A DNA stretch of 64,000 bases. It comes from Tubiluchus corallicola. Lineage: Eukaryota > Priapulida > Priapulimorpha > Priapulimorphida > Tubiluchidae. Shown piece after piece: positions 1-64,000 of the stretch; position 1 is the stretch's first letter, and each line of letters begins with the position of its first letter. The notes below the pieces were generated by a model. That model had not been told where the DNA came from. It saw nothing but the letters and a program-made list of their open reading frames with translations, and ran no database searches. Location of the stretch: contig JAQGDQ010000043.1 of the NCBI GenBank assembly GCA_030141605.1, positions 577,501-641,500 of the forward strand, given 5' to 3'. The position numbers were made by a program, and so were the translations under genes.

Positions 1-2594
1 AATCGGCTGAGCATCTTGACTTTCATCAAAGGAACATCCTTTTCAAGACAAGAAAATCCCAGCCCTCCCTTCTTCATTGGCATGTAGAAGAATGCATTCG
101 GGACATCCGTCGCCATATGAAGTATACGTTTTAGGCTTGATCTTATAAGCCTGTCTGCTCCCTTGAGGCCATTCATATGAACCTCACATATACGGAAGTG
201 GTATGTCAGACGCGGAATCACATATTGTCTGATCATATCCACCTTTTGTTGAGGTTTGAGTGGTGCCCCTTCCACTCTTATAAGCCATGGTTTAAGGGGC
301 TTGGTGTCCATGGTGGGTCGTCCCTTAGCAGTCATAGGAATTCCCAGGTATTTGTATGCATCACTGACTACCAGCATTGGAATAGGAGTCTGGCTGATCT
401 CCCATGTGGGTTCTATTAGCACTTTCATAGCCTTTCGCCGGTATGCCTTGACTAGTCTCATGGCTTTGCATTTGTTGGCGTTTAAAGCCATGCCTCGTTT
501 CGTGAAGAAGCCATTGGCTGTCTCCAACAAAACTCCCATGCCATGTTTTGAGCCTGACATTAGGACTAGGTCGTCAGCAAAACCAACTATAGCCACTTGG
601 TGCTCGTCAATCCCATAGCCAAATCGAGAACCGACTTTCGAGATCAGTTCGTCGATTACCAGGTTGAAAAGCAGGGGTGATAGCGGGCATCCCTGCTTAA
701 CACCTGATGTGATGCTAATACGGCGGGTATTTGCTTCCGGTATCGATATCCGTGTAGCAGCACCCGTATACATATCCCCAATGATTTGCTGAACCTGCTC
801 TGGAAGGCCGAACCTTCGCATTGCCCTCACGATCGAGGTGTGAGGAACCGTGTCAAACGCCTTTGCTAAGTCGAGGAATGCGATGTTTAATTCCCTATGA
901 CTTGCTCGGGCATGCCGAATCACGGTGTTTAGGAGAGTCAGGTTTTCGGAACAGCCGTCTCTTGGTTGGAAGGCTCTCTGGAGTGGGTTGAGCTTGACCG
1001 TTGCCTGGATTCTGGTGGTTAGAATCTTGGCATACCACCTGAGCAATAGGGATCCGATTGTGATAGGCCGCCAGTTACTGACGTCCTGCAAGCCCTCAGC
1101 AGACTTGGGGAGGAGGGTGGTACGGCATTCCTTCAGGCTGTTTGGGACCTTCTTTAGGAATTGCCATACCTTGAAAACAAGTGTTATCGCACCCTTGCTT
1201 ACCCTCCGGAGGGCTTGCATCGTGACCCCCCTATCCGGACCTGGAGACGAATTGGACTTCATGGCTTTGAATGTTTTTGCCACTTCCTCTTGTGCTATGG
1301 GAGCACAGAGGCTGTTTGGATCTTCACACGGTTTAAAGTCCTCGATGGGTTCGTCGTCTGGTAGGGAAGGTTTCTCGAATCTCTGGATGTACGTTTGCTC
1401 TATGCAGTCAATGGGAGGATACTTGACTTCCAGGGGTGCATCATCGAGTACGACATTCGCAAGCTTGCGTCTGTCTCTTTGATACAGTCTCTGGTACGTC
1501 TTATACCTTTCCCTCCTGCGTTTTTGGCAGTTAGCGGGTCGATCGGGAGCTCTCCTAACAGGACGAGGTCTGGCTGGTTGTGGACGGGCGTCCACCGGGA
1601 ACCATGCCTCACTCAGTGCCTGAAAGGCCCCATCCAAATCGCCACCTCCCAATGCAGCTCTAGCGAATGCCAGAGCCGCAACCATGTCACTACGATTTTG
1701 CATATTTCCAGTTTCTATATCCCTTTCGATACTTTCTCTAAGTGTGTCCCGGTTTGCCAGCTGTTCCTCACCAGGTTCCCGGCTTGCCCTCACACCGGGT
1801 TGTGGTCCATCAACTCGATGCTCTCTCCCTGCCATTTCGTTAACATTTACCTCGGCAGTTCTTAACCCATCTCTTAGAGTGCGGTAGCGTACAGACTTCC
1901 TCATTGTGGCTATGGCCCCAACTGTGCGGTGGGGCAGTTTCTCGTGGAGAAACATGTTGAGCCCCTTAACAGATGTTTCCCTTCCTAGGAACTCAAGTTC
2001 CTGTTCGGCCATTAGCCTCATTTCATCGTCCGTCCACAGGGTACCTGAACCACCTGCCCGTTTCTCCCTGGGTCCAGGGTGTGCACATCGACGATGCTGT
2101 TGGCATCCCGCACCTGCCCGTTTCTCCCTGGGTCCAGGGAGACTGCTGTTATATTTGGCAGGGTGTGCACATCGACGATGCTGTTGGCATCCCGCATGAG
2201 TGTTAAAGGTACGGGAGCATTCTGGACAGCTGTGTGCACCACCCTGAGGCGGTTCAGTCCCCTCGCTTGCCACACTCTGGGAGCAGTACCTGTAATGGGT
2301 ACTAGCACTCGAGTATGATGGCCACAGTTTTTCACACTTCATACATTCAAATTCCAGCCTATGGACGCCCAATCCATGGCTAAACTTCACGTGCGATTTC
2401 GCCGACTTCCAGTCGGGAATCGCCTTCCCACACACAGGACAGCGGTCGTTGACCTGCGCAGGATATTTGAGTATAATCCGTTTATCAGTATCGTTGTCCT
2501 TTAACGTACCATTAGTCGCCGTCGAGGTTTCTCGCGCAACCTCGCCGTTTCCCAAAACCAAGCCGGCTATATCATTATTGTTTTCTGTAACAGA
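1..2594 (-). CDS. R2-clade non-LTR retrotransposon polyprotein, 5' part, runs off the left edge
   Basis: One uninterrupted minus-strand frame of about 864 codons opens after a TAA at 2595-2597 and has no stop before base 1. In order it encodes a C2H2 finger (CPVCGKAIPDW...H...H, near 2445-2380), a CMKC half-finger, a second C2H2 finger (CPECSRTF...HRRCAHP) and a Myb-like segment starting TLWTDDEMRLMAEQELEFLG. Reverse transcriptase follows with NWRPITIGSL, FLDLAKAFDTVPH, SGVKQGCPLSPLLFNL and the catalytic GFADDLVLMS near 560-590. This order is that of R2-clade elements, which nick a specific site and prime reverse transcription on it; the restriction-like endonuclease would lie beyond base 1. 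The first in-frame ATG (2340-2342) lies inside the second finger, so translation probably starts without AUG, as is typical of R2. The second finger tail is duplicated in frame (2051-2195). The open frame suggests recent activity. R8-like identity is inferred from the 18S pieces upstream, not proven. Confidence 0.92.
2051..2195 (-). repeat. In-frame tandem duplication inside the R2-like zinc-finger region
   Basis: A 60-base unit at 2051-2110 is repeated at 2111-2195, where the second copy carries about 25 extra bases. On the minus strand both copies encode GCQQHRRCAHP followed by GPREKRAG, so the His-containing half of a C2H2 finger plus its basic linker occurs twice. The frame is kept. The near-identity of the copies points to a recent slip or unequal exchange. 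Confidence 0.85.
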
Positions 2595-2712
2595 TTAATA
2601 GTTCTACCATTTGGGGTTGTTAGCCCCTCATGGAGGGGTCCTATGCCGAGACCCAGCGGCTGGACAGTTTCTTCTCCTCCGCCCGACTGGGAGCCGGGCC
2701 GCCCTGAGGTAT

Positions 2713-2834
2713 GGTGCGTCTCCTTAGCCATTTGACGGTGGAATATGGCCGGTTGGCACCCTGTAAAGGGTAGGAGCACGACTTGCAACTCAGACTGGGG
2801 GGTTGCCCTCCCAACCTCCGGCCAGTCCGCAACC
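2713..2834 (-). ncRNA. HDV-like ribozyme module A (predicted), proximal to the ORF
   Basis: Read on the minus strand from 2834, segments occur in the HDV double-pseudoknot order. P1 is GGTTG; a J1/2 insert forms a hairpin GGACTGG/CCAGTCT with an inner GGTTG/CAACC stem. P2 is CTCCT, P3 is ACCC/GGGT with loop TTTACA, then P1' CAACC, P4 GGCCAT/ATGGCT, a GGCTA joining strand and P2' AGGAG. R2 elements are known to free their 5' end from rRNA with an HDV-like ribozyme. P1 is only 5 bp here, shorter than the usual 7, so cleavage activity is unproven. Confidence 0.55.
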
Positions 2835-2923
2835 TTTGTAAGCTTGTTACCCAGCAAGCTTAAGCCGTAAGTGGCATTACCCGTGGTGCACTTCCACTTT
2901 TGTTCTCGATACTTGGATGTTTC
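2835..2923 (-). repeat. Diverged 18S rRNA-like spacer between modules A and B
   Basis: On the minus strand, about 2896-2856 reads GGAAGTGCACCAC, then diverges, then ACGGCTTAA. It aligns to the universal 18S segment GGAAGGGCACCACCAGGAG...CGGCTTAA. This copy keeps the downstream end of the rRNA segment well, while the other copy (3072-3120) keeps the upstream end. Confidence 0.55.
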
Positions 2924-3064
2924 CCATGCGTCTCCTAAGCCACTTGGTTATAAAATGTGGCTGGTTGGCACCCTCGTAAGGATTAGGAGTACGGCTTGCT
3001 CGACAGTCTGTGAGGTTGCCCTCTCAACCTCCGCCTGGGACGAAATCAAAGCCAGACTGCAACC
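2924..3064 (-). ncRNA. HDV-like ribozyme module B (predicted)
   Basis: This is a homologous copy of module A, about 230 bases upstream of it. From 3064 on the minus strand: P1 GGTTG; J1/2 hairpin CAGTCTG/CAGACTG enclosing a perfect GAGGTTG/CAACCTC hairpin; P2 CTCCTAA; P3 CC/GG around TTACGA; P1' CAACC; P4 AGCCAC/GTGGCT; P2' TTAGGAG. Compared with A, a T-A pair becomes A-T in the J1/2 hairpin and a C-G pair becomes T-A in P4. Both are compensatory changes that support a conserved RNA fold. Confidence 0.58.
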
Positions 3065-3071
3065 TTTTACC

Positions 3072-3120
3072 CCGCAAGGTGCACTACTGGTGGTGCCCTT
3101 CCGTCAATTCCTTTAAATTT
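3072..3120 (-). repeat. 18S rRNA-derived segment in the retroelement leader
   Basis: On the minus strand this reads TTTAAAGGAATTGACGGAAG followed by GGCACCACCAGTAGTG. It matches the invariant small-subunit rRNA region used for universal primers with only a few differences over about 45 bases. Flanking bases (3121 onward and 3071 downward) do not match 18S, so this is not an rRNA gene. It lies directly 5' of module B, where an element inserted in 18S would have upstream host sequence. Confidence 0.85.
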
Positions 3121-3143
3121 AAGATTCACCCCCGGTCGAGGGT

Positions 3144-3259
3144 GACGTCCTACGTTAGCCTTCCGAGTAAAGTTGCCCGGTTGGGACCGCTGGGAGGTGT
3201 AGGCACGATTTTCCGACTCAAAGCTCATTAGTATAGCAACAAGTTCGACCTTTGCAACC
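3144..3259 (-). ncRNA. HDV-like ribozyme module C (predicted), outermost; probable 5' end of the R2-like element
   Basis: The most diverged copy. From 3259: P1 GGTTG; J1/2 hairpin CAAAG/CTTTG; P2 CCTAC; P3 ACC/GGT around TCCCAGC; P1' CAACC; GGGCAAC; joining strand GGCTAAC; P2' GTAGG. It shares TCGTGC, CCAACCGG and GGCTAA blocks with A. P4 is weak. Position 3259 abuts coding sequence of the upstream LINE, which fits an element whose RNA began at a self-cleaved 5' end. Confidence 0.42.
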
Positions 3260-3842
3260 AGGATTGCATTTCCAGTGTCTATTGAGACGAGAATTAAACT
3301 GGGCAGGATTGGAGGGTTGAACTACAGTGTCAGTCAGCGTGTTCCACTCATTAATTACTCGCCTTGCAAATGTGAATCTCCTACTCCACCTTTGGGGAAC
3401 TGTTCTCTTTTTGATTTTGTAGGAGAGACCTCTGGTACCATGATATGTCTCTCGATGGAAAAATATTTTGCTGTTGATGGTTTCTGTACCTTTTAAGGAT
3501 ACGAAATGTTTGGATTAAATGTTGTCTTTTGCGTCTGTACTTCAGAGTCGTAAGGCCCAGAATCTTAAGTATTGCAACATACGGTAAATGAGAAATAGCA
3601 GGTATAAGTCTGGTAGCTCAACGTTGTATACTTTCAATTTTCCTTATCATGTCTTGACGATGTGGGCTCCAAATCACATCACCATAATATAATATAGGAC
3701 GAACCATTGATTTATATAGCTTGGTCATCATAGCTCCATCATGATAAGAGAAACTACGTTTGATTAAAGCCAGTCTTCCATATGCTTTATTAACAACATT
3801 TATTATATGTTTGAAAATTAAGCATACTGTCGATTGTGATAC

Positions 3843-4661
3843 TCAGATCTTTTTCTTCTGTGACGCTTCTAATTTCTCTAGAACTTTATCCATATGCCAT
3901 TTTATCCATGTACGACCTGCAATATCATGCCTTCCAATAGTCAGGAGCTTACATTTTTCGGTGTTAAATTCCATTTGCCATTGGCGACACCATTGGTCAG
4001 CATAGTTAATATTATTCTGCATGACCTCAAAATCATCCAGGCAGCATGCTTTTCCATATATTTTAGTGTCATCTGCAAACAGACTTTTACCGCAGTTGAA
4101 AACTTCAGGAAGATCATTTATGTAAATAGTAAATAAAATAGGGCCAAGCGCACTTCCCTGTGGTATATTGCTGGTCACATTTGCCCATTCTGATTCTTGC
4201 CCATTGACTACTACACATTGCCTTCTCTTACAAAGAAAACTATTAATCCATGTTAGCAGGTGACCAGAAATTGCGTATGATTCAAGTTTTTGAAGCAGTC
4301 TCAGATGGGGTACTTGATCAAGTGCTGTTAAAAAATTGTAATAGATAACATCAACTTCAACTTTATTATCAAGTAAATCCATCCATTCTTCAAAAGAAAC
4401 TAATAGATTAGTAATACAAGATCTGCCAGTTCTGAAGCCATGTTGACTATCACAAATGAGATTATGCTCAGTAATGAAGTTGTAGATTTTATCCCTTAGT
4501 ATTCCTTCTAGCAATTTACAAACAACTGATGTCAGACTGATAGGTCTGTAATTTTTTGCTAAGTCTCTTTCACCTTTCTTGTGGATAGCAGAAACTCTGG
4601 CCATTTTCCAATTCGGTGGTAATATACCACTGGATAAACTTTGGTTCATTATTTGCAACAT
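3843..4661 (-). pseudogene. LINE reverse transcriptase fragment, 272 residues, inactive
   Basis: The longest open piece of the LINE. It covers fingers to palm: ARVSAIHKKGERDLAKNYRP, QHGFRTGRSCITNLL, QGSALGPILFTIYINDLPEV and FADDTKIY are clear. The motif that normally reads DFSKAFD is NFLTALD, so the first metal-binding Asp is lost. An in-frame stop replaces the link to the C-terminal domain at 3843. Confidence 0.85.
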
Positions 4662-5254
4662 TGGTCTTACATACTTGCATGGATTCCATCAGGCCCATAG
4701 ATTTGTTAGCCTTCATTTTTTTAACTTTTATACTAAGTTCTAATTCACCGATGCTACATACATCAAGTTTATACTCAGTTACTGGTAGTAGTTAAGGAAT
4801 TTGGCTTGTATCTTCGTTTGTGTAAACAGATGTGAAAACATTCTGTAATTCATTAGCCTTTTCTTGATCAGTAGTGGCAATACTACCATCTTCTCTTTTT
4901 AAGGGTCTTGCTCTTTCTTTTTTCATTAAGTTAGAATTTACATATGCACAGAATGCTTTAGGATTACTACCACATTACTACCACATTATTTCATTATTAA
5001 ACCACTTTGGTTTTGGACTGTTGCCTTGATTTTGCACTGGTACATACAGATCTGTTACTATACGCAGTGTTTCTTCCAATGCCCTGTTGCAGGCAAATAA
5101 ATCTTTATCTTGAAAAATTACATCACAGTGTTTTGAATTTAAGTAGTTTCTTATAGCTGTATGATCTGCTCTGTAAAAGTTATATTTCTTATAATTAGTA
5201 ATTTTTACTTCCCAGCAAACTTCGATGCTACATGATATAACTAAGTGGTCACTT

Positions 5255-6001
5255 TTACCAATTGGTGAATGTGACTGCAGGTTTGATACAATTATTAACA
5301 ATCAATAAGTCTAGTAAAGTAGGATTCTGGCCAACCCTATATCTAGTTGGAAGAGTTACTAGCTGCTCCATATATCCATCGCGTAGAGTGTCCAAAAATT
5401 TGTTCTCTAAACTAATTTCTGGTGTAGAAGCACTCCATGTACTCCAATTTATTTTACTAAAATTGAAATCTCCACACACAACCTTCAGTTTTTCTTTTCT
5501 TCTGTCTAACTGTACCAGCAATCTCAACAGGTTTTCATTTTCCTTATGACCAGATGATGGACTTCGGTATACGCTTCCGAGCAAAACTTCTTTGCCATAT
5601 AGCAGAAAAATCTTAGCCCACAATGAAGAAGTGAAAATATTTGATAAGTGCATAACTTGGATCGGTGCCAAATTAGATCTCACGTAAAGGACGATGCCTC
5701 TTCCATCCAAATTGCTGAACATATATTCTGGCAGGATCAATTCAGAGTGTTGCAAAGAATATCTAACATTTTTCGGATTCATCTCAGACAAGAAGATCAT
5801 GTCAGGTTTTAATTCTAGTAATCTTATTTTAATGTCATGCATTTTATTTGTTAAGCAGTCAACATTTGTAAACAACAGTTTTACATTTTTATTATGATTT
5901 AGTTTTCTTGATGAGCCATAGTTGTACTTTTTACTGTTTTGTTTATCTGAACCGGTTTTTACACTGTCTTTCACTTTTAATTTTGCAGTATTAGTACACA
6001 C
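5255..6001 (-). pseudogene. LINE apurinic-like endonuclease fragment
   Basis: 248 residues with an exonuclease-endonuclease-phosphatase layout: LLFTNVDCLTNKMHDIKIRL near the N-terminus, a DMIFLSEMN motif, GSVYRSPSSG, and the catalytic-type VVCGDFNFSKINWSTW. It ends in LLDLLIVNN, and the following SDHLVISCSIEV block lies in the next frame (5301-4978), showing a frameshift. Confidence 0.82.
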
Positions 6002-6318
6002 ACACTGTTATTAGAACTATTTACAGATGAGTGACTAGTGTTCACATGTCACTTTTTCTTGGCAACCACTAATTTTAAGCGAGTTAATAGTGGTGTTAAA
6101 TACTGGTCTGTCATTCCCGTGATAATTGAGGTTTTATTACTAGGACTGGTAATAGTTTGTTGTAGCTGTTGATTTAGTTCAGATAGCAAGCAGATTTTAG
6201 GTGACGTCTTTTTATTTGATCCTGCATCACTATCATCTTCAAGTAATTGTTCTGGAGCGTCAAGTTCACTTATGACAGATTCTGTATCATTATACCTTAA
6301 GCAAATGTTGGAATCGCC

Positions 6319-7605
6319 TAAAAAACGGGCTTATTTCACTTCATAAGAATTAATATTGAAGCCAAATTTAATATTGGCTGTTCTAATAGCTTAGAGTAAG
6401 ATTATTTTATTTTATCAGATGTATAATAAATTATTCAATGTGTATTGACGTTTTCAATTATTGCTATTAAAAAACACATCAGACGCTGCCAGTATGGTTA
6501 GCGACTCATTTCGTGACTTGTCTTTAGTGTTCTACTTTGGCAGCCCATGTACGACGCGTCCTACTTGGGCTAGCCCATATACGCCAATTGTCCTACTTCA
6601 TCTATGGAATGGTGTCTGGAATGTGTGTGCGTTATTGTCTGTTTGCCAGATCAACAACAAAATCAACTTGTTTTACGAATCATACTAAATATCTTTTATG
6701 TCAACTTGCCTTTAGTGTTCACTCGTTTTTAATTATATTTTGAGTTTCATTATAATATTATTACATTTAAACAGAAGTTAACAGCTCGTGGTGAAAAGAC
6801 AAATGTTCACCAAGTCAAACACCCCTATCCTTATATAAAATAAATAAAAATGGATAAATAAAAAATTACTGAAAATACTGATTTAATGTCATGGCATCAG
6901 GTTTGTTTTTCATGGCATCGACATTGTTTGTGGGAGCTCAGAACTCTTGCCGAACGAGTGTTTCCTGACATGCAGCCTAGTGTGTTTTTGTATAATAGCA
7001 TGCTCTGACAGTTTCTAGTTCTTTTTTCTCATCTTTGAACTTAAAATAGGTCTCGGGTAAATTTTGAATGTGTCCTCTAGACTTAGAACCACTAAACTCA
7101 GTCCCATGGTTCATTGACAGTATGACTGATGTCTTAATTCTAATATGGTCTTAGTTCAATGTTGTATTTCTTCAAGTAGTTTAGCAAAAATTATATTTGC
7201 TACTTTAACTTTCGTTGTCATGTGTCTTGGTACTGTATCACTATTAGTGTATGCTTTAGAGTTGATTATAAATTTGCAATAAAAAGCTAAATTATAGCTA
7301 GTTAATTAGGCGATTTTTTTTTGTTCCAGATAAATTGACTTCTACTAGCTTGAATAATGCCTGTTGATTAAGGATTATCTAGATAATTACCTGGTTAAAT
7401 AATTTTTCGAAAAACAAACAATAAAAAAGTTAAACATTTTTTCTTGCGATTTAAACCCATTGCACACATCACATACCAACTTGATGGTCATAACGTACAT
7501 CTAATGAACACCTTGTTACTTAAAAAACTATTTAATATTTATGATTATTAAAATGCAATTATGTAATTATAAATCTTTTATAGTATACCAAGCTAGCTTG
7601 TTCAG
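6319..7605. other. No recognisable gene
   Basis: AT-rich sequence between the LINE and the first clear exon of the next gene. A somewhat GC-richer patch at about 6480-6650 might be a promoter or untranslated exon, but I found no coding exon with good splice sites. The missing 5' exon(s) of the downstream gene could be here or left of the LINE. Confidence 0.4.
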
Positions 7606-7701
7606 AGGAGAGCGATGTCGTTGATTTGGAAACATTTTCAATTGAAGAAGACTATGGTGAGATTTTCATATCTCCACATATTATTAATATATTTATACGA
7701 G

Positions 7702-7746
<45 letters not shown>

Positions 7747-8561
7747 ATCAAACCTCGTTATACCGCCCCTTGTTATAATGCCAGCCTCCCTGTAACGCCA
7801 ACTTTTGCTCTGTCCCAATTTCCTGAATGTATTAAATATAGGGAATACCGCCAGTCTTGCCTACTGCCATCGGCCAACGTATCTGCTGTGCCTAAAGTAT
7901 ATTTTGCATAATAAATTTACCCCGTTATAAAGTCAGTCAAGATAAAGCACAATGAATTACTGCTGAAAAACAATGACCTCTGAACAGAAAAGCAATTATG
8001 TTGCAAGCGACTGTATGAAAGTGAATATTAGGGTTTTGAGCAAGGAACATGCATTTTAAGAGTAAAAGAGTTGCGTAATTGAGCTTCAGTACTGAACTGA
8101 TGCGAATTTAACGGCAGTGGGTAAAAAGCTGTATGACTCAAGGTCAAGTTATATGCGGGCTATTCATAGTCTTAACTATCTAGTAATGTTACGTTGGGCA
8201 TCTTAATTATCTAGTAATGTTACATTGGACATGTGTGGATTGCATGGCTGCATATTTCTCTTATCAGGAGACAGCAGTATTTCACAGGATTGGTACTCCA
8301 CATTGTGTAACCTAAAATTGGCTATGTCATAGAACTACACCTGCATTAATTTTACTAATGCAGCAAAACTGTACAGTATAACACATGTATTGTTGTAGCT
8401 GTAATGATATTATACTATTTATGACGTATTAAAAATTAACTAGGAAACAAAATAGAGGTTACAGACTGGAATGGCTTTGATATTAAATGAACCTCGCCTT
8501 ACCACCAACGCCGGCATAGCGCCATATTTAATGGTGTTATAACGAGGTTTGACTGTATATA

Positions 8562-8595
<34 letters not shown>

Positions 8596-11500
8596 GTCTA
8601 GGCTTTTGCTTAGGAAACTTTTCATATTGATTGCTGTCTTACATTTTATTATAATTATGGTAACGTATATATGTAGATTATGTACAACATTGATGCATCT
8701 GTATTATTAACTTATTTTGCTAATTAATTTTGCTCGGAAAAATAATTAGTGAAAACATTAATCAAAAATCACTAGTCACTACCTGGAATATCTGAATATT
8801 TAATCATTGTTGTGAAAAAGTATTGTGACGGTATTATATTTTGCAAAACCATCGAAAATATTATACTTTATGATGCACTATGCACGAGATCATATTGGCC
8901 ACGAAATGAGTAAATACTAAGCAGTTTATTACAGTAACATACTGTATACTGTTTATTTATATTACTGTTCGCAGGCTCAATCCACAGGCAGTCATGCACA
9001 GCTTCTTTATGCTTTTCATTTTCTCTCTCTTTCTGTTCCCCTCTTTTTCTATTTCTCTGTCCTCTGCCTCCCTTTCTCTATTTCTCTCTCTTTACAAGAA
9101 ATTGAGGTCATTAAAAGATTTATAATAATAAAAATAATAATAATAATCTCTCCATCTGTTCTCCTCCCTCCCTCCCTCCCCCTCTCACTCTCTCTCTCCT
9201 CTCTCTCTCTCCCTCTCTCTCTCTCTCTCTTTCTCTCTCTCTACCTCTCCCTTTCTCCCCCTCCCTCTCTTTCTCTCTTCGTCAAATAGTCGGTCATATC
9301 TCGGGTGAAAAAAATTTTGAAAGATGCTCAAGGGCACCCTTTAGGGCATATTGATTAACATGGTTTAAAAAAATTTAGCTAGGTATGGCATATCTGAAGA
9401 GCTTGCTGATTTTTACGTATATTTTACATACTTACTCTGTTATCATTACATGATACTTTTAATTAAATGATTTTTTAAATTTTATTTTAATTATTACAGG
9501 GTCTCTTCGAAAGGTGACTAAACCTATGACATTTGGAAAAGCTTTCTCTTTTAAAGGTAGTGATAGTGAACTTTGCAGTAGAACAAACTTATTACATAGA
9601 CTATGTCAAAATTTTTTAGACTGTATGTTTAAAGCTGTTCATGAAGTATATAACAAAAACATTTTTAAAAACTTCATGCTTGGACTATAATTACATCTTT
9701 ATTACTAAATTAATCAAGTTGTTATTTGTTAATAATTGATAAACACTCGGAACTGTTTTCATATCTCATATTAGATTAGATATCAGCAGGGCCGGCTCGA
9801 GATAGTTTCGGGTTTTGTGCTCTAGGTAAAAGTATTTTTAGTACCCCCTCAGCAATGGCGTCCCTGTGGCGTCCTGCCCACAAAAATGAATTTTTGCTGT
9901 ATCAAATAACATGTAATGGGACCTGTGTGTTATGTTTATAATTACTTGTCTATAGCTTGTGTTGAGTTTTTTTAAATTGAATTTGTGACCCCAATGTATG
10001 TCCGGGGTCTTCAGGAGCAGTCAAAATTTGTACAATTTCTGCTGTACACTGTATCTTAGAAAGACATTGGAATCATCTTGCTCCTGGTAGGCGACCAGGG
10101 GGCAAATAAATGGCAAATAATCCCCAGAAATTCTTTCATTTTGGATGTCAAAATCAAAATATCAAAAATGTAAGCAAAATGGAAAAAATTAAGGCATTTT
10201 TTCTGCACTTTGCTTTATGTATATAAATATGTTCTTTATGTATACGTATGTTCTTTGTGTACATATGTATACAAAGCTCAACAGCACACAGAAATGCTTC
10301 ATTATCAATTTTAATAACTTTAGTATAATATATACCTTGTGAGATGCATGAACTACTGCACTAGTGATTAGTACTACAAAATATGTCATCATTGGTGCTG
10401 ATGGCCAAATTAGCCATGTGGTTTTGCAAATTTGCACCTGAAGTTGTGGAACGCATGAGAACTTAAGTCTGCTACATATGTGTGTATGTGTAAAATACTT
10501 GAAATATGTGCAACACATGCCTAATATGTGAAAGCTGGCAGGTCTGTCACTCTTCTTGTACTCACTTTTGGCTAGATTTTTACTCAGACTTTTCATCAGA
10601 AAATTTCAATTTCTTTTTCCACATTCATTTCACTAGTTTAGTTGATCTTCACAACTGTAACTTTAGTCTGGTTGCAAATACTCTATTAGCAATTCTTTTT
10701 GCTGCTTGGTGTCTGCTAGATTTTTTTCACCTTTCGTTTCCTATATTGCACTCCAAAAGACTTCGATTCTTATAGGTTTAGCTGCCATAATTAGATAAAT
10801 GCTATTGCTAGAAACATTTTAGTAGCCGAATGTCTATATACAATGATGTAACCCTAGGACCTGCCAGATTAGTCAAAATTAGAAAGTGTTTTGCTGCAGG
10901 AAGGCACTTGATAGCATCGATCAGTCACATATTTTGACAGGAAAATAACTCACTCCGTTTGTTTCGTTAAATTACAAGTGTTGTGCACCTAAGAAATTGT
11001 TACATACACTATGAATTTACTTATGCTAATGAAATTGCATTTCATATAAGTATTCTAATATCAATAGAAAACTTAATTTTAACATAGCTGTTTAAATTTT
11101 GTTAATATTTTTTACTCTTGGTAACAGTTTTATTACTTGTTTGTAGTTGGTGCTTGGTATTGTCTTGTGTTAGATGAAGGATCTACTTTGTGTGATGTGT
11201 TAAATCAGCTTAACTATAACTAACCTGTTTCTAATCCTATCCCTGGCAGATTAGTTATAAGAAATCTATTTTTCTGAACCTGCACAGCATTTAATTAGGC
11301 TCACCTGAAGAACAACTTACTGGAATGCATTTGAAATTACTGCTAATTTTCTGTAAAGCCTTTACATGATTACTTCAGTGATAAGCTATAACTCAATTGT
11401 TGCTTATGTTATGGCGTACTTGATGATTCAGTTGATCTAATGAGTAGGAAGTATTTCAGTTGTAGCACTCCGATGTTAAAGACACCGGTTATTGGCTTAC

Positions 11501-14500
11501 TTGCATTTTTCGTGACTAGGTTCTGGATTGGCAAAAATAGCAGAAGGTGACGCAGCACTTCTTTCGCAGGAATTAGTTGAGGTATTCTTTGGTTTCTAAC
11601 TACCTTTAGGATGGTCATTCACATTTTGAATTATGATCATTTTTATTAACTTAGCCATTTTTTGCTAGTGTCACAGATAACACTGCAACAGTGCCGTCTA
11701 TTTAACTGAATAATTTTTTACCCTTGTTGGTTATGAGAGGAAATTGATTGTTTCTTTGGCTATGTTAGTACAGGATGGACATATCTGTGAAAATCCTGTG
11801 AGAAGAATACAGATAAGTTCATAATTACATGGAAAACTGATTACAGTTACATGATTACATAATCTGGCACTGATATTACACACACAGATGAAACTGTGGA
11901 AAATTGTATCTCTGTTCTGTTATCAAAATAGATTGGATATTTGCCAGATTGTTCTATTTATTAATTTAAAATACTGATAGCATCAGGTACCACATAGAAA
12001 GAAAACTTGATTAATCTCTTATCTGTGGAAAATTGTTTCCCTGCTAATTACAATCTGCTTTGCTTCAGGAAAAAAAATCAGTGGGCACTGCCTATCATTA
12101 GCAAATTATATACACTGGAGTTTTTGACGGAAATTCTCTTTCAGATTGTTGTACTATTGAATGCATGTATCAGTATTTTCGTATTTTCATTTAGGGACCA
12201 CCTGATATAACACCTGCTGATGAAACAAAGTGGCAACGTGGACAGCTTTACCAGGCTCACATTAAAGCAAGAGATGGTAATTCACTATTGATATCATATA
12301 AAAACTGAATGCAGAGTATACTCAGGGCCACTCTACTACTAAGCAAACTAGGCACTTGCCTAGGGTGTCATATTCTGGAACTAAAGCATAAGTAATAACA
12401 TAATGTATGCGTAATTGCTTAAAGCACAAGAAAACCCTTCATAAACATAAAGCTTACAAAATTCGTCTTGAAATTTTATATCACTTACATACTGCCTTTT
12501 TCAATACAGTACTTTGATCGGCAGTAACGCTGTATAAAACATGCAAATTTAAACTCCCGCAATGACCGTTAGATGCAGACATTTTAACGACAGGTCATTT
12601 GAAACAAGTTTAGATAACATTGTGTAAACTTTGAAAAATAATCAGAGCATTTGTAGCACACACGTCACTAACTAAATAAAATTCTAAATTACTGTATCTT
12701 GTCAATAAGATTAAAAATACGTTTTTGGTTAGTAAGTGGTGCACAGTGGTCCTGAATTTAATTTAAAATGAAATCAACGCGAGGTGTAGATAAATAATTA
12801 ACTACAGTTAATTAAATCTCTATAATATACGTATAAGTCTGTTGCACAGGTATCATATTTATTACAAATAAGAAGAATTCAGTTTTGTGGGTTGGGTGCA
12901 CAGGGATGTTGTGGAAGGGATTGACAGTTGAGGAGGGGGTTTAGTGCCCTTTTGCCTAGGGCGTCAAACTACCTAGAGCCGGCCCTTGGTACAGTACATG
13001 TAGTTACATCATTCTAATAGAAATACTGACTTATAATCAAGTTATAGGAGGGATGTACCCAAACCAATGTAAATCATAGGAATTATGTCACATGATTTCG
13101 TGCGATCAACATTGATTAAATTTTATGAAGTACAAATATCAGATAACGAGAATATATATGTATATGGCAAATATAGAAACAGTAATGCAGTAGTATACTA
13201 GTCATCCAGTAACAATATATAGCCACGTATGACAATCAATTTGACAATGCAGAGTGTCTCTAAATCATTAGTATGATGTCAGTGTGTTACTGGCTTTCTA
13301 ACATGCTATTGGTTTCGGAGAGTATTTTTCAAGTCCTGATACATTGAATTTAACCTGCTATTGCTTCTGACTTACTCAGCAAGATCCGAGTTTCATTTAT
13401 GGTGGAATTGAGATCATATTGCCCAACCATGAAATGAGTAAATACTAAGAAATTCACCACAGTAACGTGTTATTAGAGCACATAAGTGCTCGAGTGCCAG
13501 AGCTCTTGTATATAACTGGATTGATCCACAACCCTTACCTAAGCTTTATATTAAAAATAATTTCAGTGTCATTAAATGGCTGGGTATTGTAACACAAGTT
13601 TAATATGCATTAAGCAGTTACTTTGCAGTTAAAAACACACCTGTATAATGTTTTAATTTTTTTAGCTATTGTCGATATATTGGCAATGGACATGGATGTT
13701 TCTACAAAAGCAGCATCAAGACCACTGCAGAAAAGAACTAGATACGGTTCAGGATCAGAAGGCGATGTTGAATTCAGTAGTATTGATTCTGGAATGGAGT
13801 TAGACATGGAAATCAGCTGTGCTAACAATCTGAGCAGTCAGGCATCATTATGTGTGCAGCCAGTGAATACGTGTATTACTTCTAGTTCAGAAACCATGCA
13901 AAAGTCAGGTCTTTCGTCACTGGGTCTTGCAAAGAAGACAGTGGAACACGAAACAAAGCCATCAGAGAGTGAAATTTGTAAAAGAAGTCAAAGTGATTTA
14001 AATGCTGATTATAAAAATAAAGGTCGATACCAGACCAGAAGTTCAGCTTCACCACTGGTGGCACTGCCTGTTGAAGCTAACCGTGTTTTGAGGGTTTGCA
14101 TAAAAAAACTCATGTTAGATGATTCGTTGAATCATAATCCACAGTTCACTTCGATTAGCAATCCCTTTAGTAAGGAAAGCAAACATGTTGAAGCAAAAGG
14201 AAATGTTCCTGCGTTAGATATAAAATGCAAAATAGCAAAAGAAAAATCATTTGTTTTTAATCAGTCAGCAACTGAGAAGTTAATTAGCATCTCTGAGAAT
14301 GTACACATTGGGAATGTAGAAACATCCCTACCACATGTTGGAAAGTCAAAGGACAGTTGTGATTTACTTGTAAACAGTAGTAAAGACAGTCAACAGTTGT
14401 CACTTAATAATGAGCTGCCACTTTCTGTACCCAGTTATGACTCATTAAGCTGTTGTAATGAATCTGACAGGAACCTTAATACGGGCAGAAGTGCTCATTC

Positions 14501-17285
14501 GAATGCAAAATTCTACATGAGTCTTGATAAGGGAGCAAAAAACTTGAGAGGTTATGCAGAAGAATCTGTCAATGAACCCGCAAAATCGTTAAACTGTTCT
14601 TCTGATTTCAGGACAGATAGTGTCTCTGAAACTGGTGCTCAGTGCAATGTAACATTCTGTGTGGATACCAGTGGGGGGAAAAGTGATCCAGAATCATGTA
14701 CACCTAGCACTGAGTCTGTAAAACTGTTAAGCTGTACTTCTGATTCTGAGGACGATTTAATCACTAATACACAGTCACATAGTTCTGATTCCAAGGATGA
14801 GTGTTTGTCTGACACTCGTACATTGTGCAACGTAGCACTCTGTGTAGACACCGAAGAATGTGAGAAGAAGTTTAAGTCAGTAAGTGACATAGAAGCATCA
14901 CCTTCTTCCTCACCTATCACTGAATCAGTAAAACTGTTAAGCTGCACTTCTGATTCTGAGGACAATTGTATCTGTAATATTAATACACTGTCTTACATTT
15001 CTGATTCAAAAGATGACTGTACTTCTGACACTATTACTCCGTCCACTGCAATTGCCTGTGGTACAACAAGTAAAAGAAGGAAAGGGTCAGCAAATGACGC
15101 AAAAACTTCTGCTGTTTCTGTCAGTCAGTCAGAGCATCTTGGTTTTCCACATTTACTTGGTAACTCTATTAAATGTGGTGCTGACCAATCCACGCCTAGT
15201 TTAAGTAAGACATTTGTCATAAATCCTGCAAAAGTTTTATGCACCTACCAAAACGATGGTTCTGAAAGTGCAATCCAAGAATGCTCAAAAGTACCAGATA
15301 CAGATACGGATGAGAATTTATGTAGCTATTCTCAAAGAAATGAATTTTTTGACAACTTCATCAAGATGTCTAACTTAGAAAGTCCATATATGGAAGGTAG
15401 TAAATCAAGCAAAAACTCCTCCCATGGTAAATGTGAAAATTTGGTAAATTCAAGTGGTGTTGTAGGTGGTTTCCAAAAGTGTGATATCTCTTTCGAAAAT
15501 GTAGCACAAGAAGAACTGGGAATGCTGAATAAAGTGGTTAGTAATAAGTCTTATGGAAGTCAAGATACTACACTTCATATAGATGAAAAAATAGTTCAGT
15601 TAGAGCCATCAAAAGATTTATTAGATTTTCAGCCACATAGGCCGTTGAAACCAGACAAGTCAGGCATACATGAAATGTTACTTCGTTTATCACCTTTTTT
15701 TGCGCTATCTTTTTTGCCGTCTACTTCACAACTGGAAGCTAATTATGCATTCAATTTTATCAGTGCAGGAATCGAAAACTTGGAAAAATTATCATTATCA
15801 GATGAAGCCAAGAGTGCAAAGAGTGATGTTTTACAAAAATGTTACATCATTTTAAGGGACATAAAAAATAGTTTAAAAAATAATGAACAGTTTGAAAGTG
15901 CAAACAGAATCGTGAAAAGTGAAATAAAGGTCGATCCAGATGAAAACTACGACAATGTGCATAATTGGAATTATATTAAAAATGAATTGGATGGAAAAAC
16001 TGACAAGCCAAAAACAGTGGACCATTGCGACAAATCTTTGAAATATATAAAAAGTGAAATAGAAGTTAGTGCTAAAACAAGTATTTTTGGAAAGATTACT
16101 CCATTAGATGAAACAGCAAATCCAGATAAACCAAAATTAAAAAGTTTTACAATGCAAGATAATTACAGGGTTACTAGAAGTCAAAGTAAAAACACGAAAC
16201 AGGATACTGAAAGTCTCAGAAACAATGAAAGGGAAGGTAGTCTAACAAAAAGTGGCAAGCACGGTTTTCTGAAGAAAGAAAAGGAAAATAATGAGAAGCT
16301 GGGAAATTCGACAGAATTAAAGCAAGATGCAAAGAATCGATATTTTCTTAGGCAGCTGACATCGCGTAAGACTATAAATTATTCTTCGGTGGTAACTAAA
16401 AAGCCTTCATGTCTGCCACTAAAGGGACCTTCAGAAAGTCATTATAACTTGAGACATTCTAGAGTGCAACAACAAGCATCAAAAAGCCTCAACGATCTTA
16501 ATTACTCGTTATTTCCAAGCAAGCAGGTCCAAACTACAACAGTAAGTAACAACAACAATCCTACATCCGTACCCCGTCAATGTCACTTTGTTGGTGCGTG
16601 GTCTAATGAGTCAGCTGAAACACACCCGCGTGTGTCAAAAAACCAAAAACACTTGTTTTCTTCAAGAAATATGGCAAGTTATAAGACAAAAGGAGAAACT
16701 GTTCTCCAGATTAACAATGATACCAATACATGGGTTGATAAGAGTGCATATCACTATAGCAAGAGTAGTGATAATAAAATTAACGAAAGAAGTAACACAA
16801 AAAAGCAAACTAAAGCTAAGAAAAATTCTGTTGGTAAGAATAGGTATCCAGATGTCTGCATTGCTGAAGACACAGATATCTTTTCTGAAGACACAGACAT
16901 ACGAATAAATTCACCACCTGGTTTGAGCTTATCACATGTACATATGCCTGCCATAATCTTTAAAGGTAATCCTCGTAATGCGCATTTGACAAACGTTAAG
17001 GTTGAACCTGACTTATTAGAGACATTGCAGACATCAGATGTCTCATCAGATGTTTTCAAAGCAGAAAAAAACTATAAAATAAACTGTATATCTCTAGAAG
17101 AACGGGTTGATTGTTGGTCAAAGCAACATTCCAGAAATACTAGGAAGAGGAAAAACACAAAAGATACAAATAGAAATATGCAGAGAAGCAAGAGATTCAA
17201 GTGCAGTACACCAAGAGCTAGAAAGTTTCATGAGACACTTGGAATTAGCATTTCTAGTATAGGCAGTGATGGGGATGCAGATTAA
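7606..17285 (+). CDS. Unrecognised large nuclear-type protein gene, 3' five exons (5' end not found)
   Basis: Exons in consistent phase: 7606-7656 (ESDVVDLETFSIEEDY), 9500-9556 (SLRKVTKPMTFGKAFSF), 11520-11581 (GSGLAKIAEGDAALLSQELV), 12195-12276 (PDITPADETKWQRGQLYQAH) and a 3,620-base last exon 13666-17285. All junctions have AG/GT and restore frame. The last exon encodes about 1,205 residues, rich in Ser, Asp, Lys and Asn. It has a degenerate repeat containing ESVKLLSCTSDSED and SDSKDEC (about 14700-15040), one hydrophobic helical stretch (LLRLSPFFALSFLPSTSQL, about 15680) and a basic, NLS-like tail (TRKRKNTKDTNRNMQRSKRF). I do not recognise the family. The low-complexity last exon contrasts with the compact, more conserved-looking small exons. 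Nuclear location is inferred only from the basic tail. An ATG exon upstream must exist but is not identified. Confidence 0.72.
7700..7743. repeat. (TA)n microsatellite left of pogo-like element
   Basis: Uninterrupted TA dinucleotides lie immediately left of the terminal repeat at 7745. A second TA tract follows the right end (8556-8592). Elements of this type insert at TA, so insertion into an existing TA tract is likely. Confidence 0.9.
7745..8555. mobile_element. Non-autonomous pogo/Tigger-like DNA element in intron
   Basis: Terminal inverted repeats CAATCAAACCTCGTTATA (left) and, reversed, CAGTCAAACCTCGTTATAAC (right) bound 811 bases flanked by TA tracts. CAGTCAAACCTCGTTATAAC-type ends are characteristic of pogo/Tigger relatives of Tc1-mariner. 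No transposase frame is visible inside, so the copy is non-autonomous or an internal deletion. It lies in the intron after exon 7606-7656. Confidence 0.75.
9000..9278. repeat. CT-rich polypyrimidine tract
   Basis: Long runs of CTCTCT and CCCTCCCTCC with a short ATA-rich break near 9120-9148. It is a simple repeat inside the intron before exon 9500-9556. Confidence 0.9.
9787..9850. mobile_element. Left end of a hAT-like element (right end not found)
   Basis: CAGGGCCGGCTCGAGATAG has the same terminus as the hAT-like elements at 12323, 28482 and 47507. I found no matching GGCCCTG end downstream, so it is either truncated or decayed. Confidence 0.4.
10195..10545. repeat. Dispersed repeat, single-core copy
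   Basis: The order of blocks (TGTTCTTTGTGTACATATG, ACAGCACACAGAAATGCTT, TTTTAATAACTTTAGTATAA, GTTGTGGAACGCATGAGAAC, GTGCAACACATGCCTAATAT, GCAGGTCTGTC) is the same as at 30030-30725. The two loci are therefore copies of one unidentified repeat family. This copy has one core unit; the other has three. Confidence 0.7.
12323..12988. mobile_element. Decayed hAT-like non-autonomous element
   Basis: The left end CAGGGCCACTCTACTAC and the reversed right end CAAGGGCCGGCTCTAGG match the hAT-like ends seen elsewhere here. Both ends carry a GCCTAGGGTGTCA-type subterminal block. No 8-base target duplication is preserved. It sits in the intron before the last exon of the unrecognised gene. Confidence 0.6.
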
Positions 17286-17882
17286 GTTAGTAAATGGAAA
17301 TATTTGATTGTAAATTATGTGAGTAAATTAAGTGCACTCATATGTGTATTTAAAATGATTTTAAAGTTGATTTATGCTTGCAGAAAACCTGCATTCCTAT
17401 TCTTAACGGTTATTAAAATTTAATTTTTTAATGAAATGTATGTGTGGCTGAGTACAAACTGAAACCCTGCTGCAGAATGCTCTTTAAAGACCAAACTTGT
17501 TGCTGACAATAGATGGCAAAACTTGAAAAATAAGGCATGTGATAGTGTGATTTGTTTACAAATACTGTTTTAAAGATGCAATTCTTACAAACTAGATACT
17601 TGTACAATGGTATTCATCACTACGTTATCAACTTTATGGATCTTTAAACAACTATCCGTATCTCTATGTTTAAATACATGCTATTTGTTATCCTAAGCTA
17701 TAATTTCAGAGATTGGTGAAAAAGAGCATACGCTTGGATTGTGAGAACAATTCGTTTATGTCATGTAAATAATTATAATCGTGTCTTGTAATTAATTATA
17801 ATCGGGTGAGATAAGAGTCTGATTAAAAACCTGTTTAATGTTCCTAGTAGAATCAAAATAAAGTATTGATTTCAGAAATAAA
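17286..17882 (+). terminator. 3' UTR and polyadenylation signals of the unrecognised gene
   Basis: Two AATAAA hexamers at 17857-17862 and about 17877-17882 follow the TAA at 17283-17285 by about 570 bases. They are the first good signals downstream, so the message probably ends near 17900. Confidence 0.6.
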
Positions 17883-20800
17883 GTATTTTACCCATTTGCC
17901 GTTCCTTATGCTTATCTGCAGTAAATCAAGAACTGTTACGAAGTACATGTGTTACTATCTAATGAATGAACATTATTTTTTATTTTAAATGCGTCAAACA
18001 TTTTGTACAATGTTCTTTAATACAGTTAAGTCAGTAGCGTAGCTGCAAATTCTGTCAAAACAATTATTTTACTGTGGGTAAGAAATAGTCACCCTGTAAC
18101 ACGTTAAATGCCCTTTATGGGCCTCATCAGCTGAAAATTACAGATAACGTGTTAACAGTATGTAGAAGTGTGCAAACGAAGATTAAAAACAAAAACAGTA
18201 TCCAAATATTCTCGATTTAAAAAAATCAAGAAAGAGTAATAACAGCTGCATAGACCAAAAGAACCGAAGCACCATGTTACTGGCTTTTGCCAGAAAAAAG
18301 TTAATTAAAGTAGGCAAAATAGAATATTGCTTAAAAAGAAAAGAATATTGATATACCAAGATAGACTTGTGCTGCTAGCTTAATGTAGAAAGTTAAGTTT
18401 TACAAAGTTTGGAGTTTATAAGCACTGTGCAGATATAAATAACTATAGTGTGTTACTGTGAGCGGTACATGAAATTGATTTTCATGTGGTGAGTTGCACT
18501 AATGCGTAATTCAGAGAAGGGATATTAACATGTGTGCACTAAGCAAATAAATTAAAATTACAGAGACTGAAAAAGTAAGGATTATAATACAACATTTGAG
18601 TAAAAATTCAAATGAAATAAAATTGCTAAATAATCTATTGTGAGACTGTAATTCTTCATGATAAGTCTCCAGAGAGCTCTAGTATTTTACTGACCCTGTA
18701 ACACACCATGGTGATGCCATTTATTTTTTCTATGACTCCTTAAGCTTCTAGCATGGTAGTTATCTACATACCAACAAATAAAATTTGTCAGTCTGGCACT
18801 TGAAAAAAGTTTATTCTGATATGATAAAATTTTGCGTGACTAATAACCTCATTGCCAAATAAATGTTTAGCCATCAATATAGTTTTTCTTCAGTATTGTT
18901 TTAGTTTTAGCTGACGTAACAGTATTTAAAAATTTGTAGTTATAATAGCATTGAAACTTTTTGCAGTCTTTTTTGACACTAACAGTAATTTTCATTATAA
19001 TGGTCAAATTGGGCATTTTGTTTTCCATTTTGTATCAGCCTTCACAAGACTATTCTGCACTCTTAATTTCTCAGTTAATCTTGAAGTATATATTATTTAT
19101 TTCTATATTTATATATATATATATTTGTATAATGTAATATATAATATATGTAATACATATATTATTTCACCTTATTACTCTTGTGTAATTGTCTCTTTAT
19201 TTCCATTTCATCATGTTGTCAACTTTCCGTCATCATCATTAATTTTCAACCTCATTTGCTTGTTCACATCCGCTCTTTTCATTTTTTAAATGTAGGTATT
19301 ACACGAAGTTTAACAATCAAGGCATTTTTACAAGCTTGGCTTCCTTAATGCCCTGCAATGCAATTGAGTCATTTAACTAGGCATCTAATTAAGTATTTTT
19401 TCAAAATTTGCTTCTTATTGGGTTTTTCACTTCTTGCTAGCTATTGTATTATTGATTTTTTTTATATTTAGTGTGTGTATGTATGTACATGTGTTGATGT
19501 AAACTAATCAATTATTTTGGAAAGTCTTGAAAATATTATTATTCTCAGTCATTCATAATGAATCTAACAAACCAAAAGTTAAGACTGCTGGAAATGAGTT
19601 AAACTGATTTGGTGTTTCGATTTCCTATTTTCTCATTAATTTATACGATGAATTTATCGATATGTGCACGTTTTTGGGCAGTTACCGGGGGTGAGCATCG
19701 AGCGTTCGAATTCGATTCGAACGTAAAACTATAGATTCGAATAATTCAGTGCTTCAATCAAATACGTTCTTTAACATTAATGCGATTGAAACTTTATGCT
19801 ATTAGCATAATTTAGCTGTGATTTTTGTGCACAATTTTAAACAAATTATTAGTGGTTTTACTGCAGAACATGCATGACCAGTGTAAGACTAATTTTTACT
19901 GGTGGTTCAAAAATCCTTCAATCTCAATTCGATTCGAATTCGAAATACTGAATTTCGGTTCGATTCGAAAGTCATTAATTCGATTCGCTTTCTGGTAGAG
20001 ATTGCTCACCCCGAGCAGTCATTTGAATGGAGCTGGCACTATGGCTAACATAACAGGACTGTTTATGAAGCTGGCCAAATGACGTTAAGATTTATGCTAT
20101 TGCCATCCTTTTTATCATCTTTGCTATTCCAGTGAAGGTAGCTCTTCAACAAGCCATAGAACCAGCTAAAAAAACCTGCAGGAGGACAAATGTTAACATA
20201 TTTAGATTTTGCACAGAAAGATTTAAACACTTTAGCATTGATCCTTAGAAATAAATGCACTTGGGGCATTGCGGCGAGCAGGTAGTCCTGGCATAGGGTG
20301 GTGAACAGAAGCATGTCCCTGGACGTATGATTCAATGGATGATGCTTTCAGCAGAAAAAAATATAACGTTTGCGTGAAAAACAGTGTTTAGTTTTGTTTA
20401 GTTCATTTCTCACAAAAGCATTGTGCATATAACGATACGTATAGAGCCACAACAAACCAAAGAAACTAACATTCCCTACAATTGAGATGCTTTAGCGTGT
20501 GACTGCACTTGAAAGAAAATCGTAAGTCTAACATTGGTAGTGAGAAGAGGTTAAGCAAGGCATAAAATTAGGGTGTGCATAGAAAACAATACATATGGGT
20601 ATAGGTTAGTCAAGGGAGCATGAATAACATAATGTAAAATTGTCTAATGAATAATGTTTGAACTTGACTTGGGTTCCCTACGATCATCCAATAAATTTGA
20701 TTCATTTGCTCACGATGTCAACAGAATTGGCTTTCTAATTCTCAATAGTTTACTACAGCTACAGACATTATGTGGGATTTTCATTAGTTTGGCATCCCTT

Positions 20801-22462
20801 GTACTGCCTTTTAATATGTCACAGCTGCGTCCCAGTCAAATAGGTCAGACAATACCTTACCTTACCGTATGTTAACTATGTTAACTTATAAGTTATATTG
20901 CCTTGGCAAAGTAATCTTCTAGCCAAATCGTACATGTATATATATATATATTCGTATCCTCAAAGGAGGCCTTGTAATTGTAGACTATCTCTTTTCCAGC
21001 TCAGTGCTTCTCTTAAATACATCTACAGTATATGATGCCAGGAGGTGGGCAAGTGCAAACGTCCATTATAGTTTTGAAATAAACATATAGCAGCCTGAGA
21101 CCTTGATCACATATTATTTTTTTACTTCTGAGGTTTTTTCAATGATTTCTAGCTGTTCTAGTGGAACTCCAACACTGCTACATCAGTGCAAGGAATTAGA
21201 GTGAGAGAGAAAGAGAGATTCAATTTATTTGTCTCATTTCACACAAGTTATAATGCAATATATTTTGTGCACAGTTTATTACAACTGTTATTGAGATGGT
21301 GTGACAAGGCAAAACATCAGGTGTAGATGCTTGGTGATAATGGAAAATTTTGCCAAAAACTACAGATGCAGATACTATTTATTATACTTATGAGACAAAA
21401 GAAATTGTATCTGTATCCGTGTGCTAAATGAAATGTGGACACAAAAAATGTTTGACCAGGGGCCTCCACTGGGAACCATTTTTGGCCAAAAAATAATGAC
21501 TTTGTGACAGAATGAGCATTTTAGGATGACCTTCTGACAAGATCCCCAAGGTGTCACACATGAGAGTCAGGGAACTACAGAATCATTGATGATTGCTATT
21601 ATATTATAATCAATATTGATATTAAACATGTCTTTGATATGGTTGCAGCTTCCTCTTTGTTGAACATTTTTACACTTGATAATTATCTGTTTATTTGGGT
21701 CTTGGTGTTCAAATTGTTTCAGTTTTTCAGAGGGAAATAACTACTCTGTAATATCACTTTATAACAATTTACTATGATCATGCATTAGCAAGTAGCTGTA
21801 CAAACATTTGTGTTTCTAACTCATTCCACTCAAAAGAACTACAAACTTTCAAGGCAACGTATCATTTACACAACAAATAGAGACACCATGCTCATCAAGA
21901 AATGACAGGGATTGTGGTTTGCTGTTTTGCTCTACTTTTAAGGCCAAGTGCGGTCAGATGTAAGCAAAGTTGATGTTATAAAAGGGTGTATTGTAACGAG
22001 GCTTAATTGTAGTATGCTTGTGGGCTCTTACAGTTTGGAGAGAAGTTCAGTTTTGTATTATTGTTGTTCATAACATACGTCTCATATTTGCATACACATG
22101 TATATATTAACGCAATTCGTTACAATGCAAACTCGCTTAACGCCAACTTTATTTGCAGTGCAAAATTAGGCAGTACAAAGAAGTTTGACTGTATAAACAG
22201 CACACCAATGTCATTCATTCAACTCCTTTCCATTTTTATTTCTCTTCGCTTTTCCTCTGTCTTATTCTATTACTTTATCTTACTATTCTCTGTTTTTCTA
22301 TAATTCTTTCTTTTGTTAGCTTTCCAGTTTTTTCCCACTTTTCATTGTGGTTTCACAAGCTTTGCTTCTATGCCACCATACAGCATATATTTCTGGTTGA
22401 TAACGTATTATGTAGTTTAGTAACTATATTGATATTTTTCTTCGACAACTATTATAATTATA
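17883..22462. other. Intergenic region without recognisable genes
   Basis: AT-rich DNA with short low-complexity stretches (for example TA-rich 19100-19160). Apart from the transposon at 19686-20014, I see no exon with credible splice sites and coding character. A weak TIR-like GTTTGACTGTATAA near 22180 may mark another decayed pogo-like element. Confidence 0.5.
19686..20014. mobile_element. MITE with hAT-type ends and TTCGAAT subterminal repeats
   Basis: The left end CGGGGGTGAGCATCG and the reversed right end CGGGGTGAGCAATCTC form terminal inverted repeats. Flanks GCAGTTAC and GCAGTCAT match at 6 of 8 bases, as for an 8-base hAT target duplication. Near both ends the motif ATTCGAATTCGATTCGAA recurs in either orientation. 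There is no coding capacity in about 330 bases. Confidence 0.65.
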
Positions 22463-23065
22463 TAGTCAACCTCGGGTATAAGGTACTCGCTTATAAGGGA
22501 CCACCATCACTGGTCCCGATTCTTTGTAACGTTTTTCCTATGTAAAAATCTTCATATATAAGGGACTTTCGGTTATAAGGGACGATATCTTTAGGTCCTG
22601 CATAATAGAAACCCAGGTAAATTATCTCGCATATAAGGGACCCTATGACCAAATATTTTTTGCATCCTAAAAAGCTTATGCCGAGATCCCGCGCAGGCCC
22701 GACTGTATTTCCTTGAACTAGTAGTAGTATGCTTCGAATAGTTTGTGGCGATTTTGGTTATAAACATTTGCATAAACATTATTAGCATAACTACAAATAG
22801 TAAAATGGCTTGTAATTGAGATGAGTATGAATAAACATCGATTTTTGTGTTCAGTTCAAGACGATTGGATGTGTTTGCATTAAATCGGTATATTACATAC
22901 ATTGCGACAAATGGTTCATTGGGCATTAGGCTACTAGATAAGGTATATTGAGCTTGCAGGTCTAGATACGCCCTCGGTCTGACTCAACTTCGGCTATAAG
23001 AGACAGCGGATATAAGGGACGGTTTTTTCCGGTCCCAAGGTCTCCCTTATATCCGAGGCTGACTG
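22463..23065. mobile_element. Pogo-like element with internal ATAAGGGAC repeats
   Basis: The ends TAGTCAACCTCGGGTATAAG and, reversed, CAGTCAGCCTCGGATATAAG form inverted repeats. TATAAGGGAC or a close variant recurs internally at least six times in both orientations (near 22494, 22558, 22578, 22636, 23010 and 23045). No transposase frame is seen. It lies about 250 bases upstream of the PGAM5 start codon. Confidence 0.65.
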
Positions 23066-23310
23066 CATTTGCATTTTTCCCTAACTATATTACACAAGAG
23101 CATACCAATATAATTTTGTTACAATCATTATAACTATATTTGATTTATAATGGATAATAGTTATAATGTGATAATGCAAATTGTAATGTAAAATTATGCT
23201 GAAGTGCATAGTAAATTACAAATTGCTTGTATTGAAACTGTTTTGTAGATATTTTTATTTGATTTATTTAACAAAGGAAATTAATGTTTTCATAAATTTT
23301 ATTAGACGAA

Positions 23311-26300
23311 ATGGGCATTCGAGTTCTACGTGTATTGGGAAGCATTGTTGGCAGTGGTACTATAGTAGCAGTAGCAGCATGGAAGTTCAGTGATGGAAAA
23401 AACAGAGTGGTGCATGCTTCTTGGACAACAAATTTTGTACCTAGTGTTGCATGGGATTACAACTGGGACAGGTAGGTGTATTGTTAGATTAAACAAAGAA
23501 AAAAATCAATTTTGTAAGTGAAACTGATAGAAGTCTTACTTTGCAGTTAGTCCACCCCATAGGAATTTTAGAGTTAATGCCACAAGCCACTTGAACCATT
23601 TAATATAGTCACTTGAATAGACATTTCATAAACTTGGCCCACGCTTTGGCAGGAATTTTAGAAAGAGTACAAAACGATAGACCATTAGCTTGCCAAAGCA
23701 ATCCCGCACTTCAGTTATAGGTAGCTGTGGGATGATACCAGAACTGGGCTTGCCAATTCCAATTTTTACAATGAGAATTGGAAACTGAGTTTTAGTCAAT
23801 TGTCGATATTGATACATAACCGATAACACTAATATGGTAATAAGATATTATACTGTTGAGCAAGTACCTGTAAATGTATATGTATGCATATATGTGTGTG
23901 TATAAGTATGTGTACATATGTGTGTATGTATATATATGTACGAATATGTGTGTGTGTGTGTATGTATGTGTACATGTATGTATATGTATATATGTGTGTG
24001 TGTGTGTGTGTGTGTGCGTGCGTGCGGGCCGGTGGGCGGGCGTGTGTGCGTGTGTGTGTGTATGTATGTATACATATATATACATCTGCGCGTGTGTGTG
24101 TGTGTGTGTGTATGTGTGTGTGTGTGAACCAAAGCCACATGGGTGCTGATAATGCATTACATGGATTTGCTATCCTATTCCTAAAAATAAAAATATGCTT
24201 GCTTGCCTGCTTGAATATATTTGCTATATTTATGATTATATTTGCTTTTATTTTGTTTGCTTTTCATTCAATAGCTGCATTTATAAATTGACTGCATTGC
24301 TTGCTTTTTGTGTACATTTGTCACATTATGATTACTAATTGTTTTTGTTCACCTATTACATTTAAGATTTACTGCACAAATTTTCTTCCTTTTGTTTTTT
24401 TTTCATTTGCTGCATTTTAGTTCACTCGCTGCATTTATGATTTAACCAGATTGCTTGCTTTTTTGTTGTTGCATTCATGACTTGTTCAGTTGTTGTTTTA
24501 ATTTTTAATTGCATTATTTGCTTGCTTTTTTCCATTGGTATAATTATAATATAACTGCTTGGTATTTTGTTTATTTGCTACACTTAAGACCTAACCACGT
24601 ATGTATTCACTTAACCATGTAGTCTGCCATGCTTTATGATATTTCTAAGTTATATAGGGGTGATCTCGATGACTCGATGACCTCCTGGTCTTTACATCCA
24701 TCTCTACATACTTTACACAATTTGTTGTATTTGCGCTATAAATATTATACTAGAGATGAATAAACTTTTGAATTGAATTGAACTGAATACTTTTATAGTT
24801 TTGAAAAATAACGCATATAGACTTACCGTGTATTACAAGCAGTTTAACAGTGGCAATTTCACTTGCTTTATTCTTTATAGTCTATTAACTGTTTTAAAAA
24901 ATATAATAGACACGAATCCTGTTGGACCCTAGCTTTACCATCACAGTTTGGCTGATGCTGGTAGAAGTCAACTGAAAGGACATCATAACTTGAACCATGA
25001 GAACCATGTCAACAAATTATTTAAGGCAAGATGACCAAATTTTTCGCATCCTTCTGGATTATCATTTTACACCATTTTGAAAAATTCCTGCCAGAGGGTG
25101 CAACCACATTTATCGAATGTCTACCCAAGTATTAAAGCATGGTTGGTATGTCAGCTTGAAAAATCACATAGGACTCTTATCTGGGCATGGACAAGACAAA
25201 ACGTAATGTAACTGTTACAGGACGATATGATTCGTAGTTCCTTGTCTCTATTCAATTTTTAGGGAAACAAAGGCAAGATTTATTTACCGTCGCTCATTTA
25301 ACAGACAACACTACCACTAACGGCTATTTGGCAACTTATACTTATGCAACATGCAAATAATGAATAACATGTAGGGTATATGCCCTGGCATTGGCAGTCG
25401 CTAGCATTGAACTCAAGACAGCGTGGCTGCAGTCCAAAATCTAAACCACTTGGCCATTGTTGTGTAATCAGCAAATAATTATTGACCTTTAAAATCTATC
25501 ACTTTGCAGAAGAAATTTGTCTAGCACTGTAAAGCCAGTAGATCGTAGAGACATTAGCGGTGTTACTGATGAAAATGCAAATGTTATTAAGGACGTACCA
25601 AAACCAACAGCTTCACGCCATCTTATACTCATTCGTCATGGTCAGTATGAAATGAATGGTAGAACTGATGCAGAGAGAACTCTGACTCCCTTAGGTAAGA
25701 TCACTAACTGATGATAGGTGTTCGTTTGCACTTCTGTAGCATTATATCTCTTGCAACTTAAATGGCATCAGGATGATTTTTCATATCCTGCTCTATTTTG
25801 AAGTATGGTAAAAACTAACAACTATACACTTTAACACCTGCAATAATGCCGAAGTGCTTCTGATAATTAAAAATACTTTAAAAACAGCTGGTGAATGCGC
25901 CAAGTGGCGACATCAGAATTGAACATAATTTTGTTCCGTTTTTTGTTTGTTGTTTTGTTTTTGTTGTTTAGTTCATTGTTGATTAGGAAATTTTATTTTT
26001 TTCTAGGTAAAGAACAAGCTGATGCAACAGGTTTGCGACTAAAGCAGTTAGGCTTTCATTATTCCACCATTTACCACTCAACTATGAAGAGAGCGGAGGA
26101 AACTGCTAAAATTATTAGTCAGCATTTACCAGATGTACCATTAGAAAGTTGTGAATTATGCAGAGAGGGTGCACCAATACCTCCTGAGCCTCCCGTTGGA
26201 CATTGGAGACCCGAAGCACAGGTATTCAGTTTGTTAAATACTGTTTGCCAGTATTGTTTTAGTGTTGCTGAAGAGGCATAACTGCAATGACATACATTCG

Positions 26301-28321
26301 TGTTTTCCTGCATATTTTATGTCAAACCGTTTCCACATGACACAGCCGTCATTTAAACCTATCCTCGCTAGGACGATACCTCGTGCATTCAAGTGTTTCA
26401 CCCTTGAAGCAACCACGTCAACATATTGCCCGCAGTTCTTAAATTAAGCCTCTTTCTTTTTTCTGCTCTTTTTTATATAGTTTTTTCTTTTTACAGCCTG
26501 TAGTTAGAGTGACATCATCTTATTACATTCTGCTGAAGATATTCCCCGTTTACACAGAGCCGGGTAATTGTCACATTAATGTTCACTTGTCGACAGATAA
26601 AAATTAGGGTATAAAGCTAGAAGAAGGTAATGCAGTGGTAGAAAAAAGCCTGATAAAGTGCTCCAGTCATTGAAAGAAAAGGTTGATGGTGAGAAGCGGT
26701 GCTGCCTGAATATGGTTAGCTCAATAAATTTATAGACTAACAGAGAAGCCTGACCAGAATGAATGGCATAGTGGCCTATTCAGAGTCAGTTAGGCAGAAC
26801 GCCATATTTTATGGCCTAACCATTATTCATAGAAAACAGTTGCATGTTCACTCATTAGCAAAGAGCAACTTGTTTACCAAGGCAGGTCCAGGCAACCGAA
26901 GTTGTTATTATTAGAAAATAGACACCATGCCTCGACGATACGAATATACTGGCACATTTTCCGACAATAGCTTCTTACAGCCTGTAGCACAGGCAAGGCT
27001 CAATTTGTGGCTAACAAACAATACAAAATTTTTTTATAATTTGACCAACATATTTTGTAGTAGAATCCCTTTTGTCGGCGTTTCTTATAACTGGAATTGC
27101 TTGAAAATAGACAAACATGAAATTTCATACCAATACAGGGTCTATGTAATGCCTTGTTTTAATAATGCCCTACATTTGTTGAAACTTCTGTTGATTTTGA
27201 GCTAGTAGTGATAGTAATAATGTAGCATCACAATTGTGATGTTTTTGTGATTTCAGCAGTTTTTTGAAGATGGAGCTAGGATAGAAGCAGCATTCCGAAA
27301 GTATTTTCATAGGGCAGATGTAGCACAAACACAAGATAGCTATAACATTATAGTATGCCATGCAAATGTTATTCGCTATTGGATATGCAGGTGAGGTATT
27401 AATGTATTCTAACTAGCACCTACATAACTAAAGTAATAATTATATCCTCCTAACAGTTTTCTGACAGGTCACATTAAAATTCAATTGATACCTGTTTAAA
27501 ATATTATCATTGTACAATACATTCAGATATAGCTAATAGTTCTTTCAAATGCCACGTAAATGTGTTATTGCAGTTAATTGACTATTCGTTCTGCAGTGAC
27601 GAGATGCCCTACTTAAAGCTTCGTGTTTATGTTATTGTATATTAGCATTGTAAATGTATTACTTGTATGCATGGAAATACGTAAGTAAATGTATACCTTA
27701 CTTCAGCAAAATGTGTACTGTCATACCAAACTTCTTGTATATGCAAAAAATTGTAACAGGTGTCATGTTTAATGCTCATTGTCATAGTGCCATACTTTCG
27801 TATTAATATACTTTTGCTGTTTAAAAACTGAATATGTGTCCATACAACATTCTGGTTTAAATAATGTCATGAAATTATTACAATAAGTATAATTATTACA
27901 TATTTTAAATGTTACAGATAGCAGGTAAAATTAAAAAATTTTGGAAATCAAACGTCAAAACTCTTGTGAACAAAAGCTGTGTAAAATGAATGTTGTCTAC
28001 ATAGGCACATAAATAAAACTATAATATAAAAATTTTTACCTGTAAATTCAACTGATTTTCATCATTTAAAAGCCCTGTAATTGCTTTCCAATTGTTTTTC
28101 TATGATCATTGTTCTGTATGCCTGGTATTTATATACCTTGGCACTAGTGATCATCCTTTGTTTTTTTCAGAGTGTTGCAATTCCCTCCAGAGGCGTGGCT
28201 TCGTCTTAGCCTAAATAACTGTAGTTTGACATGGGTTTGCATCAGGCCTAGTGGCCGAGTGACACTGAGATCTTTAAGTGATTCTGGACATATGTCTGTT
28301 GGCATGGTAACAGCCAGCTGA
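23311..28321 (+). CDS. PGAM5: PGAM5, mitochondrial Ser/Thr/His protein phosphatase
   Basis: Five coding exons, 23311-23471, 25510-25694, 26007-26221, 27257-27390 and 28171-28321, join in frame to 281 residues with TGA at 28319-28321. The length is close to the animal protein (about 289). The N-terminus has a short membrane helix ([17 protein letters not shown]). WDYNWDRR matches the WDxNWD multimerisation motif. The histidine-phosphatase core shows the catalytic RHG in [32 protein letters not shown], and the second His in [12 protein letters not shown], followed by [21 protein letters not shown]5 is a branched-histidine-family fold acting as a phosphatase at mitochondrial membranes, in mitophagy and cell-death control. 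The ATG at 23311 is chosen because the membrane helix follows directly; a TTTTATTAG acceptor at 23305 suggests an upstream untranslated exon. Exon 4 begins at a CAGCAG double acceptor. Confidence 0.96.
23870..24126. repeat. (TG)n-rich microsatellite in PGAM5 intron 1
   Basis: Long GTGTGT and GTATGTAT runs with a GC-richer centre (GCGTGCGTGCGGGCCGGTGG near 24016). It produces open frames of alternating Val/Cys or His/Thr on all frames, which are artefacts. Confidence 0.95.
24180..24600. repeat. Degenerate minisatellite of GCTTGCTT / GCTGCATTTATGA blocks
   Basis: GCTGCATTTATAA, GCTGCATTTTAG, GCTGCATTTATGA, TTGCATTCATGA and several TTGCTTGCTTTTT blocks recur with irregular spacing in a T-rich background in PGAM5 intron 1. 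Confidence 0.5.
24650..24788 (+). mobile_element. LINE-type 3' end with (GAATT)n tail
   Basis: GAGATGAATAAACTTTTGAA followed by TTGAATTGAACTGAAT has the AATAAA plus short tandem tail that ends many CR1/L2-type LINEs and their SINEs. Only the 3' untranslated end is recognisable. Confidence 0.45.
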
Positions 28322-28481
28322 GGCACAACTGTCATCATACTAAAGCACTTCCCACAGTGTAAAAATCTCTGTACCTTGTTAACATAATTGAAGATCTAAT
28401 TATTATTTAGCTGTGTAAAATCACCTGATTTTGTCACACTGTTTTAATAAGGTACTCATGTATAAGCAAGGCAATCTGCAA
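28322..28481 (+). other. PGAM5 3' flank
   Basis: Non-coding sequence between the PGAM5 stop and the hAT-like insertion. No AATAAA is present before 28482; the nearest lies inside the inserted element at about 28632, so the element could supply the 3' end. Confidence 0.4.
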
Positions 28482-28958
28482 CAGGGCCAATGCTAGGAAG
28501 TGCGGGGCCTAATTAGAAAATTGTTAGTGGGGTCCCTTACCATACAAAGCTGAAGCTTGATGTTTTATGCTTTATGCCTCAGCCAAAAAAGCATTGGGGG
28601 CTGGAGTCACTGCCATTAGCCACAATGATATAATAAAAATTGAAAGGCCTCAGTGATTTAATGTTTATTACAAGTCAAGATTATTACTGACATTATGTTT
28701 ATGCACAGGCCTTCAGAAAACAGACTTTTCTGGTTTTTTATCTGAGAAATCTTTTAAGATCATTTCAACAGTCAAATCTGTAGATAGCAACGCCAAATTA
28801 TTTTGTCTCTTGTTAAATTGTTGAGCGTATCGAGAAACTTCGTGCTCATTGGATGCTTATTAATTCATCATATCATCCTCTGCTTGAGTGTGTGCACGTA
28901 GTCTTGCCGCAAGGCTCATTTTGAACTAATTTGTCTTATTGGCTTAAAACCGGCCCTG
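28482..28958. mobile_element. Intact non-autonomous hAT-like element with perfect 8-base target duplication
   Basis: Starts CAGGGCC and ends GGCCCTG, flanked on both sides by the identical octamer ATCTGCAA (28474-28481 and 28959-28966). Length 477 bases, no transposase frame. The perfect duplication implies a fairly recent insertion compared with the decayed relatives at 12323 and 47507. Confidence 0.85.
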
Positions 28959-28966
28959 ATCTGCAA

Positions 28967-30029
28967 CAAGTAACAGACATATGTATGATGATTGCTCAAA
29001 TGGCCTATGTTTGTTTTGTGATATGTTACTGAAGCTTACTGTGTTGAAATTCTTTTTCATATCAGATGGCACAAAAAAACTTGCTGTAGTTTTGCTCACG
29101 ATATCATAAGAAAAAAGCAAAGTTGTTTGAAAATTACTATACCGATATTGTACACAACACATGTATATATAATCTTAGGTGATTCCCTTAGATTTTTCCA
29201 AAAATACAAAAGCTTTGAATCAAGTAAAAAAGGTAAAATAAATGCCGGAAACTATTTCGTATCTCTATTGCTAAAATTTACTGCAAGTACGCTGTGTGTC
29301 CACTATTTTGAATGCAAACTAGACAAGAGTTTTTTTCCAAAACTGACACTGTTTCGAACTTCTTTAATGGTTATTTGGTCCCAATTTTTGCCTTTATATT
29401 CTCTCTAATCCTCTTATATCCTGCTATACCCTCCTCTGTATCAAGCAGCTGTGCATCTGTCCTACACTCTTTAAGGAATCCTAGATACTATAGTCCAGAG
29501 GATTAAGTCCCATTTTTTTTCTTGATAACAAATCTTTATCAGTGCCTTATCTTTTACTGGTTGATGTTTTTATTGTTTTCCTGCTACATATTGAGTGCTT
29601 TATACTGTCTGTTTTTCAATTGGTCATTAGCTGACATTGTTTTGGCATTTAATTTTTTACAAGGCTTTTTGGCCATAACTTAAACCACTAAAAGTATAAG
29701 CTTGTAACTTCCATGACCACAAGCACAAGGTATGAATTATTCAACAATGCATTTATTACTGTAATCTGAACTTTGGGACATTTTTTCTGTGCCACTTGAT
29801 GGTTATCAGTACCATACTTGTTATTATAGCAATAGTACAAATATATTTTTTTACTATTAACAGATCTTCTAACCATTTGATGTCAAAATGAGTGTGAAAA
29901 GTAGAAAGCGCAGGGGAGTGTTCAAATTATGCTCCAGAAATTTAATTTGCTTTTTTGGATATCCAAATGAGTTTGTCAAAAAATTAAGGTAATTTTTGGG
30001 TACTGCTGAGCTTTATTGTGCGGTAATTT
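28967..30029. other. Intergenic, nothing recognised
   Basis: AT-rich non-coding DNA between PGAM5 and RPLP2. Short open frames show no coding character. Confidence 0.5.
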
Positions 30030-30725
30030 TAGTTCAACATGTTTTATACACGTATGTAAATATGTTCTTTTGTACACATGAAAAAGCTCGATAGCACCCA
30101 AAAGTGCTTAATTTTCAATAACTGTTAAAACTCTTTAGTGTAATATACATCGAGACTCATGAACGTTACTGTATGTAGTGCACTACTAAAAATGTTGTGG
30201 TTTGTGCTAATGTCAAGTGTTTTGAAAACCTGCTTGTGAAGTTGCGGAATGTGTAAGAACTGAAATTTGATGCGTGTGACCGTGTAAGATTTAAAATGCG
30301 TGCTTAATTTTCAATAACTGTTAGAACCCTTTAGTGTAATATACCTCGAGACTCATGAACGTTACTGTGTGTAGTGCACTACTAAAAATGTTGTGGTTTG
30401 TGCTAATGTCAAGTGTTTTGAAAACCTGCTTGTGAAGTTGCGGAATGTGTAAGAACTGAAATTTGATGCGTGTGACCGTGTAAGATTTAAAATGCGTGCT
30501 TAATTTTCAATAACTGTTAAAACCCTTTAGTGTAATATACATCGAGACTCATGAACGTTACTGTATGTAGTGCACTACTAAAAATGTTGTGGTTTGTGCT
30601 AATGTCAAGTGTTTTGAAAACCTGCTTGTGAAGTTGCGGAATGTGTAAGAACTGAAATTGGATGCGTGTGACCGTGTAAGATTTAAAATGTGTGCGACAC
30701 GCGCCTAATGTGTGAGAGTTGACAG
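30030..30725. repeat. Dispersed repeat with core triplicated at 196-base period
   Basis: The block beginning TGCTTAATTTTCAATAACTG starts at 30105, 30301 and 30497, an exact 196-base period. The units are almost identical (a few substitutions, such as AAAACTC/GAACCC near the start). Flanking blocks (TATGTTCTTTTGTACACATG on the left, GTGCGACACGCGCCTAATGT and GACAGGTCTG on the right) match the copy at 10195-10545, so the triplication happened within an older dispersed element. Confidence 0.9.
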
Positions 30726-31440
30726 GTCTGTATTAATGTGCAAATTTGTTCAAATAAGTCAAGATTTTCATTGTATATTGTTTGATTTTGATATTACCAT
30801 TTGGTTTCATACATAACAAATTCACAATAAAATGTTTAATGTTACACCAAACTGATATACATCTCACCTATTTAGTCGTACATTATAATTTTTGTATTAA
30901 ATAAAACTCACAAATTAACTTTTTTGTACAGCATTTCTTTTTTTGTTCATGTGAACATACTAGAAAAATTATCGTGTTTAATTTTCTTATTTGCTGGAGA
31001 AATTGTTTTACTTACTATTATGCTTAGCTCTTTTTACTGCAATGGTTGGGTGGACATTTCATTGTGGTAAACACATAGTAGTGTTACTATTAAATGGACT
31101 GTGGCTCTGTGAGAGTTGAAAAATTCTTGCAGAATAGCATAGCTAGATGCTTTTTTGGGTTTAATGAGACATGATCAATTCCTAAACATCACATTAAAAA
31201 ACATTACTGTAATTAGCTGGTAAGCAAGGCAGTTTATTACTTTGAAACATGGCTTTGAGCTTCTTATCTTCACACAAGCAAACATCTTTAATGCTTTCAT
31301 CAAGCAAAACGATTGCTGTCAATCAATTTTATCACTGTTAAAACGAATTCTCTCGCTATAATATTATTAAGAAACAACTTACTGATTTATTTGCATTTGT
31401 AACTCTATTTCAGTAAAGAAATATAAGAAAATAGTTTTCT
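30726..31440. other. Intergenic, nothing recognised
   Basis: AT-rich sequence between the tandem repeat and the RPLP2 3' end. No gene is seen. Confidence 0.5.
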
Positions 31441-31459
31441 TCATCATGATAAAAATTCC

Positions 31460-31465
31460 TTTATT
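31460..31465 (-). terminator. RPLP2 polyadenylation signal
   Basis: AATAAA on the minus strand about 100 bases after the RPLP2 stop codon, the only canonical hexamer in the short 3' UTR. Confidence 0.75.
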
Positions 31466-31562
31466 AACTGTTTACACATAGCTAAAATTTTTACATCCTT
31501 CTAGTATTGTTAAAATTTTAACTTGTTTACACAATATGAAGAAAATTTTGGTACAAAAATGC

Positions 31563-34178
31563 TTAGTCAAACAGTCCAAATCCCATGTCATCATCACTCT
31601 CCTCTGATTCTTCTTTCTTTTCTTCTTGTTTCTCTGCTAAAAACAGAAGTTAGATTTTAAATTGCTTCTACTTTGTTTTATTTAATTTATAATCGATTCA
31701 ACAGCATCTAGAGACAGTTTTCTATAAAAAAGCAAGGTAAAAAGTTTTTGTTGCCAAACCTTACCAAATCATTCCTGACTGCTGGTGACAATTTACACAA
31801 GATTAAATCAGAATATTACTACAGTATATCCACTTATAACGAGGCCTGTTATAATAAGCCCCTGGTTTTACGAGCAAACTTCAAAGTCCCGCCAAATCTT
31901 AGGTTTAAATAATATATTTAAACGTTGCTTACAACGAGCTCCAATAGTACAAGATCTTGCTTATTATAAGGCAATTTTCTGGCCCCATGATTGTATTTAC
32001 CGAAAATTGAATTTATTGATCGCGCGCGAAGCAATGTGTGTCAAGTACAGCACATGCAGACGCGCTGATGTCATTGGCAAATACTTGCCCTTCTGCAATT
32101 GTAACTTAAAAAATGAAGCGGGTAACGACTCAGACACAGCAAAGACCAGTTTGTCAACATGTTAGCTTGAATAACCCAGTTGAAGCATAAACTGACAACT
32201 GACAATAACGTATTCTCATACCTTTCATAACTTGTCATGTTAAACTAAGATCTGGTGAAATTTAATGTAAAGCATGCAAAAATAACCGTAAATTATATAA
32301 CTAAATAATTCTGTGACTTTTTAAAATTGAATTTTTAATAAATGTACCACTAAATAAAGACCTTGATTTTGCATTATGTAACAAATAGGCTAGCCAGATA
32401 GCAGGTTTAGTTATGACCCAACTTCAGTCCTGCTAAAATGCTCAATCATAAATTATATTGCAATTGCACAGCTATTTAAATAAAACCAGCGGTGTTTTCC
32501 ACCCACGCAAACATCCAGGGTCTTGTGTGGGCATTTAAATGATTACAATACCTACGTAAAATGCACTCGACTGTCAACAGATATCACAATCAAAGCAACT
32601 CTGCAGCGGTTATAAGCAGGAATCTATTGCACAATATACTGCCTTAATATTAGAAATAAAGGAGGATAAACATAAGCTTACTCTTTTATGATAAAATAGT
32701 TGCTGAACTGTGAAATTTATTTTGAAAACTTGTGCTCTGTCATCGTTAACATCACATCAGCTTCATTTCTATGTATCATATAAGCTCAGATAATTGACGG
32801 TTACAGCGTGCAAATTTTGACGGTCCCTTGAAACTCGTTATAACCGGATTATACTGTACTGTGCTATTAGTGCAATACTAAAAAACCACCAAAAACCACA
32901 TTTATTAATTAGTTGCCTGGTTTTCAATACCATTTCTTCTCTTTTACAGTGCATAAAGTTACTTGGCTTACTTACTTCATAGTAGCACAGTACTAACATA
33001 CGAATTGTTATGTATACTTACTCAGAAATACTAGTGCCCTTATAATAATCTAACGAAATTAAGGCAGGTAATTTAGCAAGCTTACCAGCAGGCGCTTCCT
33101 CAGCTGCAGGTGCTGCACCACCGGCAGCTGGAGCACCACCGCCACCAGTTGGTACTGCTTGCAGTTTGGATCGACCTTAAATCAAAGATGAACTCATCAG
33201 TTAATTAGTTTACCCTGCAGTGTTCATTCTCAATCTACCACACATGAAAAATCCTAAAATCACTAAACTGTAACTCATTGAACTCACTATAACCAGGACA
33301 CGCACAGGTTTACAAGCTAATAAACATTTCTATAAAGTTTCACTTGGTAATTAAACATTTTTGAGCGGTGACAAAAACAAAAAATGGCAAACTTTTATAA
33401 TACTCTAGTTGGTAGTTAAAAACAGTTATCTATTGTTGCATATTCAGGCTCATAAAAAAACTTCGTTAGGATTGTAAGGATGACCTATTTCGTATAAAAG
33501 GCATTTGTGCTCTGAATCATGCTTGTACACTTTTTCACATTTTGGGTAATATACTGTAAACATACATAAACCACTGCATGTTAAACTATTAAGGAATGAA
33601 ACTGAATGAAAAAACAGTAATACAGATACACTGCTAAACTAGTAATTTTACAATATACTGTTCAAATTCAGTGTCACAAATTTTTAAGATTTAGATTTTA
33701 AGGCTAATCTAAATGGTCTATATGGTTTGCCGTTCGTCCACAGTTTATGCATACAAGTTTAGCACATAACTTATGCAAACTGAATTCAGTGCCAGAATTT
33801 CCATAATCTAAGCAAATCCTCACTATAACTTTTTACAAGAATCCAGAGAATTAAGGACCAAATTACATAGTTAAAGCACGATGAATTATAATTATTGAAA
33901 CAGCAAAGAGTGAATTTCAATTAAAATGATTTATTATAAGAACTAATCACTATAAATACTGACATCTTATTCACAAGTATCCCCGTTAGGTGTTTCTAAT
34001 GCATACCTTCAGCAATTAATTGTTCCAAATTTTTGCCTTTCAATTCACTAATGACCTTATTCATTCTTCCACTATCAGCCTCAATACCAACGCTACCTAA
34101 AATTTTCTTCAAGTCATCTTCAGATGGCTCAGTGTTGCCACCAAGTGCAGCAAGAAGGTAAGCCGCCACGTAACGCAT
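31563..34178 (-). CDS. RPLP2: 60S acidic ribosomal protein P2 (ribosome stalk)
   Basis: Three coding exons on the minus strand, 34178-34007, 33175-33086 and 31636-31563, join to 111 residues. The N-terminal dimerisation domain starts MRYVAAYLLAALGGN and contains DDLKKILGSVGIEADSGRMN and ISELKGKNLEQLIAEG. A Gly/Ala hinge follows (GGGGAPAAGGAAPAAEEAPA), then a charged tail ending in the invariant ESDDDMGFGLFD. P1/P2 dimers bind P0 to form the stalk that recruits translation GTPases; the acidic tail contacts those factors. An acceptor GTTTGCAG just 5' of the ATG shows a 5' UTR intron. The likely untranslated first exon ends at 34885 (CTTAAA then GTAAGG). Intron 2 carries a pogo-like transposon. 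Confidence 0.97.
31822..32856. mobile_element. Pogo/mariner-like element in RPLP2 last intron with TA duplication
   Basis: The left end CAGTATATCCACTTATAACG and the reversed right end CAGTATAATCCGGTTATAAC both continue AG. TA dinucleotides flank both sides (31820-31821, 32857-32858). Length 1,035 bases. A 126-codon open frame on the plus strand (31785-32165) spans its left part but shows no transposase motif I can name. AACGAG blocks near 31937 resemble subterminal copies of the TIR. Confidence 0.75.
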
Positions 34179-34884
34179 TCTTACGAATCTGCAAACATCA
34201 AAAAAGTAAACATACTAATATTAAACTATGGTAAACTAATAATTCCACACTTCATTAGTGAAAGTATCATTTTATAGCGATTAAATCACTTATTAAATAG
34301 TTATTAAATCAGCCAACCTTATCACTAGTTAAGGTTGCTGGGTTAGCAATTCAGTTATTATATAATTTTACATTACAGCGAATTTAAAAAATTATAAGGT
34401 ACAATTGTAACACAAATCAATGAAAATCCATATCTGATATCTGCATAAATGTAAAACGAAAAAATAAAATGAAATTATAAATTGCTCTAGCAAAAAACTA
34501 AACAAGAAAAATGCACAAGCAATGTATGCAGACAATCTTCAACGTGCTGCACAAGCATACTATAATTTCACACTGTTAGTGCTATATTCTGTGAGTCGTA
34601 ATAATGGACCGGAGCTACACTGCTGTACAGGAGTCTTCCAGAAACCCCAGCAATACGGATTTATACTCTCAGCCTTACTCACTGCTGAACAAATAATAGG
34701 GACTAACTGTAATACAACAGCATTGACAACATAGACGGTAACACTCAAGTTCACATTATGAAATTATAAACAAACATTAAATAATTCTAGCCGCATTTAT
34801 AAAAAAATAATAAAAGGATTACACAAGCCACAGATTATAACTTCGTACAACAGATTCATCAATACTAAATCATGAAAGCCTTAC

Positions 34885-34920
34885 TTTAAGTCCAGACAGA
34901 CACGAAACGCGTTAGTCAGA
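34885..34920 (-). promoter_or_regulatory. Probable RPLP2 transcription start and 5' UTR exon
   Basis: On the minus strand a pyrimidine-rich stretch (TTTCGTGTCTGTCTGGACTT) precedes a consensus donor GTAAGG at 34884. The matching acceptor lies just before the ATG. Ribosomal-protein genes commonly start in such a pyrimidine tract (TOP). The exact start base cannot be read from sequence alone. Confidence 0.4.
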
Positions 34921-35220
34921 TTTCACTTTAGTGGTGAAAAGACAGTGTTGGTTGCCCGAAGCCTCAAAGTTTGGTGAAAACTAGATCGCACCTCAAAAAT
35001 TTTGATTACGCGTGATTTCCAGATTCGCAGCGTGCAAAACGGTAATCAGTAATGTATCAGCTGCTGCAGAAAATGTTGAATTGTTGGTGCTACGAATGCG
35101 GTACACGTTACTGGCGACGTTTTTGAGTCAACAAAAAATTTACATCACGTATAATAATAGAATTTTAATGTTAGGATTAGCGAAAATTTGACTATGTGTA
35201 CAGTTAAGGTATTACAGTAC
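34921..35220. other. Upstream flank of RPLP2
   Basis: Between the presumed RPLP2 start and the solo LTR, with a few CpG-containing stretches (about 34990-35120) that may be promoter. No gene is seen. Confidence 0.35.
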
Positions 35221-35557
35221 TGTTGTGTTTTGTTTCTCTCGGAAGGCTCGTAGAGAAAACCAGAAACACGTCGTCAAATTAAACTAGTTTATTATACGAG
35301 AATTCTACAACACAAAAGTATGAAGGAACGCGAAATGTTGACAGTAAATGTGATAATCTGGAAACATTAAAGCGTATCTGAGAATACGAGGATACAAGAG
35401 AATAAACTTCAGTGGCCAGCTCCGCCTTATATATCAGTGCAAAAGAACAATCTAGAAATAGAAAGTTCTCGAAACTTCTACAAGGTAAGAAGATTGTTTT
35501 ACTATACTATAGAAGATTCTACAATATTCTATTTAATTCTAGTAGATCTCCACAACA
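35221..35557 (-). mobile_element. Solo LTR, Copia-like, minus orientation
   Basis: A 337-base unit with perfect 7-base inverted termini TGTTGTG/CACAACA, flanked by AGTAC and AATAC (4 of 5 match). TGTTG...CAACA ends are typical of Copia LTRs. Read on the minus strand the parts fall in functional order: heat-shock-type elements (35540-35460), TATATAAG at 35433-35426, and AATAAA at 35293-35288, followed by about 67 bases to the end (U5). No internal retrotransposon sequence adjoins it, so it is a recombination remnant. It lies about 340 bases upstream of RPLP2. Confidence 0.75.
35460..35479 (-). promoter_or_regulatory. Perfect four-unit heat-shock element in the LTR
   Basis: AGAAGTTTCGAGAACTTTCT on the minus strand is nGAAn-nTTCn-nGAAn-nTTCn with no mismatch, the binding pattern of trimeric HSF. 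A second two-unit site (nGAAn-nTTCn) is at 35511-35520 and single nTTCn units are at 35526-35530 and 35536-35540. The array lies about 27 bases upstream of the TATATAAG box in the LTR orientation. Confidence 0.75.
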
Positions 35558-37290
35558 AATACGTTACGGAATATGTTCATTAGACATAATTGTGTAGAGA
35601 CAGATTATATCAGCTACAGCATGCATTTTGTTTTCTAATCAACTATGTGTTCCAGAGCCCACCCGATAGAGCAAACATCATCTCATAATTAACATCAACC
35701 ATTAAATGTTTACCAATGATCAATCACGTGATTGTGTAAACTTTGACCTTTTCAATCAAACATATTTGCTGATAAAGTGAAGTTTCATACTAGTATTTCG
35801 TCATAAAGAAAGAACGACATCTGCATTCAAAATCAAAACAACACAGTACTGCATTAATACTATAATGCAGCGAGCAATGAAAAATATTATACAGCTTTTA
35901 CATGAATCCGGAGGAATCCTGCAAAGTTTATTGTTCGCTATTGTACAGAAATATATGTAACACTTAACTAACAATGATTCTGGCAAGGCGGCTTCTTAAA
36001 GGACTACCCTATTCAGCCTGGTGTATTAAGCAAACTGCTTACATTATATTTGTTTACATAATACATTCAAACCAGTCTGCCTGTGATTAAAATTTGCATA
36101 AATTGGAAATTCATGGGTTAGAATCAAAATGCCTTAATCTTCAAATGCTGATCATCGGTTTCAAAACACTGATGTAGTTTTACTATTTTTTCTTCTCTAA
36201 TGGCCTATAGATGTCACTGTGAGATTGGAAGCCTGGAATTGGAGGAGAGCAGTAAGTCGAAAGGAAGCTAAATGGAGCATCGATGGTTAAGCAAAATACT
36301 TATAAGTTGAATACTTATTAGGTTAGATTTGCACCATGCTAACAATTTTGTTCTGCATTGTTTTAAATGCTGCAAAATTGCCAAAACACGTAAAATCACA
36401 ATGAATGTTCAAATGGGCCAGTGAAAAAACAGGCAAGCACATTTTTGGATATTTATAAAGATAATAATTATAGGACTATGCAATGAATCTTTTAGACAGT
36501 AGAAGACAACAAATCAAAAACTGTTTGTTGAAGTGGCTGACCAACTAAGAGATCTCGTAGGCATTGAAAAATCGTGGTAACAGTGTTACATAAAAACATG
36601 AAACAAAGGTGTTTGGAAGAAAAAAGGTGTGAAGGAAAAAGTCCAACATGTAATAATATTACAACAAGGCCTTATGCAGAACATGAGTTTTCCAGTGGCA
36701 ATAGAGGTGTTCAAAACGAGTAAAGTTTCTGTATTAATCATTAGTAACACGAAAAGCCCCCACTTCAAATGTATGCAACAGATCAGCAGTGATACCAGCT
36801 GCCACAAAAGCTAGCTAGCTGTGGACTTGAGTAAGGTGTTTTCGTGTTATTCTTATTTGTTGCTGATACTGGCAAGTGAGGAGTGTACAGTGGAAAAAGA
36901 CAACATGTTGATGAGCATTTAGGGATAATTAAGGAAGTTTATTAAAGCTCCATAATATTTAACATTATCTGCCTGTAGCCTGCTTTGACGAAGTCTTTAC
37001 ATCAGGAACAACCGTCAAAAAAATCGTGTGACCTTGAAAGTTTGGGTGTGGTCCTATTTTGCCTGCTATCTTCTCGTAATTTCAATGTAAACTCTACTTC
37101 CAAATAACAAACTTTCACATCTCAAATTCTTTAAATAAACTACCACACAATCGCTCCTGTCCTATCCTGTCCTGTCCTGTCCAATCGCAACCACACAATC
37201 TCTACTATAGTTAATTATTCAATCCGCACGGGATTTGTGTAAAACCTACAATTTTTAGTACAGCATATTAAGGAACGTTTCAGCCTGACG
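35558..37290. other. Intergenic, nothing recognised
   Basis: AT-rich, with a short CCTGTCCTGT-type repeat at 37155-37190. No exon with convincing splice sites is visible. Confidence 0.45.
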
Positions 37291-37291
37291 T

Positions 37292-37385
37292 CATCGCTGT
37301 TGTGGGCTTCTTCTTCTTTTGCTTTAAACATCTATTATAGACATTGAGCCTCTAATCCTTTATTAGAGCTCCCTGCTGTTTTTTG
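37292..37385 (-). mobile_element. LINE 3'-end fragment
   Basis: TTCTTCTTTTGC, then ATTATAGACATTGAG and TTTATTAGAG blocks match, in the same order, those at 43739-43810 at the 3' end of the intronic LINE. This appears to be a second, severely truncated copy of that LINE family. Confidence 0.45.
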
Positions 37386-37539
37386 GGCTGTGCTGTTTTT
37401 ATTAGCGCAGTGGGGCGGTGGCGCTGTTGTTGTTGTATATTACTTTGTAATAATATTTATTATTATCTATGTTCCATGGATATCAGCAATCTGTGGTGAT
37501 ATAACAGACTGGGAGATGCGATTTAACTGAAACCAAGTG

Positions 37540-37611
37540 AAAATGGTTGGTGGCTCCCCGTTTCGTTTTCGATTTGAACTGCAGAATGAGTGGCGGATTT
37601 AGTGTAATTTG
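37540..37611 (+). promoter_or_regulatory. Probable MED21 5' UTR exon and promoter area
   Basis: A relatively GC-rich stretch (GGCTCCCCGTTTCGTTTTCG) is followed by a good donor (TTTG then GTAAGTTC at 37612). An acceptor TTTTGCAG precedes the MED21 start exon at about 38438. This is the simplest explanation of the 5' end, not proven. Confidence 0.35.
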
Positions 37612-38541
37612 GTAAGTTCACCAAGTTGTTAGAATCATCGTTTTATCCGTTGTATGTAAAATTTGTATGCACATAGAATAATGTATCAGATGATGAACCT
37701 AAAACTTTACTATCTACTTGATCTGCCATTCTGCAGATGCTACGTCTAACAGTTGTAAGTTAGACGGTCTAGTATGACTGTAACAGTCAATAAGGCAGTA
37801 ATGTTTAAGCATTAGTGTTTTGCCAGTAACTGTTGGCGGTTGCTAGAACGCTCTGGTCATCTGTGATCTCAAGAACTCTAGCTAATTTACGGTAGCGCTT
37901 TCTGGAATCTCGGGTAATAAGTATCTTCATCCTAACTTTTGGGACCAAGTCACAATTATTTCCCAGTTCATGTACACCTTTTCATTTTAAAAATTGAAAT
38001 TAATCCCCGTCATTAAAGATAATCCAAAGGCAATTACTTAAAAAATTACTCTGTGATTTTAATAGATAGAGCTAAATGTATTTCGTAATTTCACTCCTTT
38101 TGCTTCAGGTAAATTTCGAACCCACCTTCTTGTCTTGGTCACTGGTAGTAAGTTCACTTAATTGAAACAGCCAGACAGTGACTATTGGCTAATATGTTAG
38201 CTTATATATGTAGCTTTGGATGCGATGAATGTAATTTTTCGCATCCAAACTGATTATTCACTAAACTGATGGATATATTCCGGTGGATGTCTGTTGACTA
38301 TTTTGATGGATTTGTTGGATGCAATGGACGTTTAACTTCATTCATGTTGTCAATCGCATCCACTCATTTAGACTTTGCCTATTTTGTTAACCCACTCTTA
38401 GAACAACTCTAATGCTGTGCATTCGTTTATTTTGCAGGAAGTATTTTAGTGTCAGCTAAACAGCGTTGAGCTACACCATAAATATGCTATAAACATAACC
38501 TAGTAAAAGGTTTTTCAAGCTAGAACAACAAAAAACTGGAA

Positions 38542-41500
38542 ATGGCTGATAGGCTCACCCAGTTGCAGGATGCAGTAAATCAGGTATTTTCTTAATTAAA
38601 TTCATTTTAAACTTGAAAATGTAGAACAATCCTAGCTTTTGTCATTGTTAAGCAACATGTAGGCCTAGAATTACATAAAAATAGTTAGCCTCTAAGTAAA
38701 AAATTTTACTTGCATTTTGTGGTAGCATGTATGCATTCCTGGAAAAAAGTTGTTGTGAGATTTAAGCAAAATGTGTTCTGCAAAAATTACATCTGATTAA
38801 AGCATTCAAAATTAAAAATACACGATTGGAAGTAATTTTGAATTTAGAGACAATAGTGTTAGGATATTTATAAAATTTCTTATAAATTTTGAACTATGTA
38901 AACAGGTAAGGCACCATTCTGTTGGTCAAGAGGTGGTCGTACCCCTTCGTTAATGAGTCATTCCGATGGGTAACACTATAAAACCATTGTCTAGGAAAAA
39001 CTGCAAGCTATGCAGAACAACTAAATTGTCAGTTGAAAAGAAAACGTTAGTAGCTATTATGTGCAATAAATGCTGCTGAAATCATGCGGACCATACTGTA
39101 TTAACAATATGATAACAGCGACTCTTTTTGCATTGGTAGATACAACAGTGACGATTTTACGACAGCCAAAGTTGAACAGGCAACTGCATTTAAATTAAAA
39201 AAGAAATGAACTGACATGGTCTTTCGTAATCAACATAGATAGATGTAATCAGCCATAACTTTTGCACAAAGGCATTTTTGCTCTTTAAATGTGCAGAGTC
39301 ATTATCAGTCGATAAATTATGCATCTTTTATCACTCATCAAGCGGAAAGACTTGATAAAATGATAGAAACTGTTCAACAAAAGTTGGACAAAGTGGTTAA
39401 ACCAACATACAACTAATGAAAACTGTCTTGAGAAACAAAAACCTACAGTAATGCTAATGAGTCAGTTAAACAGTTGTAACCTTCTTACGATCCCGACCCA
39501 AAGTTCTCGAGTGTCGTTAGACATAAAATCCTGCTCCAATTTGTTTTTGAAATCACATTTGATTGATTTCCGGAGATCATACTTCACAATTTTATATCGC
39601 TCCTAATCACCAGATTTATAGGCTATTTGTCTCACCCAGATTTTAGATGAATATGTGCTGTTAATCCACAAATTTTAATTTGGATAAAGTAGCACTATCC
39701 TAGCTGGGCTGCAGGTCTCTTCCCAAAACTTCATATGCTCAACGACAGTGTCAGTGCATTCGTTTATTGACTCTGAGGAATTTAAGAAGAAATCTGTACA
39801 GTCATAGCAGCCTTAAAGACGTTCAGTGGCTTCACTGAACCTCACTGTAATTGTTGGTTTGACAGTTTTCTCACGCTTCAACTGTTGTTTATATTTTGGA
39901 ACCAGGTGGATCATGTTATGCCCTGCAACGCCCATGGGTGCACATTGTAAGACCTTATAAGCGTCCTTCACGGGTGTATAACAGTGATCTAAAATTTTGT
40001 CCTTCCTTTTATGACATTTAATGTATTGATAATAATTATGGAGTCTCGTTTTAAATTTGTGTGATTAAAATCACGTGTGATAGTAGAAATGGATCCTGGA
40101 TGAGCATTCTCTTGTCTTGTGACAAGCGTTAAGAACTTGTCGATGACGGAACCAACATTAACTTCCAGCTGGAGGTGTACTATTGTTAGTATGAGTGACA
40201 ATAATTCCCTCGGCAGGTAAAACGGGGCGGCACTTGACAGAAATTGTCCCTAGCTCAGGATGCATGTTTTTGAGAGAAGCTTAATGTTAGTACAGCAAGC
40301 ATCGTTAGCTTTTATACATACACCCCTCTTTTCCTTGTTAATGATGTCAAACATACGACCTGAACGAAAGAGCAGGAGTGAATCCTGGGGGTGTTATAAC
40401 GTGATCAGGCACTGTAGAACCTAACCAAGTTTCCGTGATACTGTAAATGCAGCAGTTCATAAAATCTTGTTGTTTGCGCATGTAACACAGCAGTTTATCC
40501 ATTTTGCTCTAAAAAGAATGAACATTCATTAAATACATGCTTCGTAATCCTGGACGGAAACCTCTTCTACATAATCTGGCTAACACCTCCTCTCCTACCT
40601 CGTTTCCGTTGCTGTTGAGCAGCCGAATGGATACATCTTTGGTCATGATCTGTAATGAATTTATTTACCAGATTTAGTTGCTTATTTAGCACTTATGTCA
40701 TGTCATCACATATACCTGATGCGAAACGGGTCCTCTTTGTCATAAGTGTAAGTAGCTGATGACTGAATAATAATTAATGACATCAAACTGAAGAAAATAA
40801 GAGCACGTAAAACCAACCTTGTCTACGTCTTGTCATATCTGCAGGCCTAATTCACTGCATCATAAAAATTTAACAGGTGAATGGTGCAGTTCAACACCTT
40901 AACATTATAAAAAACATCTACGAGAGTTATAGACTTGGTTTTTTTTGGAATGTCGGCTTGGTTACTTCACAATCCAATTCTTGAAGCTCTAATTATAAAG
41001 ACTTGCCCTCTTTCTTACTGACATAATTGTTCAACAGTTTGTTGAGTCTTGTCGACTACAATATTTAAAACTATTACATTGGAAACATTAAGTCAAAATT
41101 GAATTTAAAATAGTTTGGGATGTGATATATGATAACTTCACATTTAGTGAGCACAGGTGTACGAATTATTTTGTGAATTTTTTGCATTGGTTGATACATT
41201 GTAATATATTTATATTTACCATTACTATGGTGTTTTATTATCTTGCATTATTTACTCTTGAAGTTTCCATTCATGACCGATATACTTTTCTGTAAATAAC
41301 AGTTTTAAGAAAACCCTGTGAAATGTTTTCAAGCATTTGACTTTAGTTTTTCACTAATTTTTATGTTTCTTACAGATGGCAGATCATTTCTGCAACAGCA
41401 TAGGAATTATACAACAAACTGCACCGCCAAGTTCTTTCCCAGAATTTGACAAGTCAAGTTCCAAACAGTCAGCTTTACATGCTGACCAAAAGGGTAAGTT

Positions 41501-44500
41501 TGATAAAACTAAAGAGGCTGTTAATAGTTCAAGAATAATTTACAAAACTTAAGTAGGCAACAGAGTTGTGGAAAAATGCTAATCGACTAATTTTGCATGT
41601 GTGACAGAAAAATCAAATCTGGAGAAAAGTTTTAGATAAATAAATTTTTTTAAACTAGCAAAACTCTAATGATTTTAAACTAGCAAAATCTTGAATCAAA
41701 ATTTCTGATTATTTACGCGTTCCGTAACTATCTCACTTCACATTTATAAAATGTTGTGGAATTCTAATCATGGAAGTTAAAAATTTTGCAAGTCTTGCAT
41801 TTTGTGACATTAGTGTGACTTGAGCGTCATTTTCACTGAATTATAAAAATTTAAGTACTTAAACACTACCTCAAATTGAAATGTGTTAAAACCTGCTTTT
41901 GCGAATCACGAACAAAATCCACAAGACCCATTTGCGAAAATCCACAAGACCCATTTGCGAGACACTTACAAGAGTTTTAATAGCGCAGACAGTCATTTCA
42001 ACTATAATAAGTGTTAGAAGATTAATACACATTTTTTACACACTGTTACATTTTCCACAACCACAAGAGAGAACACAATATGAGAAATCTTACAAGAGTT
42101 GTTTGTATTTCTTGTACTTTTTTCTGAACTTGAGAGCTGACACATTTATTTTGAAACCTTTGCGCAGCTAAATTAGAAAATCAATATTAAAGACATCCTG
42201 ATTTTTTAAATTACTTAGTTATTGTCAATGTAATAGCTCAGTGGTAAATAATGGTGGTAATAGCTCAGTGACTATAGCAATGGTTTTGATTGCACTGAAA
42301 GCTTTTATGAGAGTTAATTCATCTGATATTTTCAGATTATGCTTTACTATTTGCCCAGTTGATTACTAGAACTGCTAAAGACATTGACATCTTGATTAGC
42401 TCTTTACCTAACGAGGAGTCTTCTGCAGAATTACAGGTGTGATGATAAAACCTTAGGAATTATCAGCTGTGTCAAATGTTACACGACAGAAATGATAACT
42501 CTTTGGTAATAAAATGATAATTATGTTGCTTTTGGCAACTAGTTAGATTTTCTTAGTACACTAAGTGCCGCTTAATAGACTCATTTGGGATGAAAGTCTT
42601 TTGAGCCAATTAACCAACTGAATATATTAGCTGACGGACATACCATATTACTACCATAGAAGTATGAGTCATCACTCATCACTTTAGCATGTACTGCAAA
42701 GGCTTTAATTGGAGTTTAAAGCAAATTAATTCCTATGTGCAATGATTTAAGAATACTAATTTACATAAGTGAATTAATAAAAAAAATAAAAATGCTGCGC
42801 AAATTTGATTGTACCACTTAAAATACAAAAATTACAAAATGCATAAAATGCAAACATTTTACTTGTATAATTATAAAACACACAATTGAAAACACAAATT
42901 CCATTGTTTTTGCATGAAAAAGCCCGTTTCATAAAATTTTCTCATTTACTTAAAATTACTGCCGAGAAATTTGCCGTATAATTTCGAACAAGAAATAATC
43001 AGTTTTTGTGATACAGCAACTCACAAGCAAATGTTCTACATCTGTTCTCATCAGGGTCATCATAAAGCTGTGGAAAATAGTTGTCTAACGAACTGAACTA
43101 AAACTGAATATAAATTCGTTTGCAGGTTTTCTCTCCAGCCTTCATATTAATTGCTGTCTGTAACACAGTAGGCACTATTTATTAGACTCATGGTTAATAG
43201 AATCAGTTACCTAATTGACTCAAAAATGTCTTATATGAGCAGGTCTTATTTAAATGTATGAAAAAGCCACCAGCAATTGACTCATCTTAATCTGCATGAT
43301 TGACTCAACATTTTTGCTTTTTGTACTTATAATAAGGTATTTGTGTGTGCAGGGCCTATTTCAAGGGGGGGAAGTGGGGATACTTCCCCGGGGCCTCGCG
43401 CCAAGGTAAGATTTTTTTGCTTTATGCGAACATACTGCCACCTCTCTCCCTCTCTTGCCGCACGTGCGCCGTTTGCCAGTATTGACAAGTATTAAGGACT
43501 GGTCTTGAGAATAAAGCAGTTTTTCTTTCAATTGTTCCTTCCTTTAACAACTGTATAACTCCATATTTTCTCTTTGAAAATGCTACTCCGGCGTTCTAGC
43601 AGTTCAAAAATTTTCTGGGCGCCAACCATGGTTATAACACTAAGTAAAAAAAAAAATAAAACTTAAGTGTAACTATTTGCATTAAGTAGCTCTCACAACT
43701 GTGTAGTACATACAGTACATACTAAGCTGGTGGGTATATTCTTCTTCTTTTTCTTCAAAGTCTCATTCCACCTATTGTAGACATTGAGGAATCAACATTT
43801 ATTAGAGTATTCCACCAACTTCTATCTGCAGCTAACAGCATAAGTTCTTCTACTCCTAAAGATAGATTTGGTTGAAGTTGTTCAACATCTTTATTTATCT
43901 TAGCTATCCAAGTTGTTTTTGGTTTGCCAGGTGGTTTTTTGCAAGGTTTTAAGATTTCCTTTAAGGCAATTCTTACTGGTGTATCAATTAGTAATCTTAG
44001 AAGATGTCCTAGCCATCTTAATCTTCAGATCTTGACTTTTGAACTCCAAGAAGTTTCTTTTGTTCTGATGTATAGATCATCATTTTTGATTATGTTTGGC
44101 CATCTTATCTTCAAAACTTTCCTTAGAAGACTTCTATGAAATGTGTCAATCTGCTTTTCTAGAGTAATCGTTAAACCACAAGTTCGCTGTTGTACATAAA
44201 TATGCTGGTAACGTAAGCATTAAATAATTGAAGTCTTATGCTAAGACTCAATTTCTTGCTAGTTAATGCGTTCCTGTGCTCAATAAAAGCATGCGTTGCT
44301 TGTTGTTTTCTACTTTTAATATCATCTTTGGTGTTTAGAAAAGGTGTACTTGCACTTTTTCCAAGACTGATTACCATCTCTTGCAATAATATATTCTTTT
44401 GTTTTTGACTGGTTTACTTGAAGATTTTTTTCTCTAGGTTTTTTGAAAAATCTTTTTTTATTGTGTTAGTTTGAAAATTTGATACACTGGTTCATAAGAT

Positions 44501-45553
44501 TCCAAAGCAGGATAGGAGTGATCCAGAATATGTTGAGGAAGGTTATCAAGACAGTGGTATCGTAATCATGATCATCATTTGGAGAAGTTTGGATTTTAAG
44601 TGCATTTGCCAGGGAGAGTGTGAAAAGCATTGGATTAACACATTCCCCCTGGGGACCCCAATGTTCGTACTAAAAGTTCTTCCTAAGGTGTTCCCAATGT
44701 CTACAACATCCTTTAGTAGAATTGTAATAATTTGCATTTCATCTGGTTGTAGTACAGTTTGTAAGTCATCAAACAGAATTCCTCTCTCTACGGTATCAAA
44801 CGTCTTGCTCATATCAAGTAGCAAGACTGTGATTTGATAAGAACCGGATGTGACTGCTTTTCCTGCTAGTATTTTTACTGACATTACTAGCTAAGTAGTG
44901 CTCTTCCCTCCTTATATGCAGCTTGACTTGGTGGAATATTGCCATTTAACCTGTCATTTATGCGTCTGATCAAGCATATAGTCAAGATTTTCCTTAACAA
45001 ACTCAGCAATATAATTGGTCTTAAATTTTCTACTGGTCCTTTCTTCTTTTTAGGTTTTGGAATAGGCACTAATATCCCCTGCTTAACTTTTTTTGGATAG
45101 TTTCCTGTTTCTGCAATAGTGTTTAGTAAATTTGATATTCCAATGCTAATGATGCTGTTCTGCTACAAGATTATCGATACCTGGACTTTTTCCATTCTTT
45201 TAAAACCTCTTCGGGAACAAAAGGGTATATTCTATACTTCTATGCCAGTATTACTACACCCATCAGTTTGTAGATTAAATTGGTTAATCGGGTCAAAACA
45301 CTCGTACCAAAGTGAGTCTATTAAACTGCACCTACTGTATGTAACCGTGCATGTTTTACATGATGTTATTCTTGCAATTATTCAGGTTGAAGCCATCAGG
45401 AGGCTTGAGGAAGAAAACAAAGAGGCTGCACTGAAACTGGAAGAGGTTGTAAAGAAAGGTGAACTCTTGCTGGAACAAATACAGCAAGCCCTCAAGGACA
45501 TTGCAGAATCACAAATAAAAATGCAGAAATTGGAAGCAGAGTGCAGTTTGTAA
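38542..45553 (+). CDS. MED21: Mediator of RNA polymerase II transcription subunit 21
   Basis: Four exons, 38542-38583, 41376-41493, 42336-42436 and 45386-45553, give 142 residues (animal MED21 is about 144). The N-terminus is [20 protein letters not shown] followed by [32 protein letters not shown] and [12 protein letters not shown] form the central helix, and [20 protein letters not shown] with [18 protein letters not shown] form the long C-terminal coiled coil that pairs with MED7. MED21 (yeast Srb7) is an essential middle-module subunit linking the hinge of Mediator to the core, in the nucleus. All junctions are AG/GT and in phase. AATAAA at about 45672 gives a short 3' UTR. Introns 1 and 3 carry LINE remnants in the opposite orientation. 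Confidence 0.96.
39440..40560 (-). mobile_element. Degenerate LINE endonuclease region in MED21 intron 1
   Basis: Minus-strand frames with stops still show the endonuclease order: [18 protein letters not shown], then [20 protein letters not shown], then [20 protein letters not shown], with weaker downstream blocks to about 39440. This is the L2/Rex/jockey-type endonuclease layout. The matching reverse transcriptase is absent here. Confidence 0.7.
43350..43430. mobile_element. hAT-like left end fragment
   Basis: CAGGGCCTATTTCAAGGGGG begins like the other hAT-like ends in the window. It is followed by a G-rich stretch ending GGGGCCTCGCGCC. No matching right end was found. Confidence 0.35.
43739..45110 (-). 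mobile_element. LINE reverse transcriptase to 3' end, broken, in MED21 intron 3
   Basis: Minus-strand pieces in order: [20 protein letters not shown] with [20 protein letters not shown] (45069-44887), [20 protein letters not shown] and [10 protein letters not shown] (44884-44546), [15 protein letters not shown] (to 44171), then the C-terminal [20 protein letters not shown] and [11 protein letters not shown] in another frame (about 44110-43900). The YADD box region is frameshifted. The clade is uncertain; the C-terminus resembles endonuclease-reverse transcriptases common in invertebrate genomes. Confidence 0.8.
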
Positions 45554-45671
45554 CATTACAATTACAATAGTTCCATCCAACAAATACAGTCAGTTGTGAT
45601 CATCAAGAACAAACTTCTGTATTATTGACGTGTTGTGTCAACCGAACTGAAGTGGGACTTGATGGTACTCC

Positions 45672-45677
45672 AATAAA
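45672..45677 (+). terminator. MED21 polyadenylation signal
   Basis: AATAAA about 120 bases after the TAA; the first hexamer downstream of the coding region. Confidence 0.6.
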
Positions 45678-47506
45678 GTGAGAATTTTGAATCTGCTCAC
45701 TGAGTTACTGGTGGGATATATGCTGGTGTTAATTAAAAGTTGACTGCACTTGTTAATTTAGCAAGAGCTGGTATGAACTAAAGAACTCTCACTTTCAGTT
45801 TTCATGTATGTGACAGTGGTGAATGTGGTTGTTGTGGAAAATACTTTGAAGCAAAATGGAAAGAGAAGATTGTGTAGATGACTAGACGCGAATTTTATGT
45901 GTAAACACAAACATGATATAAAAAGAAGATGTGCGAGCCAGAGAGCTTGTGTTACTATGTGCTGCTTATTCCGCTGACAGTGCCCGTTGTTCTTTTCTTC
46001 ATCTTCTGGGCTTGGATGGGAATGCAGTTCTTTAAAAACAATTGAATTTATTTTAATGAAAGCTGAACAGTTTTCAAATTCTATTGGATGAAAAGAGAAT
46101 AAAATTCACTTAACCAGTAATTGGCTATTTTTTTACTTGAATTGTACATGATATATTTTTAGTTTCTATGACAAACTGGCAATCCTTGTGTCCTTGTAGT
46201 TTATAATATTAATGAGACAGATAAGAACTGCACTTATATTTGAGCTCTACCACATCCAGCAAGCACTATTCTGCTCTATTTAGGCACTGTCCCTGGCACC
46301 ATATTTTAATGTGATTCCATCCTGTTCATGGTTCATGTTCATAGTGTGAAACCATTAAGTACATATGTTCGTCGGATGTTCTTATGTCATATAAACATCT
46401 TAATTTAAACTCTGCGTTCAGCTAACACATATGTCAACAATTATCATTCGAGCAATAATTTTTATCACTGACTTAGGATAACAAATTGCTTATTTAAATA
46501 TTGATGGTGTTGTCTAGCGGCAGAGTTTCCAAACCTCGTGCTTAGTGGCATGTGTTTGATCCTTGCTTGTGATGGTATCACTCTTAAACATAGGCTGCTT
46601 AAAGAGGAAATTTAACGTAATAACAAGTTTTCTTTAATTAAATGAGCTAACTGTACCTTAAAACCTGACACTAATTTTATTAGATATCATGGCTTCCTTC
46701 CTAGTGAAATTGGGCCTCGAAGTTGCATTTTTCCCAAAAAAAATTTGGTTTTGCTCATGAAACTTCGAAAAGTCACAGGCTGAACAACTGTGCTAACCAA
46801 TGGGTTCCTTGGATACTGTGTCGTTTCTGTGACGCTGAATTTGTAAACAATGCAACACAGCAAAGTGTGATGTGATAACCAAATGCAAATGCCGTTGTAC
46901 TAAGGATTGTCTTTTACTGGCATCATCTAACGAGCAAAATGTGCGAAATCAAGTTCCAGACTTTCTTTGGCAATGACACCTTCACACACAATTTTTTCTT
47001 TGTATAAACCACTGAGAAAAAGTTACAAGTTTTGGAAAATCTTAGCTAGAGCAATTTCTTTCAGTTTTTGTGTAAAACTGAAACTTCATAAAGTATGCTG
47101 TATTTGACTTTTAACATAGGTAGAGAGAATGCACATATGGCCGAACTGTGGCTGGTTCAGTGGCTCATCTTAATGGTATATCCTTCATATTGAACTGTAG
47201 GATCTGGTCACGTCACATGCATCTTTTTAGTAAGTGTGCCTTTGAGTGTTTTTCTGCATGCCGTGTACTGAAGTGTATAAAAACATCGTTACGCTTGTGC
47301 TACTTCGATAAATCTATATGCCTTATTAATGAGCCAGCAGTGTCTCTTCTGTTTGGTATGTTTAGTAGTGGAATTAAACCCGACAATTTCTCATGCAAAA
47401 ATCAACAACACTACCTCTAGTTGTTCTACTAGTATTGAGGCATTAGTGGAAGAATGCCCTCATACTCAGACATTAATCCGATGAATTATATACAATGAGT
47501 ATGACA
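45678..47506. other. Intergenic, nothing recognised
   Basis: AT-rich sequence with an open frame of 90 codons at 47148-47420 that shows no domain or splice support. Confidence 0.45.
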
Positions 47507-47817
47507 CAGGGCCGGATTCACCATTAGATGTAGTAGGTAATTGGCCTGGGGCCCATGGGTATCTGGGGGCCCACTGAAACTAATTTGCTATGCAGTATGT
47601 CAATGTTTATCCTTGTTTCAAGTGTACGCTGCGTATTTCAGTATATATTTGCTATCATAAGGACCCCTGTACAATAAGTATAGACCCACAGTGGCCTATG
47701 CATACTAGATACTGAAAATATATATTATTGGAGCCTGAAACATTCAAACATTTCTATACATTTGGGGCCCTCTCATGAGTATGGCCTAGGGCTGACAGGA
47801 AGGTAAACCTGCCCCTG
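47507..47817. mobile_element. Short hAT-like non-autonomous element
   Basis: The left end CAGGGCCGGATTCACC and the reversed right end CAGGGGCAGGTTTACC are imperfect inverted repeats. Flanking octamers GTATGACA and CTACAACA agree at 5 of 8. Contains GGCCTGGGGCCCATGGG near the left end. No coding capacity. Confidence 0.6.
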
Positions 47818-48099
47818 CTACAACACATTCCTTTCGATATCTGCAAGATGGTATTTTTATGATTGCACAATTATGTCTAGTATTTCACTAGATTGCATAA
47901 GATTTAAATTTATGATCTGTCTAAATAACGAGACACAAGCTAAATTTTGCAGAATGTTGGTGCCTGATATAACGGCATAAGGCTGGTTCCTACATCTTTA
48001 GTGTTTATGTTATGTTTTCCACTCTAACAGGTGATGTCATGTAGTTCTATTGCCCTATGATTACTCTTGTATAATGCATTTGATATCTAGAGTTGAATT

Positions 48100-48412
48100 A
48101 GCCAAATCCTTTGGAATATATATATATATATATATATTCCATATTTGCTATTATATATATATAATAGCAAATACTGTAGCAAAGAAGCAAAGTAGCATAA
48201 TAACCATATACAGATATTATATCATTAGCCAAATCCTTAGGAATATATATATATATAGATAGATAGATAGATGATGTACTTATATAATTACAGTATGTAA
48301 ACAGTGAATAGTGTTCTGTTTTTTATGTACTAATTCATTATTATAATCTTAATGTCAAGATTATTTTTAACAGTTATATTAATTTGCTTCTTTGCTACAG
48401 TATTTGCTATTA
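48100..48412. repeat. Nested inverted repeat with TA tracts
   Basis: AATAGCAAATACTGTAGCAA continuing AGAAGCAAA (from 48162) is matched in reverse complement at about 48385-48412. GCCAAATCCTTTGGAATATA (about 48099) is also repeated directly at about 48226. (TA)n tracts and a TAGA run (48257-48271) lie between. It could be a hairpin-prone MITE remnant. Confidence 0.6.
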
Positions 48413-48536
48413 TTAACGGTAATGTAAACCCACAGTTAATTAAATTTTGATACAAAATTGAAAGACAGTTAATGTAAAAACGTTGAGTGTACTTCATCCT
48501 GTAAGAGATGAACTTTGGACTGCCTTTATCACTGGC

Positions 48537-48603
48537 GAATATGGTAGCCCAGCTTCTGCCTTGTAAGCAAAAAGGCCCTGGTTCAAATCCAGGCTGTATT
48601 CCA
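48537..48603 (+). tRNA. tRNA-Thr(UGU)-like gene with shortened D arm
   Basis: GAATATGG pairs with CTGTATTC to form the acceptor end (two G-U). A five-base T stem CCTGG/CCAGG carries loop TTCAAAT, and the anticodon loop CTTGTAA gives UGU. B-box GGTTCAAATCC is nearly canonical, and an A-box-like TAGCCCAGC and a T8 terminator follow/precede it as in a pol III gene. The D arm is about 8 bases short, and the anticodon stem has one mismatch. This may be a pseudogene or tRNA-derived repeat, but the acceptor pairing is intact. Confidence 0.45.
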
Positions 48604-49117
48604 ATTTTTTTTATATTTTCTGCCTTTCAATTTTGATGTCAAATTTAATTAATTGTGGGTTTGCATCATCAGAGATTACGTCCCACTACAGGAAGAATAG
48701 ATTCCTCGGGTAAATACATTACATGTGGTGATTCTACATTACATTTCTGCATTACTTACGGCCTTCTTATTTTGCTTTCGCTGTCTCCCAGTGGTCTGTT
48801 ATTAAATACAAGTTATCATCGACATTTTGTCAAGTTATTTAACTTATTTCGAGATGTTTTAGAAATTTCTTCTGTGTTGACTGTTACTGACCACATTTCA
48901 ATGTTACAATCATTACTGCGCGCAAAAATATGCAGATGTATTCAAGATTAGAAGCTTGATTCAAAGAAACAGTTTATTGTTTTCAAAAGTCTGTGAAAGT
49001 TGGTGCCACTCACGTTAGCCCTTTGCTACTGTCTGCTAGTGTCTTTTTGGGGCCTTCTATTGTACTTTCAGTTTCAAATGGGTCACCCAATTTGTGAGAA
49101 TTTTTTTCATCATCGTT

Positions 49118-49490
49118 ACACCACCACCACCACCACCATCATCATCATTATTACTGTTATTGTTACATTTGTCATTTTGTTGCTGTTGTTGTTGTTATTG
49201 TTGTTGCTGCTGTTAATATTGTTAGCAGTGAACATCATAATTATCATCACTATCACCACTGTTACTGTTGTTGTTGTTGTTGTGCCTATAAATAACGATG
49301 GATGATTACAGTAATATTGATGATGACAAGAATGACGATAGTGATGGTGATAATAACGATGACGATGGTAACAGTGATTATTATAGCAAAGATGACACTG
49401 ATGATGATGTTGACAGTGACAATGCTTATGACAATTGTAGCAAAAGCGAGAATGACAGTGATTACTACAAATACAGTAGTTACTGATGGA
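49118..49490. repeat. Trinucleotide-rich tract (CAC/CAT, GTT, GAT)
   Basis: CACCAC and CATCAT runs, then GTTGTT, then GATGATGAC runs over about 370 bases. Both strands give long low-complexity open frames (His/Cys or Asp/Thr-rich) that I do not take as genes. Confidence 0.85.
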
Positions 49491-49759
49491 ACTCACTAAA
49501 TATTAAAATAATGTATCTGCGACGTTAAAAATTACTACGTTTTCAGAGGGCTTATAAAGGTGGCTGTCATGGTAGATTTGGTACTACTGAAAGGGGTCAC
49601 GTACTAGAAAAATTTGGGAAACTCTGGTATAGTGTAATGGAAAATATTATGTAAAGAATTCTTAAATATACCTACATAGATGGGAGAATCACGGATAAAA
49701 TTTTTCGCTGCCACACACTATTAATTACAGTATAATGTTTTATGAACTTTTTAATAAAC

Positions 49760-50190
49760 CAGACTTTTCCAGTACCAGATTTCCTCCCTACTGAATAAAC
49801 CTCTTTATTTTCTAGTTAAAATAATTATTTTGTACTGAGATATAGAAACGCTTTCTTTTTCGTTTAGTACCAAATTTTCTAGTACCAAACTTTCCTAATA
49901 CAAAATTTTCCTCGTACCATATTTTCTTCGTATCAAAACTTCTGTGTACCAATATTTCTTATTACTGAACAACCTGGTACCATATTTTCCTCGTACCAAA
50001 CATTCCTCGTACCACATTTTCCTAGTATCAAAATTCCTAGTACCAAATTTACCTGTACAAAAATTACTGCATACCGAAAATTCCTAGTACCAAATTTTCC
50101 TGATACAAAAATTTCCTCGTACCAGAATTATTTGTTGTACCAAATTTACCTGCACCAAACTTACTTGTACTAAACTTTCCTACATTCATA
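49760..50190. repeat. Degenerate 15-20-base minisatellite, consensus near TACCAAATTTTCCTAG
   Basis: TACCAAATTTTC-type units recur about 20 times with irregular linkers (CTAG, CTCG, CTTGT). Examples are near 49870, 49890, 49917, 49980, 50040 and 50090. Substitutions keep TACCA and TTTCCT most constant. Confidence 0.75.
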
Positions 50191-51247
50191 AAGCTCACTA
50201 TCTATTTATGTAATATTCTAATGGGCTGTGCAGTAACTAACAAGTTGCCACAACCTTAAATCCAAAAGATTTGCAATTGACAAACTGTTACTAGTCACAG
50301 GTAAAAAGCCACAGACTTTTTCTGTGACTTTATTACCGGTTACTTATAGATCATATGCTATTTTAACGGGTTTTAAGCAGTAGTTTAAAGGTAGTAAAAG
50401 TCGTTTGACGCCGTTTATGAACTAGCAAGGATCCATAAATTCGGTGTAGCGTGAAAGAATGCTCTTGATCCCATTCTTGCGTCTGCCATCTAGTTTAGCT
50501 TTGATTTAGAGCAAATACGATTGTATTAACATAAAGGCCTCCATGAGGGTTCCGTTTCATGTTGATGATCATGCTCCTATATATAGTGTAGCGACGGCGA
50601 AATACGTTTTCACCACCATCCTTGAACTGTTATAGTTCTGTCCATTACGAACCATGCCAAGTCTCATATTCATAGTTGGCTCCACATTATCTTTAGGATG
50701 CTACCACTTATTGCTCTTTAAATAAATTGGTGAAGTGGTAAATAACAAAATAATGAAAATTAGTGGTAATTTAATGCATGTACAATTTCGACGATCAATC
50801 TACATCGATGCCAGAAGTTATTTTTCGCTCTATTCTTTCATGCTTCTTTATAACCAATCCTACCTGATCTAATTTTATTTGTTGTAATAGTGCTAACTTT
50901 TTGTTAATTAATTTGTTAAGAGAACAAAACCTTAGCTGTGACAAAATTTTGCTGCAATAAATAATGATACAATCACGATTTTGTGGTAACCATAGTTACT
51001 AATACTATGCAACACAAGCCAAGTAATGTAATGCAAAGCGCAAATACTACAGTTCTTAGACTAACATTTCTTTTTAAATGACATGTCTAAGTCTAAAGCA
51101 TTATCACAAAATTTCGTGAACACTCTGGAATATTATAATTATTGAGATTGGACAGCACTAGGTACTTGATTTTAACAACATAACGCAGTCTATGAAAGTT
51201 TTGTGTTTGGCCGAGTGCTTATTTTGTCTCAATAAATTCGTTTTAGT
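50191..51247. other. Upstream flank of the axonemal-type gene
   Basis: AT-rich with no recognised gene. The promoter is expected near 51100-51240 but no distinct core element is obvious. Confidence 0.4.
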
Positions 51248-54200
51248 ATGTTTCTACCGGCTCCGCGAAAGTGTAACGTCACAGCTGCTTTGGATGCTTT
51301 TTGCCCAGACCTTCGCTGCGTTCAATATGAGAGCGAGTTCAAGTTCCGGTACAAGCAACCACCACTCGCATGGCGACCCCCTTGTGATCTTCCCCCTCCA
51401 GGGAAAATTATGCACGCTGATATGAACAATTTAAAGACGGGAACATCCGAGATCAGGTACGTACGCTTGTACATACTGTAAATTGCGATATAATATGAAA
51501 GTGTCGGGTATTGTTTGCTCTGTGGTTAATTTACATTGCATCAAATCTTTAATAAACGGTCTACCTACGAATGCAGTTTTCGTACATTCACTTGTTTGTT
51601 TAAATTTTTAATGGCGTATTTCTTTTTTCCAGATCCAAGTTCCAACCTAAAGAATTTCCACCTCCTCTTCCTCGCAACGCAAAAAATGCTGCTGTAAGAG
51701 ACATGCTTGTCAGAAAAAAAACAAACAGTAACATGTATATGGATGTAGACAAGTCAAAATTTAGTTCGTTTGATACTACAAATTCCACTTCGTTTGTACG
51801 GATCGCAAATCCACTTCCAAATCCAGCTGCTCCCAGTTTAATGAGCAGTTCCATTCCACACGGGGATAAAAACAATGCAGAGCTACCTAGCTCCACGTTT
51901 CAAGATTCTTTCCAATGTGCCCAGGGTGAACCTGCTATCAAATATCCTTCACAACATTTTGGTATGGTGAACATGGCAGTTATATTTAAGTTTTTATCAC
52001 GTAATAGATCAGATATTTGGCCATTTTTATACGTTTGCTAGCATTATAGTGTGATTATATGTTTCGTATAAGATAACACTGTAGTCCTATTAATAGTAGT
52101 TACAAGTGACGCAGCGATATGTGACCAAATAACTTGATATTCAATTAATCGTACTCCTATACCAATTAGTGGACACAATATAGGGTTTCAGAAATCAGAA
52201 TTAGGTGTCAGTCATTTGAAAGTCATGCAGTTATAATAATCTTAAAACATCATAATTGTCGACAACTTTAAAAATGCTATTGAAAAAACATTTGTTTTTG
52301 TTTTCTTCCAAAAATTTTTTTCATATGACGCCATCTCAGGTGGACCACCTACAATAGCGGGAGATGCAAAACTCGACCACAAGTTTGAAACTACAATGCA
52401 TTCCACGTATAAACAAATTCCATTTCCTCTCGAGGCTAACAAAATAAAGGTGAGTTTATACACAATCGTTGGTACCAACTGTATACTTCTCTTTGAGTTA
52501 TCTTACTCAGCCTATGCGACCTCACCCAACATAAGTCCCTGCATAAGTTTTTTTAGCCTACATTCCCACATTTCGTATACATCATGTGTATCTGGTGACC
52601 CATTGGTAATGACGTCATGCTTGGCGACTGCAGTTAAGATGGCGTCGAGGGCGAACTCTTCCATTTTGGTTCAACGAGGATTCATTTGCCGTGCTAATTA
52701 TGGCTGTTTATCTGCTAGAGGGAGGATTTACACACATCCGAACATATCTAAGATACCTATGCCGGTTCAGTGGCTCATCCTACAGACACAGCTTTGATAA
52801 TGATCAAATCCCAGTCTCGTCATGACCATCCTTATGAATAGGACCAACCTTGACTGCTGGATTCCACCTTGCAAGATTCCGAATTGTATAGCATCACAGT
52901 ATAACTTCACAATAGCTACCGTCACTAATAATCGCTGATCATTATCATTGACCACTGTTATCGCCATCACCTTCATCATCGTCACCATTATCATTTTCAT
53001 CATCATCACCACTATGTATTTGATAACCCCATGTATTAGATATTGCAAAACATGCATAATGTGAAAAAGCATTGTGATCCCTCGAAAATCATTATCTGGA
53101 CTCGAACGCAAAAGATTATTTCAGCTTCCTGACGCGGGAATGATTCTACGCGGTGACCCTGAAAGAGAAGTCACCAAATTTACAGAGCATCAGGAGTCCT
53201 TTAAGGCGCCTCCATTAGCTGCATTGTCTCATAGCTCACGTCAAGAGAAGATAAATGCAACTCAGACTCACCACAGAGAAAGCGATCCACGTTTAACTGA
53301 GTATATTACAACTACTTTCAACGATTTTAAAAACGCGCTCGAAGGTATTTTGTTTCAGTTCAGTGTTTTTTGTATAATTAGATTAGTTACTGCACGTAAC
53401 AAAAAATGTCAAACTATATATTTTATGTCAAACTATATGCTTTACTCAATTGCACCCGAATCTTTAACTTAGGGAACTACACCCAGGAACTCCCAACCAT
53501 TTAGGAGTTTTCTCCATACCATCTTGATGCAAAGCTTTTGCTCGATCCTGGACTTTGGACCTCCCAATTGGCTTCGCACTTTCTAAAACTTACTAAAACT
53601 AAAATAATAGATATTAGGCATTTTCGTTTTATATTTAAAAATAACCAATTTGCCCAACACTACCAAATGGTCACCGTGTTTTAATAATTTGCAGGATATG
53701 AATACGGAAACCAGCCGAATGTCAGTAGAAGCAAAGCTTATGATAGTCATATTCCTAAAGGAGATTTGCAAGCGGATCGTGTGAAGGAAAGACTAAACAC
53801 CACTTCGTCAAGATCTTCGTATCCAAAAGTAAGCGGATTGGATAACTTAAGAAGTCTTAATGTAAACTAGGCCTGTGTATAAAAGTCAAGATCTTCTTAT
53901 CGAAAAGTAAGCGTATTGGATAACTTAAGAAGTCTTAATGTAAATTAGGCCTGTTTATAAATGTGTGTGGGGTAATAGCGATTAGCCAATGAACACAGAC
54001 ACAAAATAAATTTGAATATGATGACGATATAGTTAGAATGTGAAATACTCTATGAATGTCAACCTTTTTTTGCCTCCGGTTCATAGCCCTTTCTGTTTCT
54101 GACGCCGGATTCGTTTCTGTGTCTCAGAAATGTTGATCGTTTGTGGGTAGACGATTTTTTTAAGTAGAGCACTAAGCTCAATGACCGGGTAACTTAGAAG

Positions 54201-56684
54201 ATCTCACCAAAATTATGACGATTATGACGACGCTGCTACTGCTGATGATGATGATGGTGATGATTAACTTTAAAAATGAGTCTTTTGTTATTTAAACGTG
54301 AAAACGTGAGATCCATTAGAAAATCCGAAACAACAGATGTCGGCTTTTAGAAGCATAATTTTTAGAGTGATTTGGTCAAATCACGAGCATGTGTGGTGCG
54401 TGCGTGTGGATGGGATGGGTGCCGGGGTGGGCGTATTTGCGAGTGCAATGAACCCGCTGTTTTGGCTGTTTACTTCAAAAGACTTTACGTCTAATGTTAC
54501 AAGCCTTAGATCTAATGTTTTGAAATGCTGCTTCTAAAATTACTCGTTTGAAAGACAGTCTTGCGCTCTAGGCCTACAGGTTATCTTTTAGCAAATAAGG
54601 AATTAACAGGGCCAAACATTTGTTCACATCTTATTCAAATAATTGAAACGAATTCCGTTCCTCAAAACACAGAAAATTGGAAACTATGTCCAACGAATAA
54701 CCAACTGAACGTTAGCATTAATTTTTCCTTAGTTTCGCTTGACTGTGTCTACTTTAATTATTCATGTTCATCAAATTTCAACGTCGGTTTTACTAATTGC
54801 ACAAAAACTCGTTTTTTTGTTTTGTAATAACTTAACAGAAGAGAGTCTTCTCGCATTTATTTCATTTCGCGCCATCTACAGACTAATTCAAGTTGCTCCT
54901 GATAATCATTTATACGTATTCTCACGATATATTTTTAATTTAATTTAATTTATTGAATATTTTTGTTGCATTTTACATGATGATCAAATGCAACTTACTA
55001 ATAAAAGATCATTAAAATAACTAAAAAAATTATTCATAAGATATTTAAGACAATGTCACATTGATTAAAAGTACAGTGAATATGACAAAAAAGGAAAATA
55101 ATAAAAGCACTGAAAATTTAGTAAAATAATAAAAGCAATGCCATAAAACATACACAATCAATGATATTCCACTGAAATTTCAATCCGAGGTAAAATGAAC
55201 ACTGAAAAATCAGCAAAACTCATATTTACGGGTAGAACTTACCAAATGTTGACGATTTCACTGAGTAAAAGATAAGTGTGTGTAACTGCTGCGTACAGTA
55301 CAAAAAATTGTAATGGCCTTTGCCTTTTGAACATCACATCAACATTGTCTGAAATAAAATGTCATTTTGAAGCAGTGTAGGTTATTATTGTACCTCTGAC
55401 AGTCATGTGTTTTTTACGTTTTTCAGCATACAAAGATGGAGTCACCTGTTGTATTACAACATCTAGACAAATTAACGTCGCACATCCAACTTGGTTGTGA
55501 TCTCAATTCTTATGAGACCACAAGTAAAAGCTACGGGAGTAAACCTGTAGCTCTTCGTGGCAAATATCTTGCAAGGGCTAATTCAAGTGCTGTCCCTCTT
55601 GATTATTATGGTGATTATAAAATTTACATTATTTTTTTACACTTGCAGGAGACGGATAACAGCACATACATTTTGATGTATGTTATTCAGTATTCACTTT
55701 TCTTGAATCGATTGCTTGCGTATTGTTTGTTTCTTTGTACTTACATTGTTTTGTTTGTCGTTTTGCTGAATTATTTGTTTGTTGAACTATATCAGTCGTT
55801 TGTTATTTATTCGTTGTTGATTATTTGCACAAGATTTAGTTTTAGCTCGTTATCCGGGGTTTATTAATCTTTCCTATAATGATCTCCCTGGCTCTTTCTT
55901 TCTGTTCATTTTTGCATTTGTTCATCCACTCGTTTGTTTGTTCACTGGCTCCAGTGCCTGCTTATTCGTTTGTACATTAAGTTTAGTCAGTCAGTCAGAT
56001 AGCCAGTCAGTCAGTAAATAAGCTAGTCAGTCACTCAGCCAGTCAATCAATAAGTTAGTCATTCAATCAGTCAGTCATATCAAAATATGTAGAAAGAACT
56101 GTTATTATAATAAATAACCTGATCCACTTAAACCACTGAAGCTTTGTGATTGATTTTTATATAAAACGCCGTATTTTTATTTGTTGCATTTTACCATAAT
56201 GAAAGCTAACCTATTCCGATTTTAGGTATAAAATTTACCAATTTTCAGGGGATAGTATGAGAAACTGTGAGTCCATTTCGACTAGTAGTTTTAAACGTCA
56301 TCAGAATATACCTCGACTTACACCAAACAAGAAAGCATGTGATAAGGTTAAGTATTGATTATAGCATAATCACCATAGTTGTTTGTAAACAGGTGCAATT
56401 GTGATATGAATATGCAGCTTATTATGAAATTTGCAACCCTCAATATTTCACTTTTTTATATTTTATTGCTTTACTTCTCAGTAGTTTTAATCATTGTTTT
56501 GTCTGTTAAAACTAATTACGAACATTTTCGGGTTTTGCAGTTACGACAGAGCAGCATTCCAAAACCTTATCTAGTAAACGATGAATTAAGTACGACGTAT
56601 AAAGATTCCTATGTGCCGAAAGAGCTACCACAGAAAATTCTTCTGGATACTTATAAGGCACGAGATTTGTTTGGTGTATTGTAA
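51248..56684 (+). CDS. Probable axonemal microtubule-associated protein, SAXO/TEX45-like (475 residues)
   Basis: Eight exons, 51248-51456, 51633-51961, 52340-52449, 53125-53344, 53695-53828, 55427-55610, 56249-56346 and 56541-56684, join in frame with consensus splice sites to 475 residues. The start is MFLPAPRKCNVTAALDAFCP. The body is a series of short degenerate repeats with the pattern (S/T)(T/S)(F/Y)xxSF/Yxx(P): SSTFQDSFQ, TTMHSTYKQIPFP, TKFTEHQESFKAP, LTEYITTTFNDF, YETTSKSYGSKPV, LSTTYKDSYVPKEL. A block QLPDAGMILRGDPE resembles the DPR spacer of these families. Such repeats occur in SAXO-type and microtubule-inner proteins of cilia and sperm flagella. No enzyme motif or membrane helix is seen. 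The structure is well supported; the family name is inferred from repeat style. Exon 5 is followed by a 78-base tandem duplication of its donor region. Confidence 0.7.
52601..52644 (+). promoter_or_regulatory. Promoter-like motif cluster inside intron 3
   Basis: An inverted CCAAT box (ATTGG, 52602-52606), a perfect CRE palindrome TGACGTCA (52610-52617) and a YY1-type AAGATGGCG (52636-52644) lie within 43 bases. This combination is typical of animal housekeeping promoters and stands out in AT-rich intron DNA. Confidence 0.4.
53808..53962. repeat. 78-base tandem duplication spanning the exon 5 splice donor
   Basis: The segment starting TCAAGATCTTCGTATCC at 53808 repeats from 53886 with few differences. 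It contains the end of exon 5 and its AAAGTAAGCG donor, so two donors lie 78 bases apart. Use of the second would extend exon 5 in frame to a TAG at about 53870. Confidence 0.8.
55985..56075. repeat. (AGTC)n-type simple repeat
   Basis: AGTCAGTCAGTCAGATAGCC and related tetramer runs, in intron 6 of the axonemal-type gene. Confidence 0.8.
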
Positions 56685-58500
56685 AAATGTCTTACAGCGT
56701 TTTTAACAACAATTTGTTCTTTCTAATTTTTTATTACTCAAGGTTATTAGGTATTTAAAGTAATTGAGTATTTAAAGTATTTAAAGTATAACACCACTGT
56801 AATTATTATTTCACATACTGCAAGCATGATGGCCTTCGCATATGGAACACGTCCTGCTGGCACCGTTTCCGCACCGCTTTTCCTTACAGCTTTTTAGATC
56901 CGGACCCCGATAGAGTTTAATTGCGATGTTGAGCCACAAATTCTAAATGGTATTATCGTTGACTTGGTTGTCGTACTCATGGTGCATCTGTCCCGCGTTT
57001 TTTCCATACCCAACTATCTAATTATAGGAACACCGGGCCAAGTCCTAAACCATATGTCAAAACAATGAAGCCCTGTACCTCTCAGTTCAGATGTGTTCAA
57101 TTGTGGTGTACCACACACGTTCGAGGACAACAGCTCACACTGAACAACATCTGTCTAAGCTAAACTAAACTAAACTAAACAACATGATAGTCACAACTAA
57201 TGTGTAATCAGCAGACAAACTAATTGCGTTTTTATAAACGCAAATATGCAGAGCAGCAGCTATTTTAGTACGAAATTAACCAATTAACTTCAAGTAACCA
57301 AAAAATGACTTTTAAATTTAAGCAGAATGTAGAGACGAAGTTTCAAACCACTACAAAATACAGAGACATAAGTATAATAAAGAAATTAAGCTAGTTAGCT
57401 TTGCTTTACAGTAAATGAGCAACAAAAATATTAAGTCTCTCTTGCCTTTAAACATACGAACATCAGGCCTCCGATGCATTTTTCTATATTAATTGATTAT
57501 GTGCTCGTCTGCAAGATTTATTAAGTTTTTGTATTTTTCCGTTTGTCAGGCTATGGAAATGGAATAAATTTGACTGTTCCTTTCCATAGACGACCCTTAT
57601 ATTGAATGCCGGAGTCACATAAATCCCAATGGCATATTTTAACCATGATTATAACCAAAATTAACTAATATTACATTGGTGTATGATATAAGTTTTGACA
57701 ACATTTGAATTAATTTTGACAGTGAAGATCTCATTGAGGTTTATAAAAACGGGCCAGAAAAAAAACATTTTGTTTTGTCCTTATTTAAAGTTAATCAAAT
57801 AGTTCTTTTTATTTAACTTGCAAAGCCATAAGCTAAACTAAACTGCGTATTTTCTTGATTGCAAAATGGTTTAATCAACAACTTATAGACGTAAGCGTTG
57901 TGCATTTCTTCCTATAAACGATACTAGACTGTAGATTTCCACTATTTCAATTGCAATTTCCATTGACAATAACAAAATATAGAACCAGGCCAATATTTTT
58001 CCCGTTAACTAATGAAAAGTTGAGCATTTTTCATAACAGTGTTAGACAGAGCTGTGGCTAAATGTCCTGATTGTACCTGCTGCAGGAGTGTGTGAAATAA
58101 CTTGCACGCTGATTGGGCAGTCAACGAAAATGATTGACATTATGTTAGACCTCAATTAGCTAAATTAGGTAGAAAACTTTCCTGCTTTAAGTGCTATAGC
58201 TGCAATACGTTAGCTTCTCGTGGAATATTTTTAGTCAGAGAGGGAATGGGGAGGAACTTCAAAGATTAAGAATTTTCTTGACTTCAAATTGTGAAAATAA
58301 GTTTTGCATACTGCCTATGTCAAGTGAAACACACGTGCCGATGTTAATTATTGACAGAGCAGTCACGAACTATAATACACAAATAAGCAGGGCAAGTTGA
58401 TGGTGTGACTGCAGTAACTATGTATTTTCGTCCACTATCTTAAATTCTTATGGGTGATGAGCAAGAGGTAGGTGCAGGTGTGTAGTGTAGGCAGGTAAAG
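56685..58500. other. Intergenic, nothing recognised
   Basis: 3' flank of the axonemal-type gene. No clear polyadenylation hexamer within 500 bases. A CTAAACTAAAC run lies at 57158-57180. Confidence 0.45.
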
Positions 58501-58503
58501 TTG

Positions 58504-58745
58504 TTAGTACACAACGCTGGTGATCCAAGATAAATGATTGATTTCTTGATCTGGGATGACATCGTATTTTAGTACCATCTTGGATGGATCTAACAGCCCC
58601 TTTTCATGGTTAGCATTGATTACACCACTAATGGAAGAGAACAAGTTGCTCAAAGAAAGCACGCATTTCATTCTCCCTCTACTAACCAGCTGATCCAATA
58701 ACTCCTTTCTCAGATTATCTGCATTACTAGATTCGCCACATAATG
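58504..58745 (-). pseudogene. Unidentified open reading fragment
   Basis: An about 80-residue minus-strand frame (CGESSNADNLRKELLDQLVS, then RGRMKCVLSLSNLF and DPSKMVLKYDVIPDQEIN) ends in TAA at about 58504. Composition looks protein-like, but upstream stops at about 58760 and absence of a splice acceptor make it a likely relic. No family recognised. Confidence 0.3.
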
Positions 58746-58829
58746 ATATTCTTATAGGTCACCTCATTATGTCATCTTCTCATTTATGCCTTCACGAAAA
58801 GGGGATGTGTTTGAATTCACCATTGTAGT

Positions 58830-59403
58830 CTTGGCATATTATTAGGTCTTGGCAATAAAGATGTTGTTTAAGACTCATATCGACATGATTAAAAGTAACA
58901 TATCAAAAAGCATAGACGTTATGTTTAGAACAAAAAATTGTTTTAATGAACCTCATTTACTAACCCTGTATAACCGCCTGATTTTGCCATATTTAACATA
59001 CGATTGCATTAATCTTTGCGGGCACACTACCGAACATATATACTGCAAATGTAAATAAATTCCGAGTTATTCAAAAGAAATTTTTAAGAATGGTTAATAA
59101 CCTTAGAAAACGAGAAGATTCAAACTTTCTTTACTACCAACAAAATTTCAATAATTGTTGATGATATAATTGAATTAAATGCAGATGTTTTTTTAATCAA
59201 TCTATTTCCTACTTTAAATGTTCGCATTATGCTGCCAGAGCAAACCAGTTCTGGCACACCAGTTCATTTCCAATGCAGGTCCAAGGCTTTGGAATGAAGT
59301 AGATGGTGAATCAAGTATGGTCTCATCAAATTTTTGGAGAGTTTGCGGAACTTTAAAAATGAAATTTACAAAGCGAACATTTTCAAAAAGCAATTCTCCT
59401 TAA
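58830..59403 (+). mobile_element. LINE C-terminal remnant, CR1/L2-like
   Basis: Fragments in shifted frames: MIKSNISKSIDVMFRTKNCF and LLTLYNRLILPYLTYDCINL (58849-59058), a KFLRMVNNLRKREDSNF block (about 59080-59130), then ISNAGPRLWNEVDGESSMVS (59218-59403). This is the conserved tail downstream of the reverse transcriptase in such LINEs. Frameshifts and stops separate the pieces. Confidence 0.7.
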
Positions 59404-62400
59404 AATACCTGTTATAGCTGCTACATCACCTACTGGCTACTACCACATTGACTATTATCAATAAATAATTTGCATTAAATTTATTAGTTAAGAATTATAG
59501 TATTTATTGCAATATGCACCACCCATCTTCTCTGTCTCCCCTATTTTGACCTAGTTTTTCTCAAACTTTATTTCTATTACTAACCTTAGTTCTCTTCTTT
59601 CACGTGTTCAAAAAGCTTTTACAAGTTCACAAGCTTTTTGTAGTACAATGGTTAGGATCTCAGTGTGTAAATTGTGACTGGAAACATATCAATTACTTGA
59701 TTATTTTGTGCTATAATTTTATTTTTGTGTAATGTTTTGTACTGTTGCACTAGATGAGAAAAAATAATTACAAGACTCAATTCTGCTTAGAATTAGAGGC
59801 TTAAAACAAAACGTGTTATTTATTGTTAATGTGATGTGCTGAGTTACTGTTAATGTGATGTGCTGGCGGCATAAACTTTGGTGTCCTTGTGCTATGTCTC
59901 TCAGTTTACAAAATTTCCGGAGTCGCCCAATACTACGCCGCCGAGCTCTTAGAAGTGTCTGAAATAAAACGGACCTGAGGAGAAAATATCGATAAATCGC
60001 ACGAGAGCAAGCGAGACTTCTGGTTATTGCCACACATGGAAGAAATTACCACGTGTTGTGTAAATTCTTTTTTGTTTTATACGAATATGTGACAATTACT
60101 TACCCAAGAATAGTTGAGCGTGTCTTTGTTTGTGCAAGAAAGTTGTAGAGTATTATTTAGAGGAAAATCGCAGCTTACGGATCCCATAAGTGTAAGTTGT
60201 TTTTATATGTTTATTAACATCTGCGGCAACTGCCATATTGAAAAATCGGCATGTTTAAGATATTGTTTTTTTCATTATGGTGTAACTGATTAGTTGCGGT
60301 ACTGTGCGCTATTTCCAAATGTGAAAAAGTGTTTAATAGAGTTACTTTCCTTGGATTAATTACTTCAAATGTGAAATGTGGATTCTATGAAATTTACAAG
60401 GCGCAGTGGACTTGGTAACACTCAAGTTCTGCAAAGACAGTAAGAAAATTAGTGCAACCAAAACATAAAATATTGTACTAAAAATCAAAAGTGCACTTGG
60501 TTGTTTATGGTACCAGCTCGAAAGCACCATGTCTTCTTTCAGAATGTCAGTACATTCTGAAAGGCAAAAAAGCCATGCATATGATTTTATTCTGAAGCCA
60601 AAGGCCAAAAATAGAGTTTTACTCCTTAAAAATATGTAGTAGTGGTGTTAAGGTCATTTGATGAAACAGATGCTGCTAAAATATTTACTGTGCATGAAGT
60701 TATTGAAATTATTTTATTATATAGTTGAATAAAAACATTTTCCTAAAACGGAAGTAAATTTTGGTTTATAAGTTGCTTTAAAGTTTGTACACAAATTGAC
60801 AGCATATTTGTTTTTTAGCCATCTACCTGCTGCTCGAGAATATTCTATGAACTTTTTAATTTTGTGAATTCGCATCTTGACACGTTTTTAGTTCAGCAGG
60901 ATGCAATATTTCTTCAAATGAGAAAGTTCGTAGGTACTTCATTGTCATTGCCACTGCAAAAAAGGAAGTTGAAACTTAAGTTGGTCTTTTGTTGCACTTG
61001 ACACTATTTAGCTTTGCATTTTACCACAAGTTTGCAATAGTGTGTCCATATTTTGCTAGAGCTTGAACAAAATGTTTCTTTGTTGCACATATGTTATCTG
61101 GATACTTGGGCCATTCTCACAAAATGGTGTCTTCAACAATTTTATAGTTGGACTTGAAAGCAGAGATTTCTTGAAAAGCTTCACAATCTATGGCACCAGT
61201 AATTTGACGAGTCAGTGGATAATGTCCAAATTGAAAATCCCAAAACCTAATCGGGACCAGAATTTCGACACGAATGCCCAAAATCCATTCCCCTAAACAT
61301 TCTTGAAAATGACCATGACTGTGAATGTAATTTGACTCTTGCAAGTTTTACTCGTATACTGGCAATAATCTGATGTTTTCGCTCTCTGCTTTACACTAGA
61401 ATGTATGCTGCCACATATCGCTTGCGAGTTTGATTAGTTACTTCCCAACTATCTTTGGTGCACTGCGCTTTTCATTCAAAGTTGTATGTAAAAATTGTAG
61501 GGTTGTCAAGCCAACAAGAACGCAACTAGAGGCAGATAGCGTGAAGTTTGAAACGGCTGATTTGTCAAATTACCAGTAAAGTTTTTGTATTGTGTGAAAA
61601 TATAGAGCAGTTCTTGTTTCAAATACTTGTGTTACATTTCTTGATGAAGGCAGTAATGATTGTAGTTAACTGACAAAAACAACAGTCAACAAAATTCTAT
61701 ATTGCCTGGAGACTGAATTAGGAAATGTCAGGTCTCATTCTAACAAAAATGTTAGTACCCCTAGTGATTAATTCTTTAATAACTCAAATTGAAATTCAGT
61801 CTTGACTGCGACAGTAATTATAACCCATGATACTTGAACTATGTAATTTAGAATTCGATTCTTTGGATTCTTGTAAAGTGTCACAGCGAGAATAATATGC
61901 TTAGATTTTGGTAAAAATAATGAAATTCTGGCCCTGCTAATGTCTACCAACCAAAATTAACGTCCACCAACCAGGACTGATATTGCCTATGTCTTGCTAT
62001 AATGCAGTAAAATCTGTGTTCATAAGTGCTACATATGTTGAGGAACGGATTTCACATGATCGTAATCCACTATTGTAAGACAGCTCCCTGAATTATTAAG
62101 TTTTTGCAAACTTGTTTTATCACATTTTGTGAGAATAGCCCACTTGCAACTGTAGACCATGTCTCAACTCGTATTGTTGTCAATCGTTGTAACTTCATTT
62201 AGAGTCAACTGCTACTTTAAATGCCACTATGGTCGCTGAAAAGCTAAATACAGTATACTGACACCAATAAATCAGACTGCTGTCCTTCAGTTCTCAATTT
62301 TAGTTATTAGAGAATTAATGGGATAATTTTCAGTAGCATTTATCCGAGGTTGTACTAGTATTTATCCAGTTTACCTTTTCTTTTCTCCTTGATGTCAAAA

Positions 62401-63683
62401 ACCACTGAAAATTTTTGGCTAAATTAGTTCAAATACAGTGAAAATTTCATTTACATAACTGTTTGTGACGTGCTTTTACCGGCAATGTGGCATATCTTCA
62501 GTGCTGACGACTGTGAAATTTTAGGGTCTGCAGGTCCAATATCAAACCACGTTTAAATTTACTTGAGCAAAATCACATTTAATTTGATAATTTATAAAAT
62601 ATTGGCAACAAAATATCTACAAAATAAAGTTTGTTTATTTTTAATGAAGTATTATGGTCTTTAAACATTAATCATTAAGAATACTTAAATCCAAAAACAT
62701 TATAACACATTTTCTAAGGTAAGCCACTCCATCAAATTTGAAGTTCTATACTATAAAACTTCCTTGTCCCCGATCTTCGCCTGGTTTTTTTTTCAGATGT
62801 CTTGTCATATTGCATTAAACACTTCTTACCTGACTTCAGCATTAGACTAATAGTAGATTTATTGTTTTTTTTTTTGTAAAACAGAAACAATAGCACCATG
62901 ATTTAGTTCAGAAATGGTTTATTGTATTAAGCAATCCTGGCTTTTGGTGTTATTTGTCGAGTGAGTAATTTGTGCTGTAGCTGCAAATGAAGAAAACTTG
63001 GGTTTCTTTGTATAAACATGGCCCCTACTTATTTTCAAAATGGTATTGATACAAAGGCACAAACGTGCTTACATATAGGACTTGTTTTATATGTTGAGCT
63101 ATACTAACAATAAACCATTTCTATGAAGTATTGTAAGCCTCCGAAGAAATATTATAACCTATGTAAGTGCAGATTGTGCTCCAGGTAAGGTATTTATTTG
63201 TATAATTGTGCATTAAGTCTGAGTAAAAACGCATTGTTAATCACAACTGGGAACAAAAATGCAATGACAGTAGCATTAACATATTGATATTTAAAAAATA
63301 GAAAGATTACTTATAAAAGTGTTGAAGCCAAAATGTGAGCAAAAATAAGCTAAAATAAATGACGTAGTTTCAATAATTATAATTATATTGCTAAATTGAA
63401 AAATAGCTGCTGACTAAACCTGTAACAGTGTTGCCTGCCTCGTTGTTTCTAGAACACCTAATAATGTTACGTACTCCACAAAGACCATAGACTCATAGAC
63501 ATGCACTATATTAGAGTGCATTTAGTAGTATATATGAACATTGAACACATCTTTTACCTTGGTCACGTCATTGTCTCAGGAAACCTGGGAAGAGTCAAGT
63601 ACTTTAGTTACTTGCTAACAAACAGCAGTTTTCTTATGTGCTAGTTCAATCTGTGTATTGGAAATAACTTTCTAGTTTTGCAG
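59404..63683. other. Non-coding, with a CpG-richer patch at 59870-60060
   Basis: Mostly AT-rich. The patch with CGCCGCCGAGCTC, ATCGATAAATCGCACGAG and nearby TTACGG is richer in CpG than its surroundings and could be a promoter for a gene lying right of the window. No exon with good splice sites was found in this stretch. Confidence 0.35.
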
Positions 63684-63860
63684 CATTGCAAAAATGGTCT
63701 GACAAAATACTTGTGTGGAAAGGAAATAGTGGAAAATTCAGTCTTTAAGACACAATTTGAGCGTGGAACATATACTTATAACATGGCCACTAAGAAATCA
63801 TTAGAGGACAGCCATAATTTTGATACGGATGTGCTTTTCTCAATGTTTTTAATAAGTTAA
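63684..63860 (+). CDS. Possible terminal exon of an unidentified gene
   Basis: A pyrimidine-rich acceptor (TTTCTAGTTTTGCAG) opens a 58-codon phase-0 frame (HCKNGLTKYLCGKEIVENSV ... TYTYNMATKKSLEDSHNF) ending in TAA at 63858-63860. Codon content looks plausible but no upstream exon was identified and no family is recognised. It may be chance. Confidence 0.22.
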   Translation, partial: HCKNGLTKYLCGKEIVENSVFKTQFERGTYTYNMATKKSLEDSHNFDTDVLFSMFLIS

Positions 63861-64000
63861 TGATTTAAAAATATACCTCATTGTATGTACACTTCACGCT
63901 GCTCACATGTAGGCCTATGTACCACGTAATTATTTAGTGTAACATGTTATAATCCATTAGCTTTTCTTGTGTCAAAATCAATGCATAGTGGGACAACTCC

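Follow-up and report, generated by a model that had tools for sequence, protein, structure and literature searches.

Why does a retrotransposon lodged in a LINE carry at its head a series of related RNA modules alternating with pieces of 18S rRNA? The question arises from a 64,000-nt stretch of the Tubiluchus corallicola genome (hereafter the window), in which an earlier note had described three modules in the leader of an R2-clade element, each drawable as an HDV-like ribozyme, and had read them as a sign of an 18S-targeting, R8-like ancestor or of a multi-ribozyme 5′ UTR. According to the available text of PMC3774820, HDV-like ribozymes free RNA with a defined 5′ end in other non-LTR elements, and R2 cleavage up to 36 nt inside the rRNA is on record. 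The model of Eickbush, Burke and Eickbush (2013; their Figure 8) has rRNA duplications at the junction lengthening the 5′ end of the element (PMC3774820). We therefore asked which of the modules look like ribozymes, where the copies of the element begin and end, and what the 18S pieces record.

The element and its insertion site

The retrotransposon runs in from the window edge and lies within the 3′ part of a LINE on the same strand (Table 1). Its ORF matched RVT_1 in Pfam (E 3.6e-35), and its top PDB matches were R2 proteins: 9nl2 (2.4e-103), R2Tg 9dou (2.9e-100) and 8gh6 (7.2e-75), the last of which we take to be an R2Bm-type R2 protein. The motifs CPVC, CMKC and CPEC, read by eye as zinc-finger-like, lie N-terminal to the reverse transcriptase; Pfam called no zinc finger in the ORF. 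An R2-type reverse transcriptase with N-terminal zinc fingers (the fingers by eye, the affiliation from database matches) places the element in the R2 superclade, and the RVT_1 and PDB matches bear out the R2-clade assignment made earlier. Where the third zinc finger ends, ~28 codons are duplicated in tandem and in frame (window 2100-2200, minus strand; CQQHRRCAHP...GPREKRAG twice); genome copy C1461 apparently has this unit once, as judged from overlapping target ranges.

Table 1. Annotated features of the leader, its element and the adjoining LINE (window positions).
Feature	Position	Strand	Description
R2-superclade retrotransposon, 5′ part	1-3259	-	leader and ORF
Element ORF	3..2594	-	864 aa, open up to window edge; reverse transcriptase and three zinc-finger-like motifs (by eye)
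Rest of 5′ leader	2595..2716	-	
Module A	2717..2834	-	HDV-type fold retained (P1, P2, P4, C in J4/2); non-canonical L3
Spacer B-A	2835..2928	-	eroded 18S relic; like tail of the sole spacer in two-module copies
Module B	2929..3064	-	A-like HDV-type fold; non-canonical L3
Spacer C-B	3065..3145	-	18S match 3126-3072; opens with a second copy of the CTGAAACTT-like letters that close the 18S start of C
Module C	3146..3259	-	HDV-type module, predicted cleavage before G3259
18S-derived start of module C	3241..3259	-	GGTTGCAAAGGTCGAACTT vs 18S GGTTGCAAAGCTGAAACTT; carries P1 5′ strand and one J1/2 hairpin arm
Module C P1	3259-3255/3183-3179	-	GGTTG / CAACC
Module C J1/2 hairpin	3219..3254	-	arms 3254-3247 / 3226-3219
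Module C P2	3207-3199/3153-3146	-	CGU(g)CCUAC / GUAGGACG
Module C P3	3198-3196/3188-3186	-	ACC / GGU
Module C L3	3195-3189	-	UCCCAGC
Module C P1.1	3178-3177	-	GG
Module C P4	3172-3169/3163-3160	-	
Module C putative catalytic C	3158	-	by analogy with HDV; within GCUAA before P2
LINE, endonuclease / RT type	3260..6007	-	same strand as element; element sits within its 3′ part

Relatives were sought across 343.5 Mb of the genome (2344 contigs); copy counts are lower bounds, since the searches score best candidates only and pass over very common words. Three uninterrupted copies of the LINE site were found elsewhere in the genome, and all three run from GCAATCCT directly into their own sequence past the window junction.

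Module C has the order and letters of an HDV-like ribozyme

The three related minus-strand modules described earlier were recovered, with the bounds now given in Table 1. In module C, P1, P2, P3, P1.1 and P4 form a nested double pseudoknot in HDV order; P1 has five pairs, followed by a C.C at the sixth place, and the catalytic L3 (U..G, with CC for P1.1) and the C in J4/2 are both present. In the available text of PMC3774820, P1 mismatches are given as a likely cause of weak ribozymes. Module C was already known when a strict HDV descriptor was drawn up; across both strands of the window this descriptor matched once, at module C, and it had no match in 2.56 Mb of first-order Markov sequence (20 replicates).

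Among ten C-type modules from the genomic copies, UCC stands at the canonical L3 start in nine (the exception is C1844), G at the sixth L3 place in seven, and C in J4/2 in nine, the last count being by eye. P1.1 GG is replaced by AG in some of them, and the P1 letters are GGTTA in C1461, GTTTG in C86 and C918, and CGTTG in C1696. C-type modules fetched later have, by eye, UCC in C1710 and C1570 and UCU in C918. On these letters, module C is a candidate HDV-like ribozyme, with C-type copies that are not uniformly canonical.

The covariance-model match that the earlier note had proposed as a check was not obtained at threshold. In 2500-3500 the only HDV-type Rfam match was drz-agam-1, at 14.5 bits (E 8) against a gathering score of 37, and neither the window nor any of the 12 relative loci tried had an Rfam HDV family at its gathering score; at L092, L093, L094 and L074, no HDV-type family appeared up to E 10. 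The best HDV-type score, HDV-F-prausnitzii at a sub-threshold 29.5 bits, came from copy C387 (L008) through an adjacent GGUCGG/CGACC P1. In that copy (L008:1403-1475), the 3′ strand of P1 is now CGACC beside GGUCGG, giving a compact HDV-type fold and possibly a relocated cleavage site. A start of C387 at such a site was considered and set aside: its likeness to other copies runs ~7 nt further upstream, and its start may be a truncation.

Complete copies begin at one base, in unrelated places outside 18S

Nine independent copies have complete 5′ ends: C1248 (the window copy), C1461, C2055, C86, C1696, C1864, C1844, C918 and C1710. All nine begin, to about one nucleotide, at the base homologous to G3259 (GGTTGC), which is the predicted cleavage base of C, as judged by the onset of likeness between copies; in C1844 and C1864, the letters before GGTTGC are readable as element or as 18S, and the start is uncertain by one to four nt. 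Their flanks are unrelated, with 1-7 of the last 15 letters agreeing in all 36 pairs, and the empty-site comparison covers the window junction alone among the nine. C1710 and C1570 were counted as one event because their flanks are shared (92% over 576 nt, including ~78 nt upstream).

Another 13 leader copies are cut short or have an internal start, a count that excludes two further A-module matches, C1394 and C1865. They begin in C (C1409a, C260, C387), in B (C2049, C1822, C1782), in the B-A spacer (C1409b, C974, C1536, C1860) or in A (C2110, C623, C2030), and none begins at G1 of B or A.

At the other end of the element, 3′ ends were examined at 13 loci; L014, L016 and L019, whose sequence diverges or breaks off short of the 3′ end, are not among them. 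A/T-rich tails are present at all 13 loci, and by eye the DNA past the tail is not 18S in 12 of them; L020 shows only tail repeats past its 3′ end, and L021 and L022 are identical, flanks included. When tails and flanks were compared with the 18S reference L079 by blast, just two weak matches (E 0.11) appeared. Between copies, tail identity reaches 100% over 1162 nt, and the family has thus been mobile recently. Neither the 5′ nor the 3′ flanks of the examined copies are 18S, as insertion of the R8 kind would have them. The whole-genome 18S search, which skips very common words, did not return the host rDNA, and copies may reside there as well.

The three modules are related and share a pairing scheme

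Modules B and A share the element order of C, with P2 formed by CGU(n)CUCCU and AGGAGACG, and are 77.6% alike over 107 nt. We tallied 32 modules, ten C-type and 22 A/B-type, the 5′ part being absent from three A/B-type ones; both modules of C1782, module A of C387 and module B of C1409a stayed outside for want of the end motif. P2 was paired in 246 of 256 cells, whereas 2000 shuffles of its 3′ strand averaged 214 and never exceeded 237, and four of its eight pairs are doubly compensated between C-type and A/B-type, the contrast in pairing arising mainly because these two types differ. Within the ten C-type cores, 94.7% of 150 cells of P2, P3 and P4 are paired versus 29-43% when the strands are slid, and a change on both sides occurs in just one of 15 pairs, so that these cores alone are weak evidence of covariation. 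Compensatory changes are seen in P2, P4 and the J1/2 hairpin, and all tallies rest on few inherited changes. The P2 and hairpin pairing, together with the folds, bears out the HDV order and the J1/2 hairpin insert proposed earlier.

A covariance model (R1) built from the ten C-type cores only was run on 14 sources at E<=1. It recovered its training cores and ten A/B-type modules, namely nine of the 13 A-type modules counted in these sources and one of the seven B-type modules; the best untrained A/B match reached 36 bits (E 7e-7, L070) and module A of the window 21.1 bits (E 0.0044). Untrained C-type modules of C1710, C1570 and C918 scored 71, 43 and 31 bits. Module B of the window was not found at E<=1, which, with the single B-type module recovered, weakens the link between C and B; this link rests on the likeness of B to A and on P2 compensation.

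Modules A and B keep the fold and lose the canonical L3

Modules A and B lack the catalytic L3: UCC occupies its canonical place in none of the 22 A/B-type modules. G stands at the sixth L3 place in 10 of 22, and C in J4/2 in 19 of 22 (J4/2 by eye). Keeping most of the HDV fold without this loop, they would probably not cut, and we predict from these letters that they are probably non-cutting, decayed or repurposed copies. The earlier picture of three serial ribozymes thus more likely reduces to one, C, with its canonical L3 and its match to real 5′ ends.

Serial activity of all three modules, yielding RNAs with alternative 5′ ends, seems improbable to us. A/B-type modules mostly do retain P1, P2, P4 and the J4/2 C, and in module B, where UCC is found two places after P2, giving up inner P2 pairs would allow L3 to be redrawn in a shifted position. 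The loss of canonical-place UCC throughout the A/B-type set argues against it, as does the finding that none of the 13 truncated leader copies examined starts at the first base of B or A.

The fold itself appears maintained in A/B-type modules despite the lost L3. P4 changes from CCAC/GUGG to CCAU/AUGG, and the J1/2 hairpin, by eye, from AGUCUG/CAGACU to GGACUG/CAGUCU; hairpin pairing in the A modules of C1248, C1461 and C1536 was likewise read by eye. Such retention, along with the weak P1 and the sub-threshold Rfam scores, is what one would expect if the modules were purely structural leader RNA, serving protein binding or translation initiation, with C non-cleaving and a promoter start setting the 5′ end. 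We give this reading a small chance: module C of the window retains the L3, P1.1 and J4/2 letters, and the copies begin at the HDV-type cleavage base, as may be compared with the Drosophila R2, R4, L1 and RTE ribozymes in the available text of PMC3774820.

Tentatively, and with more doubt than confidence, A and B could be former ribozymes kept for a non-catalytic role of their fold (e.g., ribosome entry or binding of an element protein), in a unit-replacement ratchet that lengthens the leader. If this ratchet were true, ribozyme units captured at the 18S junction would take over cutting, the old unit would stay as a structural part, and the leader would grow. The family also raises the question of whether a ribozyme fold that no longer cuts is retained for some other function.

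The start of module C and the spacer behind it match consecutive stretches of 18S

As the 18S reference we used L079 (SSU_rRNA_eukarya, 958.7 bits), which comes from another eukaryote than the host; its SSU stretch reads GTATGGTTGCAAAGCTGAAACTTAAAGGAATTGACGG and onward. The 18S spacers claimed earlier proved unequal. The C-B spacer is clear: among the loci compared, window 3126-3072 matches 18S with 87% identity along 55 nt (E 9e-14), and the whole-genome search gave 90% identity along 49 nt, with E 1.7e-10. The B-A spacer is much more eroded: its direct match is 75% over 36 nt (E 0.97, in copy C1461), and its main ties to 18S are its resemblance to the C-B spacer (E 0.001) and the place it occupies.

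Nor is the 18S likeness confined to spacers, as the earlier note had it, for the first 19 nt of module C, from GGTTGC on, match 18S at 16 of 19 places in the window and at 15-17 of 19 in nine rows with a full start, representing eight insertion events. A/B-type starts agree at 7-9 of 19 places in 18 of 19 rows, with little likeness past GGTTGC. Within 18S, the stretch matched by the C start directly precedes the one matched by the C-B spacer, and the spacer resumes at the duplicated CTGAAACTT (in the window, CTTAAATTT) and continues through AAAGGAATTGACGGAAGGGCACCACC; the core of C is thus flanked by this short duplicate. Being consecutive in 18S, the two pieces appear to represent both flanks of a single 18S site, separated by the remainder of C. 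We also considered whether the spacers are simply long target-site duplications that separate complete elements in tandem, and set this aside: no element 3′ end is seen between C and B.

The 18S-derived J1/2 arm CAAAGCTG pairs with an element arm at 7 of 8 pairs in the window. Across nine rows, 70 of 72 cells of this hairpin are paired and three pairs are doubly compensated, a value reached in 2 of 2000 shuffles with arms picked by eye; C918 is outside both the hairpin and the 19-nt tallies. A second GTATGGTTGCAA-like start is visible in C-type J1/2, clearest in C1696, and is the trace that the junction duplications in the account of Eickbush et al. (PMC3774820) would leave. With a 19-nt start that matches 18S and hairpin arms that co-vary, module C looks like an 18S/element junction ribozyme, comparable to those of R2s that cleave inside 28S.

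Could the likeness of the C start to 18S be chance or a later acquisition, the modules having been duplicated as a satellite-like leader repeat? The 19-nt match is short, with a lone blast E of 0.02 to 3.4, and A/B-type starts share little of it. It falls, however, exactly where the continuing 18S stretch of the spacer predicts and recurs in divergent subfamilies, and we regard this alternative as very improbable.

Proposed history of the leader

Taken together, we favor, at a probability of about three in four, module C as the 5′-processing HDV-like ribozyme of a now non-site-specific R2-superclade element that arose from an 18S-targeting (R8-like) ancestor, with A and B as older relatives of C. 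The R8-like ancestor put forward earlier is thereby retained as an inference, set against examined copy ends that are not in 18S.

In that ancestor, the ribozyme would have spanned the 18S/element junction, 18S GGTTGCAAAGCTGAAACTT supplying the P1 5′ strand and one J1/2 arm. The co-transcript would have been cut inside 18S just before GGTTGC, the new RNA taking the 18S piece along, and once the family left the rDNA, this piece would have become fixed within the element. Today, C would trim a read-through transcript, here perhaps that of the same-strand LINE, before G3259, giving RNA with a defined 5′ end. B and A may have been left inside the leader as new ribozyme/18S units arrived upstream, units later being exchanged or duplicated. 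A second module could have been gained when, within one 18S copy, a ribozyme unit lying upstream was joined to an element further downstream. Leader structure fits the published model of R2 5′-end growth, as far as the available text of PMC3774820 sets it out.

Copies carry one to four modules

The alternating 18S/module structure predicted earlier for other genomic copies was found, with one to four modules. C1710 and C1570, a single event, have one; C86, C1696, C1864, C1844 and C918 have two; C1248, C1461 and C2055 have three, as does C1409a with A cut; C260 has four. C387 has modules C and A with a mixed spacer.

In two-module copies, the tail of the spacer is like the B-A spacer; these copies and the three-module ones alike end in an A-type module. 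Module B is A-like with an A-type P2, and the older spacer comes after it. A crossover between module ends would give the two- and three-module arrangements, and the extra joint of C260 falls in a GGCT common to spacer and module end, which is what recombination or template switching would leave. Variation in module number therefore looks partly like the product of recombination or template switching, and repeated retention of upstream 18S sequence, as proposed earlier, would not be the sole route. The one-module state may be either ancestral or a deletion. L092 and L093 hold single-module copies with shared flanks, cut off within the N-terminal part of the ORF and perhaps carried by another repeat.

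Leaders alone can move, as indicated by C1409a (L004:1468-1948), a leader-only insertion of C, B and part of A with an 18-nt direct repeat on its flanks.

Comparison with known elements

The leader resembles that of R2, as described in the available text of PMC3774820, in its HDV-like fold at the 5′ end, the rRNA that gives the P1 5′ strand and the variable J1/2. It differs from that account in involving 18S rather than 28S, in copies seen outside rDNA, and in having from one to four modules interleaved with downstream 18S sequence.

R2A elements carry three zinc fingers. Hydra R8 is 18S-specific and nested in R2A (PMC5035012, in the text available), and the present element shares with it the 18S association, the R2 superclade and three zinc-finger-like motifs (here by eye). 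Unlike R8, its copies lie outside 18S, and the likening is by description rather than by sequence or exact target. R8 is among the elements used in PMC3774820, and an 18S-containing P1 may therefore already be on record in that study.

R2NS families and cockroach R2-like elements are likewise R2 relatives without site specificity (PMC5035012, PMC7650587); a tandem ribozyme leader with fossil rRNA is absent from the accounts of them available from these sources. Trypanosomatid SIDER2 has two tandem HDV-type (Pr77) signatures at its 5′ end (PMC4035085), and at least two such signatures stand at the 5′ end here. In contrast to the R2-like reverse transcriptase of the present element, SIDER2 is short and of the L1Tc/ingi clade, and rRNA spacers go unmentioned in the available text of PMC4035085.

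Leader-only C1409a invites one more comparison. SIDEs are R2 copies in 28S that retain the R2 3′ end. C1409a ends inside module A and thus differs from them, sharing with R2 SIDEs the form of a short ribozyme-carrying copy (PMC3774820, PMC3414825, in the text available). Among the literature matches listed, covering titles and abstract openings, none described an R2-type element in which HDV-like modules stand in tandem with 18S spacers.

The leader looks like a record of the element's former home and of growth at its front end. In the proposed growth of R2 5′ ends by kept rRNA, the trace would soon be erased; here it seems still readable after departure from rDNA, as 18S letters fixed and co-varying in ribozyme stems and as one to four stacked units. 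The 5′-growth model, and the survival of an element after loss of its target site, become directly testable within one genome.

Other features of the window

Three features lie further along. An open frame of 1223 codons at 13614-17285 (plus strand) matched nothing in Pfam-A (E 0.001) or the PDB (E 0.01). A 196-bp tandem unit is present at 30104-30695 in three near-identical copies (97% matches). At 48538-48601 (plus strand), an Rfam tRNA match of 36.9 bits, without an ARAGORN call, perhaps marks a tRNA-derived repeat.
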